NCBI GenBank assembly: GCA_004295245.1
Contig: REAR01000066.1
Span: 1 to 51,144 of the forward strand
Reading direction: 5' to 3'
Source: Sphingobacteriales bacterium
GTDB lineage: Bacteria; Bacteroidota; Bacteroidia; Chitinophagales; Chitinophagaceae
Length of the DNA stretch: 51,144 nucleotides
Made by a program: the position numbers and the translations under genes. Of the stretch, positions 1 to 51,144 are shown piece after piece (within the stretch, counting starts at the first letter, position 1; every line of letters begins with the position of its first letter). Below the pieces are notes generated by a model. It made no database searches. It saw only the letters and a list, made by a program, of their open reading frames with translations, and was not told where the DNA came from.

Positions 1-1
1 T

Positions 2-259
2 AATACAAAACAAAAATTCATTGACACAGGTGTTTTGACAACCCCTAATGATAATTTAGCAGACATTTACGAACAGATTGGTGGTGAACCGAACTGGGTT
101 CAATCCGATGAAACACCAACTGACCCTGATGGAAACCCTATGACATTTATTGCACAGACTTATACAGGTAACTATACTGATGATAGCTGTGCCAAGCATA
201 TTTATTTATTCTATAGTGACAAACACAAACTTGCGGTACTTTTATATCAGACAACATGA
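2..259 (+). CDS. DUF1963 (YwqG-like) protein, C-terminal part
   Basis: The reading frame is open from the left edge to a TGA at 257-259, so only the last 85 or so residues are present and the true start lies outside. The visible part has the pattern I associate with the C-terminus of DUF1963/YwqG proteins: IGGEPNWVQ, then a PDGNPMTFIAQ segment and a YLFYS strand near the end. The function of that family is not established. An internal TTG at 35 is unlikely to be the real start because the frame continues upstream without a stop. The gene is followed 11 nt after its stop by the first attC-like spacer, so it may be the body of an integron-type cassette. Family assignment is moderately sure and cassette membership is inferred. 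Confidence 0.55.
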   Translation, partial: NTKQKFIDTGVLTTPNDNLADIYEQIGGEPNWVQSDETPTDPDGNPMTFIAQTYTGNYTDDSCAKHIYLFYSDKHKLAVLLYQTT

Positions 260-270
260 CAAAAAACAGC

Positions 271-470
271 AGCCAACATTGAGTGCCAATAGTGGGGCTG
301 GACATTAGAGCAATCAGCAACGGTAATTCTGTTGTGCTGTGGTTCGGGGCTTGACGAACAAAGCCCAGCTTTAGTTCTTAATATTTAACTTTATCAAAAA
401 GCCAGGCAGCGGTTCCGGGCGGAATACTAATTCCACAGCTGCGGCAAGCCCTGAAAGTTATATGACATAC
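271..470 (+). other. attC-like palindromic spacer 1
   Basis: This 200-nt non-coding spacer starts with AGCCAAC just after the preceding stop codon and ends with GTTATATGACATAC at 457-470, about 27 nt before the next start codon. The end motif aligns with GTTGTGCGTCATGC at the end of the next spacer (GTTRTRYGNCATRC). The two spacers also share the inner string GGAATACTAAT (421-431 here, 1499-1509 there). An internal inverted repeat pairs GGGCTTG near 347 with CAAGCCC near 445. The outer arms do not pair well here. The resemblance to integron attC sites is inferred from architecture. Confidence 0.45.
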
Positions 471-496
471 AAAAACCCTCAAATATTGAAGATGCT

Positions 497-1402
497 ATGA
501 AACGATATGCACAGCTATTTATCCTATTTCTGATACTATTCTCATTGAGAAGTGTTGCTTGCTTAAATTATTATGTGGTTGACAGCAGTGGCCACAGAAA
601 TATGCATGACGATTATCCACCTTCAAATATTTTCATTCACCCTAAGTATGACATAGAAGATTTAAAAGCAAGCGAATCAAAAATACTCACAGCTACGACA
701 AGTGATAAATATAAATACATCTCTAACTATTGTGCTACTTTGATAAAATTAGGGCGACACAGAGAAGCAATTCCAATTTTAGAAAATTTACTAAAAGACA
801 AACCAAATGAATACGAGATTAATGCAAATCTTGCTGTTGCATATGAGTTGAATGGGCAAATTGACAATGCCTTAACCTTTTTGAAAAAATCAATTTCCAT
901 AAGCCCGGATTCCCATAATGAGAGTGAATGGTTTCATTTAAGAATTTTAGAAGCAGCAAAGAATTTGAACGAGAGCAATTTAAATCCACAAGACATTTCT
1001 ATATTGAAAATTCAAAGTGACACATCAAAAAAAAATGGCTTTCAGATTTCATATCAACTGAAAGAAAGAATCCCTTTGACAAAGGCAACAAACAATTTAC
1101 TTAGTAAAGTCATTGAAGAGAGTGCAGATTTTTATAGTGCAAATATTTCTTTAGAATGGGCTATTGAACTTTACGCTATTTCAATTGGCTATTCTTCTGA
1201 CAATTCTATAAAAACGAAATTATGGGACAAAATGAATTTATCAAGACAAAAGTTAATAGATTTTAAAAACCAAGGGAAAGAAGGTTCTGTATCAAAATAC
1301 TTATATAAATCAAACTGGAAAAAGAAAATCAATCAACGAATTAACGAGTGGGCAAATTATAAGCCGTATTACTACGACAAAGAAATTAAAACAACATTCT
1401 AG
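497..1402 (+). CDS. secreted tetratricopeptide-repeat protein
   Basis: This 301-residue protein starts with a signal peptide (about residues 1-22, hydrophobic LFILFLILFSL). At about residues 72-140 it has two tetratricopeptide-like helix pairs, recognisable from YCATLIKLGRHREAIPILE and the NLAVAYELNGQIDNALTFLKK-type pattern. The rest is lysine- and asparagine-rich and matches nothing I recognise. TPR units are protein-interaction scaffolds, so no catalytic role can be stated. The gene stands alone between two palindromic spacers on the same strand as its neighbours and looks more AT-rich than the genes after 2985, in keeping with a mobile cassette. The ATG at 497 is chosen because it begins the signal peptide. 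Confidence 0.7.
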   Translation: MKRYAQLFILFLILFSLRSVACLNYYVVDSSGHRNMHDDYPPSNIFIHPKYDIEDLKASESKILTATTSDKYKYISNYCATLIKLGRHREAIPILENLLKDKPNEYEINANLAVAYELNGQIDNALTFLKKSISISPDSHNESEWFHLRILEAAKNLNESNLNPQDISILKIQSDTSKKNGFQISYQLKERIPLTKATNNLLSKVIEESADFYSANISLEWAIELYAISIGYSSDNSIKTKLWDKMNLSRQKLIDFKNQGKEGSVSKYLYKSNWKKKINQRINEWANYKPYYYDKEIKTTF

Positions 1403-1411
1403 ACAAGTACG

Positions 1412-1617
1412 GCATACAACAGGCGGTTTGGCAATATGGCGGGGTGACGAATATATTCTCAGCTTTTTATTCGCTAATCGGCTTCAGTTCCAGCCGACGG
1501 AATACTAATGAGCTGCAGAATTAACAATGAACTTTTGTAACTTTATTCAGCAGTGGTTACGGCTGACGATTTTCAAATACCGCCTCATCGCCAAGCCGTG
1601 TCCGTTGTGCGTCATGC
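1412..1617 (+). other. attC-like palindromic spacer 2
   Basis: The outer arms of this spacer form an imperfect inverted repeat. The left arm at 1412-1442 (CATACAAC, then GGTTTGGCAATATGGCGG) pairs with the right arm at 1579-1611 (ACCGCCTCATCGCCAAGCC, then GTTGTGCG). The terminal CATACAAC (1413-1420) is complementary at 7 of 8 positions to GTTATATG at 457-464, the start of the same unit, but only at 6 of 8 to GTTGTGCG at 1604-1611, with which it pairs inside this site. That pattern is expected of integron cassettes, where the R'' box belongs to the cassette on its left and R' to the one on its right. Confidence 0.5.
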
Positions 1618-1654
1618 AATTGAACACACTAATAACTTAACCATCCAAAACTAA

Positions 1655-2512
1655 ATGGCAGATAATACAGACGAAGAACATTTAGATAATCCGATAAACA
1701 ATCAATCGGAAAATCCTCCTGATGAAATTATTCCAACTACTGACACGGAGACTATTAACTCAATTCAAGAAACTGAAAATATGGAAGTACATCATCATGC
1801 CCATGACCCGGAAGCACCGCATCATAAGAAAAACTGGAAATCATATTTTTGGGAATTTTTAATGTTGTTCCTTGCTGTGTTCTGTGGCTTTTTAGCAGAG
1901 TATCAGTTGGAGCATAAAATAGAAAGAGACAGAGGTAAGCAATATACCTATTCTTTTTATGAAGACTTGAAAACTGATTCATCTCATTTCAACGATCTTA
2001 TAAGTAGGTTTACAAAAAAGCTCACTGTTTTTCAAGACATGTCACCTTGTTACGACTCCCTGTTGAGTTCCTCATCAATAAACTGTTTAACTAACATCTA
2101 TATTAATTCCAGAGATTTTCCAGATTTAATATATACAGATCGTACACTCATGCAATTGAAAAACGCTGGCGGACTCCGTTTGCTAAAAAAGACAGATGCA
2201 GATAGTATTCTTCTTTATGATAAACTTCTTCAGGTTTATAAAGCTGCCGAAACTACAGGACTTCAAAATATACAAAATGACGTCCGTGAAACTTCCGCTC
2301 TACTTCGGGATTATGGAAAATGGAAAGATACTACCCAGCAACCAAGAATATTTGCCATATATGGTAACAATAAAGATTTGTTAAACAAGTATTTCAACCA
2401 TCTTACCCTATATGATGGTTTTTGTAGAGCAAGATTGAATAATTTACTAAAGCTGAAAAAGGGAAATGCTGAACTCATAGAATATTTTAAAGCTAAATAT
2501 CATTATGACTAA
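1655..2512 (+). CDS. one-helix membrane protein of unknown function
   Basis: The 285-residue product has an acidic, low-complexity N-terminus (residues 1-45), a histidine-rich stretch (VHHHAHDPEAPHHKK, about 45-59), then one strong transmembrane helix (about 65-83, FWEFLMLFLAVFCGFLAEYQ). About 200 mostly helical soluble residues follow. This order, a His-rich linker, a WEF-type helix ending in FCGFLAEYQLEH and a basic ERDRGKQY, is one I recognise as recurring in hypothetical proteins of Bacteroidota. I know no function for it. The gene is single, follows attC-like spacer 2 by 37 nt and is followed 16 nt after its stop by ACGCACAAC. It reads as the last complete cassette of the putative array. 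Confidence 0.65.
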   Translation: MADNTDEEHLDNPINNQSENPPDEIIPTTDTETINSIQETENMEVHHHAHDPEAPHHKKNWKSYFWEFLMLFLAVFCGFLAEYQLEHKIERDRGKQYTYSFYEDLKTDSSHFNDLISRFTKKLTVFQDMSPCYDSLLSSSSINCLTNIYINSRDFPDLIYTDRTLMQLKNAGGLRLLKKTDADSILLYDKLLQVYKAAETTGLQNIQNDVRETSALLRDYGKWKDTTQQPRIFAIYGNNKDLLNKYFNHLTLYDGFCRARLNNLLKLKKGNAELIEYFKAKYHYD

Positions 2513-2528
2513 GGATGTGTAAGCACGA

Positions 2529-2537
2529 ACGCACAAC
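2529..2537 (+). other. truncated attC-like end (R''-like box)
   Basis: ACGCACAAC lies 16 nt after the stop of the preceding gene. It is the exact reverse complement, 9 of 9, of GTTGTGCGT at 1604-1612, the start of the same unit. No partner arm is found downstream, so the site looks cut off and may mark the edge of the cassette array. Confidence 0.35.
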
Positions 2538-2984
2538 ATGAACCTTTAGATTTGTTTTTAGAGATTTACATAAATAAACCTATTACTATTATTACTTTTC
2601 TTTTTTTCGTCCGCCCGGGGTCTGGCGCAGCCGACCCCGGGGAGATTTTAACGGCACAAACAAAACTTCTTTATTATAGCTGCTATACCAACTGCCGCAC
2701 AAGTGTGCGACGCAACGGCTGCTGCACCGGCTTACCAATGCTGGCTAACAAAATTGGTATTTTAATTTAAATATTATGTTCGCTCAAGGTCTGGCAAAGC
2801 TGACGGCGGGGATTCAATCATCGCAACCCATTTTCAATTCTCTATTATCAATTACGCTTCTCATTTTTCTGCTCAATAAAGTGTTGGCGCTGAAGGGCGC
2901 CCCGAAAGCCAAGCACAAATCCGATCGGGGTTTTCAACGAGCAACGGCTGCTGCTATGAAACACAAATGCCGGCTCCCCCCTTA
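2538..2984. other. gene-free stretch with GC-rich hairpin and repeat copy
   Basis: No convincing gene is seen. The stretch holds a strong GC-rich hairpin at 2614-2641 (CCCGGGGTC paired with GACCCCGGG, loop containing GGCGCAGCC) without a T-run. A related but weaker GGTCTGGCAAAGCTGAC lies near 2788-2804. One copy of the two-block intergenic repeat lies at 2695-2749. Short open frames here are interrupted by these repeats and show no protein-like pattern. Confidence 0.5.
2695..2749 (+). repeat. two-block intergenic repeat, copy 1
   Basis: Core GTGCGACGCAAC at 2705-2716, then 23 nt, then GCTGGCTAAC at 2740-2749. It lies between convergent genes. Confidence 0.75.
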
Positions 2985-5033
2985 TTACTTATAACTTAAC
3001 CCTTCGTTGTATTTAAACAACGCATAGCCCGGGCCTTTTAAATAGCCGGGCACATCTGACAACTGGTTTTGCGCAGCGGCTTCAGATACGGGTGTTGTAA
3101 AAGGCATTTTTCCGGTTGGGTTGAACGTACCAGTTAGTACATCCAGCACCGCATCGGCCGTAGTGCCAAAGGTGGCCAGTACGGCTTTTATAGTGCCTTT
3201 TCTTTTTTCATTATAAATTTCATTAATTACCCATGGGTTGGTATAGTTTATTAAAAGCACGGTGGGCTTTTTGGCTGTAAGCTTATTAATGTATGCGGTA
3301 TCTACCCCGTTTTTTGACAATGAAAGATAGAGCGGCGAACCATCAGCATCAAACAACGATTTAGCGCCGGGGGTAACCCATACAACAATAACATCCGCTT
3401 CTTCGGATGTTTGTACAAATTCAATAGGATAGTTATTGTTAGAGGGTGTATAAACAGTGCCGGCATTGACGCCTTTCTTTTGAACATACGCTTCAAAATA
3501 AATTTTTGTGTTGGGTTTTAAGGGAAGTGCATGTTCTTGATTTCTTAACAACACAATTGATTTACGAAAAGCAATTGCGGCCTGCTGCTGAAAGTTTTTA
3601 TTACCTACTAATTTTTCTGCTGCATCCTCATCCACATACGGATTTTCAAAAAGCCCCAGTTCAAATTTTTCTATTAGTAATAAGGTTACAGAATGATCAA
3701 TTAAAGCCATGTTTACCATACCGCTTTTTACGGTTTCCAGTAATGGAGCGGGGTCGGCCGAACCGGAATAGATATTAACGCCGGCTTCTAATGTTTTTTT
3801 ATAGCGTTCTTTTATTGATAAGTTTTCGGCGCCCCAGGGCATCATTTCTATAGGGCCGGTATCTGAATTAATAATTCCTTTAAAGTCCAATTGTTTTCTT
3901 AATAAATTTTGCAACACTTCTTTATTATAGGCATAGGCTACTTTTTCATACTGTGTATTATTGGGTATGGAATAATAGGGCATAATAGAAGAGGTGCCTG
4001 CTTTGATAGCGGCTTTAAAAGGAATAAGATTATTATTAAACATACCACCGGGAAACACTTCATTCTTTCCCCAATTAAAGTGAGGGTCTTGTCCGCCTTC
4101 TGTTGCGCCCCCACCGGGAAAATGCTTGGTGGTAAGTGCTACTGAAGTATTGCTGAGTTTATTACCTTGAAAGCCCAGTACAATTTCTGTTGTCATTTTT
4201 GCCACCCAATGGGCGTCTTCGCCAAAAGTACCTTCTACCCTTTGCCAGCGGGGTTCTGTACTTAAATCGGCCATGTACATATATCCTTTTCGTAAGCCAA
4301 CAGCGGCCCACTCTTGCCGGGCAATGTTTGCAAAATTTCTTACCAATTTTAAATCTCGTGTGGCAGACAAACCCAATTCTCCGGGCCAGGCAGAAAACGT
4401 TGTTTTGCCCACGCTTAAACCAATTGATGCATCGCGGGTAATATGATTGCGTGGATTGGAAGCTACAATAGCAGGAATGCCTAAGGCCTCACTCTCACAG
4501 AGTGCCTGCAGGTTATTACTCCACGCGGCAATTGTTTTGGTGGCGGTGTTTACCCGTAATATAAAATGCCGCAGGTGGTATTGTGTAACGGCTTTGGTGG
4601 TACCTGCTGCAGACATAATTGCTATGGGTAATGGTTGCTTAGAAAACATATTGATGGTTTGTATCAAATCTGTTTCATTAAAATCGGCGGTGATGGGTTC
4701 CGTGTTTTTGGGGGCTTCAAAACTCCAATCGTTTTTTAAACGAGTAGTACTAATGAGCATAAAACCTACTTTTTGTTCAACACTCATTTTGCTTACTAAA
4801 TCTTTTGCTCTTGCTGCAGGTGCTAGGCGCCAGTCTTCATAGCGGTCTAATTGCCCATTGCGGTTTAAATCTTTAAACTGTAAATTATTTATGGTTAGTA
4901 AGGTTACCGTGCGATGTCCTAAAACAGGTTGTTTGCTTACTGTTGCTTTTGTTTGTTGTGCCTGTGATGTAATAGTTGCCAAAATGGCAATCAACAATAA
5001 GCATATAGATAAGGTAGCAGTTGTTTTTAACAT
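2985..5033 (-). CDS. secreted glycoside hydrolase family 3 (beta-glucosidase type)
   Basis: This 682-residue enzyme should hydrolyse beta-glucosides or related oligosaccharides outside the cytoplasm. A signal peptide spans about residues 1-25 (cleavage near TSQAQQ). A calcium-loop-like DLNRNGQLDRYEDW follows at 55-68, common in this branch of bacterial GH3. The N-terminal TIM-barrel domain carries EGTFGEDAHWV (about 267-277) and KHFPGGG (303-309). The nucleophile loop reads INSDTGP (388-394), making D391 the likely nucleophile, although many GH3 enzymes have SDW there. A C-terminal alpha/beta sandwich starts near 480 (KSIVLLRNQEHALPL). The length fits the family. The gene stands alone, convergent with the cassette-like region. 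Confidence 0.88.
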   Translation of the reverse strand: MLKTTATLSICLLLIAILATITSQAQQTKATVSKQPVLGHRTVTLLTINNLQFKDLNRNGQLDRYEDWRLAPAARAKDLVSKMSVEQKVGFMLISTTRLKNDWSFEAPKNTEPITADFNETDLIQTINMFSKQPLPIAIMSAAGTTKAVTQYHLRHFILRVNTATKTIAAWSNNLQALCESEALGIPAIVASNPRNHITRDASIGLSVGKTTFSAWPGELGLSATRDLKLVRNFANIARQEWAAVGLRKGYMYMADLSTEPRWQRVEGTFGEDAHWVAKMTTEIVLGFQGNKLSNTSVALTTKHFPGGGATEGGQDPHFNWGKNEVFPGGMFNNNLIPFKAAIKAGTSSIMPYYSIPNNTQYEKVAYAYNKEVLQNLLRKQLDFKGIINSDTGPIEMMPWGAENLSIKERYKKTLEAGVNIYSGSADPAPLLETVKSGMVNMALIDHSVTLLLIEKFELGLFENPYVDEDAAEKLVGNKNFQQQAAIAFRKSIVLLRNQEHALPLKPNTKIYFEAYVQKKGVNAGTVYTPSNNNYPIEFVQTSEEADVIVVWVTPGAKSLFDADGSPLYLSLSKNGVDTAYINKLTAKKPTVLLINYTNPWVINEIYNEKRKGTIKAVLATFGTTADAVLDVLTGTFNPTGKMPFTTPVSEAAAQNQLSDVPGYLKGPGYALFKYNEGLSYK

Positions 5034-5538
5034 ATGGCTTGTTTATGGTACTCTATTAAAATTATTTTTGAGAATAGTTTAACTGGTGCAAATGACTAAT
5101 AACTTCACTCAGCCGGGCCTTATAAACCGGCTGTAAACTTTACAGAAAAGTAGTTTTTTTAAGCCGGCTGTACAAATTATAGTTTATAGGGTATTAATTA
5201 ACGCTTATCTTTTATTTAAAGCCATTTTATTGATTGCTTTTTTTATAGCAGATTTTTTTACTTGTTATTTGCTGATAAAAATGATACGTTTTGCTTGTAT
5301 TAGAAAGTTCTTTCTAACACTTACTCAAATATTCACAGTAGGTTTATTAAACAAAATTTTAGTACTTGTAGAATTTTTTCATTCGATAAAAACAAACAGA
5401 ATACAATACAGTTTTTTTAGAGTTAATTATTTACTTTAGTTTACATGGGATATTTTTTTATGTCTACCTTTCTTATAGCGATAGTTTAAAAAAGAAAACT
5501 ATTCTACCAAATTTCACTCTCAAAACCAACTTATAATT
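5034..5538. other. 505-bp intergenic region with inverted repeats
   Basis: This is the spacer between two divergent genes and I see no gene in it. It contains AGCCGG/CCGGCT (5111-5116 with 5127-5132), CTGTAAA-C-TTTACAG (5131-5145) and TTAGAAAG-TT-CTTTCTAA (5300-5317). The last two are near-perfect dyads that could be operators. TACTTTAG at 5432-5439 resembles the Bacteroidota -7 element TAnnTTTG, but no clear -33 TTG is placed correctly. The promoter reading is weak. Confidence 0.35.
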
Positions 5539-7248
5539 ATGAAACGAATTAGACTTTTTTTATTATTAGGCCTGGTGGCTTTTTTTACAAGCTGCAGTGA
5601 AACGCCTAAAGCTTCTGCTGCAGATGCCATTTACTTTGGCGGTGATATTATAACAATGGAGGGCAACAACCCTACTTATGCAGAAGCTATTGCTGTAAAA
5701 GACGGTAAAATTGTTTTTGTAGGCTCAAAAAATGAGGCGGAAAAATTACAGGGAGACAGTACTGCAATGCATAACCTTGAAGGTAAAACCCTTTTACCTG
5801 GCTTTTTAGATGCACACAGTCATTATATTAATTCGCTGCTGGTAGCCAATCAGTGTAAGCTATATGCACCTCCTTCCGGGCCTGGTAAAGATGTTGAAAG
5901 TATTGTGGCCGCATTAAAATCTTTTGCAACAGAAAAAAAGATAGCTAAGGGTGCTATGATTATGGGGTATGGTTACGATGAAAACGTAATGCCGGGTGGA
6001 AAATTATTAAACCGGGATGACCTTGATAAAGCCTTTCCGGATAACCCGGTACGGGTAGAACACGTTTCTATGCATGGTTGTGTGCTGAACAGTGCTGCAA
6101 TGAAATATTATGGTATCAGCGCTGCTACCAAAACACCTCCGGGTGGTGTAATAGTACGCAAGCCAGGCACTAACGAGCCTTACGGCCTTATTATGGAAAC
6201 GGCGTTTTTGCCAATTATGGCAAAGTCGGAAGCCATGACCCCAGAACAAGAAATAGCCTTGAGCAAGGCAGGACAATTACTGTATGCTGAAACAGGTATT
6301 ACCACAGCGCATGAGGGAGCCACTCACCTGGCACCTTTGCAAACCATGCGAAGAGCTGCACAGGCAGGCGCCCATATTATTGATGTAATTGCTTTTCCTT
6401 TTATTACTGATATGGATACGATATTAAAAGAAATACCGAGACAAGAATGGTTAACCTATAACAATGGTTTAAAAATTGGTGGGGTTAAAATTACTATTGA
6501 TGGGTCACCACAAGGCAAAACAGCTTTCTTTAATACACCTTACTTAACTGGTGGACCGGCCGGTGAAAAAAACTGGAAGGGGGAGCTTACTTTTTCGCAA
6601 GACATAGTAAATAATATGACGAAAAAAGTATACGATTTAAATGTTCCGTTAAACCTGCATTGTAATGGAGATGGAGCCATTGATGCTTTTCTTACCGCTT
6701 ATGAATTTGCCCGTGGCGGCGATTACAGCAAACCCTGGAATGTGACCACCATTCACACACAGTTTATGAGAAAAGAACAAATGGCAAAATTTGTGAAGTA
6801 TAATGTTCGCCCTTCGTTTTATACTTTGCATACTTATTATTTTTATGAGGCGCATGTAAATAACCGCGGTGCTGCGCAAGCAAACTATATCAGCCCGATG
6901 CGGGACGCCATTGATGCGGGCATGCACCCGACCAATCATACCGATTTTGTAGTGGCCCCTTTGAACCAGATGATGATGTTATGGAGTGCGGTAAACCGTG
7001 AATCAAGAGCTGGAGCAAAAGTTGGCCCCGACCAACGTATTACACCTTATGAGGCTTTACAAGCTATGACCATTAATGTGGCAGCACAATACGACGAAGC
7101 TGATAGCAAAGGAAGTTTGAAGGTGGGTAAGCGGGCTGACCTGGTTGTTTTAAGTGCTAACCCATTAAAAGTTGATCCTTCTACAATAAAAGATTTGTCG
7201 ATTGCAGAAACTATTAAAGATGGCAAGTCGGTTTATGTAAAAAAATAA
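5539..7248 (+). CDS. amidohydrolase family lipoprotein (YtcJ-like)
   Basis: This 569-residue metal-dependent hydrolase belongs to the Amidohydro_3/YtcJ group. The N-terminus is a lipoprotein signal with lipobox FFTSC, so C19 should be lipidated and the enzyme anchored in the envelope. The composite beta-sandwich begins at about residue 30 (AIYFGGDIITM). The metal-binding HxH is at 93-95 in LLPGFLDAHSHY. Later barrel motifs include LNLHCNGDGAIDAF (about 370-385), a second metal or substrate site, and GMHPTNHTDF. The C-terminal strand GKRADLVVLSANPL is typical of the superfamily. Substrate cannot be read from sequence. The gene is monocistronic, with a clear terminator 36 nt downstream. Confidence 0.88.
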   Translation: MKRIRLFLLLGLVAFFTSCSETPKASAADAIYFGGDIITMEGNNPTYAEAIAVKDGKIVFVGSKNEAEKLQGDSTAMHNLEGKTLLPGFLDAHSHYINSLLVANQCKLYAPPSGPGKDVESIVAALKSFATEKKIAKGAMIMGYGYDENVMPGGKLLNRDDLDKAFPDNPVRVEHVSMHGCVLNSAAMKYYGISAATKTPPGGVIVRKPGTNEPYGLIMETAFLPIMAKSEAMTPEQEIALSKAGQLLYAETGITTAHEGATHLAPLQTMRRAAQAGAHIIDVIAFPFITDMDTILKEIPRQEWLTYNNGLKIGGVKITIDGSPQGKTAFFNTPYLTGGPAGEKNWKGELTFSQDIVNNMTKKVYDLNVPLNLHCNGDGAIDAFLTAYEFARGGDYSKPWNVTTIHTQFMRKEQMAKFVKYNVRPSFYTLHTYYFYEAHVNNRGAAQANYISPMRDAIDAGMHPTNHTDFVVAPLNQMMMLWSAVNRESRAGAKVGPDQRITPYEALQAMTINVAAQYDEADSKGSLKVGKRADLVVLSANPLKVDPSTIKDLSIAETIKDGKSVYVKK

Positions 7249-7283
7249 TTATTACCCTTGTTGTAAATTTTTATACTTCACCT

Positions 7284-7319
7284 AATAAGCCGCTACTGTT
7301 TTGCAATAGCGGCTTATTT
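7284..7319 (+). terminator. rho-independent terminator of the amidohydrolase gene
   Basis: AATAAGCCGCTA (7284-7295) pairs perfectly with TAGCGGCTTATT (7307-7318) around an 11-nt loop and is followed by an AT-rich tract. Confidence 0.75.
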
Positions 7320-7496
7320 AATTTAAAAATAGGGGTATTGGCTTAACTGAAAAAGAGGTATAGAATAAAGTTGCCATTATACTTGCCACATCATCACTTT
7401 TAACGGGTGCCACAAATTTTTCAATGTAATGGTGTAGTATTTGTTCCACTTAGAGTGGAATGAAGTGCTACTACTCGCTCCTTATAGCGTTGCAGC

Positions 7497-7556
7497 TAAC
7501 ATGTGCGACGCAACGATGTTGCTATGTTTCCGAATGTTCGGACCACTATTGGTTAC
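7497..7556 (+). repeat. two-block intergenic repeat, copy 2
   Basis: Core GTGCGACGCAAC at 7503-7514; second block TTGGTTAC at 7549-7556, in the longer 34-nt spacing class. It lies between convergent genes, just beyond the 3' end of the minus-strand gene. Confidence 0.7.
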
Positions 7557-7560
7557 TCTT

Positions 7561-8763
7561 CTATTTTCCGGTTGCATAATCGGCCAGGTATTGATAAGAA
7601 GGTGTAAGCTGCCCTTGTTGTACCATGGTGGCACGACTGATGATTTCTGAACCGCCTTTTACCAAATCTTCCAGCACATATTTAATGAGCTGCTCGCCAA
7701 AATAGCGGCTGGCGTCGCGGGGTAGTTCATTGGGCAGGTTGCCAACGGCCAATATATCTATACTGCCGGGCAAATAGGGGGCTGTTTTTTGCAGGGTGTT
7801 TTTATCTACTCCGTAAATGGGGTCCTCAATGGTTTGGTCGCCCAGGTTAATGGGCACCGATCCGTTTTCATCATCGGTAATATCGGCAATGGTTTGTAAA
7901 ATAAAATCTTCTGCTGGCACATCCGTTTTTTCAAAAAGCCGGGGCACATTCTCATCCCAATACACGCCATTCATTAGTATATCTGTTTGCGCCGCATAGG
8001 GTAAAAACTTACAGCGGTACTGCTGTGGGTTCTCATGAAAATTGATGCGATTGTATTTGCCGCTTGTTTGGTGTTCATATAAATCGGGCGACTTTAGCTG
8101 TGTATACACCGGGTAAGAGAAACGCCGTTTTAAATAATCTTCTGGTTCCACTTCATGGATGCCCATCAGGTTCATAATTTCTAATATACCATGCGCTACA
8201 CGGCCGCTGCCAGTAATAGCAATTTTTACATTGGGCAATCGTAATCCAAAATAAGTATGTATCAGCTCTCTGAAGCTGCGTTGCTTGTATACCCTTTGCA
8301 AATTGTATAAGCCACTGCGTTGGCCATAGGCCATCATACCATTATGAGCGCCTACCACACCTGCAAAAAAACCAAAACCAATAATGCGGGTGCCGTCTTC
8401 ATGCTCCAAACATTCATAATCTATCAAAGTAATTTTTTGTTGCAATATGGTTTGCAGCAATTGCTGGTTATGAGCTTGCTTCTTTTTGGTATGTGAAAAA
8501 AACAGGTAGGTTTTTCCGGGTAGCAACATGCTAACCGGCACTTCTTTAATACCTAGTAAAATATCGCACCCGCTCATATCTTCCTGCACGGTTACGCCAG
8601 CCATTTCATACTCGCGGTTACTAAAGCAGCGGCTACTGCTTTGCTGGGCAAAAATGGCAACATTGGTACTATTCTTATGTATCCATTTGCATTGAGCGGG
8701 GGTTAAAGCCACGCGATTGTCTGAGGGGCTTTTACCCTCCCGTATTAGTCCTATCTTTATCAT
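7561..8763 (-). CDS. saccharopine dehydrogenase-like / AlaDH-PNT-fold NAD(P) oxidoreductase
   Basis: This 400-residue protein has the fold of alanine dehydrogenase/transhydrogenase and of lysine-forming saccharopine dehydrogenase (LYS1 type). The N-terminal half starts with IGLIREGKSPSDNRVALTP, the classical opening of the AlaDh_PNT N-terminal domain (R7, E8, K10, R16 in the substrate-binding region). A Rossmann segment VKIAITGSGRVAHGILEIMNL lies at about 190-210. The C-terminal part contains SIDILAVGNLPNELPRDAS, found in the saccharopine-dehydrogenase-like branch. Many Bacteroidota carry this gene. Whether it acts on saccharopine is not shown here, since no other aminoadipate-pathway gene is nearby. 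The start at 8763 begins the conserved domain directly. Confidence 0.75.
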   Translation of the reverse strand: MIKIGLIREGKSPSDNRVALTPAQCKWIHKNSTNVAIFAQQSSSRCFSNREYEMAGVTVQEDMSGCDILLGIKEVPVSMLLPGKTYLFFSHTKKKQAHNQQLLQTILQQKITLIDYECLEHEDGTRIIGFGFFAGVVGAHNGMMAYGQRSGLYNLQRVYKQRSFRELIHTYFGLRLPNVKIAITGSGRVAHGILEIMNLMGIHEVEPEDYLKRRFSYPVYTQLKSPDLYEHQTSGKYNRINFHENPQQYRCKFLPYAAQTDILMNGVYWDENVPRLFEKTDVPAEDFILQTIADITDDENGSVPINLGDQTIEDPIYGVDKNTLQKTAPYLPGSIDILAVGNLPNELPRDASRYFGEQLIKYVLEDLVKGGSEIISRATMVQQGQLTPSYQYLADYATGK

Positions 8764-8959
8764 GCAGAGCGGTTATTAGGCATCAAAAACCAGATGGGCC
8801 GCAAGTTAACACTTATTAGTAATGGATTTATTAAGCAAAATAGGTCGGTTCTTGAAGCGCATTTTAAGAAGAAGAAAAGACTGCTGCCGCTAACCGTAAA
8901 ATATGCAGGCATATTTGGCTGTAAACAATTAGTGCTGTAATATTGCAACCCGTTTAAAA

Positions 8960-9043
8960 GCCCAGATGGCGGAATTGGTAGACGCGTCAGACTCAAAATC
9001 TGGTATTGGCAACAATGTGCAGGTTCGATTCCTGTTCTGGGCA
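8960..9043 (+). tRNA. tRNA-Leu (anticodon CAA)
   Basis: The 7-bp acceptor stem GCCCAGA/TCTGGGC (8960-8966 with 9036-9042) closes perfectly and the discriminator is A9043. The anticodon stem TCAGA/TCTGG encloses loop CTCAAAA, giving anticodon CAA, which reads UUG. A long variable arm (around TTGGCAACAATG) marks it as class II. The T-arm is CAGG-TTCGATT-CCTG. CCA is not encoded. Short frames across this stretch are not genes. Confidence 0.96.
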
Positions 9044-9048
9044 CTGAA

Positions 9049-9074
9049 AAACAAACCACTTGGTTTGTTTTTTT
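9049..9074 (+). terminator. rho-independent terminator after tRNA-Leu
   Basis: AAACAAACCA (9049-9058) pairs with TGGTTTGTTT (9061-9070) and is followed directly by TTTT. It starts six bases after the tRNA discriminator. Confidence 0.75.
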
Positions 9075-9456
9075 GTTTTATGGTATTGGGTAACCAGCAT
9101 TTATTCTTTGTGCAGCCCCAAGTGCCACAGTTTATCCCAACTATGCGGGACTCGGTTCAGCGGTATCACTATTGGCAACTAACATCTAAAGCACTTACTC
9201 TTTTAATTACTGCGTGTCGTCAATTTCTGGCAATCTTTTAAACTTCCAACGGGCATAAATATCATTTCATCGATATCTTGTCCTTTTAAGAGATTTTTTT
9301 CCATGACTGGGAAAGCATGACAATTACACTTAAAATTAATAACCTGCTTTTTAAGAGTTTACAAACAAAAATTTAATGGCATAGCAATAGCCAACTACTT
9401 GCGACAACGCGTACAGGCTTACCTGTATACTCTGAAACAAACAAAAGATTAACCCT
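9075..9456. other. gene-free stretch with a decayed repeat copy
   Basis: I see no gene. GGTAACCAGC at 9089-9098 is a perfect second block of the two-block repeat, but the expected core 22 nt further right is degraded (AGTGCCACAGTT at 9121-9132). The rest is unremarkable. Confidence 0.45.
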
Positions 9457-10002
9457 ATGTACGGAATTGTAAACGTTGCCTTGGAACAAATGGTGATTGA
9501 TACCTACGGGCAAAACAAATGGGAGGAAGCGCTGCTTAAAAGCGGTACTGGTATTACTCATTTTGAAGTAGACAAACTGTATGATGATGAAGTGACTTAC
9601 TTGCTTATTGCCAGTGTAGCAGAAGTACTGGAAATACACATTCATAAGGTAATGAACCTGTTTGGTGAGTGGTGGATTTTAAAAGTAGGCAAAGGAAAAC
9701 ATGCCAAACTAATGGAATCTGGTGGTGCTTCTCTAAAAGAGTTTTTAATCAACCTCCCTACATTTCATAGTAAAGTAATTTTAATTTATGTAGAAATGTT
9801 TGCCCCGCAGTTTACGGTCACAAACATTGAAGCCAATAGTATTTTAATACACTATCACTCCAACCGCAGAAGTTTAACTGAATTTGTAAGAGGCTTGCTG
9901 GTTGGGCTAGGTAAAATGTTTAATGTGCCGGTGAGTGTAATTTTGCTGAGCAGTAAAAACGAAGGAGCCGATCATGATACGTTTCGTGTAAGCTGGAACT
10001 AG
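9457..10002 (+). CDS. H-NOX haem nitric-oxide-binding sensor protein
   Basis: This 181-residue protein is a stand-alone H-NOX (HNOB) domain, a haem protein that senses NO, and in some bacteria O2, and regulates a partner protein. The opening MYGIVNVALEQMVIDTYG matches the family start. H104 in LPTFHSK fits the proximal haem ligand. YHSNR (Y133, S135, R137) is an intact YxSxR haem-propionate motif, and P117 lies where the haem-distorting proline is expected. The segment after the motif (RSLTEF) has no tyrosine where O2-binding members carry one, so NO sensing is more likely. The usual partners, a histidine kinase, diguanylate cyclase or chemotaxis protein, are absent nearby. Confidence 0.88.
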   Translation: MYGIVNVALEQMVIDTYGQNKWEEALLKSGTGITHFEVDKLYDDEVTYLLIASVAEVLEIHIHKVMNLFGEWWILKVGKGKHAKLMESGGASLKEFLINLPTFHSKVILIYVEMFAPQFTVTNIEANSILIHYHSNRRSLTEFVRGLLVGLGKMFNVPVSVILLSSKNEGADHDTFRVSWN

Positions 10003-10247
10003 TTTTTGAAAATAAGAAATTGGAAAACCGGAAGGTTTGCTTTTTTTAAGAGCGGTGTAGTGTAGCGAGGCTTTGAAGAAATACGGTTTTTGTGCACATC
10101 AGCAGCCTCGCAGTAACCGGCATCTGCGCAGTAGTAAACACTCAACAACTGGCTGCATATTTTTTCATATGCTGCCAGTTCTTTTTCATCTTCTTCTATA
10201 GTCTCAATGAAAAATATTTGTTGATTATTTATCTGATAGACCTTCAT
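9999..10247 (-). CDS. small hypothetical protein
   Basis: This 82-residue frame is convergent with the H-NOX gene, and their stop codons overlap by three bases. The N-terminal part (YQINNQQIFFIETIEEDEKELAAYEKICSQ, not quoted whole) alternates strands and an acidic helix in a protein-like way. The C-terminus is rich in basic and hydrophobic residues. I recognise no family. The ATG at 10247 is the first start and is not blocked by a neighbour. It could be a small partner of the H-NOX protein, but convergent orientation argues against co-transcription. Reality of the gene is moderately likely. Confidence 0.45.
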   Translation of the reverse strand: MKVYQINNQQIFFIETIEEDEKELAAYEKICSQLLSVYYCADAGYCEAADVHKNRISSKPRYTTPLLKKANLPVFQFLIFKN

Positions 10248-10391
10248 TGTTACAAAACTAAAATTAAGGGCTTTAAACTACACCAATTGTTTAATAAACA
10301 CCATTTCAATTTACTGAATAGCTCACTCTATTTACGAGACTTTAAAACATAGGGTTGCCGCTGCACCTACGTCAAAAAAAAGCAAATACCC

Positions 10392-12569
10392 CTATTTCTC
10401 AGCTGGCAGGGCAAATGCCAGGTATTGATCAGAAGAGCGGGTATTTAATTTACCGCCACCACAGGCTATCACCAAATACTGTCTGCCATTAAAATTATAA
10501 ACAGCAGGTGTGGCAAAACCGGGTGCTGGCAGTAAGTATTCCCAAAGCAGTTTGCCGTTATGCTTATTAAAAGCTCTTAGTTTACCATCTTTTGCGGCTG
10601 CAATAAACAATAAACCCCCGGCTGTAACCACCGGCCCGCCATAATTTTCTACCCCCGTTGCCGGCAAACCCCTAGCTTTTAACGCGGCATCCTCACCCAG
10701 TGGGGTTTTCCATATATGATCTCCGGTATTTAAATTAATTGCTGTTACTGTACCCCAGGGTGGCGACAGAACGGGCTCCCCATTTGCCAAATACTTATAA
10801 TAACCGGTAAGGGTATAAGGCAGCTGCTGGTAAGTATCTAACGGTTTTGGCGGAGCAACAAAGACCGCCTGTTTCATTTTAGCTTCTTTACCTAAATAAG
10901 CAGCAATCGCTTTTTTTTCAGCTTCGGCTAATTGTTTAAAAGCCGGCATCATGCGGCGACCATTATTAATTAAATCGTACAGCTCAGTTTGATTATAGCG
11001 TTCCGCTACCCCCATCAGCGAAGGAAAGTTACCGCTCCCTTTTTTATCGGCACCATGACAAGCCATACAATTTTGCAAATACAAACGCTGGCCCGCCTGC
11101 TCATTATTTTCTTTTTTGGGTATTGTAACTGCTGTTGCTTTCAGGCTCATTAACCAGGCCATTTCGTTGGCGTTAATATAAAGCACCCCAGTTTGCGGAT
11201 CGTATGCCGGGCCACCCCACTCTGCACCACCATCCAAACCTGGCAATTGTATGGCCGCATTGGTACCCGGGGCTAAAAACATTTTGCCATAGCGGTAGCC
11301 ACGCAATTCTTTTTTTATTCTTGCTATTGTGGTATCTGCTAAATAAGGATTGATCTCTTTTTCAGAAAATGCCTGCCGCACAAAAGGTTTGGGCAAAGCA
11401 GGTATTGGTTGTGTAGGCCAAATTTTTTCTTCCGCTAAAGCATTGGTTGTATCAACGGGTATTTCCGTAATAGGGTAAACAGGTTTGCCGGTTTCTCTAT
11501 CAAAAATATAAACCATACCATGCTTGGTAGTTTGTGCAACGGCATCGGTTTGCTTACCACCTTTATTAATAGTAACCAGCACCGGTGGTGTTGGGGTGTC
11601 CCAATCCCACAAATCGTGGTGTATAAATTGAAAATGCCATTTGCGTTTACCAGTAGCTGCATCTAAGGCCAACAAACAGTTGGCATACAAATTAGCTCCT
11701 TTGCGCTTACCTCCATAAAAATCAAAAGAAGCAGAACCCGTGGGTGCAAATAAAATTCCACGCTTTTCATCCATGGTTAAACCGCTCCAGCTATTGGCAC
11801 CGCCAATATGTTGCCATGCTTCAGGGTCTTCCCAGGATTCGTATCCAGCTTCGCCGGGTTGTGGTATGGTATGAAAAATCCATTGCTGTTTGCCACTACG
11901 TACATCAAAAGCCCGTATATGCCCTGGTGCCGCAGCCGGACCTTCATCTACTCTTGACCCCAATATAAAAAGGTCTTTATAAATAATACCCGGAGAAGTA
12001 GCGGTGATAAATAAATCTTTTACATCTCTTCCCAACCCTTCATGCAAATCTATGCGACCGGCAATACCAAACTCATTTACAGGCTTGCCCGTTAAAGCAT
12101 TAATGCAGTAAAGATGCGCACCGGCTACATATAAAATACGTTTATCATTTTTGCCATCACTCCAATAAGTTACCCCGCGGTTATTGTTCAATATGAAGTG
12201 GTAATCGGCGCTGTTGCGGTTGCTTGAATCAGGATCAAAGCTCCACAGCATCCGGCCACTGCCTGCGTGCAATGCTATTAATTTTAATTTGGGAGATGTA
12301 ACGTATAACATACTATCCACCACAATGGGATTGCATTGCATTTGCGAGTGACGCAAAGTATCTGCATCGCCGGTGCTATACATCCACGCCACCTGCAGCT
12401 GCTTTACATTATTGGTATCAATTGCTGTTAGCCCAGAATAATGAATACCCTCTTTAGAACCGTGGTAAACAGACCAGCCACTGTATTCATCAACCGTTGC
12501 AGTGTTACAAGCTGCTAATGCAATAAATGCTGCAACGAAGCAGTATTTATAAGAAAGCAATTTTTTCAT
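10392..12569 (-). CDS. PQQ-dependent dehydrogenase lipoprotein with cytochrome c domain
   Basis: This 725-residue enzyme is of the quinoprotein glucose/alcohol dehydrogenase type. It oxidises a sugar or alcohol outside the cytoplasm and passes electrons through PQQ and haem. I start it at ATG 12569, not at the in-frame start at 12608, because that leaves a clean lipoprotein signal (lipobox ALAAC, C21) and removes overlap with the upstream gene. Beta-propeller repeats (about 35-470 and 590-725) are visible, such as ALDAATGKRKWHF and AINLNTGDHIWK. A c-type haem site CMACH (501-505) with axial Met near 540 (RRMMPAF) lies between propeller segments. It is 19 bp downstream of the Gfo/Idh/MocA gene and probably in the same operon. 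Confidence 0.88.
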   Translation of the reverse strand: MKKLLSYKYCFVAAFIALAACNTATVDEYSGWSVYHGSKEGIHYSGLTAIDTNNVKQLQVAWMYSTGDADTLRHSQMQCNPIVVDSMLYVTSPKLKLIALHAGSGRMLWSFDPDSSNRNSADYHFILNNNRGVTYWSDGKNDKRILYVAGAHLYCINALTGKPVNEFGIAGRIDLHEGLGRDVKDLFITATSPGIIYKDLFILGSRVDEGPAAAPGHIRAFDVRSGKQQWIFHTIPQPGEAGYESWEDPEAWQHIGGANSWSGLTMDEKRGILFAPTGSASFDFYGGKRKGANLYANCLLALDAATGKRKWHFQFIHHDLWDWDTPTPPVLVTINKGGKQTDAVAQTTKHGMVYIFDRETGKPVYPITEIPVDTTNALAEEKIWPTQPIPALPKPFVRQAFSEKEINPYLADTTIARIKKELRGYRYGKMFLAPGTNAAIQLPGLDGGAEWGGPAYDPQTGVLYINANEMAWLMSLKATAVTIPKKENNEQAGQRLYLQNCMACHGADKKGSGNFPSLMGVAERYNQTELYDLINNGRRMMPAFKQLAEAEKKAIAAYLGKEAKMKQAVFVAPPKPLDTYQQLPYTLTGYYKYLANGEPVLSPPWGTVTAINLNTGDHIWKTPLGEDAALKARGLPATGVENYGGPVVTAGGLLFIAAAKDGKLRAFNKHNGKLLWEYLLPAPGFATPAVYNFNGRQYLVIACGGGKLNTRSSDQYLAFALPAEK

Positions 12570-12588
12570 ACCGCTTTGTTTGATCGTA

Positions 12589-13782
12589 TTATTTAAGCAC
12601 CCGCTCACTTATTTTACCAGTTGCCTTATTTTTCAAAATCAATTTTTTTGCCCCGTAATGTGTTACTTCTTCTTTTACCAGGTAATGCTCTGCGTCGTAC
12701 GCTATTAAATGACTGTCTTTGCTTACGCCTTCCCTACCCCGCCAAATGTCTAATTGTACAGGCTCCCATTGTTTTGTTTTTACACTTTTATAGGCTGCAT
12801 CCAATATGCAATTAACTACATAGCCATCATAAAAAGTTTCCTTAGCTGCCACTCCGTTTTCCATGCTGTTAAACATATCCATAAACATATGGTTATAGCC
12901 CAACTCATTCAACTCATCACCTACCGGAAATAACCAACCTGTATTACTCTCCGCTTTTTCTGCCACATAATCGGCACCTTTACCAGTGGTAAACATATCA
13001 AAACCCGTACGCAAAAAACTGTTTATCCAAATGGTGCCTTCAGAACCCATTACTTCATCTCTTAAATCCAATCCGCCTCTAAACGTCCAGCTTACTTCAA
13101 ACTGGCCAATAGCACCGTTTTCATATTTTACCAACCCAATAGCGTGGTCTTCTGCATCAATAGGTTTTACCTGCGTATCGGCCCAGCACATCACTTCAAT
13201 AGGCTTAATGTCTTTACCAATATAACTGCGGGTAATTTCAACACAATGGCAACCCAAATCTAAAATACACCCCCCACCCGCTTGTTCTATATCCCAAAAC
13301 CATTCGCTGTGCGGACCGGGATGTGTTTCCCGGCTCTTGGCCCAAAGTATGCGGCCCAACGCACCATTCTTTACACTTTCCATGGCTTTAATAAATTTGG
13401 GGGTATATACCAGGTCTTCTAAGTAGCCATTAAAAATGCCTGCTTTCTCCACCGCTTCCAACATTCTTTTTGCTTCTGCTGCATTACGGCCTAAAGGCTT
13501 GGTGGTTATTACGGCCTTCTTATGTTTACAGCAAAGCATTACTGCTGCTTCGTGCAAATTATTGGGCAGCGAAATACAAACCACATCTACATCCGGATGC
13601 GCAATACTGGTTTCCATATCGGTAGTTACATGCGCCACACTATAACGCTCTGCAAATTTTTTTGCACTCTCTTCTGTACGGCTGTAAATACTTACAATTT
13701 TGTCTTTGCTTCTGTAACCTTGTAGCGAGTCGGCATAAAAACGGCCAATAAATCCAGACCCAAGCATTGCAATACGTTTCAT
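12589..13782 (-). CDS. Gfo/Idh/MocA family NAD(P)-dependent oxidoreductase
   Basis: This 397-residue oxidoreductase has an N-terminal Rossmann domain beginning MKRIAMLGSGFIGRFYADS and the substrate-binding Lys in ITTKPLGRNAAEAKRML. The middle segment GGGCILDLGCHCVEI carries the DxGxH-like motif, here with C and E/H residues. The family acts on sugars, inositols and their derivatives, and the exact substrate cannot be read. ATG 13782 is chosen because an upstream in-frame extension to 13884 runs through an intergenic repeat. Its close coupling to a PQQ dehydrogenase and the upstream permease suggests a small carbohydrate or nucleoside catabolic cluster, which is inference. Confidence 0.88.
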   Translation of the reverse strand: MKRIAMLGSGFIGRFYADSLQGYRSKDKIVSIYSRTEESAKKFAERYSVAHVTTDMETSIAHPDVDVVCISLPNNLHEAAVMLCCKHKKAVITTKPLGRNAAEAKRMLEAVEKAGIFNGYLEDLVYTPKFIKAMESVKNGALGRILWAKSRETHPGPHSEWFWDIEQAGGGCILDLGCHCVEITRSYIGKDIKPIEVMCWADTQVKPIDAEDHAIGLVKYENGAIGQFEVSWTFRGGLDLRDEVMGSEGTIWINSFLRTGFDMFTTGKGADYVAEKAESNTGWLFPVGDELNELGYNHMFMDMFNSMENGVAAKETFYDGYVVNCILDAAYKSVKTKQWEPVQLDIWRGREGVSKDSHLIAYDAEHYLVKEEVTHYGAKKLILKNKATGKISERVLK

Positions 13783-13840
13783 AAAAATTTCAGGTTTATT
13801 TTTTCTTAATGTATTTAAACTATAAAATATTTTTTTTACG

Positions 13841-13890
13841 GGTACCAGCAGTTGAATAAGTATTGAACGGCCGTTGCGTCGCACCCTTCA
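13841..13890 (-). repeat. two-block intergenic repeat, copy 3
   Basis: Reverse core GTTGCGTCGCAC at 13873-13884; block GGTACCAGC at 13841-13849, 23 nt away. It forms an inverted pair with the next copy. Confidence 0.75.
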
Positions 13891-13949
13891 GCGGCAGTAC
13901 TGCTGGTTGAACGTTTACCATTTCAAAAGGCCATAGCAAAGAACTAACA

Positions 13950-14013
13950 GTACAAGTGTGCGACGCAACGCTGATGCCATGATTTCAAACGTTCGGTACT
14001 ATAGCTGGCTACC
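13950..14013 (+). repeat. two-block intergenic repeat, copy 4
   Basis: Core GTGCGACGCAAC at 13958-13969; block GCTGGCTACC at 14004-14013, in the longer 34-nt spacing class. It faces copy 3 across about 70 bp, so a transcript could fold the two cores together. Confidence 0.75.
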
Positions 14014-14018
14014 CACTG

Positions 14019-15212
14019 CTACGCTTCTTTAATTTCTTTTTTTTCTTTGAAGAATAATATAAAATATAATAGCACCGCCACCGCTATACCAGCAGGCACC
14101 AGCCATATATTATACCAATTATGTGTTTCGCCGGTTTTATATTTATCAACTATAATACCGCTGAACCAGGTGCCAATAAACATACCCAAACCATAAGTGG
14201 CAAATGTAAACAGGCCTTGTGCAGCGTTCTTAATTTTTTCGCCGGCTTTTTTCTCGGTATACATATAGCCGGTTACAAAAAAGAAATCGTAACAAATGCC
14301 GTGTAAAATAATACCGCCATACAGCATCCACATATTATTATCAGCATTGCCGTAGGCAAAACAAACATAACGCAGTATCCACGCCACCATGCCCATCAGT
14401 AACATATTTTTTACACCAATTTTATAAAACAAAAACGGAATGGCCAGTATAAACACAGCTTCAGAGACCTGGCCCAATGTCATTTTTTGTGCGGCTTCTT
14501 TTACCCCCATCTCATTTAAGAAGGGGTTTGCAAAACCATAATAAAATGATAGCGGAATACAAACCAGTATGGCGGCTATAAAAAAGATGAGATAGGATTT
14601 GTCTTTAAATAGTATAAAAGCTTCTGTGCCTAACGCTTTTGAGGCAGAACTATTAGTTGCTGCCTTGGGTGGTGTGTTAGGCAAAGCAAAACTAAAAACA
14701 CCCAGCAATGCAGAGGCACCTGCAGCCAGTTGAAAGGTAGAAGCTGATTTTTCTATACCAAATTTACTAAGGGTAATACCCGCTGCTATCCAGCCCAAAG
14801 TACCAAACACTCTTATCCACGGAAACTGTTTGCCGGCATCGGTCATTTGTCCAAACGCAATGCTGTTAGATAATGCAATGGTAGGCATATACACCAGTGA
14901 GTATGCCAGTATTACCCAATAAAATAATCCATTGGTATCAATAGTAGTAGCTACAAATAATAAGCCTGCGCCAATAATATGCAATACCCCCATTATTTTT
15001 TGAGCCGCAAAATAGCGGTCAGCTATCAGGCCAATAAAAAAAGGAGAAATCATGGTGGCAATAGCCAGTGCAGAATACGCAGCACCAATTTGCAGGCCCG
15101 ATGATTGAAGATGTTCTCCCATATAAGTGCCCATGGTAACATACCAGGCACCCCATATAAAATATTCTAATAGCATCATAAAGGCCAGCGATGCGCCGGT
15201 AGAAAATTTCAT
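14019..15212 (-). CDS. nucleoside:H+ symporter family MFS permease
   Basis: This 397-residue inner-membrane transporter has about 12 hydrophobic helices. The opening SLAFMMLLEYFIWGAWYVTMGTYM, seen from about residue 8, is typical of the nucleoside-proton symporter branch (NupG/XapB-like). Loop residues GLIADRYFAAQKIMG correspond to the MFS loop 2-3 motif. A central hydrophilic loop near residues 190-205 separates the halves, and the C-terminus is lysine- and glutamate-rich. ATG 15212 is preferred over an earlier in-frame start at 15254 because family members begin with the first helix. It lies upstream of the Gfo/Idh/MocA gene on the same strand, separated by an inverted repeat pair. The substrate may be a nucleoside or sugar. 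Confidence 0.82.
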   Translation of the reverse strand: MKFSTGASLAFMMLLEYFIWGAWYVTMGTYMGEHLQSSGLQIGAAYSALAIATMISPFFIGLIADRYFAAQKIMGVLHIIGAGLLFVATTIDTNGLFYWVILAYSLVYMPTIALSNSIAFGQMTDAGKQFPWIRVFGTLGWIAAGITLSKFGIEKSASTFQLAAGASALLGVFSFALPNTPPKAATNSSASKALGTEAFILFKDKSYLIFFIAAILVCIPLSFYYGFANPFLNEMGVKEAAQKMTLGQVSEAVFILAIPFLFYKIGVKNMLLMGMVAWILRYVCFAYGNADNNMWMLYGGIILHGICYDFFFVTGYMYTEKKAGEKIKNAAQGLFTFATYGLGMFIGTWFSGIIVDKYKTGETHNWYNIWLVPAGIAVAVLLYFILFFKEKKEIKEA

Positions 15213-15345
15213 GTTGCAGCAGTTTAGTTTTGTAAAGAGGCTATGAATATACAAACGGAACGCAGGAGTAAAAAAAGATTCTTATGAGTGGTGGGGTGTT
15301 AAAAAATGCCAATAATTATCTTGAAAGATTTATTTTGCGGCCGCA

Positions 15346-16002
15346 ATGAGACTATTTGAAGACAGCTACCGGCACAAAGGGCTGCGTAAAAAATTAACCG
15401 ATCTTTTACGCACCAAAGGAATTACTGATGAAAACGTATTGAATGCTATTAATAGCATTCCGCGCCATTTTTTTTTAGATAGTGCTTTTGATGAAGTGGC
15501 GTATGAAGACCGGGCCTTTCCTATTGCCAACAACCAAACCATTTCGCAGCCTTATACAGTAGCCTACCAAAGCCAGCTATTAGCAATAAAACCCTTTGAT
15601 AAAGTGTTGGAAATTGGAACCGGCAGTGCTTACCAGGCTGTGGTGCTGGCAGAAATTGGTGCTCAGGTTTTTACCATTGAACGTCAAAAACAATTATTTG
15701 ATAATAACAAGCAATTTTCATTGCTGAAAAAATATCTGGGTATTAAGTTTTTTTATGGAGATGGCTTTGAAGGCCTGCCCACATTTGCGCCTTTTGATAA
15801 AGTAATTGTAACCGCAGCCGCCCCTTTTATACCGCTAAAACTGGTAGCGCAAATGAAGCCCGGGGGTAAAATGGTAATACCGGTAGGTGAAGGCGAAATT
15901 CAACGCATGATGCGACTGACCAAACTGGCTGATGGCAGCACAACAGAAGAACTATTTGAAAATTTTTCTTTTGTACCCATGCTGGAAGGAAGAAATGGTT
16001 AA
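15346..16002 (+). CDS. pcm: protein-L-isoaspartate O-methyltransferase
   Basis: Pcm uses S-adenosylmethionine to methylate isoaspartyl residues and start their repair in damaged proteins. The 218-residue length is normal. Visible motifs are IPRHFFLD, the substrate loop NNQTISQPYTVA (62-73), the SAM motif VLEIGTGSAYQAVVLAE (87-103) and PGGKMVIPVGEG (near 174-185). It acts in the cytoplasm. The ATG at 15346 begins the usual family N-terminus. An SDR gene follows on the same strand after 83 bp, so co-transcription is possible. Identification is by family pattern and is strong. Confidence 0.93.
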   Translation: MRLFEDSYRHKGLRKKLTDLLRTKGITDENVLNAINSIPRHFFLDSAFDEVAYEDRAFPIANNQTISQPYTVAYQSQLLAIKPFDKVLEIGTGSAYQAVVLAEIGAQVFTIERQKQLFDNNKQFSLLKKYLGIKFFYGDGFEGLPTFAPFDKVIVTAAAPFIPLKLVAQMKPGGKMVIPVGEGEIQRMMRLTKLADGSTTEELFENFSFVPMLEGRNG

Positions 16003-16085
16003 TGACTTAGTGGTTGAAATAAATTTTTAGAGCCCTCTGTAATAACGCCGCATTCTATACTACTTATTTTGAAACTGGCTTTTAA

Positions 16086-16811
16086 ATGGCAGCAAAAAAA
16101 ATTATTATTATTGGCGCCACAAGCGGTATAGGTGCAGCTATGGCAACGCTGTATGCACAACAAAACCATGTGGTGGGCATTAGTGGCAGGCGCAATGAAC
16201 GATTACTGCAATTGCAACAACAATACCCGGCACAAATACATATTGAATGTTTTGATGTTATGGGTAATTATAATAATGATCATCTGAAAGCATTAATAGC
16301 AAAAACGGGTGGTATGGATTTGCTGATTTATAATGCGGGCTATGGTGAAATTAGTAAAACACTAGACCCTGTTATTGAAAAAGAAACTACACTAACCAAT
16401 GTAAACGGCTTTATAGAAATTGTTGCCTTTGCGTTTAATTACTTTACAAACCAAGGCTACGGACAAATAGCAGCCACGTCTTCTATTGCTTCTAAACGTG
16501 GTAATAGTATGGCACCTGCTTACAGTGCCAGTAAGGCTTTTATGAGTACGTACATGGAAGGTTTGTACATGAAAGCTAAGAAAACAGCTTTATCGCAACT
16601 CTATATAACAGATGTGCAACCCGGTTTTGTTGCTACCAAAATGGCCAAAGGTACCGGCCGTTTTTGGGAAGCCCCCGTTGAAAAAGCAGCAGTACAAATA
16701 ATGGCTGCTATTGAAAAGAAAAAAATTAGGGTTTACATTACTAAACGCTGGTGGCTTTTTGGCAAACTAATGCCACTGCTACCCAATTTTATTTATCACC
16801 GTATTGGATAA
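16086..16811 (+). CDS. short-chain dehydrogenase/reductase
   Basis: This 241-residue SDR has the NAD(P)-binding GATSGIGA (10-17), NAG (83-85), catalytic Ser near 132-133 and YSASK (Y146, K150), so the active site is complete. R35/R36 after the second strand (SGRRNE) suggests preference for NADPH. A basic, hydrophobic C-terminal tail (KRWWLFGKLMPLLPNFIY) could touch the membrane, as in SDRs acting on lipid substrates. The substrate is unknown. It follows pcm on the same strand. Confidence 0.9.
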   Translation: MAAKKIIIIGATSGIGAAMATLYAQQNHVVGISGRRNERLLQLQQQYPAQIHIECFDVMGNYNNDHLKALIAKTGGMDLLIYNAGYGEISKTLDPVIEKETTLTNVNGFIEIVAFAFNYFTNQGYGQIAATSSIASKRGNSMAPAYSASKAFMSTYMEGLYMKAKKTALSQLYITDVQPGFVATKMAKGTGRFWEAPVEKAAVQIMAAIEKKKIRVYITKRWWLFGKLMPLLPNFIYHRIG

Positions 16812-16949
16812 AAAAAGCGCTGCCCAGTAGACACTGGCTGCGCTATAACCATCACCACTTTAGAGAGAAAAAGATTAAGTTATTAGGCGTTAAATTATAT
16901 TGCTTTTAGATGCAGTAAAAAGGTGTTTACATAAAAGCAATGTATAAAA

Positions 16950-16978
16950 AGAAAAGCCGGTTCGTACGAACCGGCTTT
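16950..16978 (-). terminator. terminator of the EVE-domain gene, perfect palindrome
   Basis: A 26-bp perfect palindrome at 16953-16978 (AAAGCCGGTTCGT and its complement) lies 20 bp past the stop of the minus-strand EVE gene. It is followed in that direction by TTCTTTTTAT. It could also stop read-through from the convergent SDR gene. Confidence 0.75.
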
Positions 16979-16998
16979 AATAACTTAGTTGCTGTAAT

Positions 16999-17412
16999 TT
17001 ATTTACCCTCGCCTGCCAGTTCCATTACAATCTTCCATTCTTCATCTGTTACGGGTTGCACACTTAAACGGCCCAGGCGAATGAGCGCCATATTTGCTAA
17101 GCGGTTGTCTTTTTTTAATTCGGCCAGGCTAACCGGCTTCTTTAATTTTTTATGCGGCGCAAAATCTACCACCACCCATGCTTCTTCATCGGTTGTAGGA
17201 TCTTGATAATGTTCTTTGGCTACTTTGGCTATGCCCACAATTTCTAACCCTTCATTACTGTGATAGAAAAAAGCGAGATCGCCTTTTTTCATTGCTTTTA
17301 AATTATTACGTGCGGCATAATTACGCACCCCATCCCAAAATGTTTGCTTGTCTTTTACCAGTTGCTCCCAACTGTATTTAAAAGGCTCTGACTTTACTAA
17401 CCAGTATGCCAT
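16999..17412 (-). CDS. EVE domain-containing protein
   Basis: This 137-residue protein is a single EVE (PUA-like) domain related to thymocyte nuclear protein 1. The opening MAYWLVKSEP, then W-x-G-V-R-N-Y-A-A-R-N-N and the KKGDLAFFYHSNEG strand-turn are diagnostic. EVE domains are thought to bind modified bases or nucleotides. No restriction or modification gene is nearby to suggest a ligand. The length is normal, and the gene has its own palindromic terminator. Confidence 0.92.
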   Translation of the reverse strand: MAYWLVKSEPFKYSWEQLVKDKQTFWDGVRNYAARNNLKAMKKGDLAFFYHSNEGLEIVGIAKVAKEHYQDPTTDEEAWVVVDFAPHKKLKKPVSLAELKKDNRLANMALIRLGRLSVQPVTDEEWKIVMELAGEGK

Positions 17413-17450
17413 GGTTGATTAAAAATTAAAAATGTATAATTAATAATTTA

Positions 17451-17508
17451 CAGCACAAGGGTGCGACGCAAGGATGCCCAATTGAAATACCAATGCCTGT
17501 TAACTACA
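17451..17508 (+). repeat. two-block intergenic repeat, copy 5
   Basis: Core GTGCGACGCAAG at 17461-17472, with the last base changed. A block like GCCTGTTAACTAC lies about 22 nt further on. It sits between two minus-strand genes. Confidence 0.65.
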
Positions 17509-17601
17509 ACAAAAAATAAACAAAGAAGGAGGCCAAACATTTTAAAAAGTTGATAGCAAGCGGTAGCTATTATCAAATTTTCAAATCAGCACAGTATCAA
17601 A

Positions 17602-19395
17602 TTATTCATCCAGCTTTAATACTGCTAAGAAGGCTTCCTGTGGTACTTCTACTGTTCCTATCTGGCGCATGCGCTTCTTTCCTTCTTTCTGTTTTTCTAA
17701 CAGTTTGCGTTTTCGACTGATATCGCCACCATAACATTTGGCGGTAACATCTTTACGCATGGCGCTAATGGTTTCGCGGGCAATTACTTTAGCACCAACA
17801 GCCGCCTGTATGGCAATTTGAAATTGCTGACGGGGTACCAGTTCTTTCAGCTTCTCGCATAGTTTACGACCAAAGTCTTGTGCACGCCCTCTGTGAATAA
17901 GGGCACTCAATGCATCCACTTTTTCTGCGTTCAGCAAAATATCCATCTTAATAATATCACTATCGCGGTAGCCGATGGGGTGATAATCAAACGATGCATA
18001 GCCGCGTGTTTGGCTTTTCAGTTTATCGTAAAAATCAAATACAATTTCTGTTAAGGGCATTTCAAAAATCAGCTCAACACGGGTTTGTGTTAAATAGCTT
18101 TGATTAATTAATATACCGCGTTTGCCCAGGCAAAGCGTCATTATATTACCTATGTATTCTGGTTTGGAAATTATTTGGGCTTTAATGTAAGGCTCTTCAA
18201 TTCTGTCAATCTTTGTAGGGTCGGGCATTTCTGTTGGGTTGTTTACCACTACCTTTTCGCCTTTGCTGGTATATGCAATAAAGCTAACGTTGGGCACGGT
18301 GGTAATTACAGTTTGGTCAAATTCACGTTCTAACCGTTCTTGTATAATTTCCATATGCAGCATACCCAAAAAGCCGCAACGGAAACCAAAACCCAATGCC
18401 TGAGAAGTTTCTAATTCATATGTTAGTGAAGCGTCGTTTAATTGCAATTTATCCATACACTCCCGTAGCTCTTCAAAATCATCTGTTACCACCGGAAAGA
18501 TACCGGCAAATACCATGGGCTTCACTTCCTGAAAGCCGGTAATGGGTTCTTGTGTGGGGTTGCTGGTTAAGGTAAGCGTATCGCCCACTTTTACTTCCTT
18601 GGCATTTTTTATACCAGTAATAATATAGCCCACATCGCCACAGGTAACGGTTTGCTTTTCGGTCATCTTTAATTTTAAGATGCCCACTTCATCTGCATTA
18701 TAACTTTGATCAGTACTAACAAATTTTACTTTATCGCCCTTGTTAATACGGCCATTTAAAACACGGTAGTAAACAATAATACCTCGAAAACTATTGAAAA
18801 CACTGTCAAAAATCAATGCTTGCAAGGGCGCATCGGGGTTACCTTGCGGTGCAGGTATCCGTTCTACAATTGCTTCCAGCACTTTATCAACCCCCAAGCC
18901 AGTACGGCCGCTGGCGTGTAATATTTCTTCGCGTTTGCAGCCAATCAGCTCCACTATCTGATCTTCCACTTCTTCAATCATGGCGCCATCCATGTCAATT
19001 TTATTAATCACGGGTATAATCTCCAAATCATTATCAATAGCCAAATAGAGGTTACTAATAGTTTGGGCCTGTATGCCCTGTGTAGCATCTACCAATAGTA
19101 ACGCACCCTCGCAAGCAGCAAGTGCACGGCTCACTTCATAGCTAAAGTCAACATGGCCGGGTGTATCTATCAGATTTAAAATATACTCCTGCTTATTAGT
19201 GTGTTTATAATTAATCTGAATGGCGTGGCTCTTAATGGTAATTCCCTTTTCCCGCTCCAGGTCCATATCATCAAGCACCTGATCCATCATATCCCTATCG
19301 CTGATGGTGCCGGTACTTTGTAAAAGGCGATCTGCAAGGGTGCTTTTTCCGTGGTCAATATGGGCTATAATGCAAAAATTCCGTATCTGCTTCAT
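17602..19395 (-). CDS. lepA: translation elongation factor 4 (LepA)
   Basis: LepA is a ribosomal GTPase linked to translation under stress and to ribosome assembly. The 597-residue length is exact for the family. The G1 motif AHIDHGKS lies at about residues 10-17, switch II is [12 protein letters not shown] and the G4 motif is NKIDMDGA. The LepA-specific C-terminal region includes [16 protein letters not shown] and [25 protein letters not shown], of which only the pattern matters here. It acts in the cytoplasm and appears monocistronic. Confidence 0.97.
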
Positions 19396-19549
19396 GTATC
19401 TTTTTTATCCGTTAAATGCGGGGCAAAACTAAGGAAAAGCGGGGGAATTAATGGGATAATGTGCTTATTTGAAAATTTGATGATGGTTGCCGCCGTGGAG
19501 CATTACTTTCGCATTTAACCTTCTTCATTTTGCGTTTTTCATTTTAAGT

Positions 19550-19601
19550 ATGCCAGCAGTAGTTTTTTATGGCAGCAGCCGTTGCCACGCTCGGTTCATC
19601 T
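19550..19601 (-). repeat. decayed two-block intergenic repeat
   Basis: GTTGCCACGCTC at 19581-19592 sits where the core would be. ATGCCAGC at 19550-19557 lies 23 nt before it, matching the family spacing. GTTCATC follows, as in other copies. Confidence 0.45.
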
Positions 19602-19685
19602 TATTGTTATTAATGAAACATGCTATAGCTGTTTAACCAGTGTTTATGAACGGACATTGGAACAATTAAACACAATAGTAGAACC

Positions 19686-20636
19686 CTATTTTCTTAGATG
19701 TACATACATTTCATGCATCACTTCCATATGAGGCGCTGTTAATACAGCCAACCCTGCTATTAAGAAAATCACTATCGATTCTGCAGAGCTGAACATGACT
19801 CCTAAAAACCCAAATACAGCAATACCGACCAAGGCTAAAATACTGTATAGTAAAATTTGTTTAACAACAATTGAAGGTGATAGCGATGTATTCTTACACA
19901 AATAGCTAAAAATATTTTTTAAAGAAACGGTTGAATGCCATACTATAAAATAAAACATAAAGCCAGTAAGCAATGGCAGGTTATAAAGTATAACAATTAG
20001 TATTGCCGACTGAGCAAAAACTATAAGTAGTTGTTTTTTTGTAATACCGTACTTAAAAAAATAAGCTATACCAAAGGTTAAAAATAAAGCTATAAACATT
20101 ATAATTATAAATACGCTGTTTTGTGTTACCATCAATAATGTATCAGTAGCAAACCCCGAAGAACTGTAAGCATTTAATAAAGGTTTAATTTCAGCAACGT
20201 TGCACAACAATAGAAAAGATAAAATAGTGAAGCCATAAAACAAGGCCACCAATTTACCCAGCCACGTATTTAATTTAAGTAAATACAAATCTGTTTCACC
20301 AAAGTGAAAAGCAGCTAAAATCAGAAAAAGAATTAAACCAACCACCGAATTTAGCCAAAGTAATATTGCATATAGTATTAAACGTAACAGGTATATTCTC
20401 AAAAATTTATACTGTGAGAAATTGGCATTTGTATGCTCACTATTCCTGCTGGCAACCAGCAAGTCTGCAGCACCATGAGGTATACCGAGCACAATAATAC
20501 CCACGGCAAATAAAAGTATCTGCATTTTCCAGCTTGTAACATGTATAGTTTGATGCCAAAAAACAAATATTAACCCAATTAATAAGATTACTATCTTATA
20601 AAAGCTAATACCAATAATAGTAGAAAGTCTTTTCAT
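19686..20636 (-). CDS. blh: Brp/Blh family beta-carotene 15,15'-dioxygenase
   Basis: Blh cleaves beta-carotene into retinal, the chromophore of the rhodopsin encoded just upstream. The 316-residue product is an integral membrane protein with many hydrophobic helices. Family motifs are present: GIPHGAADLL, FHFGETD, FYFIVWHSTVSLKN and APHMEVMHEMY. Their histidines should bind the active-site iron. I start it at ATG 20636 and reject an earlier TTG at 20663, because that TTG lies inside a strong hairpin. The gene is 57 bp downstream of the rhodopsin gene on the same strand. Genes for beta-carotene synthesis are not in the window. Confidence 0.92.
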   Translation of the reverse strand: MKRLSTIIGISFYKIVILLIGLIFVFWHQTIHVTSWKMQILLFAVGIIVLGIPHGAADLLVASRNSEHTNANFSQYKFLRIYLLRLILYAILLWLNSVVGLILFLILAAFHFGETDLYLLKLNTWLGKLVALFYGFTILSFLLLCNVAEIKPLLNAYSSSGFATDTLLMVTQNSVFIIIMFIALFLTFGIAYFFKYGITKKQLLIVFAQSAILIVILYNLPLLTGFMFYFIVWHSTVSLKNIFSYLCKNTSLSPSIVVKQILLYSILALVGIAVFGFLGVMFSSAESIVIFLIAGLAVLTAPHMEVMHEMYVHLRK

Positions 20637-20652
20637 TACTGTTCTAAAAGTA

Positions 20653-20686
20653 AAAAGTGACAAGTTAATTTTAACTTGTCACTTTT
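20653..20686 (-). terminator. hairpin between rhodopsin and blh genes
   Basis: AAAAGTGACAAGTTAA (20653-20668) pairs perfectly with TTAACTTGTCACTTTT (20671-20686). In the direction of transcription the stem is followed by TACTTTTAG. It may be a partial terminator giving more rhodopsin than Blh mRNA, or a stem that stabilises the rhodopsin transcript. Confidence 0.65.
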
Positions 20687-20693
20687 ATATAAA

Positions 20694-21434
20694 TTATGCT
20701 GTTACCGGTTGTTTGCTATCAGACTGAGCTAGCGCATATATTACTAAACCAAAGCCTATTTTATTAATGGCATCGCCAATATTATAAATAATATCCAGCG
20801 ATACACCTTCCAATATTTTCATACCAAATAAACCACCTTCTGTTCCGGCAATATAGCCAACAGGATAAATGGCCCAACCTACTAATACAAACCAAGCAAG
20901 CGTTTTATTAGCTTTTTTAACAGCGTTTCCAGCATTGTTTGCAAGTTTGGCTACTTCTCCAAACCATATTAAATAAACAATATAAAAATAACCGATACTA
21001 CTAACAAAACCCCAGATCCAGCTTTGCTTCTCAGCTGGGTAAATTGCTTCTCCAATATAACCTGTAACTAACATAAATACAGAAGCTGTAATCAATTTCC
21101 ATAACAACCCAATTTTAGCTCCCGCTTTTTTTGTAATAAGATAAAACTCAACACACATTAGAGGTACCGTAAGCAACCAATCAACATACCTGAAAAAAGT
21201 GGGAGATTGATTTGTTGCCAAATTGTAATCTCGCATGTAATAATAGTGTACTGCTGCAATGAAAGTAATAAGACCCGAAACTAAAATGGATGTCCGCCAT
21301 TTTTTATCTGTATTCCACATTTCAAAAAAGAAAAATACAGATGCTCCTAACATGGCCATACAGCCTACAAAAAAAGTAAACGCCACATAATTTGAATTCG
21401 AGATCGGAAGAATCTCAAGCAATGTCTGATTCAT
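20694..21434 (-). CDS. proteorhodopsin, light-driven proton pump
   Basis: This 246-residue seven-helix rhodopsin should pump protons outward in light. The helix C motif RYVDWLLTVPLMCVE gives D85 (proton acceptor), T89 and E96 (donor), the DTE pattern of proton-pumping proteorhodopsins. H63 in AAVHYYYMRDY matches the histidine paired with the counter-ion aspartate. D221 and K225 (YNIGDAINKIGFG) supply the second counter-ion and the retinal Schiff-base lysine. The tuning position, eight residues after D85, is M93, which goes with green absorption. W141-G142 at the helix E position of bacteriorhodopsin Trp137-Trp138 leaves the fenestration associated with carotenoid antennae. Blh follows in the same operon. 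Confidence 0.95.
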   Translation of the reverse strand: MNQTLLEILPISNSNYVAFTFFVGCMAMLGASVFFFFEMWNTDKKWRTSILVSGLITFIAAVHYYYMRDYNLATNQSPTFFRYVDWLLTVPLMCVEFYLITKKAGAKIGLLWKLITASVFMLVTGYIGEAIYPAEKQSWIWGFVSSIGYFYIVYLIWFGEVAKLANNAGNAVKKANKTLAWFVLVGWAIYPVGYIAGTEGGLFGMKILEGVSLDIIYNIGDAINKIGFGLVIYALAQSDSKQPVTA

Positions 21435-21453
21435 TGTTATTAAGTTTTTATTG

Positions 21454-21486
21454 AAAAGTTATTTAATACCGTAGTATAACAGTCAA
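21454..21486 (-). promoter_or_regulatory. possible promoter of the rhodopsin-blh operon
   Basis: On the minus strand TTG (21484-21486) and TAACTTTT (21454-21461) are separated by 22 nt, close to the Bacteroidota TTG-N19-TAnnTTTG promoter. The -7 box ends 19 bp before the start codon. This is a match by eye only. Confidence 0.35.
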
Positions 21487-21636
21487 CATTTTCAGTTTGT
21501 TCTGAAAATTTAAAAATTATTTGTTTAACAAACCCTGTCTTATTTTTGGCATAAACCTTACGAAAAGTACAGACTGCCGCTGTTAGCTGGTTAGCTTTCC
21601 ATTTTCGAAGAATATTTATAACAATAAAACGAGTTT

Positions 21637-22410
21637 ATGATAATTGGAGATAGAATATGCGCCAACTGCAACCAAGGTTATTATGGCAATTTTTGTAACA
21701 ACTGCGGACAAAAAGATGCGCACCGTTATACGCTTACACATATTTTACATGAAATGGTGCATTTATTTACGCATGCCGATAAAGGCATTTTTTCTTTTGC
21801 CGCCAATATTATAACCAAGCCCGGTACAATAGCGCTAGACCTGGTAGAAGGAAAACGGAAAAAGTATTTTAACCTGTTTCAATACCTGCTGATAATTGTA
21901 GGTATTACCACCTTTTTAATTGCAAAAACGCATTTTTTAGAAATAACAATGCAGAATATTAACAGCTTTAACAACACTAAAATGAGTGCCCAGCTGGCCA
22001 ATTTGCAGCAGCAGTCTGCAGCCGTTTTACAGAAATATAATAATATTCTGCAAATGGTTTTAATACCTGTATTTGCCCTATTCTCCTGGCTTTTTTTAGG
22101 CAGGCGCAAATATAATTACGCAGAAAACGTAGTGCTGCACACTGCCGGCAGTGCACAAACCAATACTATTGCCATTGTTACCACACTGTGTTTTTTTATA
22201 AGCAGCAACAAGTCTTTTTTTCTCATCATGACAATTATCTCATTGTTCATTATGTTACTCTCATTTGCACTTTGTTATCGCCAATTCTATAAAATATCAT
22301 GGGGTAAAGCACTCTTATTTGCTTTGTTGGTTTATATATGTTCTTACATTGTACAAATGGTTTTTGTTACTGTAATAATGATAGCCTATTTATTAATTAC
22401 CTGGCACTAA
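21637..22410 (+). CDS. DUF3667 domain zinc-ribbon membrane protein
   Basis: The 257-residue protein starts with a zinc ribbon, C8-x2-C11 and C20-x2-C23 (ICANCNQGYYGNFCNNCGQ). A conserved amphipathic segment (HILHEMVHLFTHADKGIFSF) follows, then about five transmembrane helices from residue 83 to the end. This is the DUF3667 arrangement widespread in Bacteroidota, with no known function. It is divergent from the rhodopsin operon across about 200 bp and is followed after 28 bp by a GNAT gene on the same strand. Confidence 0.85.
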   Translation: MIIGDRICANCNQGYYGNFCNNCGQKDAHRYTLTHILHEMVHLFTHADKGIFSFAANIITKPGTIALDLVEGKRKKYFNLFQYLLIIVGITTFLIAKTHFLEITMQNINSFNNTKMSAQLANLQQQSAAVLQKYNNILQMVLIPVFALFSWLFLGRRKYNYAENVVLHTAGSAQTNTIAIVTTLCFFISSNKSFFLIMTIISLFIMLLSFALCYRQFYKISWGKALLFALLVYICSYIVQMVFVTVIMIAYLLITWH

Positions 22411-22438
22411 ATTTCTATTTCTTTTAAATCATCATTAT

Positions 22439-22963
22439 ATGTCTATTTTAAAAGCCAACACTGCTGATATACCACATTTGTTACAGTTGGTTAACAGTGC
22501 TTTTCGTGGCCCTGCTTCTAAACAAGGCTGGACCACCGAAGCCGATTTACTGGAAGGTGAATTAAGAATTGATGCTGCTGGCATTGAAGCAATGCTACAA
22601 GACCCAACAGCCACCATTTTAAAACACATAAACACCGACGGAGCAATTGATGGTTGTGTATACCTGCAACAACAAGGGCTGCAATTATACCTTGGCATGC
22701 TTTCTGTTAGCCCTACATTACAAGGCGCCGGCATTGGTAAAATGTTACTGGCTGCAGCAGAAACCCATGCCATTGCCTGCCAGTGCAGTAGTATTGTTAT
22801 GCGTGTAATAAGTGTAAGAAAAGAATTAGTAGCCTGGTACCTGCGCCATCACTACAAGCTTACGGGTATAAAAGAAGCATTTTCTGTAAATGAAAAATTT
22901 GGCCGGCCTACACAAACACTGGAGTTTGATATTTTAGAAAAAGAATTAACGCCTGCTTTTTAA
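22439..22963 (+). CDS. GNAT family N-acetyltransferase
   Basis: This 174-residue acyltransferase has the GNAT fold: an N-terminal HLLQLVNSAFRGP helix, then the acetyl-CoA loop SPTLQGAGIGKMLL (about 92-105, Q-x-x-G-x-G) and the C-terminal WYLRHHYKLTGIKE strand. It would transfer an acetyl group to an unidentified amine. It follows the DUF3667 gene closely and converges on the exonuclease gene with only two bases between their stops. No substrate clue comes from context. Confidence 0.85.
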   Translation: MSILKANTADIPHLLQLVNSAFRGPASKQGWTTEADLLEGELRIDAAGIEAMLQDPTATILKHINTDGAIDGCVYLQQQGLQLYLGMLSVSPTLQGAGIGKMLLAAAETHAIACQCSSIVMRVISVRKELVAWYLRHHYKLTGIKEAFSVNEKFGRPTQTLEFDILEKELTPAF

Positions 22964-22965
22964 TT

Positions 22966-24291
22966 TTATATAGCAATACTCAGTTTCCGTTCCGGAAACT
23001 TATCGGCATATTCATACACCAGACCACGGATGTAATCATTATCCGGGTAAGGAGTAATAATTTCTTTGAGCGCTTTTACAGATTGTAATACCTGCTGCTC
23101 TTTCACGATACCCATACCCACAAAACGCCCTTCTTCCATCAAAATATAATTATCCGCTTCATCCCTTAAAACAAAAGTGGGTAATTGTTCTTTTAAACTG
23201 CTTACAGCTTTTTGCACCCTTTTGTTATAATGAGAATAATTAACCGTTGGTTTATCTATTACCCTTGCTTTAGATGTAAAACAAAAAGCTTCATGCAGTT
23301 CATATTCTTCCACCAACTTGCGCAACAACACCTGCCCTTCATGCAACAGATTAAATGTGTATACTGCAGGCAGGTTCTTTTTCTTTCGCTCTATAAATAG
23401 CCGCAGGTAACCATTCTGGTCTTCATAAGTATATAGTCCATACTCGTAATGAAATCGCTTCTGGCTGCGGTTATAAGGCGGCCACAGGCGCCGTATCTCC
23501 ACACTTTCCAGTATCAATGCACTTAACTCGCTGCTGCATACCTTAAAGCTTACAGAAAAAATCTTTCTTAAAAATTCTTGCTTACGTTTACTGCTATCAT
23601 TATTGCTAAAATGACTGCATACCCGCTGGCGCAGGTTTACAGCTTTGCCTATATATAAAATTTTTCCTTTCTCATCATGAAAATAGTATACGCCGGCGTC
23701 ACCGGGCAGTTGATTTACAAAACTGGCATCTAAATTTGGGGGCAGGTATTGCTCTTTATTTTTTCCCTTCAGCATTTTTATTACCTCACCATTCACATCA
23801 TTTGCCTGTATTTTTTCAAACAAGGCTACAGTAGCAATAACATCACCAATGGCACGGTGGCGATTATTAATAGGTATTTCTAGCTGTCGGCATAAATTAC
23901 CAAGGCTATAGCTTGCCAGCCCCGGAAAAACCTTGCGGGCCATTCGTACAGTGCAAAGCTTACGTACATTTAAAACATATCCAGCTTGCTGCAGGTGGTG
24001 CTTAATAAATGAGTAATCAAAATTTACATTGTGTGCTACAAATATGCGGTCGCTCAGCAGGTTAAAAATATTTGCTGCCAGTGCTTCAAAGCCCGGTGCA
24101 TTGGCAACCATTTCGTTGGTAATGCTGGTTAACGCTGTAATGTATTTAGGTATGGGCTGGTGCGGGTTAATAAGCGTATGAAATCGGCCTTCTTCTTCTA
24201 CCCCATTATGAAGCACAATAGCAATTTCTGTTATGCCGCCTGCTGCAGCATAAGAGCCCGTGGTTTCAATATCAATAATTGCAAATTTCAT
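22966..24291 (-). CDS. DEDDh exonuclease fused to GIY-YIG nuclease domain
   Basis: This 441-residue protein joins two nucleases. Residues 1-165 are a DnaQ-like 3'-5' exonuclease with D7 and E9 (FAIIDIETTG), D92 (NVNFDYSF), H145 and D150 (RHRAIGD), so its catalytic set is complete. Residues about 195-280 are a UvrC/Cho-type GIY-YIG domain with GVYYF and YIGKAVNLRQRV (R221). The C-terminal region is less conserved. Such DNA polymerase III epsilon/GIY-YIG fusions are known and are presumed to act in DNA repair. The gene appears monocistronic. Confidence 0.88.
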   Translation of the reverse strand: MKFAIIDIETTGSYAAAGGITEIAIVLHNGVEEEGRFHTLINPHQPIPKYITALTSITNEMVANAPGFEALAANIFNLLSDRIFVAHNVNFDYSFIKHHLQQAGYVLNVRKLCTVRMARKVFPGLASYSLGNLCRQLEIPINNRHRAIGDVIATVALFEKIQANDVNGEVIKMLKGKNKEQYLPPNLDASFVNQLPGDAGVYYFHDEKGKILYIGKAVNLRQRVCSHFSNNDSSKRKQEFLRKIFSVSFKVCSSELSALILESVEIRRLWPPYNRSQKRFHYEYGLYTYEDQNGYLRLFIERKKKNLPAVYTFNLLHEGQVLLRKLVEEYELHEAFCFTSKARVIDKPTVNYSHYNKRVQKAVSSLKEQLPTFVLRDEADNYILMEEGRFVGMGIVKEQQVLQSVKALKEIITPYPDNDYIRGLVYEYADKFPERKLSIAI

Positions 24292-24373
24292 TAGCAGTTA
24301 AACGAAATGCAATTTCGTAAAATAGCTGGTACACCAACTTTTTTTTGCTAATTTTTTTAGAATATTTTTTTTC

Positions 24374-25396
24374 TTACAAACCTACCTGCATTTTTTGGGT
24401 ACGCATATTTTTTAAAGTGGGGTCCATTGCAATGGCCTGATCGCATAGCTGCTGGCCTTTTTGGGTATCGCCTTTTTTCTGATAAGCCATGCCAATCATA
24501 TACAAGGCACGGGCATTCTTTTTATCGTACAATAAAATTTTATCCCAATAATCTATTGCATCCTGGTATTTACCAATTTTATAATACACATCGGCTACAC
24601 CATAAAGCAACGTAACATCGGCTGGTTTTTTTTCCAGCACTTTCTTCATTGCTTCTATGCATTTATCTGCCTGCCCCAGACCAAGATAAGAAACGGAAAG
24701 GTTTTCATAATAATCATTGTCTGTTTTATAGCCCCGAGCGGCTGCCAGTTCGTAATACTTAATCGCATTCACATCATCTGGTATTGCAGCAAAATTCAAT
24801 GCGGTTTCATATATCCAGCGGGGTTTTGTAGTGTCTGTTTGTATGGCTTGTACAAAATAAGGTGCCGCACTCCGGTAATTACTCATATCTACAAAGCTTC
24901 TGCCAATTATGTAAGGTATTTCTGCATTGGCAGGTTCTTCTTTTAATGCGTTTTGCAAGTACGGAAAAGCTTGCCCGTAATCCTCCATCTCATAATAACT
25001 TTTGCCAATTATATAATTAGTTTTAAGTGGTGCTTTTAATTCCTGTGCCTTTTTTGCATACTGAATTGCTTCGTTCCATTTGCGGGTCCAAAAATAAAGA
25101 TTGGCCATTTGCGCATTTACTTCTGCATCGTTGGCATTTTTCTTTAAAACCTCAGTAAAAGATTGCTTAGCTAAATCATATTTGCGTTGCTCTGCATATA
25201 CCAACCCCAATTCTTTATGGGCTGCGGTATTGCTTGCATTTAGTAGTACCGATTTTTGAAAATGATTTTGTGCCACCTGCCAGCGCCTTTCGCCTTTTGC
25301 CTTAATACCTTCCTGTAAAAAATAATCAGCACTATCGGTTTGTGCCAAAGTGGTAAAAGAAGTGATTACCAAAATTAGGATAAGCAGGTTTTTCAT
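24374..25396 (-). CDS. secreted tetratricopeptide-repeat protein
   Basis: The 340-residue product has a signal peptide (about 1-18, LLILILVITSFTTLAQ). TPR units then run almost end to end, roughly eight or nine, for example AHKELGLVYAEQRKYDLAKQ, NAQMANLYFWTRKWNEAIQY and ALYMIGMAYQKKGDTQKGQQ (patterns only). It is probably a periplasmic scaffold for protein interactions. No partner is evident. The next gene upstream on the same strand is glgB, separated by about 150 bp that hold a copy of the two-block repeat. Confidence 0.85.
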   Translation of the reverse strand: MKNLLILILVITSFTTLAQTDSADYFLQEGIKAKGERRWQVAQNHFQKSVLLNASNTAAHKELGLVYAEQRKYDLAKQSFTEVLKKNANDAEVNAQMANLYFWTRKWNEAIQYAKKAQELKAPLKTNYIIGKSYYEMEDYGQAFPYLQNALKEEPANAEIPYIIGRSFVDMSNYRSAAPYFVQAIQTDTTKPRWIYETALNFAAIPDDVNAIKYYELAAARGYKTDNDYYENLSVSYLGLGQADKCIEAMKKVLEKKPADVTLLYGVADVYYKIGKYQDAIDYWDKILLYDKKNARALYMIGMAYQKKGDTQKGQQLCDQAIAMDPTLKNMRTQKMQVGL

Positions 25397-25460
25397 ATTG
25401 AAAGTTTAATACTCTAAGTTACCAATCAGCCGGCGTATGCATAAATTAATCTTTATTGTT

Positions 25461-25511
25461 GGCAACCAGCTTTTTTTGTACTATTTAACATTGTTGCGTC
25501 GCACTCTTCAG
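25461..25511 (-). repeat. two-block intergenic repeat, copy 6
   Basis: Block GGCAACCAGC at 25461-25470; reverse core GTTGCGTCGCAC at 25493-25504, 22 nt away. It lies between two minus-strand genes. Confidence 0.75.
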
Positions 25512-25544
25512 CATTTAATAGCTACTCAGCATTTTTTACAAGTA

Positions 25545-27572
25545 CTATTTCAACACTACCCCACCTAACGAAGGCAAATGAATATTTATTTCAAATTGTT
25601 TGGTCTTTTTGTCCACCAAAGTGGTGGTAATATCTGGGTTAAACACATCTCCGGTTCCCCAAAATTCCTTGGCGTCGCTGTTAAATATTTCTTTCCATAC
25701 TTTTTTGGTATGCGTGTAAACTTTCCAGTCTCTTCTTACCTCTGGTGTCATATTAAGTATCACCAGCACATCATCAGCCGGCTTTTTTCCTTTACGGCGA
25801 AAAGTTAGTACACTTTCTTCCCGGTGTTCAAGGTCTACCCATTCAAACCCATATTCATTAAACTGGTTTTCATAAAGTGCTGGTTCATTTTTTAGTAAGT
25901 GGCATAAAGCTTTTACACAAGCTCTCATTTTTTCATGGCAATCAAATTGCAACAAATTCCACGGCAGTTCACTTTTATAATTCCACTCTACCGTGCTCCC
26001 AAATTCATTACCCATAAACAGCAATTTGGCGCCTGGGTGTGTAAACATATAAGTATATAAAAGTCGCAGGTTGGCAAATTTCTGCCATTCATCGCCGGGC
26101 ATTTTGTAAATCATTGGGCTTTTGCCATGCACTACTTCATCATGACTCAGCGGCAACATAAAATTTTCATCGTAATAATACATCATACTAAATGAAAACT
26201 GGTTTTGCTGAAACTGCCGGTTGAAAGGATCTTGCTTAAAATATTTTAATGTATCATGCATCCAGCCCATCATCCATTTCATACCAAATCCCAGTCCATC
26301 TGCAAATGTGGGTTTAGATACCCCAGGCCAATCTGTAGCTTCTTCTGCTATGGTTTGCACATCCGGAAAATCGCGGTAAATGGTTTCGTTCAAATCTTTT
26401 ATAAAAGCTATTGCTTCTAAATTACCATCACCTCCAAACTCATTGGGTTCCCATTGCCCTGCAGTACGGCTGTAATTCAACTTCAGCATTGATGAAACCG
26501 CATCCACTCTTATTCCATCTACATGAAACTTATCCAGCCAAAAACGAGCACCACTGATGAGAAACGATTTTACTTCGCCTCTTTTGTAATTAAAAATATA
26601 GCTGTTCCAATCGGGGTGATACCCTTTACGCATATCAGCATACTCATAAGTATGTGTGCCATCAAACATAAAAAGCCCATGGCTATCGTATGGAAAATGT
26701 GAGGGCACCCAATCTAATATAACTCCAATCCCTTCATTATGGAAAGCTTCAATCATTTTCATAAACTCTTGCGGCGATCCGAAACGTGAAGTGGGTGCAA
26801 AATAGCCGGTACCCTGATACCCCCAGCTACCATCAAAAGGGTGCTCCATTACGGGCATTAATTCTATATGGGTAAAGCCCATTTCTTTTACATATGGCAC
26901 CAATCTTTCTGTTATCTGCGCATAGCTGTTGTACGATTCTTCATCATCTTTATCGGGTCGCATCCAACTGGCAAGATGTACTTCATAAACACTCCAAGGC
27001 GCTTCTAATGCATTGTGTTTTTTCCGTTTCTTCATCCAATCTGCATCAGCCCATTGGTGATGAATATCCCAGGTGATAGAAGCTGTAAGTGGTCGCTTCT
27101 CCCAAAAATTAGCAAAGGGGTCTCCTTTATCTGTTTCTACTCCTTTAAAACCTTTGATATGATATTTATAAACCTCACCTAAACCAAGGCCGGGTATAAA
27201 GCCTTCCCAAACACCACTCTTATCCCAACGTGGATGCAACTCAAAATCAAAATCTTTCCAGTCGTTGAAATTTCCTTTTACAGATACACTGGTTGCATTG
27301 GGTGCCCATACTGCAAAATACATGCCCCAGAGATTGTTTACCTGTATAGAGTGCGAACCAAATTTATCATACAAGCTATAATGTGTTCCTTGCTGAAAGT
27401 TGTGGATATCTTCATCGGTAAGCAATGAATAGTTCCATACTTTTTGCGATGCATCAACAAAATTTTTGTCTTCATAACGTTGCATAGTGTTGTTGTTTTT
27501 TTGGGTGATGCGCTTTGGTTCTGTTTCTTTATTTGCAATCGTTCTTGATGCTGCTTTTTTTGCTTTGGCCAT
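25545..27572 (-). CDS. glgB: 1,4-alpha-glucan branching enzyme (GH13)
   Basis: This enzyme makes alpha-1,6 branches in glycogen. The 675-residue protein has a lysine-rich N-terminal extension (about 1-30), a carbohydrate-binding CBM48 domain (about 75-165, with VSVKGNFNDW), a GH13 catalytic barrel and a C-terminal all-beta domain. Catalytic residues are visible: D357 in DGIRVDAVS as nucleophile, E410 in TIAEEATDWP as acid/base and the aspartate in LSHDEVVHGK. This arrangement is typical of the plant/animal-like branching enzymes found in many Bacteroidota. No other glycogen gene is in the window. Confidence 0.93.
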   Translation of the reverse strand: MAKAKKAASRTIANKETEPKRITQKNNNTMQRYEDKNFVDASQKVWNYSLLTDEDIHNFQQGTHYSLYDKFGSHSIQVNNLWGMYFAVWAPNATSVSVKGNFNDWKDFDFELHPRWDKSGVWEGFIPGLGLGEVYKYHIKGFKGVETDKGDPFANFWEKRPLTASITWDIHHQWADADWMKKRKKHNALEAPWSVYEVHLASWMRPDKDDEESYNSYAQITERLVPYVKEMGFTHIELMPVMEHPFDGSWGYQGTGYFAPTSRFGSPQEFMKMIEAFHNEGIGVILDWVPSHFPYDSHGLFMFDGTHTYEYADMRKGYHPDWNSYIFNYKRGEVKSFLISGARFWLDKFHVDGIRVDAVSSMLKLNYSRTAGQWEPNEFGGDGNLEAIAFIKDLNETIYRDFPDVQTIAEEATDWPGVSKPTFADGLGFGMKWMMGWMHDTLKYFKQDPFNRQFQQNQFSFSMMYYYDENFMLPLSHDEVVHGKSPMIYKMPGDEWQKFANLRLLYTYMFTHPGAKLLFMGNEFGSTVEWNYKSELPWNLLQFDCHEKMRACVKALCHLLKNEPALYENQFNEYGFEWVDLEHREESVLTFRRKGKKPADDVLVILNMTPEVRRDWKVYTHTKKVWKEIFNSDAKEFWGTGDVFNPDITTTLVDKKTKQFEINIHLPSLGGVVLK

Positions 27573-27720
27573 TATATGAGCGGTTTTGCAGTTAGTGGGT
27601 GTGAGAATACCTTTAACCTAAAATTAAGAACTGCCAACCAGATAATACTATTTTAATAAAGATATTCGCCATGGTTATTAAATGCTGTTATTAGTAGTAG
27701 TTAAATAGTAGTGCAAAAGA

Positions 27721-27770
27721 TGAACGGATTGCGACGCAACGATGCTGAAGCAAGTACCAGGGCTGGTTTC
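27721..27770 (+). repeat. two-block intergenic repeat, copy 7
   Basis: Core variant TTGCGACGCAAC at 27729-27740, with a block like GGCTGGTTTC at 27761-27770. This is the only copy found between divergent genes. Confidence 0.65.
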
Positions 27771-27837
27771 AAACATTGTACTACACTATTAAACTTTTAC
27801 CAGTATTCTTAATAACAACAAACAAAGTATAGCCAAA

Positions 27838-30600
27838 ATGACAAAAACACTGTTTGCACTGCTTACGGGCATACTGTACTGTAGTGCTGCCTTATCCCAA
27901 TCAAGCTCCGTAAAAGGAATTATCTCCGACACTTCTTCTAAAACAAATTTGCAAAATGCAGTGGTTTCTTTACTGCAACCAAAAGACTCTGTACTGGTAA
28001 AATTTACCCGTACAAAAGCTGGTGGCCAGTTTGAAATAAACAATGTGCCTGCAGGTAAATATTTGCTGGTGGTAAGCTACCCCAAATATGCCGAATATGC
28101 GGATGAAATTTTTATTGAACCGAACTTGTCTTTTAATGCAGGTACTATACCTGTAATATTAAAAGCTAAACTGCTTGAAGAAGTGGTGGTGCGGCAAAAG
28201 ATTGCTGCCATTCGGTTTAAAGGCGATACGTTAGAATTTAAAGCCGATAGCTTTAGAGTAAATGCTAATGCCAACGTGCAAGAGCTGTTAAAAAAATTAC
28301 CCGGCTTACAGGTAAACAGTAAAGGAGAAATTACTGCCCAAGGAGAAAAGATTGAAAAAGTATTAGTTGATGGGGAAGAATTTTTTAGTGACGATCCTGC
28401 TGTGGTTACTCAAAGTTTGCGGGCCGACGCTGTTGACAAAGTGCAGGTGTTTGATAAAAAAAGCGACCAGGCTGCTTTTACCGGCATAGATGACGGACAA
28501 AAAACAAAAACTATTAACCTGCAATTAAAAGAAAATAAGAAGAAAGGATATTTTGGCAAAGTGGAAGCAGGATATGATTTTAACCGATATCGCTATGGCA
28601 AGGCTTTGGGTAATTTGTTTAATGGCAAGAAAAAAATGGCGGGTTATATTACTACCGATAATACCAAATTTGAATCGCTGAATTGGGAAGAGCGAAGAAA
28701 TTATGGTAACGATAATAATACGGTGGTGATGGAAGACGGCGGTGTTATGATTACTTCTACCGGTGATGACTTTAGCTGGGGACAAGGCTTACCAAATTCT
28801 ATTACCGCGGGTTTGCTTTTTAGTAATAAATGGAGTAAGGATAAATACAATACTAATAACAATTACCAGTTTAATCAATTACAGATTGAGGGTATTAATA
28901 GCAGTACCACACAAACTATTTTACCAGATACCAGTTTTATAAATACCACTAACCAAAATTTTAGTGGCACCCGCCAAAGAAACCGTTTACAAAGCATGTT
29001 TGAGTGGGCCATTGACAGTAGTAGCTCTTTAAAGCTAACTGCTGTAGGCTCTTTAAGTAATAATAAAAACAATAATCGCTTTTTGGGTAAATCTATCAGC
29101 GAAGAAGGACAACTGATAAACCAGAGCGACCGGAATACTTTAAATAATGACGAAACTCAAAACTTTGCCTCTACCCTTTTTTACAGGAAACGGTTAAAAA
29201 AGAAAGGCCGCAGCTTTTCTGTTTCTGGAGACATTAGTTTTACCAATAGAGACAATAATGGTTTTTTGTTAGCTGACAATTTTTTTTACAATAGCCTGGG
29301 TGCTGTTATTAAAAACGAAAAGCTGGACCAGAATAAAACCTTAGATGAGCAAGTGAATGTATTTAACAGTCGTTTGTCTTTTACTGAACCCATTGCCAAA
29401 AACACGTTTGCAGAGTTTAGCTATCGCATTGGTTTAAACCGAAACAATTCTGAACGCAATACTTTAGAAAAACAACAACCCGGCGACCCTAAATATGATT
29501 TCCTTGTAGACAGCCTTAGTAATCATTTTATTTTTAACACCAACACTAATGCTGGTGGTCTTACACTACGACATAATAAAACTAAGTATGGTTTTTTTAT
29601 GGGCGCCTCATTAGAACGGGTAAGCTTTAACCAGGAAGACATTCGCAAGGGCAATAACAACCGTATTGGTTTTACTAATTTTTTACCAACTGCAGGTGTC
29701 AATTTCAGCCCCAAAAAGCAACGCCGCCTTTCTATAAACTATAATACTACGGCCCGCATACCAAACCTGCAGCAGATACAACCCATTATTGATAATACCG
29801 ACCCATTAAACATAACCATTGGTAATAAAAATCTAAAACAAGAATACCGCCATAGTTTTCGCTTTAATGCCAACGATTATAAAGTACTAAAAAATAAGAG
29901 CATCTACTTTAATATTAATTTAACCGTTACTGATAATGCCATTACCAACTCTAACTACATTGATAGTATTGGCCGCCGCATTAACCAGGCAGTTAACGTA
30001 GATGGCAATTATAACTTTAATATGTGGAGTTCTTATGGTTTTGAAATTGCCCCTTCTCTAAACCTTAATTTTGGACTTAGCCCAAATGTAAGCCGCTATA
30101 TTAACTTTGTAAACGGACAAAAAAACATAAACGATAATGGAAGCCTGGGGGCAGAATTAAGCCTTAGTTTTTGGGGAGATAAAAAGGTAAACTTCTGGAG
30201 CAATTTTCAACCACGTTATAACCGCTCCGTTTCATCTATACGAAAAGAAGTGGTTACCAAATACTGGACCTACAACACCGATCTGAACATTGAAATTAAG
30301 TTGCCTAAAAAGTTTTTCTTTGAAGTAAATGCCGATATTAATATTTACCAGAAAACAGCGGTATTTGCCAATACCCGCAACGTATATTATATCAATACCT
30401 CGCTACGTAAAACCTTTCTTAAAAATGATGTTATGGAAGCCAAGGTGCATATAAACGATTTGTTTAACCAAAACCAGGGTATTAACAGAAACATCAGCAG
30501 CAACTTTATAACAGAAAGTACTCAACAGGTAGTCCGCCGGTATGTAATGTTTTCATTGGCATATAATTTTAGTAAAAACGGAAAACCTCAATCCTTTTAA
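27838..30600 (+). CDS. outer-membrane beta-barrel protein with carboxypeptidase-like N-terminal domain
   Basis: This 920-residue protein resembles TonB-dependent receptors of Bacteroidota. A signal peptide (about 1-20) is followed by a carboxypeptidase regulatory-like domain (about 23-110, VKGIISDTSSKTNLQNAVVS). A plug-like region then contains VNANANVQELLKKLPGLQV and VLVDGEEFFSDDP. The rest is long beta-barrel sequence with alternating aromatic residues, ending in FSLAYNFSK. It sits in the outer membrane and may take up or display a ligand, with no visible substrate specificity. The GLPGLI gene follows after 20 bp, a usual pairing in this phylum, so the two are probably co-transcribed. Confidence 0.87.
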   Translation: MTKTLFALLTGILYCSAALSQSSSVKGIISDTSSKTNLQNAVVSLLQPKDSVLVKFTRTKAGGQFEINNVPAGKYLLVVSYPKYAEYADEIFIEPNLSFNAGTIPVILKAKLLEEVVVRQKIAAIRFKGDTLEFKADSFRVNANANVQELLKKLPGLQVNSKGEITAQGEKIEKVLVDGEEFFSDDPAVVTQSLRADAVDKVQVFDKKSDQAAFTGIDDGQKTKTINLQLKENKKKGYFGKVEAGYDFNRYRYGKALGNLFNGKKKMAGYITTDNTKFESLNWEERRNYGNDNNTVVMEDGGVMITSTGDDFSWGQGLPNSITAGLLFSNKWSKDKYNTNNNYQFNQLQIEGINSSTTQTILPDTSFINTTNQNFSGTRQRNRLQSMFEWAIDSSSSLKLTAVGSLSNNKNNNRFLGKSISEEGQLINQSDRNTLNNDETQNFASTLFYRKRLKKKGRSFSVSGDISFTNRDNNGFLLADNFFYNSLGAVIKNEKLDQNKTLDEQVNVFNSRLSFTEPIAKNTFAEFSYRIGLNRNNSERNTLEKQQPGDPKYDFLVDSLSNHFIFNTNTNAGGLTLRHNKTKYGFFMGASLERVSFNQEDIRKGNNNRIGFTNFLPTAGVNFSPKKQRRLSINYNTTARIPNLQQIQPIIDNTDPLNITIGNKNLKQEYRHSFRFNANDYKVLKNKSIYFNINLTVTDNAITNSNYIDSIGRRINQAVNVDGNYNFNMWSSYGFEIAPSLNLNFGLSPNVSRYINFVNGQKNINDNGSLGAELSLSFWGDKKVNFWSNFQPRYNRSVSSIRKEVVTKYWTYNTDLNIEIKLPKKFFFEVNADINIYQKTAVFANTRNVYYINTSLRKTFLKNDVMEAKVHINDLFNQNQGINRNISSNFITESTQQVVRRYVMFSLAYNFSKNGKPQSF

Positions 30601-30620
30601 TTTAATACACTAATTTTTTT

Positions 30621-31391
30621 ATGAAGCAATCATCCATAAACCTGAAATACATATTGCTGCTTTTGGCCCTGTGGTTTGCTTTACCAGGCAACCTGCTGGC
30701 ACAACAAGCTAGTTTTTTAACCGCGGGCCGTGTTGAGTATGAAAAGAAAATAAACCAACACCGCATTATTGAAGAAGAAGGAGAAGAAAATTTTTGGGTG
30801 GCCGAACAAAAAAAATGGCTTACCAAAGTGACTACCGATTTTTATGAGTTGAAGTTTAATGACCATAGAAGTAGTTTTAAACTATTGCGTGAAAATACAG
30901 ATAACAAATATTTTTGGGGTGCAAAACCTAGTGATACCGATGTAGCTGTACAGGATTTACAAAACCAGCGGGTGATAATACAAAGAGATGTTTTTGAAAA
31001 CACCTATCTTATTACAGACAGCATGCGTACCATTAACTGGCGTATTACCAATGAAACCCGCACCATTGCCGGCTTTGAATGTAAAAAAGCTGTTGGCGTT
31101 ATTTGCGATTCGGTTTATGTGGTGGCTTTTTATACAGATGAAATTATTGCCAGCACCGGCCCCGAAAGTATTGGCGGTTTGCCCGGTTTAATTTTAGGTT
31201 TGGCCGTGCCCCGCCTGCATACTACCTGGTTTGCTACTAAAGTTGAGTTAACCACACCTGCAGAGACTGAATTAACACCTAAACAAAAAGGAAAAAAAAT
31301 CACCTACCGAGATTTAGTAATTGAATTGAATAAAGGTGTTAAAGATTGGGGTAAAGAAGGTGCCAAACGTATTTGGGCTGCGGTGTTGTAA
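30621..31391 (+). CDS. GLPGLI family protein
   Basis: This 256-residue secreted protein has a signal peptide ending near LAQQASF. The family motif appears as GGLPGLILGL (about 188-197), preceded by AGFECKKA and VVAFYTDEI, both typical. The role of GLPGLI proteins is unknown. They are often encoded next to outer-membrane beta-barrel proteins, as here at 20 bp, so it may assist or partner the preceding gene product in the envelope. A weak stem (GTCATCTT/AAGATGAC, 31404-31424) follows the gene but lacks a T-run. Confidence 0.92.
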   Translation: MKQSSINLKYILLLLALWFALPGNLLAQQASFLTAGRVEYEKKINQHRIIEEEGEENFWVAEQKKWLTKVTTDFYELKFNDHRSSFKLLRENTDNKYFWGAKPSDTDVAVQDLQNQRVIIQRDVFENTYLITDSMRTINWRITNETRTIAGFECKKAVGVICDSVYVVAFYTDEIIASTGPESIGGLPGLILGLAVPRLHTTWFATKVELTTPAETELTPKQKGKKITYRDLVIELNKGVKDWGKEGAKRIWAAVL

Positions 31392-31534
31392 ATTTTACGG
31401 TAGGTCATCTTAAAAAAAGATGACTCAGGCTGCCAAAACACTACGCACTGCTGGTGAATAAATAGCAAACCAATTAAACAAATTTGCTGTACTTGCATTT
31501 TGCTTTAAAAAAAACAGCTTCATAAAGATTTGCT

Positions 31535-31585
31535 GCTGAAGAGTGCGACGCAAGAATGTTGCTTGCTGTTATAATGCTGGCTCAC
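31535..31585 (+). repeat. two-block intergenic repeat, copy 8
   Basis: Core GTGCGACGCAAG at 31543-31554; block GCTGGCTCAC at 31576-31585. It lies between convergent genes. Confidence 0.7.
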
Positions 31586-31592
31586 AACTATA

Positions 31593-32615
31593 CTACCATA
31601 CATTACGCGGACACCAATCTCCGTATTTATTACCAATTAAAAAGCCCAGCACAAACTCATGCGTACCTTTGCTTACCGTGTTTAAACGAGAGGTGGTATA
31701 GTCGTATGAATAACTGATGTTAAAAGTGTTGGATACATTTAAACCTACCATGCCTGCAAAGCCATCATTAATACGATAGCTGGCACCGGCCCACAACAAA
31801 TCTCGGTACTGAAATTTGGTATTAACATCAAACTGCATTGGCGCAGGTTGCACGTATTTAACCATTACACTGGGTATGGCAGAAATATCATCGTTTAAAA
31901 AGAACCGGTACCCGGCTGTTGCAAAAATATGTGGCACCAGTTTTCCGCTTTGCGTGCCCACCTGCTGATTACTGAAAATTACTTTCTGCGGAATTATTTG
32001 TTGCGCCGAAAGACCAATAAAATAATCGCTGCTATACACCCAAACGCCGGCACCAAAATCGGGCTTAATTACATTTATTTCATTAGAGTTAAAAACCACG
32101 GGGTCTACCGGCACAGCATTGCCAAAAAATAATTTATTAGCATTTAAACTTACGTTGCGTACCCCTGCTTCAAAGCCCGCAGCAATACTTGTTTTGGCGC
32201 TAATACCTAAATGATAGGCATAGCTAACATAACCACCAAAACGATTCAGCGGCCCCGTTCTATCGTTAATAATTTTTAAACCAACCCCATGATGGGGCTT
32301 GGCTGCTTCATAATCTTGCCAGTAACTGCGGCCACGCGGGTTTTCACCGGGCATTTCAAAAGAAGTAGCTGTAGTGCGGTCATCCACCTTGCCAATTGGT
32401 TTATGAAAAGTAAGATATGTAGTTACCGGCGCATCCTGCAAACCTACCCATTGCTGCCGATGACCAATTTTTACATCTCCATAATTTTCTATACCGGTAA
32501 TAGCAGGGTTAATAATATAGTTGTTAATAATATACTGCGTATAATGTGGCTGTTGCTGGGCCAGCATTGCATTGGTTATAAACAATAAACACACTATACT
32601 CAAAAACTTTTTCAT
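31593..32615 (-). CDS. PorP/SprF family type IX secretion membrane protein
   Basis: This 340-residue outer-membrane protein begins with a signal peptide, then the family hallmark QPHYTQYIINNYIINPAITG-like stretch (about 20-40), where YxQYxxNxxxxNPA is recognisable. The remainder alternates as a beta barrel and ends KYGDWCPRNVW. PorP/SprF proteins work with the type IX system and usually partner a neighbouring secreted protein with a type B C-terminal signal, as is encoded immediately upstream here. I start at ATG 32615 rather than 32633 because it gives a normal signal peptide, but the earlier ATG is also possible. Confidence 0.9.
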   Translation of the reverse strand: MKKFLSIVCLLFITNAMLAQQQPHYTQYIINNYIINPAITGIENYGDVKIGHRQQWVGLQDAPVTTYLTFHKPIGKVDDRTTATSFEMPGENPRGRSYWQDYEAAKPHHGVGLKIINDRTGPLNRFGGYVSYAYHLGISAKTSIAAGFEAGVRNVSLNANKLFFGNAVPVDPVVFNSNEINVIKPDFGAGVWVYSSDYFIGLSAQQIIPQKVIFSNQQVGTQSGKLVPHIFATAGYRFFLNDDISAIPSVMVKYVQPAPMQFDVNTKFQYRDLLWAGASYRINDGFAGMVGLNVSNTFNISYSYDYTTSRLNTVSKGTHEFVLGFLIGNKYGDWCPRNVW

Positions 32616-32642
32616 ACTTCGTTGCTTTTCCATTTTCTTTTT

Positions 32643-32700
32643 AATACCAGCTTCAGTGTTATAATCAACAGTTGTTGCGTCGCAATCCGTTCATCGGCAG
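32643..32700 (-). repeat. two-block intergenic repeat, copy 9
   Basis: Block TACCAGC at 32645-32651; reverse core GTTGCGTCGCAA at 32674-32685, 22 nt away. It separates two genes that are probably co-transcribed. Confidence 0.7.
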
Positions 32701-32719
32701 TGCCAGTGGCAACACTTTT

Positions 32720-35700
32720 TTATCGTAAAATTGTTACAGAACCATTCATTTGCTTTCTTCCGTTTTTCGGATTGATAATCCAGTAATAAGTACCCACCGG
32801 TAATGCTTGTCCTTTCAGTCTTCCATTCCATCCGGGGTTTTGGTAACCAACAGAGCTGAATACAATTTGACCGTAGCGGTTATAAACCTCTACTGTAGAA
32901 CCGGGGTAAGAATCCAGAAATTCAATATTCCAGGTATCATTAATACCATCGCCATTTGGAGAGAACGCATTAGGCACCACCGGTGCTTTCAGCACTTTTA
33001 CAAAAACATCATCAGTATCCACACAACCATCTGCAGATGTTACTGTCAACCGGTAGGTAATATCATCTGGCGCAGTTACTTTGGGTGTTGCAATTAAAGC
33101 ATTGTCCAAATAACTGGCCGGCGTCCATAAATAAGAAATAGTATTACCTGTGCCTTTTGCATTTAAAGTAATAAAGCCCCCTTCCAACAAGGTTCTGTCG
33201 GGGCCTGCGTCTGCCACAGGTTGTGGGTTTACTTTTATTGTTTGTGTAGCACTGATGCTGCAACCATTAGCAGCTACAAAACTATAAGTTAGTGTATGAA
33301 TACCCGGTGTGGCAACTCTCGGGTTAAAAAGGCCACTGGTAGAAACGCCGGTACCGCTGTAAGTACCGGTACCGGGCAACCCAAAAATTTCTCTTGCTGC
33401 TGTTATCTGAAAAGGTGTTATCTCCTCACACACATCAGTCATAGACGTAAACTGTATTTGAGGGCTTGCACCTAAAGTAATGGTGCGGGTTGTTTGGTTT
33501 ACACAACTCAAGCCAGAGTATACCACATATCTTACCTGGTAAGTGGTGTTAGTACCAGCATCCGGGTATTTATGTGTATACGTTTTGCCTGGTGTAGGCG
33601 TATCGTCAACTGTTTTATTGGTAGGGTTGTTCAGGTAGTCCCAATACACTTCTACTTTAACCACATTACCCACATCTACAGTTGAGCCATCGGTTATAGA
33701 AACATCCTGATTACTACACAAAGTGGTGGCGTTATTTACCGTAAAGCTGGCTTGTGGTTGTGTACCATTTACTATAAATGTTTTAAGCGTGTCTTTTACA
33801 CAGCCATCTTTACTGGTAACCGTTAAACGTACGTTGTAAGGGCCTGTAACCGTATAGCGGTGCGAAGGATCCTTTAACGCAGAAGTATTGGGGTTACCAC
33901 CATTGGCGTTAGGGTCTCCAAAATTCCAGAGATAAGTAAATTGCGTTGCGCTATTATCAGGTATCGTGCTGCTATTGGTAAATTGCGCGGCAGGGTCCGT
34001 TAAGCAAATTTCAGGAGCAATAAAATCTGGACGTGGCAAGTAATTTACTGTAACAGGTCTTAAAAAAGGCACCGCATTTTTACAGCCTTTATCTGTTTCA
34101 ACATTTAATGTAATAGTATAAGGTGTGGTGTTGCCTGTTGTAAATGTATGTGTTGGGCTTTGCAGCAAAGAAGTTCCGCCGTCACCAAAATCCCATGTCC
34201 ATTTTATTAAATTACCAGCATTGGCCAATGAAGCATCGGTAAAAGTAATAGGCCTAGTTTCACAAACAGGTGCTGAAGTTGTAAAGTTCACCGTTGGTAA
34301 AGGATTAGCCACGGTGTTTTGTGATAAAGTATCTGAGTAACAACCTTTATCAGTAACCACATATAAACGAACTGCAAAAGTATTAGCCGTGGCATAAATA
34401 TGTGTTGCATTTTGTGTGGAAGCAGTGCCGCCATCGCCAAAACTCCAAAACCATTGTGTAAGTGCAGAGCCCTTGCCATCACTATTATCAGTATAAGTGG
34501 TTACGGCACCCAAGCAAACTTCTGGAGTAACTGTATAGTTGGCTTTGGGTTGTGGGTACACGGTATTCATTACTTTAGTCAGCGTATCCCAGCATCCGTC
34601 TTTTGAAGTAACCCGTAAGCGTACATTGTATGGCCCTACGGCACTATAATAATGCACTGGATTTTTCTGTGTTGCCGTACCACCATCTCCAAACTCCCAT
34701 GCATAAGCAAATTGCGCCTGAGAGCCATCACTGATGGTAGATAAATCATTAAACTGGCCGGTGCCAGCTGGCAAGCAAATAGCTGGCATATTAAAATTAA
34801 CAATAGGTTGAGCGTTTACTACAACCGTTTTAGTCATTAAAGTACTCTTACACCCTTTATCTGTTTCAACATTTAAAGTAACTGTATAGCTACCTGCTGT
34901 TGTATAGGTTTGTGTAGGGTTTTGTGCGGTTGATGTATTGCCATTGCCAAAACTCCAACTCCATTTATTTAATGCTCCGCTGTTTGCCACAGAAGCATCG
35001 GTAAAGTTGATTAGTTTTGTTTCACAAGCTGGTGAAGAAGTATTAAAATCTGAAGTAGGTAATTGGTTAACTACAATAGATTTGGTAATTGTATCTGAAA
35101 TACAGCCAATAGCAGATTTAATATATAGTTTAACCTGATAAGTACCAGCCGCCGCCCAGCGCTTTTTAGGGTTTTGTACATTGGCAGTGGTGGCATCTGC
35201 AAAATCCCAAAACCATTCAGTAACAGAACTGGCTGGTGCTGTACTCTGATCGCTGAATTGTGCAGAATCGCTTAGGCATACTTCAGCAGGTGCCAAAAAC
35301 TGTGCTGTTGGGCGGGCATAAATAGTAGTAAGCTGTTTTAGAGAGTCTTTTACACAACCGTCTTTACTAGTAATTGTTAAGCGCACATTGTAAGGCCCAA
35401 TCCCACTATAATTATATAAAGGATTAGCAAGGGTGGATACTCCTACTCCATCGCCAAAATCCCAGGCATGTGTAAATAGTGCTTGGCTTCCATCAGCAAT
35501 CGTAGACAAATCTGTAAACTGTGCTGCACCCACCGGTAAACACACATTGGGTAGATTAAAATTTACAGCGGGTAATGCATTTACTATAACGGGTCTGCTT
35601 AAGACCACACTGCGGCAACCCGAGCTGGTTTCAACCACCAATGTAACAGTGTAGGTACCGGCAGTTGCGTAATTATGTGTTGGGTTTTGTAAGATAGATG

Positions 35701-37753
35701 TATTACCATCTCCAAAAGTCCAGTTCCACTTTATTATAGTATTGCCAGTTGGTACTGTGGATTGATCCTGAAAAGTAACGGTTCTTTTTTCGCAAACAGC
35801 CCCTTGGGTACTGAAAGCAGCAATGGGTGGATTTGATAGTGAAACAATTGCTGAAGCAGTATCGGATAAACAACCCACGTCGCTTATTACCGCTAGCTTC
35901 ACAGTAAAGTCGCCAGGAGCTAAATATGTATGTGTTGGAGTTTTTACAGTTGAAGTATTACCATCTCCAAAGTTCCAGTACCAACGGTTAATGGTTCTAG
36001 GTGCGGCATTGGTTGTGTCAGCAAACAATACCGGTTCGGTAAGGCAACCATTGGTTGTTTTGGTAAAACCTGCTACTGGTGGGTCAAAGATTTGAAGGTT
36101 GTACTCTATTTCTTGTTCTCCATTACAGCCATCTGGTGAAGGATTGGAGGCCACAACAGATATTGGATATGTGCCTGCCGCATTAATTGTATAAAGTTTG
36201 CTTAGCCGATACTTATACAAAGTACGACCATTAACAACCCATGAAGAATCCGCGGTAGGGCTATTAATAGTGGTATCTGAAAATAGACCATTAAACTTCC
36301 ATTGTATACTTGTTGGCTGATAAGGAAAAATCATTGAGAACTTAAAAGGTGAATTTTTGCAGCCAGCTGGAAAGTTTACTGTTGCATATTCATTATCAAT
36401 TGAAACATATTGGTATAAATCTTTTAGATTGGTTCCTGCATTGTATCCATACGATTCTGCGCTTCCAAAACCATAAGCAATTGCGTTGAAACCAGAGTCA
36501 GCCTTTAGAGAGTGCTGGCCAGCAGACACATTAAATTGAGCGTATTTATAATTTGCGTCTTGTGGATGAGTAAAGAAATTAGAAGAAACATTAATTCCAT
36601 CCAGCGTAAACGTTGCTACATCCGAAGCCTTCATTACAACATTTATGTAGTGAGCAGAAATTGCAAAATTAGGTGTTGAATTTAGGGTAACATCATTAAT
36701 AGTTTGTTCAACAGGACTCAAAAGTATCATTTCCGGATCTCCCGGGGTTCCATTTGAAAAACAACCTTGCGAACTAGTGTACTGAGCAACCATCATAGGT
36801 TTATCTGCTTCAATTAATCCAGGTGCTAAACTAGAAAATTGATAGTAAAAGCCATTAATGATGCCAGATAATGGAACTCCATTAAATTTTACAATAGTTG
36901 ACGGATCTAAGACAGCTACCCTAAAATAGTTATTCGACATACCACTTGTTGGGGCAGTTAAATATTTTAGCCCCCATGCATTTTTGGGAAATACCTGCTG
37001 AATTAAATTATCCGCAGAACCATTACTGCAACCAATATTAATTTTACCGCTCCCAGAAAAAACAGCAATTCTTTTACAACCACCGGATATGCCACTTACT
37101 GATTTAATTTTAGAGCCGGTCAAATCTCCACCCGTATTACCTGTTACAATACCCATTACATTATGAACTTGCCCCTTATTTAAAGTAACTGTATACATTG
37201 TATTGGCGGGACGACCAGTTGTAGTGTTTGAAGTTGGAGTTATTTCTACTATGGTATTATCTTCCGTTGCAATAACGTAAAACCAGGAATTAGAAGCGCC
37301 TTCATTTGATGTTTGCGTAAAATTCATAGAATAATACTCATTACCAAGAGTAGCTGTAGGAAACAGAAGCGTGGCACCAGATACATTTTGATCATAAATA
37401 TGAGCATATGCAACAACTGCTTTGTCACTAGTTATATGAATTCCTTTATTTGAAGTACCCTCTGTTGTAAGTCTTGCATCTTGTGCTCCAGCCTTAGGTA
37501 TTGGGCTTGAGGTTTGGACTGTATTGGCAGGTACCACCAAGTTTTGGACATACCCCGTTGAGGGTATTTCAATTTTTACGTTAGCAGTTACATCAGATGT
37601 AAAGTACAAGACCATATTTTGCCCATTGGCCGCATTCATACGAACATGGTACCCATAAGCCACCCAAAAGTCTTTTCCCTTATTACTAAAATCTTGTGCC
37701 TGGCTAAATAAATAACTAAAAATAAAAAGCCCACTAAGCAGAAGTTTTCTCAT
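32720..37753 (-). CDS. giant PKD-repeat adhesin with IgGFc-binding-like domain and type IX sorting domain
   Basis: This 1677-residue secreted protein has a signal peptide (1-20) and an IgGFc-binding-like region (about 25-440, with KAVVAYAHIYDQ and GATLLFPTATLG). About ten PKD domains follow (557-1427), each with a core like WxWxFGDGxTSxxxNPTHxY. A further Ig-like stretch leads to a gliding-motility-type C-terminal domain (1593-1677, VPNAFSPNGDGINDTW to YYWIINPKNGRKQMNGSV). That domain directs export and attachment by the type IX system (type B signal). The PKD units follow a three-unit super-repeat. The PorP/SprF gene lies downstream at 104 bp. It is likely a surface adhesin. Confidence 0.93.
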   Translation of the reverse strand: MRKLLLSGLFIFSYLFSQAQDFSNKGKDFWVAYGYHVRMNAANGQNMVLYFTSDVTANVKIEIPSTGYVQNLVVPANTVQTSSPIPKAGAQDARLTTEGTSNKGIHITSDKAVVAYAHIYDQNVSGATLLFPTATLGNEYYSMNFTQTSNEGASNSWFYVIATEDNTIVEITPTSNTTTGRPANTMYTVTLNKGQVHNVMGIVTGNTGGDLTGSKIKSVSGISGGCKRIAVFSGSGKINIGCSNGSADNLIQQVFPKNAWGLKYLTAPTSGMSNNYFRVAVLDPSTIVKFNGVPLSGIINGFYYQFSSLAPGLIEADKPMMVAQYTSSQGCFSNGTPGDPEMILLSPVEQTINDVTLNSTPNFAISAHYINVVMKASDVATFTLDGINVSSNFFTHPQDANYKYAQFNVSAGQHSLKADSGFNAIAYGFGSAESYGYNAGTNLKDLYQYVSIDNEYATVNFPAGCKNSPFKFSMIFPYQPTSIQWKFNGLFSDTTINSPTADSSWVVNGRTLYKYRLSKLYTINAAGTYPISVVASNPSPDGCNGEQEIEYNLQIFDPPVAGFTKTTNGCLTEPVLFADTTNAAPRTINRWYWNFGDGNTSTVKTPTHTYLAPGDFTVKLAVISDVGCLSDTASAIVSLSNPPIAAFSTQGAVCEKRTVTFQDQSTVPTGNTIIKWNWTFGDGNTSILQNPTHNYATAGTYTVTLVVETSSGCRSVVLSRPVIVNALPAVNFNLPNVCLPVGAAQFTDLSTIADGSQALFTHAWDFGDGVGVSTLANPLYNYSGIGPYNVRLTITSKDGCVKDSLKQLTTIYARPTAQFLAPAEVCLSDSAQFSDQSTAPASSVTEWFWDFADATTANVQNPKKRWAAAGTYQVKLYIKSAIGCISDTITKSIVVNQLPTSDFNTSSPACETKLINFTDASVANSGALNKWSWSFGNGNTSTAQNPTQTYTTAGSYTVTLNVETDKGCKSTLMTKTVVVNAQPIVNFNMPAICLPAGTGQFNDLSTISDGSQAQFAYAWEFGDGGTATQKNPVHYYSAVGPYNVRLRVTSKDGCWDTLTKVMNTVYPQPKANYTVTPEVCLGAVTTYTDNSDGKGSALTQWFWSFGDGGTASTQNATHIYATANTFAVRLYVVTDKGCYSDTLSQNTVANPLPTVNFTTSAPVCETRPITFTDASLANAGNLIKWTWDFGDGGTSLLQSPTHTFTTGNTTPYTITLNVETDKGCKNAVPFLRPVTVNYLPRPDFIAPEICLTDPAAQFTNSSTIPDNSATQFTYLWNFGDPNANGGNPNTSALKDPSHRYTVTGPYNVRLTVTSKDGCVKDTLKTFIVNGTQPQASFTVNNATTLCSNQDVSITDGSTVDVGNVVKVEVYWDYLNNPTNKTVDDTPTPGKTYTHKYPDAGTNTTYQVRYVVYSGLSCVNQTTRTITLGASPQIQFTSMTDVCEEITPFQITAAREIFGLPGTGTYSGTGVSTSGLFNPRVATPGIHTLTYSFVAANGCSISATQTIKVNPQPVADAGPDRTLLEGGFITLNAKGTGNTISYLWTPASYLDNALIATPKVTAPDDITYRLTVTSADGCVDTDDVFVKVLKAPVVPNAFSPNGDGINDTWNIEFLDSYPGSTVEVYNRYGQIVFSSVGYQNPGWNGRLKGQALPVGTYYWIINPKNGRKQMNGSVTILR

Positions 37754-38475
37754 TGCAATAATCTTAATAAAGTAATTAGCAATTTACTAAATAAAAGTTT
37801 AGTTCTAAACGTATTAGATTTTAGTGTAAGATATTGGACTGGCAGAAATGCTTTCTTTTTTTGTACGGAAAACAGATCGCTTCCGTTTGTAAAACTTTAA
37901 AAGAAAACAGAAGTCAACGTTTGTAAAGTTGGTCATTTTTAATTACCCCCGCAAGCAGGTGTACGACCTTTTTTAAGATAACCGATGTAACCATCAAAAA
38001 TACCCAAGCCCTGTTACAAACCACAGATACCCAATAATGCCAATACGGCATATTCAAAAATTTTAAAGTATCCCTAAAAACCGGCAGCTTGATTTACCTC
38101 ATCTTTTTTTTGTGGACCCAATTTTTTTACAAGCTCACACTTAAACCCCGCAGAGGGTAGTATCACTGAAAAAGTAGCAAAAAATAAAAAAATACATACA
38201 TATAATTATTAATTCAACTAATTTAATCAATATAAAATATCGTATTAATTATATTAATAAATAATAATCAAACAACTGTGATAAAAAAACATTAAAAAAA
38301 TTAAAAAACATAAAAAAGTATATTTTTTTAATTTCTAATGTCCAGCAGGGCAATTATTGTTTGTATAAATATTATAGTATATAATTATAAATAATTAAAT
38401 AATAAGAAATTATACAAATAATTATAACTAATAAATTTATGCCAACTCTATTACTATAATTTTTGTTTCTGGTTT
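37754..38475. other. gene desert with extremely AT-rich core
   Basis: No gene is recognised upstream of the giant adhesin gene. From about 38165 to 38460 the sequence is almost only A and T, with runs such as ATTAAAAAAATTAAAAAAC and TATAATTATAAATAATTA. A minus-strand frame of about 45-60 codons near 37915-38090 lacks a recognisable pattern. The desert probably includes the adhesin promoter and perhaps a binding region for nucleoid proteins, which is inference. Confidence 0.4.
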
Positions 38476-38601
38476 ATGAAAACTATAAAAATTAGTTTAC
38501 TTATTTGCTCTTTTTTTATTGCTTTAATTGCACGGCGAAGATTTGGTTGTCATTTTGTATTATTTGTTGTACAAATAATTAGGCCTTTAATAGCGCCTTA
38601 A
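38476..38601 (+). pseudogene. orphan signal-peptide-like fragment
   Basis: A 41-codon frame starts at ATG 38476 with MKTIKISLLICSFFIALIA, a convincing signal peptide. It then runs into arginine-rich and hydrophobic sequence (ARRRFGCHFVLF) and stops at 38601. It looks like the start of a secreted-protein gene whose body was deleted. A genuine small membrane peptide is the alternative. Confidence 0.3.
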
Positions 38602-38956
38602 AAGCCTCTCCCAGTCTCTTTTGAATAAATGAATAGTTAGTTTGATGTTGTGTAAGAAGTGATAAAAGATGACGTAACGTCATTTTAGAGGAAAGTAAAA
38701 GTTAAGACACTGGGGTTTAGTCTTGAAAATTTTAGAGCCAGTATTTATTTTTTAACCGTAACGGTTTTGGAAAAGAGTGGTATGTGATTATTATTTTTTC
38801 ATAGTTGCTTAAAAGATTTGCCGATGAACTGAGCGTAGCAACGATGTTGCCCATTGCTAAAAAGCTGGCTCAATACACAAAAAAAATAGACCCAAAAAAG
38901 TATGGACACTAAAAAAGGGAGCCGTCGCTCCCTTCGTTTTTAATAGTATTAATTGT
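38602..38956. other. intergenic stretch with dyad, decayed repeat and terminator
   Basis: ATGACGT-A-ACGTCAT (38669-38683) is a small perfect dyad. A decayed two-block repeat follows: GAGCGTAGCAAC at 38831-38842, then GCTGGCTCAA 21 nt later at 38864. The stretch ends with the terminator of the HMA gene. No coding sequence is seen. Confidence 0.4.
38913..38934 (-). terminator. terminator of the HMA-domain gene
   Basis: AAGGGAGC and GCTCCCTT pair around a four-base loop 22 bp past the stop of the minus-strand gene and are followed by TTTT in that direction. Confidence 0.75.
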
Positions 38957-39322
38957 TTATCCCTTCTTTTTCATACCGCCACCATCTTCTGGTTTTTTGC
39001 AACATAGGGGTAATTTTTTATATGCTTCGGGGTCAGCAGTTACGTCATCTGCATCGTACCCAATATTTGCAATGGCTGTCTTAATATTTTCAATATTCGT
39101 GCGGTCTGTATAAAAAGTAACTTTTACCGTCTTTCTTTTATAATCAGATACCACTTTAAAAACGCCTTCTTCTCTGGCCAAGTAATTTTCTATTCTGGTT
39201 TTACAGCTCTCGCATTGAACAGTTGGGGTTTTTATAGTTACGGTTACATTACCCTTTTTAACCTGTGCCTGGATGGTGGTTACCAACAGTATGCAAGCAA
39301 AAAATGAAAATAAGTGTCTCAT
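38957..39322 (-). CDS. periplasmic heavy-metal-associated (HMA) domain protein
   Basis: This 121-residue protein has a signal peptide (about 1-19) and one ferredoxin-like HMA domain with metal site C37-E-S-C40 (TVQCESCKTRIE), so it probably binds copper or another soft metal in the periplasm. A C-terminal tail adds a vicinal C-C pair (LPLCCKKPEDGGGMKKKG) that may also bind metal. No metal-transporting ATPase or regulator is nearby. It lies 46 bp after pyrE on the same strand and may share its transcript by read-through, with no obvious functional link. Confidence 0.87.
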   Translation of the reverse strand: MRHLFSFFACILLVTTIQAQVKKGNVTVTIKTPTVQCESCKTRIENYLAREEGVFKVVSDYKRKTVKVTFYTDRTNIENIKTAIANIGYDADDVTADPEAYKKLPLCCKKPEDGGGMKKKG

Positions 39323-39368
39323 TGTTTTTTATTTTAATAATATGCAATTATTGCCAAATCAAATTTAA

Positions 39369-40004
39369 TTAAAGTCCTGTCCAAGTAGAAGGATCTTGCC
39401 GCCATTTTAACAAAATGGCTTGCTGTTCCGGAGCAACCTGACCTTTTTCAGTAGCCAGTTCAATAAGCGCTTCATAATTAGTAAGTGTTCTGAAAGGTAC
39501 TCCTGCTGCATCAAACGCATCGGTTGCTACTTTAAAGCCATAACTAAAAATGGCTACCATACCTACTACTTCTACACCTGCTTTACGCAGCACTTCAACT
39601 ACTTGTAAACTGCTTTTTCCGGTTGAAATCAGGTCTTCTATAACCAAAACTTTATCGCCGGGTTGATATAACCCTTCAATTTGATTGCCCATACCGTGTT
39701 CTTTGGGTTTGGGACGTACATACAGATAAGGCATCTTTAACTGATCTGCAGCCATTGCACCCCAGGCAATGCCAGCGGTTGCCACACCTGCCAATAACTG
39801 TGCATCCTGAAACTCAGTAAAAATAAGGTTACACATTTCAGACTTAATAAAATCTCGCATATAGGGGAAGGATAAAACCCTTCTGTTATCGCAATAAATA
39901 GGGCTTTTCCAGCCACTGGCCCAGGTAAATGGTTGCGCTGGGCTTAACCTTACAGCTTCTACCTGTAATAGTTTTTCAGCAACTGCTTTCTCGTTTGTTG
40001 TCAT
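39369..40004 (-). CDS. pyrE: orotate phosphoribosyltransferase
   Basis: PyrE joins orotate and PRPP to give orotidine 5'-phosphate in pyrimidine synthesis. The 211-residue protein shows the substrate loop WASGWKSPIYCDNR (28-41) and YVRPKPKEHG (95-104). The PRPP-binding motif VLVIEDLISTGKSS is at 119-132. The length and order are normal for the family and the enzyme is cytoplasmic. The desaturase gene lies 89 bp upstream and the HMA gene 46 bp downstream, all on the minus strand. Confidence 0.95.
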   Translation of the reverse strand: MTTNEKAVAEKLLQVEAVRLSPAQPFTWASGWKSPIYCDNRRVLSFPYMRDFIKSEMCNLIFTEFQDAQLLAGVATAGIAWGAMAADQLKMPYLYVRPKPKEHGMGNQIEGLYQPGDKVLVIEDLISTGKSSLQVVEVLRKAGVEVVGMVAIFSYGFKVATDAFDAAGVPFRTLTNYEALIELATEKGQVAPEQQAILLKWRQDPSTWTGL

Positions 40005-40093
40005 ACACTTGGTTTAATAAAAATACCAGTAGCAAAACTACTGGTATCTGGTATTGAACGTTTATCTTTTTAATGACAGTTTGGGGAAAACAT

Positions 40094-41161
40094 TTATCCC
40101 CGGCCCATTTGCTTTAAAAAAGCCACATGCGATGCTACGGCGTAACGCACTCTGGGGTATTCAATATAAGTGATGCCATATTCATTACAAGCCTGTTTAA
40201 TAATCTTGCTGATGGCAGGATAGTGTATATGAGAAATTTTAGGAAATAGATGGTGCTCTATCTGAAAATTTAAGCCCCCCACTAACCAACTTACCAGTTT
40301 GTTATGTGTTGCAAAATTAGCAGTAGTCTTAATTTGATGAATAGCCCATTCATCTTCTAAACGACCAGTTGCTTCATCTGGTACCGGAAAAGCAGTATGC
40401 TCTACTGTATGTGCCAGCTGAAATACTAAACTTAAAACCAAGCCAGCCACCAATGTAAATATCAAGAAACTGATTAACCAGGATGTAAAACCTACCATAT
40501 AAATGGGCAGCCCGATAAATATAAAAGCATGTGCCAGCTTAAAGCCCCAAAACACCAGGTGATCTGATAATTTCATATTCTTTAAAGCCATATTGCCCAC
40601 TTTGCCTTTAAAGTATTTTTGATAATCCAACACAAAAATCCAGAAAATATAAAGCAAGGAATACAAAAACCAGAAATAGATATGCTGGTATTTGTGCAAA
40701 GGGTATTTCTTTTGAGAAGCGGTCATCCGCATCCACGGTTTTATGTCAATATCATCATCCAGTCCATCCACATTGGTGTAAGCATGGTGAATTACGTTGT
40801 GCTTCATATTCCACATAAAACTGTTGCCGCCTAAAATATTCAAAGAAAAAGCAGCCAGCTTATTTACCCATTTGTATTTGCTAAAACTGCCATGCGCCCC
40901 ATCGTGCATTACATTAAACCCAATGGCTGCCACTACCCCGCCCAACAAAATACTTTCAATAACCTGTAACCACACCGCCGGAGTAAAAAATATAAGATGT
41001 ATGTAAATAAACAAAAAAGCAACGCTTAAAATAATAGCCTTCATAAATAAGCTATAATTACCTGTGGTGCTTTTTCCCACTTCCTCAAAATAATCGCCAA
41101 TACGTTTTTTTAGCTCAGCATGAAATGACTGCTGTACATTGGAAAATTTAGGAATAGCCAT
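40094..41161 (-). CDS. membrane fatty acid desaturase (acyl-lipid/acyl-CoA front-end type)
   Basis: This 355-residue membrane enzyme should introduce a double bond into fatty acyl chains. The di-iron histidine boxes are visible: H86-D-G-A-H90, H121-NVI-H125-H126 and QIEHHLFP near residue 300, with Q in the third box as in front-end desaturases. About four transmembrane helices flank them. No fused cytochrome b5 domain is present, so an external electron donor is needed. It begins at ATG 41161 with a normal cytoplasmic N-terminus. Its likely role is adapting membrane fluidity, which is inferred from the family. Confidence 0.9.
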   Translation of the reverse strand: MAIPKFSNVQQSFHAELKKRIGDYFEEVGKSTTGNYSLFMKAIILSVAFLFIYIHLIFFTPAVWLQVIESILLGGVVAAIGFNVMHDGAHGSFSKYKWVNKLAAFSLNILGGNSFMWNMKHNVIHHAYTNVDGLDDDIDIKPWMRMTASQKKYPLHKYQHIYFWFLYSLLYIFWIFVLDYQKYFKGKVGNMALKNMKLSDHLVFWGFKLAHAFIFIGLPIYMVGFTSWLISFLIFTLVAGLVLSLVFQLAHTVEHTAFPVPDEATGRLEDEWAIHQIKTTANFATHNKLVSWLVGGLNFQIEHHLFPKISHIHYPAISKIIKQACNEYGITYIEYPRVRYAVASHVAFLKQMGRG

Positions 41162-41259
41162 AAATATAATTAAGTGATGAAATTAAACGATTTGCAAAGG
41201 TAACTCTAGTTCGGTACAAATAGTGTTAATGCGCTTATTTTTCCCTGCAATTAAGCCGC

Positions 41260-42000
41260 CTAAGTTTCTACCAATACCAGCGCATCCAAATTCTTAATAC
41301 CTATCTTCTTTTCTGTCATAAATCCTTCACCATACTTAACACCTATACGTTTGCCCAGCATACGTGCACGGGCAATAACGGCTTCTAAAAAATCGGGGGT
41401 AGAAATATAAGTTTGAGGCTCATTACTATTACTACCAACGCTTGTATGGAATTGCGTAGTATAGGCTTCTACTGACTGCATCCGCTGTTCAAACACATCG
41501 CTAATATCTACAATCAGGTCTGGCTCGTGGTACCAATCCTGCATATAATGCAATACCATTTTAGGCCGCCAGCGTTGTTGACTTTTGCCTGCCCCATCTG
41601 TTGTTTCTATTTTAGTAAGGCCCGCTAAAAAACAACAATCTGCAATCATATGACCCGCACGGCCATGATCGGGGTGCCGGTCATCCAACACATTGGCTAT
41701 TACCACTTCTGGCTGATATTTACGAATGGCTGCAATAAGCTGCAATTGATGGGTTTCATCGTTCTTAAAAAAACCATCCCGCATTTTTAAATTTTCACGT
41801 ACCTGAACGCCAATTATTTTGGCTGCCGTAGCAGCCTCTGTATAACGGGTTTCAATAGTTCCGCGGGTGCCTAACTCGCCTTGTGTTAAATCTAAAATAC
41901 CAACCTTTTTTCCTTGTTTCAGTTCGTTAATAAGCGTGCCAGAGCATCCCAGTTCTACATCATCGGGGTGTACTCCAATGGCCAATACATCTAACTTCAT
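41260..42000 (-). CDS. bshB1: bacillithiol biosynthesis deacetylase BshB1
   Basis: BshB1 removes the acetyl group from GlcNAc-malate in bacillithiol synthesis. The 246-residue zinc enzyme shows GVHPDDVELG (9-18), whose His and Asp bind zinc, then LDLTQGELGTRG and LDDRHPDHGRAG (His/Asp of the active site). The BshB1-specific end (ARARMLGKRIGVKYGEGF) favours BshB1 over other LmbE-like deacetylases. The BshA and BshC genes are not here. A bacilliredoxin gene at 45811-46224 supports bacillithiol use by this organism. Confidence 0.93.
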   Translation of the reverse strand: MKLDVLAIGVHPDDVELGCSGTLINELKQGKKVGILDLTQGELGTRGTIETRYTEAATAAKIIGVQVRENLKMRDGFFKNDETHQLQLIAAIRKYQPEVVIANVLDDRHPDHGRAGHMIADCCFLAGLTKIETTDGAGKSQQRWRPKMVLHYMQDWYHEPDLIVDISDVFEQRMQSVEAYTTQFHTSVGSNSNEPQTYISTPDFLEAVIARARMLGKRIGVKYGEGFMTEKKIGIKNLDALVLVET

Positions 42001-42054
42001 TGGTAAATTGTTTGGGGTGGCAAAGATACGCCAATTGCCATTGAATATTTTTTA

Positions 42055-42105
42055 GGTAACCAGCTTTGGAATAAAGGTGATCATCGTTGCGTCGCACACT
42101 TGTAC
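42055..42105 (-). repeat. two-block intergenic repeat, copy 10
   Basis: Block GGTAACCAGC at 42055-42064; reverse core GTTGCGTCGCAC at 42086-42097, 21 nt away. It forms an inverted pair with copy 11. Confidence 0.8.
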
Positions 42106-42151
42106 AGTTGCAGGTAAAAGAAGCATTGACTATTTGACCATACACATACTT

Positions 42152-42202
42152 CAGCACAAGTGTGCGACGCAACGATGATGCTAAAAGTACTGCTGCTGGC
42201 TG
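42152..42202 (+). repeat. two-block intergenic repeat, copy 11
   Basis: Core GTGCGACGCAAC at 42162-42173; block GCTGGCTGC at 42194-42202. It faces copy 10 across 64 bp. Confidence 0.8.
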
Positions 42203-42208
42203 CAATAT

Positions 42209-42772
42209 TTATTCCTTGTTGCCCCAACGATAGGTATTAATTGCAAGTCCGCTTAAATCCAGTGCCCGGTCGGTTACTGTAGCCACCGCTTCTTCAATAG
42301 TTTTAGGGCGGCTGTAAAAAGAAGGTGTGGCTGGGCAAATAATACCACCAGCCATTGTTACTGTTTCCATATTTTTAATATGAATAAGATTGTAGGGCGT
42401 TTCTCTTACCAGGCAAATAAGTTTGCGACGTTCCTTTAAAACAACATCGGCAGCACGGGTTATTAAATCGTTTGAAATGCCAGTGGCAATACGGCCCAAT
42501 GTACCCATAGAGCATGGGGCTATGAGCATAATATTATAATTACCAGAGCCGGAAGCAAAAGGTGCTAAAAAGTTATTTTGTTCATAAAATTTTACGGGGT
42601 AGTTATTATATGCATCGTTACCCAGTTCTGTTTTCCAAACTTCTTTGGCATTGGGCGTAAAAACTAAGGAGAGTTCCTGCCACTGATCTTTTATGGCAAA
42701 TAATTTGTCAATTAATAATTTTGCATAAATGGCGCCACTGGCGCCGGTTACTGCAACAACAATTTTGTTCAT
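42209..42772 (-). CDS. ubiX: UbiX-type flavin prenyltransferase
   Basis: UbiX attaches dimethylallyl to FMN to make the prenyl-FMN cofactor used by UbiD-type decarboxylases. The 187-residue protein shows the flavin-binding VAVTGASGAIYAKLL at the start, then LAPFASGSGNYNIMLIAPCSMGTLGRIA (pattern only) and LVRETPYNLIHIKNM, both family signatures. ATG 42772 is the true start. An in-frame extension to 42988 would overlap the divergent thioredoxin gene and is unlike the family. No ubiD gene is nearby. Promoters for both divergent genes must fit in the 40-bp gap. Confidence 0.93.
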   Translation of the reverse strand: MNKIVVAVTGASGAIYAKLLIDKLFAIKDQWQELSLVFTPNAKEVWKTELGNDAYNNYPVKFYEQNNFLAPFASGSGNYNIMLIAPCSMGTLGRIATGISNDLITRAADVVLKERRKLICLVRETPYNLIHIKNMETVTMAGGIICPATPSFYSRPKTIEEAVATVTDRALDLSGLAINTYRWGNKE

Positions 42773-42812
42773 GCTGTTAACTGGCTTTAAATAATAACCA
42801 AACAAAAATACA

Positions 42813-43325
42813 ATGCAGAAGTTTACTCTTGGTTTATTAATTCTTTTGTTAGTTGCGGGCAACGCGAAAGCGCAGTCTATACAATGGATGAGCCTTACTG
42901 AAGCTGAAGCTGCTTTAAAAAAACAAGCAAGACCACTGTTAATTGATTTGTATACGGACTGGTGTGGCTGGTGCAAGGTAATGGACAAGAATACTTATAG
43001 CAACAAAAATGTAATTGCCTATATAGCTAAAAATTTTTATGCTGTTAAACTGGATGCCGAAACCCGCTCTACACTTAATTGGATGGGCAAAGCGTATAGG
43101 TTTAATGCCAATTACCGCACCAACGATTTAGCTATTTATTTTACACAGGGTAAGCTTTCTTACCCCACCACAGTTATTATACCCACAGACAATAGCGGCC
43201 CGCAACCCATACCAGGCTACCTGGAACCTAAAAATATTGAACTTGTATTAAAGTATTTTGGCGAAGGCAAATACGGTAAACAACCTTTTAGAGAATACCA
43301 ACGAAGCTTTAACGCCAGCTGGTAA
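42813..43325 (+). CDS. secreted thioredoxin-family protein
   Basis: The 170-residue protein has a signal peptide (about 1-20, cleavage after NAKAQ) and a thioredoxin fold. Its active site is W50-C-G-W-C54 in LIDLYTDWCGWCKVMD, and the cis-proline region YPTTVIIPTDN lies around 129-139. It is probably a periplasmic disulphide reductase or isomerase of the DUF255/Thioredoxin_7 type. It is divergent from ubiX, alone on its strand, and followed by three terminator-like hairpins. Confidence 0.88.
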   Translation: MQKFTLGLLILLLVAGNAKAQSIQWMSLTEAEAALKKQARPLLIDLYTDWCGWCKVMDKNTYSNKNVIAYIAKNFYAVKLDAETRSTLNWMGKAYRFNANYRTNDLAIYFTQGKLSYPTTVIIPTDNSGPQPIPGYLEPKNIELVLKYFGEGKYGKQPFREYQRSFNASW

Positions 43326-43358
43326 GCCTTGGCAAAGAATTTGAATCTTATAAAACGA

Positions 43359-43415
43359 TTTTCATAGAATATTGGATTGAAACGGGCCCCGATCTCTATC
43401 GGGGCCCAAATTTTT
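43359..43415 (+). terminator. hairpin unit 1 of three: TTTTCATAG leader plus terminator
   Basis: TTTTCATAGAATATTGGATT starts at 43359. GGGCCCCGAT (43384-43393) pairs perfectly with ATCGGGGCCC (43398-43407) around a CTCT loop, followed by AAATTTTTAT. As it follows the thioredoxin stop by 60 bp, it is likely its terminator. Confidence 0.75.
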
Positions 43416-43465
43416 ATACCCCTGCGTGCAACGAAATATGAATAAAAAATATCTGAGTAGTAGGT

Positions 43466-43527
43466 TTTTCATAGGATATTGGATTAAAAAGCGGGGCTGG
43501 ATTTCTATCCTGGCCCCTTTATTTTTT
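43466..43527 (+). terminator. hairpin unit 2 of three
   Basis: TTTTCATAGGATATTGGATT starts at 43466. The stem GGGGC-t-GGAT (43493-43502) pairs with ATCC-tg-GCCCC (43507-43517) and is followed by TTTATTTTTT. No gene precedes this hairpin directly, so its terminator-like form is unexplained. Confidence 0.6.
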
Positions 43528-43720
43528 AAGCCCTTTTTGCCACTTTAAGCACCACATAAAAAAAAGGTCAGGCATTTATTATGAATCCAATTCATATTTC
43601 AACTGATTGAAATCATCTCGCCTACATGGTTACCTTGACTGAAATCAAAAAGTACCGGTAAACCACTAAAAAAGATTAGTTATGCAACCACATTTATTGT
43701 TTCAACATCTTATATTTGAA

Positions 43721-43793
43721 TTTTCATAGGATAAGGTTTAATGGTTAATGGTATTTGATTAGTGCATCCCGCCGCAAGGCGGGATCTTTTTTT
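43721..43793 (+). terminator. hairpin unit 3 of three
   Basis: TTTTCATAGGATA starts at 43721. ATCCCGCC (43766-43773) pairs with GGCGGGAT (43778-43785) around a GCAA loop and is followed by CTTTTTTTTG. It stands just before the DUF1905 gene start at 43807. Confidence 0.65.
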
Positions 43794-43806
43794 GTAATTT
43801 ACCGCC

Positions 43807-44310
43807 ATGTTACGCTTTACCGCCACCATTGAAAAATTTGCCAACCAAGGAGAAAAAACCGGATGGACTTATATTGCCATTCCGGCTAAACTGGCAACAC
43901 AATTAAACCCCGGTAATAAACAGTCGTTCAGAGTAAGAGGCACATTAGATAATTACAGTATTGTTTTTGTAGCTGCCATACCAATGGGCGAAGGAGATTA
44001 TATTATTCCGCTAAATGCCGCGATGCGCAAACAGTTGCAAAAAACAAAAGGCGCAAAAATTATTGCCACGCTTGAATTAGATACAACAGAAAAAGTATTG
44101 GATGAAGATTTTATAGAATGCCTGCAGGAAGAGCCTAAGGCAATAGCTCATTTTAATACCCTTCTTAAAAGCCACCAGCGCTATTTTAGCAATTGGATAG
44201 CAAGTGCCAAAACAATTGAAACCAAAAGTAAACGCATAGCAATGTCTGTAAATGCACTTGCAAAAGGGTGGGATTACGGGCAAATGATAAGAGCCAATAA
44301 AAAAACCTAA
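43807..44310 (+). CDS. DUF1905 / YdeI-OmpD-associated domain protein
   Basis: The 167-residue protein has an N-terminal DUF1905 domain (about 1-95; FTATIEKF, GWTYIAIPA, SFRVRGTLDNY, FVAAIPMGEGDYIIPLNAAMRK). A C-terminal helical segment (about 118-165, HFNTLLKSHQRYFSNWIASAKTIE) follows, typical of YdeI/OmpD-associated proteins. The family is widespread in Bacteroidota, with no firm function. The gene begins only 14 bp after a strong terminator-like T-run, so its transcription presumably starts within or beyond that hairpin array. It converges on lgt with two bases between their stops. Confidence 0.85.
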   Translation: MLRFTATIEKFANQGEKTGWTYIAIPAKLATQLNPGNKQSFRVRGTLDNYSIVFVAAIPMGEGDYIIPLNAAMRKQLQKTKGAKIIATLELDTTEKVLDEDFIECLQEEPKAIAHFNTLLKSHQRYFSNWIASAKTIETKSKRIAMSVNALAKGWDYGQMIRANKKT

Positions 44311-44312
44311 GT

Positions 44313-45596
44313 CTAGCCCTTCTTTACTCTTTTAGGTAAATATGCCATTAAGAAACCCCCGGTTATTATTAAGCATAGGGAAATGATTTCTGCCTGTGTG
44401 GGTTGAAAAGGTAAATTTTCGTACTGTGTGTTCACTCTTATTTTTTCAATAAAGAAACGCTCTAACCCATTTACTAATAAATAAAAACCAAATAAGGTAC
44501 CTGCTACTTTAAACTGTTTACGTAGCAGCCAAATAACAACAAACAAAATAGTACAAACAATTATTTCATATAAAGGCGTAGGAAAAACAGGTATGGGCAG
44601 CATGTAATTGTATTGATCCCAATTAGCAGTTGCCATTTGAATACCATCTCCATTTACATTATGAGGATAGCTATACGCAAAAAACCAATCTGGCAACCAA
44701 GATACCCCGCTAAATGAGATGTGCTGCACCTGAGATAAATCAGTTACAGCATCTCTTAAATAATACGCTTTATGCAGTTGCAAAGCGGCTGAAAAATCTT
44801 GTACGGTGGCGCTACTTAAATTACCCATTGCATCTGCCTGGTAGGCACTATTAATAATACCCCAATCACCATCACCACTAACCTGGCAACCTACTCGGCC
44901 TATGGCATAAGCCAGCATTAAAGCCGGTGCTGCCGCATCATTTAAATGCCAGAAGCCTATTTTGTGGCGTTTTGCATACCACCAAATTGCCAATGCTGCG
45001 CATATTAAACCGCCATAAAAAGTAAGGCCGCTGGCTGAAAATAAATTACCAATAGGGTCTTTTATAAACCGGTCCCAATTTTCAAAGTTGTCAAACAATT
45101 TGGCACCAGCAAAGCCAAATACAGCGGCAAAAATTACAATATCTCCCACCCTGTCGTGCGGCCAAATACGAATGGTCCTTTCCTCGGGCTTACTAAGTTT
45201 TTGCTTATTTTTCTCGTACCATTTTATACCCGCTAATACAAGCCCTAATAAAATGCCTGCAGGCCAACTGCCCTGCGATGAAAATATATAGGATTGCGGA
45301 TCAGTTGTTACAGGGGTATCTGATACCAGCGCACCTAAAAATTTAAACCCAAATAGAAAGCCTATTATAAAGTTTAGTAGTAACTCTCCAAAACCGGCTG
45401 GCTTACCCACGGTAACTTTTTCTTCTTCATACTGCAACAGGCCCTGTTTGCCTTTTCTTCTTAGTTCTGCGGTTAGTACTACGGCAGCAATTATAAAAGC
45501 TAAAGCCACAAAGAAACCAAACGAATTAATAAATTTTAATCCTTCCAGTTTTATATTAAACCAGTCTCTGAATATATAATATAGATTGGGATACAT
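44313..45596 (-). CDS. lgt: prolipoprotein diacylglyceryl transferase
   Basis: Lgt transfers diacylglycerol to the lipobox cysteine of prolipoproteins, the first step of lipoprotein maturation. At 427 residues it is long compared with proteobacterial Lgt, owing to extra loops around residues 55-150 and 245-310. Multiple transmembrane helices are present. Conserved elements are the opening NSFGFFVALAF, ASGLTFYGGLI, the signature AYAIGRVGCQVSGDGDWG (a divergent GRxGxFxNxExxG) and the C-terminal NGLERFFIEKIRVN. It would serve the lipoproteins in this window, for example those at 5539 and 12569. It is an inner-membrane enzyme and appears monocistronic. Confidence 0.9.
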   Translation of the reverse strand: MYPNLYYIFRDWFNIKLEGLKFINSFGFFVALAFIIAAVVLTAELRRKGKQGLLQYEEEKVTVGKPAGFGELLLNFIIGFLFGFKFLGALVSDTPVTTDPQSYIFSSQGSWPAGILLGLVLAGIKWYEKNKQKLSKPEERTIRIWPHDRVGDIVIFAAVFGFAGAKLFDNFENWDRFIKDPIGNLFSASGLTFYGGLICAALAIWWYAKRHKIGFWHLNDAAAPALMLAYAIGRVGCQVSGDGDWGIINSAYQADAMGNLSSATVQDFSAALQLHKAYYLRDAVTDLSQVQHISFSGVSWLPDWFFAYSYPHNVNGDGIQMATANWDQYNYMLPIPVFPTPLYEIIVCTILFVVIWLLRKQFKVAGTLFGFYLLVNGLERFFIEKIRVNTQYENLPFQPTQAEIISLCLIITGGFLMAYLPKRVKKG

Positions 45597-45709
45597 GCTT
45601 GCGTTGAATTTTTAATAGCTGCCGAAGATACAATTTATACTATTTGCGGCAGCTGTCATTTTATAGCACTGCGGTACCGGTAAATAAGCCGCTGAAAATG
45701 GTGTTATGG

Positions 45710-45759
45710 CTGAAGGGTGCGACGCAACGGTGTTGCCAGTTGCACTGCCGCTGGTTACC
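45710..45759 (+). repeat. two-block intergenic repeat, copy 12
   Basis: Core GTGCGACGCAAC at 45717-45728; block GCTGGTTACC at 45750-45759, 21 nt away. It is followed at once by the terminator of the next gene. Confidence 0.8.
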
Positions 45760-45761
45760 AC

Positions 45762-45788
45762 AAAAAAAACCCCGGAAAAACCGGGGCT
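45762..45788 (-). terminator. terminator of the bacilliredoxin gene
   Basis: CCCCGG (45770-45775) and CCGGGG (45781-45786) pair around a five-base loop. In the minus direction they are followed by eight T residues, 25 bp past the stop. Confidence 0.8.
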
Positions 45789-45810
45789 TGATTAAATGAC
45801 CATTTTGTTA

Positions 45811-46224
45811 CTAACAATGCTGGTTAAAAGCTTCAATAAGATTATGCGCTATCATTTGTGCCGGACGACCTTCTATCTGGTGTCTTTCAATAAAGTGCAC
45901 CAATTGCCCATCTTTAAACAAAGCTATAGATGGCGAAGATGGCGGGTAAGGCATTAAATGCTGGCGTAGTTGCTTAACAGCCTCCACATCAAAACCAGCA
46001 AAGCTGGTTGTTAAATGATCGGGCTTTTTTTCTGTATTGGCAACTGCCATTAAAACGCCGGGGCGTGCAGTACCTGCACTGCAACCGCAAACCGAGTTTA
46101 TCATTACTAAGGTGGTTCCTTTTTCTGCCAGTGTGTTTTCTACTGCATCAGAACTTAACAGCTCCTGAAAACCATTGTCTGTTAACTCTTCCTTCATGGG
46201 TTGTACAATTTCTGCTGGATACAT
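45811..46224 (-). CDS. BrxA/BrxB family bacilliredoxin
   Basis: Bacilliredoxins remove bacillithiol from S-bacillithiolated proteins. The 137-residue protein has the characteristic C46-G-C48 active site in INSVCGCSAGTARPG. Other family stretches are MYPAEIVQPM at the start, LMPYPPSSPSIALFKDG and HFIERHQIEGRPA. The length is normal and the protein cytoplasmic. With bshB1 in the same window it supports a bacillithiol redox system. The choice between BrxA and BrxB cannot be made by eye. The gene has its own terminator. Confidence 0.93.
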   Translation of the reverse strand: MYPAEIVQPMKEELTDNGFQELLSSDAVENTLAEKGTTLVMINSVCGCSAGTARPGVLMAVANTEKKPDHLTTSFAGFDVEAVKQLRQHLMPYPPSSPSIALFKDGQLVHFIERHQIEGRPAQMIAHNLIEAFNQHC

Positions 46225-46290
46225 AGTTTTTTATTTTAGCAACGCAAAGTTACCAAAAAAGTTCATTGCTACTTTTTTAGATATAGAAAT

Positions 46291-46336
46291 ACTGAATTAT
46301 TGTCGCACAAATCAATTGCAAACTGAATTATTGTCG
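46291..46336 (+). promoter_or_regulatory. direct repeat upstream of the Hsp20 gene
   Basis: ACTGAATTATTGTCG occurs exactly at 46291-46305 and again at 46322-46336, a 31-bp period close to three helical turns. It lies about 110-155 bp before the Hsp20 start and 65 bp upstream of the divergent bacilliredoxin gene. It may be a pair of regulator-binding sites for either gene. Confidence 0.4.
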
Positions 46337-46444
46337 GCTTTTTTATAACAAACCAGCAACTGCGGCAGAAAAAAAGCTATTGGTATTGCATTTGAAAAAC
46401 ATTATTCGTCAACAAAAATTTTAAAAAAATAAAAAATAAAAACT

Positions 46445-46876
46445 ATGACACTGGTAAGACCTAATTACAAACCTGGTTATGTAAACTTAAATAACCTGTT
46501 AGACAATTTCTTTAGTGAAGCACCTTCTTTATTTGAAAAAAACAGCGCTGCAGTTGCTGCCGTAAACATTGCAGAAACAACAGAGGCCTATCATTTAGAA
46601 TTAAATGCCCCCGGCAGAAATAAAGAAGATTTTGCTATAACCATAGACAATGGTTTGCTTACTATTGGCTTTGAAAACAAAGAAGAAGCTAAAACAGAAA
46701 ATTACAAAACCGTACGCAAAGAGTTTAGTGTGCAAAGTTTTAAGCGCAGCTTTACTATTGATGAAAACATTGATGCCACCGGCATACAAGCCAAGTACGA
46801 AAATGGTTTACTAAAACTGTTATTGCCTAAAAAAGCAACCGTTAAAGAGGCCAGCAAAAGCATTACCATTCAATAA
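46445..46876 (+). CDS. Hsp20/alpha-crystallin small heat-shock protein
   Basis: This 143-residue chaperone holds unfolding proteins for later refolding. An N-terminal arm (about 1-38, NLNNLLDNFFSEAPSLFEK) precedes the alpha-crystallin domain (about 40-130): VNIAETTEAYHLELNAPGRNKEDFAI by pattern, FKRSFTIDENID and the ending AKYENGLLKLLLPKK, containing the family A-x-x-x-NGxL motif. A C-terminal SKSITIQ tail resembles the IxI assembly motif. It is cytoplasmic and stress-induced by family expectation. A direct repeat lies upstream and a terminator 27 bp downstream. Confidence 0.94.
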   Translation: MTLVRPNYKPGYVNLNNLLDNFFSEAPSLFEKNSAAVAAVNIAETTEAYHLELNAPGRNKEDFAITIDNGLLTIGFENKEEAKTENYKTVRKEFSVQSFKRSFTIDENIDATGIQAKYENGLLKLLLPKKATVKEASKSITIQ

Positions 46877-46903
46877 TTAGTTGGCAGCAGTTGGTTTTGG
46901 TTA

Positions 46904-46935
46904 TTACCCGGCAATTTTGCCGGGTAATTTTTTTA
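46904..46935 (+). terminator. terminator of the Hsp20 gene
   Basis: TTACCCGGCAA (46904-46914) pairs perfectly with TTGCCGGGTAA (46917-46927) and is followed by a run of T. Confidence 0.85.
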
Positions 46936-46975
46936 CTTGTAATATTTAAATAGCTTTAGCTACAAATAGTAGTAT

Positions 46976-47027
46976 GTAACCAGCTATAGCACTAAAAGCA
47001 GCAGCGGTTGCGTCGCACACTTGTACT
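46976..47027 (-). repeat. two-block intergenic repeat, copy 13
   Basis: Block GTAACCAGC at 46976-46984; reverse core GTTGCGTCGCAC at 47007-47018, 22 nt away. It lies upstream of the sigma-factor gene. Confidence 0.8.
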
Positions 47028-47073
47028 GCAAACCCGTTGCAGCAGTGGTAAACGGGGTCCACTTACAACAAAC

Positions 47074-48150
47074 ATGTTCTCAGAAAAAGAATTTATACAG
47101 GCAATAGAAACCAACCAAAACATTATTCACAAAGTGTGTAATATGTATTTGGATAAGGCGCAAGAACGAGAAGACCTCTTTCAGGAAATTTTATTGAATG
47201 CCTGGAAGGGCATTCAAAATTTTAAAGGAGATGCAAAATTTTCAACCTGGTTATACCGCGTGGCCTTAAATACAGCCATTACTTTTTACCGTAAAGAAAA
47301 AAGAACCATCAATACCACCAGTTTTGAAGAACAACTAAACAGCGTTGCCGATAGTGAGTACCGGCCCGACGACCAGTTCAATGCCTTGTACAAAGCCATT
47401 GCAGAATTATCAAAAATTGATAAAGCCCTTGTAATGCTGTACCTGGAAGATTACGATTACCAGGAAATAGGAGACATTATTGGCATAACCCCCAATAATG
47501 TGGCGGTAAAAATGAACCGTATTAAAACAAAACTGGATTTAGATAACCTGAAACAAGAGCTAAAAACAAAGCTGGAGGCCACCGGTCATACCCGCAGCCC
47601 GGCACAATTAGAGCAGCTGATAAATGGCAAAAGCCGCTCGGTTATTGGTAAATTAAAACGCAGTATTTTATTTGAACTGCTGTTTACACTTTTGGTAATA
47701 GTAGTTGTTATAATAATTGTACTTGCCAGTAACCGCTATCACTTTCCCGGTCTTAGTGCGTTTATTATAACAGGCTGCCTGGTATTTGGTATTTATGTAT
47801 GGCGCTTGCAACAACGCATACACTTTTATCAAAAAAATGCCGCCTCTGTAAAAGAAAAACTACAGCAGATTATACATATTCTGCAACGGTATACCCGTTT
47901 GTATTTTCAGTTAACTATGATACTGCTGCCCATTGCCTTTATTATGGGTTATGTATTTGCCGCAACAGAAAAAAAACAAGCCGACAACACCAATAATTAT
48001 TCAATATATGGCACCCTGTTTTATATTGCTTTTGCAATAGTATGGAGTGTTTTAATGTATTTTTTTACCAAGTGGTATATTAAAAAATTATATGGCAATT
48101 ACCTGCAACAACTAAAAGATCAGTTAAAAGAATTAGAGAACGGGCAATAG
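47074..48150 (+). CDS. ECF-type sigma factor fused to a four-helix membrane domain
   Basis: Residues 1-152 of this 358-residue protein are a complete ECF sigma factor. Region 2 spans about 15-80, with EDLFQEILLNAWKGI and FSTWLYRVALN. Region 4 spans about 105-152, with YQEIGDIIGITPNNVAVKMNRIK. The frame then continues without a stop into LDLDNLKQELKTKLEA and a hydrophobic domain with helices near 198-219, 224-243, 277-296 and 311-333. That part resembles a membrane protein usually encoded as a separate gene just after such sigma factors, so this looks like a gene fusion. If real, the sigma factor would be membrane-tethered. ATG 47074 is chosen because an earlier in-frame start lies in a repeat. 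Confidence 0.85.
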   Translation: MFSEKEFIQAIETNQNIIHKVCNMYLDKAQEREDLFQEILLNAWKGIQNFKGDAKFSTWLYRVALNTAITFYRKEKRTINTTSFEEQLNSVADSEYRPDDQFNALYKAIAELSKIDKALVMLYLEDYDYQEIGDIIGITPNNVAVKMNRIKTKLDLDNLKQELKTKLEATGHTRSPAQLEQLINGKSRSVIGKLKRSILFELLFTLLVIVVVIIIVLASNRYHFPGLSAFIITGCLVFGIYVWRLQQRIHFYQKNAASVKEKLQQIIHILQRYTRLYFQLTMILLPIAFIMGYVFAATEKKQADNTNNYSIYGTLFYIAFAIVWSVLMYFFTKWYIKKLYGNYLQQLKDQLKELENGQ

Positions 48151-48214
48151 CCATTGCATTTGAGCGAAATACTGTAATATTGCAACTGCTTCCACCAAAC
48201 TTTGTTTCGCAAAC

Positions 48215-49468
48215 ATGAGATGCCCGCAACTACTTGCAGTATTACTTTTACTTATTATTTCCGGCAGCAGCAGGGCACAGCAAGATACACTGCCTGCCAG
48301 TAAGCCTGTAGAAACAGATACTGTTTTACGCATCACCAACCTTAACCCCTATTTTACCTTGCATGTAGACTCTTCTCTACTATACAACCTGGAAATTAAT
48401 AAAGATGAAACCGGCTATTATTGGTTCTTAAAAAATTCTCCCGTTGGGTTAAAAATTAATAAAGACAATGGCATCCTCAGTTTTAAGGCCGATAAATCAT
48501 TCTTTCTCTCCGGTAAATTGAAATACGATGTGGAGTATAAAGTAAGCATTGGTGTGCAAAGCCTTACCAACCCTGCTTTAAAAGCCGATACTTTTTTTAC
48601 CCTGCTATTTTATAATACAGATATTATTGTTTCTAAAATAAAACCCTCTGTAAGCTCTACCCTTTATGCAGATGAAGGAGACACCATCAGCTTTAAAGTG
48701 CAATGCGAGAACGGTAATTTTCCTATAGAAACCATTACCTTTTTTGCCAATACCCCGCTTACCCATTTTACCACCGTAAAAAAATGCGATGAGGATTTTG
48801 TATGGATACCCAATTATGATTTTGTAAAACCAACCGACTCGGGCAAAGTACATATTGTTGCTCTCAGCTTTGTGGGTGCTAATAAATTTCAGGTAAAAGA
48901 TACAGCTACAGTAAAAATTGTTATAAGAGATGCACTTAATTATCCGCTTGCTGTGCAAGATTATAACCTGCTTAACAAAAACATCAACACCTATATTCTG
49001 CAATTGAAATACACATTTCTGCAGTTAGATAAAAGAGTAAAAAAAGTAAAAAACACCCGCACCACTTTTGATATTACCGGTTCCACCACGGCCCTCACCG
49101 GCAGCATTCTGGCTACTTCCAGCGATGCAGGCACCAAAAAAACCGGACAGGTACTGCCCAGCGTAGGCGTTTCTTTAGTGCCCATAAAAGAAGCCGTGGC
49201 CCCGCAAAAAATATACGATCAAAACCAGGCCAGCTCCATCCGCGCCTCTATTAAGCGGTTAGAATATATGCTGCGGGATAATTTACTGGTAGGCGAAAAA
49301 GACCCCAACATCAGCCTCAAAACACAAAAGCTAAAAGACGAGCTGAAGCAAATACAAATTCAGTTAATAGACATACCCGTAGAAATTGCCAATAACATGA
49401 CCGAAGAAGAGCTGAACGAATATTTTAACAGCCCCAGCGTAAATAAAAAATACCGGGTAAAAAAATAA
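48215..49468 (+). CDS. secreted protein with Ig-like region, unknown function
   Basis: This 417-residue protein has a signal peptide (about 1-21, ending SSRAQQ). Two beta-rich regions follow at about 35-130 and 135-235, which read like immunoglobulin or cadherin-like folds: YYWFLKNSPVGLKINKDNG resembles a putative-Ig pattern. A linker rich in Thr, Ser and Ala (about 280-315) precedes a helical, charged C-terminus with SIKRLEYMLRDNLL and LKDELKQIQIQLID, possibly coiled coil. I do not recognise the family. It lies 64 bp after the sigma/membrane fusion on the same strand and may belong to the same transcript. Confidence 0.7.
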   Translation: MRCPQLLAVLLLLIISGSSRAQQDTLPASKPVETDTVLRITNLNPYFTLHVDSSLLYNLEINKDETGYYWFLKNSPVGLKINKDNGILSFKADKSFFLSGKLKYDVEYKVSIGVQSLTNPALKADTFFTLLFYNTDIIVSKIKPSVSSTLYADEGDTISFKVQCENGNFPIETITFFANTPLTHFTTVKKCDEDFVWIPNYDFVKPTDSGKVHIVALSFVGANKFQVKDTATVKIVIRDALNYPLAVQDYNLLNKNINTYILQLKYTFLQLDKRVKKVKNTRTTFDITGSTTALTGSILATSSDAGTKKTGQVLPSVGVSLVPIKEAVAPQKIYDQNQASSIRASIKRLEYMLRDNLLVGEKDPNISLKTQKLKDELKQIQIQLIDIPVEIANNMTEEELNEYFNSPSVNKKYRVKK

Positions 49469-49477
49469 GCAAATTAT

Positions 49478-49528
49478 GTAACCAACATATAAGCTTTGTG
49501 CAGCAGTGGTTGCGTCGCACCATTCATC
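49478..49528 (-). repeat. two-block intergenic repeat, copy 14
   Basis: Block GTAACCAAC at 49478-49486; reverse core GTTGCGTCGCAC at 49509-49520, 22 nt away. It lies between convergent genes. Confidence 0.75.
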
Positions 49529-49630
49529 ACTATCTCTTTTGGCAACTTTTCCGTTACTTAGCCTTCACCGAATTTCGTTTTTGAATTTGAATTACAAATT
49601 ACGACGAGTTGAGTGTTGATATTATTTGTT

Positions 49631-50059
49631 TTATTGATGAGCTATACAAGATTCTTCATAGCTCCATTTAGATAAGTTTTCGCCTTTAACTAACAAGTCT
49701 TTTATTATTGAGTAGTCAACTTCAGGCGGTATATCAACAGATATTAAAATAGTAACATCGCTAATTTCTGAATCACACCCTAATTTTTTTAACTCCTCTC
49801 TAAGCGGAGCTACACTTTCTTTATCTGATAAAATAACTCTGACGGTACTATGGCCGGACTCCTGAACTAACCCTGTCACAAAAAGTTCTCCATCTCTGTT
49901 TTCTACTTTAACTATATCTCCTAAAGAATATTCAGGGGCATAAAACAAAATATTGTCCAATTGAAAATTCTCGCCTACAGGAGCTGCCCATGCGCTTTCG
50001 ATTCCATATTCATTTTCAGGAGTATTATAATGCTCAAATAATATTTTTACATGCTCCAT
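49631..50059 (-). CDS. DUF4265 domain-containing protein
   Basis: This 142-residue soluble protein matches the DUF4265 pattern: IESAWAAPVGENFQLDNILFYA by order, a SLGDIVKVENRDGEL strand pair, GHSTVRVILSD and a final YSIIKDLLVKGENLSKWSYEE. The function of the family is unknown, though members often occur in accessory regions and near toxin-type loci. It starts at ATG 50059, 53 bp from the GTTGTTGGTA repeat cluster that begins at 50112. It converges on the unknown secreted-protein gene. Confidence 0.82.
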   Translation of the reverse strand: MEHVKILFEHYNTPENEYGIESAWAAPVGENFQLDNILFYAPEYSLGDIVKVENRDGELFVTGLVQESGHSTVRVILSDKESVAPLREELKKLGCDSEISDVTILISVDIPPEVDYSIIKDLLVKGENLSKWSYEESCIAHQ

Positions 50060-50111
50060 GTTTAATTAGTTTTTCTTTACAGCCCCATCACTCAGCGTAA
50101 GCACAGCCCAA

Positions 50112-50204
50112 GCCGTTGTTGGTATGCAGCAAAGGTAAATGGGCGTTGGCCTACCAACAACATTGCGCAACTAATGCAGCTACAAACCCCCGTTGTTGTT
50201 GGTA
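50112..50204. repeat. 93-bp GTTGTTGGTA palindrome repeat, copy A
   Basis: This segment is 92/93 identical to 51052-51144. Inside, GTTGTTGGTA (50115-50124) and TACCAACAAC (50152-50161) form a perfect 10-bp inverted repeat, and another GTTGTTGGTA closes the unit at 50195-50204. Further TACCAACAA copies follow at about 50232 and 50264. Confidence 0.85.
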
Positions 50205-50577
50205 CGCTTGCCCTGCTTTACCACCCCTGCATACCAACAACGGCTTGTGCCGGTTGAAGATTTGCTTACCAACAAAGGCGAGGAAGCTGGGTGAAGTTGT
50301 GGGTGTACATCATTCACAGATTGGAAGATATGAGAAGGGGGAAGCAAGCCCTGCCGCAGAGGTGCTTAAAAAAATGGCTAATGCCCTCAATGTTTCCACT
50401 GATTATTTAATGAATGGAACTACCGCAGATTTAGCAGCAGAGAACATCAACGATAAAACTTTGATTAATCAGTTCAACAGGATTTCAGAACTAACAGAAG
50501 AAAATAAAACAGTCGTTTCTAAACTCATTGATGCTTTTCTTTTTCAACAAGAGATGAGGCAAAAACTTGCTCAATAA
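50205..50577 (+). pseudogene. XRE-family regulator, 5' end replaced by repeat sequence
   Basis: From about 50276 the frame encodes RKLGEVVGVHHSQIGRYE, the second and recognition helices of an XRE/Cro-type helix-turn-helix. Then come KGEASPAAEVLKKMANAL and a C-terminal STDYLMNG and helical tail, all normal for a small transcriptional regulator. The first helix (about 20 residues) is missing. Its place is taken by the GTTGTTGGTA repeat cluster, which happens to stay open in this frame up to a TTG at 50116. Either the gene was truncated by repeat insertion or it now starts inside the repeat with an altered N-terminus. Partners may be the small membrane gene that converges on it. Confidence 0.65.
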
Positions 50578-50579
50578 AA

Positions 50580-50602
50580 AAAGCCACTCATTGAGTGGCT
50601 TT
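50580..50602. terminator. bidirectional terminator between XRE and membrane genes
   Basis: AAAGCCACTCA (50580-50590) and TGAGTGGCTTT (50592-50602) form a dyad with A- and T-rich flanks. It overlaps the stop codon of the minus-strand gene. Confidence 0.65.
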
Positions 50603-51001
50603 AATGTTTTTTCTACTGCCTTTATAATAAATCCATGCTAACAAGATACTTTTTAATAACGCCGCTATTCCTATGTGTAGATATGTAGCAGTACTGCTTG
50701 TAATATCAGGCAATATTTTATAAAGGGCAATATCTACCAAGTACAATAAAATCCATATTAAAATAAGAATGAGCCACTTCAACAGACTGTGATTTACTTT
50801 TTGATACAAAAAAACCACGCCAATTAAGATGAGCAACCATGCTACATAAAATTCTTTCTGTAATCCGACAGGCTTTAACAATGTACCTATTGCACCTCCT
50901 ACCAAGTACAGAAAAACATCATTAAAAAACAAATCAGATATTAGGTATGCTATAATGCTAATACCGAATAAAATTGCAAGAGGCTTATTTTTTGTTATCA
51001 T
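50588..51001 (-). CDS. small four-helix membrane protein, unknown
   Basis: From ATG 51001 this 137-residue protein has four hydrophobic helices: LAILFGISIIAYLISDLF, AWLLILIGVVFLYQ, LLKWLILILIWILLYLVDI and HIGIAALLKSILLAWIYY, ending in basic GSRKNIKATQ. An earlier TTG at 51031 is less likely. I recognise no family. It converges on the XRE remnant, and the pair is boxed between the two copies of the 93-bp repeat, so it may be part of one accessory or transferred segment. Confidence 0.6.
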   Translation of the reverse strand: MITKNKPLAILFGISIIAYLISDLFFNDVFLYLVGGAIGTLLKPVGLQKEFYVAWLLILIGVVFLYQKVNHSLLKWLILILIWILLYLVDIALYKILPDITSSTATYLHIGIAALLKSILLAWIYYKGSRKNIKATQ

Positions 51002-51051
51002 CAGACTTAAACTTTTTATTCCAATCAGCAATTGATATCATTGTTTCTTTT

Positions 51052-51144
51052 GCCGTTGTTGGTATGCAGCAAAGGTAAATGGGCGTTGGCCTACCAACAA
51101 CATTGCGCAACTAATGCAGCTACAAACCACCGTTGTTGTTGGTA
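51052..51144. repeat. 93-bp GTTGTTGGTA palindrome repeat, copy B (to window end)
   Basis: This segment matches 50112-50204 in the same orientation with a single difference (A at 51129). The sequence stops inside the unit, as assemblies often do at multi-copy repeats. Confidence 0.85.

Follow-up and report, generated by a model that had tools for sequence, protein, structure and literature searches.

The fused gene and its two halves

The window analysed here is a whole contig of 51,144 nt from an assembly of 269 contigs that is 96% complete. Translation of 47074–48150 on the forward strand gave a single uninterrupted frame of 358 codons plus stop. Its N-terminal part, up to about residue 154, is an ECF sigma factor, and past the end of this sigma factor the frame goes on via L-DLDNLKQELK for about 200 more residues. 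The features of the gene are listed in Table 1.

Pfam analysis matched both sigma regions above the Pfam cut-off (Sigma70_r2, E 9e-17; Sigma70_r4_2, E 1e-9), with a short linker between them, and the sigma part also matched TIGR02937 of NCBIfam (E 8.5e-27). The membrane half had four hydrophobic peaks at residues 198–216, 224–242, 280–298 and 313–331 (Kyte-Doolittle means of 1.9–3.4). Judged on the assembly, a sigma factor and a transmembrane part are thereby encoded in one uninterrupted frame, which confirmed the initial annotation of an ECF sigma factor joined in frame to a four-helix membrane domain. The open frame is not a product of chance, because of the number of open codons past the sigma factor and their homology to a conserved protein.

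Positive charge in the membrane half favoured a topology with the N-terminal segment, the middle loop and the C terminus in the cytoplasm, and such a position of the N-terminal segment would place the sigma factor on the correct side of the membrane. The distance from the end of the sigma factor to the first hydrophobic peak was only about 43 residues. In searches of the window's own assembly (G000), the membrane half was matched once, at the fused gene itself, and no further copy was found; the whole protein had 12 other matches in this genome, all of them more distant sigma factors and none better than E 1.7e-13.

Table 1. Features of the fused gene in the window
Feature	Position	Strand	Basis or remark
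Fused gene, ECF sigma factor and four-helix membrane protein	47074..48150	+	Open frame
Sigma region 2, residues 11–78	47104..47307	+	PF04542; structural matches to AlgU/sigmaE
Sigma region 4, residues 103–154	47380..47535	+	PF08281
Junction CTG-GAT, Leu154-Asp155	47533..47538	+	Sigma tail, stop, spacer and ATG at this place in relatives
Four-helix partner without start Met, residues 155–358	47536..48147	+	Alignments A2 and A5; hydrophobic peaks; AlphaFold
In-frame ATG, Met147, possible separate start of the membrane protein (speculative)	47512..47514	+	

The AlphaFold model of the fused chain, built from 39 aligned rows of which 16 were pairs of relatives read through their TAA stops, had a mean pLDDT of 83.3 and a pTM of 0.51. 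Confidence was low at residues 77–96 and near the junction (10-residue blocks of 65 and 60); with this pTM and the weak junction, the placement of the domains relative to each other is unreliable, and the model gives no evidence that the membrane half caps the sigma factor. The sigma part structurally matched sigmaE, AlgU, SigH and others, and region 2 was superposed on AlgU and sigmaE with Z of 11.2–12.0 and rmsd of 1.7–2.0 over 78–80 residues.

When 47530–48147 was modelled alone, the pLDDT was 87.8 and the pTM 0.74, and the model consisted of an N-terminal helix and four long helices. Foldseek found nothing at E <= 0.001 for the membrane half by itself, and comparison of its sequence profile with PDB chains gave five weak matches (best E 0.011). 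VIA-align of residues 173–358 revealed helical bundles and sensor domains at Z of 9.5–9.8, under the level that is telling for bundles with this tool. The absence of convincing structural matches is no proof of a new fold.

Separate genes in relatives and the sequence at the junction

The membrane half was matched in 95 of the 294 family genomes at E <= 0.001, with a best E of 1.7e-33 in other genomes and with many matches covering nearly the full length. Its identity with the 21 other rows of alignment A2 was 21–35%. Full-length homologues were located directly after the same sigma subgroup; the membrane portion is homologous to the downstream gene of relatives, which agreed with the proposal that it is a protein normally made by the next gene.

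The wider scan with the sigma alignment gave 568 candidate loci. Among the best 80, the genes were split at 71, no partner was found nearby at 9, and none was fused (L124 was masked at the junction). Fused and split versions had both been proposed for a search among relatives; the split version was thus found and the fused version was not. A further set comprised 71 rows with a strong sigma match besides the window; some of these rows repeat a genome, and L001–L008 and loci without a strong sigma match were left out. The sigma stop was located 5–20 residues past the match in all 71 rows, and the membrane partner came directly after the sigma factor in 64 of them (L083 was masked at the junction).

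Among the split pairs, 52 differed from one another in sigma sequence, and spacers or overlaps between the genes were seen in them. At 53 of the 80 loci (24 had no fitting ATG or were masked, and 3 of the other 56 had no partner), the partner start lay between -11 and +14 nt from the sigma stop, a spacing typical of coupled partners. The initial annotation had also raised the case that relatives always carry two separate genes with identical flanking codons. Two genes were indeed present wherever both could be found and read, but the flanking codons differed.

At 16 loci (L089, L105, L107, L116, L121 and 11 others), both genes lie in the same frame and are parted by TAA and a few bases; one TAA was present in 14 and two in 2, and all 16 remain split. 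Fusion is therefore mutationally near in such pairs, yet it occurred at none of the 80 loci.

The search of the order matched 133 of 396 genomes at E <= 1e-30. Among the matches listed, all that crossed the junction held at least one stop, except the window's own, and rows ending at about residue 155–165 were uninformative on the junction. The search of the class used a profile of the membrane half only (212 positions), which tests fusion through frame length only, and it matched 6 of 395 genomes at E <= 1e-40, the window's own included. Genomes G510 and G793, with open_frame_aa values of 377 and 376, were tried as further fusions and rejected, as split genes were found on reading them; this figure seems to read through a stop. 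The loci of G064 and G292 were also split on reading (G292 has masked bases). The locus of G182 (L082) gave no sigma match, and G049, G156, G109 and G066, with reported frames of 263–481, were left out of the junction reading. No other fused genome was found among the loci and genomes examined.

The genus comprised three genomes, and both congeners (G001 and G002) had split genes. Their sigma sequences were only about 58–61% identical to that of the window, so the fusion, seen in one genome, is without an independent witness. From sequence comparison, it looks like a real but one-off event.

In a typical relative, the sigma factor ends with ...MNRIKTKLKEESKKYYQV-stop or similar, followed by a few bases and M-E-L/F-D-E-L-K. 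The junction of G001 was RLKDLAKKYM-stop-EQK-MELDDLK, with the partner gene running off the contig, and that of G002 was RLKQTTQQYL-stop, one base, MELDEFK. In the window, the corresponding sequence was ...MNRIKTKL-DLDNLKQELK, in which the N-terminal DLDNLK of the membrane partner is kept and its start Met is replaced by Leu. The joint absence of sigma tail, stop, spacer and ATG excluded, by comparison, an overlooked stop or one-base frameshift, the kind of error for which the initial annotation had asked the junction to be checked.

From the matching Leu codon to the partner ATG, the distance was 39 nt and 31 nt in the two congeners and 29–53 nt in 39 other relatives (pairs scored by motif). 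The loss was likely 31 or 39 nt in size by the congeners, or 29–53 nt by the other relatives. The Leu codon was CTG in 14 and TTG in another 14 of the 39 relatives, and both codons share TG with ATG; a two-base microhomology deletion is possible.

Conservation, neighbourhood and identity of the partner

When conservation was scored without the window, the 21 other rows shared 38 invariant sigma columns, none of which is altered in the window. The membrane half of these rows has 6 invariant columns, and the window differs at one, the start Met, while retaining the other 5. At columns that were at least 90% conserved, the window departs from 5 of 70 in the sigma factor and from 4 of 20 in the membrane half. 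A like count for the 21 other rows gave 0–9 departures each in both halves, with at least five in the sigma factor in 5 of the 21 rows and at least four in the membrane half in 4 of the 21. The departures of the window are on the high side, yet inside the range of the other rows.

Trees of 60 rows each were constructed by a quick method with midpoint root. The end branch of the window was 0.39 against a median of 0.16 in the sigma tree and 1.12 against 0.38 in the tree of the membrane half, ranking 12 of 60 in both; by root-to-tip distance, longest first, the window ranked 54 of 60 and 60 of 60, respectively. These comparisons gave no clear sign of decay in either half. If the fusion is recent, no clear rate change would be expected, whether the protein works or not.

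The gene order in many relatives was lgt, a PF06491 gene, HSP20, often a TraB/PrgY/GumN gene, the sigma gene and the four-helix gene. The block of lgt (the gene that we take to be lgt in the window), PF06491 and HSP20 is located at 44313–46876 of the window, and the same block lies beside the sigma system in many Chitinophagaceae. The window's HSP20 was matched in 33 of the 80 loci and its PF06491 protein in 31.

A TraB/PrgY/GumN-family gene with a secreted-looking product was present upstream of the sigma gene in L093 (2104–2988; PF01963, E 4e-56), L170 (1559–2461) and other relatives. By the rule used, it stood directly before the sigma gene at 30 of the 80 loci, overlapped the open region of the sigma frame in L096 and L133, and was downstream in L139; it was absent from the stretch covered at 42 loci, and the upstream stretch was too short at 5. 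This arrangement suggests that the TraB-family gene, the sigma gene and the four-helix gene may form a three-gene system; no link between TraB/GumN and ECF was seen among the literature matches listed. Neither the window nor the matching loci of the congeners (L009 and L010) had a TraB gene between HSP20 and the sigma gene. A TraB gene does occur at a further sigma locus of G002 that is more distant (L011), and a TraB homologue with 32% identity to the L093 protein was found elsewhere in the window's genome (C203).

Downstream of the fused gene, 48215–49468 encodes a secreted-looking protein of 417 residues, for which no Pfam or PHROGs match and no tblastn match at E <= 1e-5 in the 80 loci were found. 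A DUF4265 protein (PF14085, E 5e-28) is encoded at 49631–50059 on the reverse strand.

No match to the membrane half of the window's fused gene was obtained in PHROGs, nor above cut-off in Pfam or NCBIfam, and no family matched more than two of the 22 aligned members of the partner family at E <= 0.01. No zinc-finger family was found in residues 155–358 with Pfam or NCBIfam, and these residues contain one Cys, which is too few for a Cys-Cys zinc motif. No class I anti-sigma domain (ASDI) family was matched in the 22 aligned members, and only the short stretch described above is available before the first hydrophobic peak; a remote ASDI homologue might escape such family searches. Membrane anti-sigma factors have a short cytoplasmic segment on the N-terminal side of their first helix. 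Considering such a segment here and the conserved tight linkage, the four-helix protein most likely serves this sigma factor as a membrane partner, probably as its anti-sigma factor.

Origin of the fusion and comparison with known systems

It is reasonably probable that a lineage-specific deletion fused the sigma factor to its four-helix membrane partner, a putative anti-sigma factor or sensor, and that the sigma factor is tethered at the membrane as a result. Such a deletion, a few dozen bases long, would have taken out everything from the short sigma tail and its stop across the spacer to the partner's start codon, and would have joined the sigma factor in frame to the conserved four-helix protein. 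This protein would be the membrane anti-sigma factor or sensor of the sigma factor, and its cytoplasmic N-terminal segment and helices would hold the sigma factor at the inner membrane in a fixed one-to-one ratio. By analogy with other fused ECF sigma factors, the sigma factor may act while tethered, or it may first be freed by a conformational change or by proteolysis. That the product is a working one-protein sensor from membrane to promoter, newly born by such a deletion from a widespread Bacteroidota pair, is put forward tentatively, as a proposal leaning to the doubtful side. If it is true, the birth of a tethered sigma factor has been caught while split relatives are still available for comparison.

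The four-helix protein could instead be a co-transcribed target or a membrane-stress effector, in which case the fusion merely anchors the sigma factor. No anti-sigma family was matched and no convincing likeness to a solved structure was seen, which fits this role; it is nevertheless rather unlikely, given that its gene is closely linked to this sigma subgroup across Bacteroidota and that the N-terminal segment is like that of anti-sigma factors. A real fusion might also be a broken or dispensable allele, with the sigma factor either constantly tethered or constantly free, in a system that is being lost. The fusion was seen in one genome, the lack of fused genes at the 80 loci may mean that fusions do not persist, and neither the fused gene nor its counterparts in the two congeners have beside them the TraB-family gene that commonly accompanies the pair. 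However, neither half is interrupted, nearly all columns that are invariant in relatives are retained, and many split relatives are likewise without an adjacent TraB gene, so that a broken allele appears unlikely.

Free and tethered forms would coexist if translation also started within the gene, at the ATG at 47512 or at the CTG at 47533, the old position of the partner ATG. The ATG is in frame, seven codons before the junction and with AAAA ahead of it, and A-rich sequence lies ahead of the CTG. Met147, however, falls in sigma region 4 of relatives, so its conservation is uninformative on an internal start, and CTG is a weak start codon; internal initiation is quite unlikely. The last alternative is an assembly artefact or rare strain variant, in which the genes are really separate in the population and a short deletion in the contig is either false or rare. 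The assembly is fragmented, no second genome of the species was found among the three genomes of the genus, and about one in three deletions would join both frames by chance. Against this, the loss is located mid-contig and between two domains, the frames are joined, and at most about 2 nt of sequence are shared, while short-read assemblers seldom drop such a stretch where a longer repeat is lacking. This explanation is quite unlikely.

The preferred reading, a deletion that tethered the sigma factor to its partner, has precedents, as fused sigma/anti-sigma chains are already known. According to PMC8999054, IutY of Pseudomonas putida (ECF243) joins a sigma factor to a membrane anti-sigma factor and undergoes processing by Prc and RseP; in ECF48, ECF52 and ECF53 of Actinobacteria (e.g. 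SCO4117), a C-terminal transmembrane extension is thought to be a built-in anti-sigma factor; and ECF41 and ECF56 carry a SnoaL-like C-terminal extension with a regulatory role that is shown (ECF41) or presumed. The fused protein shares with IutY a single chain with an N-terminal ECF sigma factor and a C-terminal membrane part, but IutY belongs to iron-starvation cell-surface signalling, whereas the fused protein has a four-helix partner of an unnamed family. ECF48, ECF52 and ECF53 likewise combine an ECF sigma factor with a C-terminal transmembrane extension, but these are entire groups whose members have one or two helices plus a zinc-finger domain, while the fusion here is an isolated example with four helices and a lone Cys in the extension. 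The likeness to ECF41 and ECF56 lies in having a C-terminal extension on the sigma factor, which is a membrane domain here and SnoaL-like there. The fusion adds a variant with a four-helix partner. The split pairs of Bacteroidota, such as L093 (Sediminibacterium) and L099 (Deminuibacter), have the same two proteins in the same order and on the same strand, but with a stop, spacing and a start codon in place of one frame. Among the literature matches listed, titles and abstract openings held no Bacteroidota ECF fusion and no four-helix anti-sigma factor.

With these precedents, the importance of the fusion depends on whether the fused protein works. The fusion hints that the sigma factor and its four-helix neighbour act together, since their joining was tolerated (or selected) in one lineage. 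Recognised class I anti-sigma factors adjoin 6% of Bacteroidetes ECFs compared with 32% on average, according to PMC7406223, and a candidate family of membrane partners is therefore useful in this phylum.
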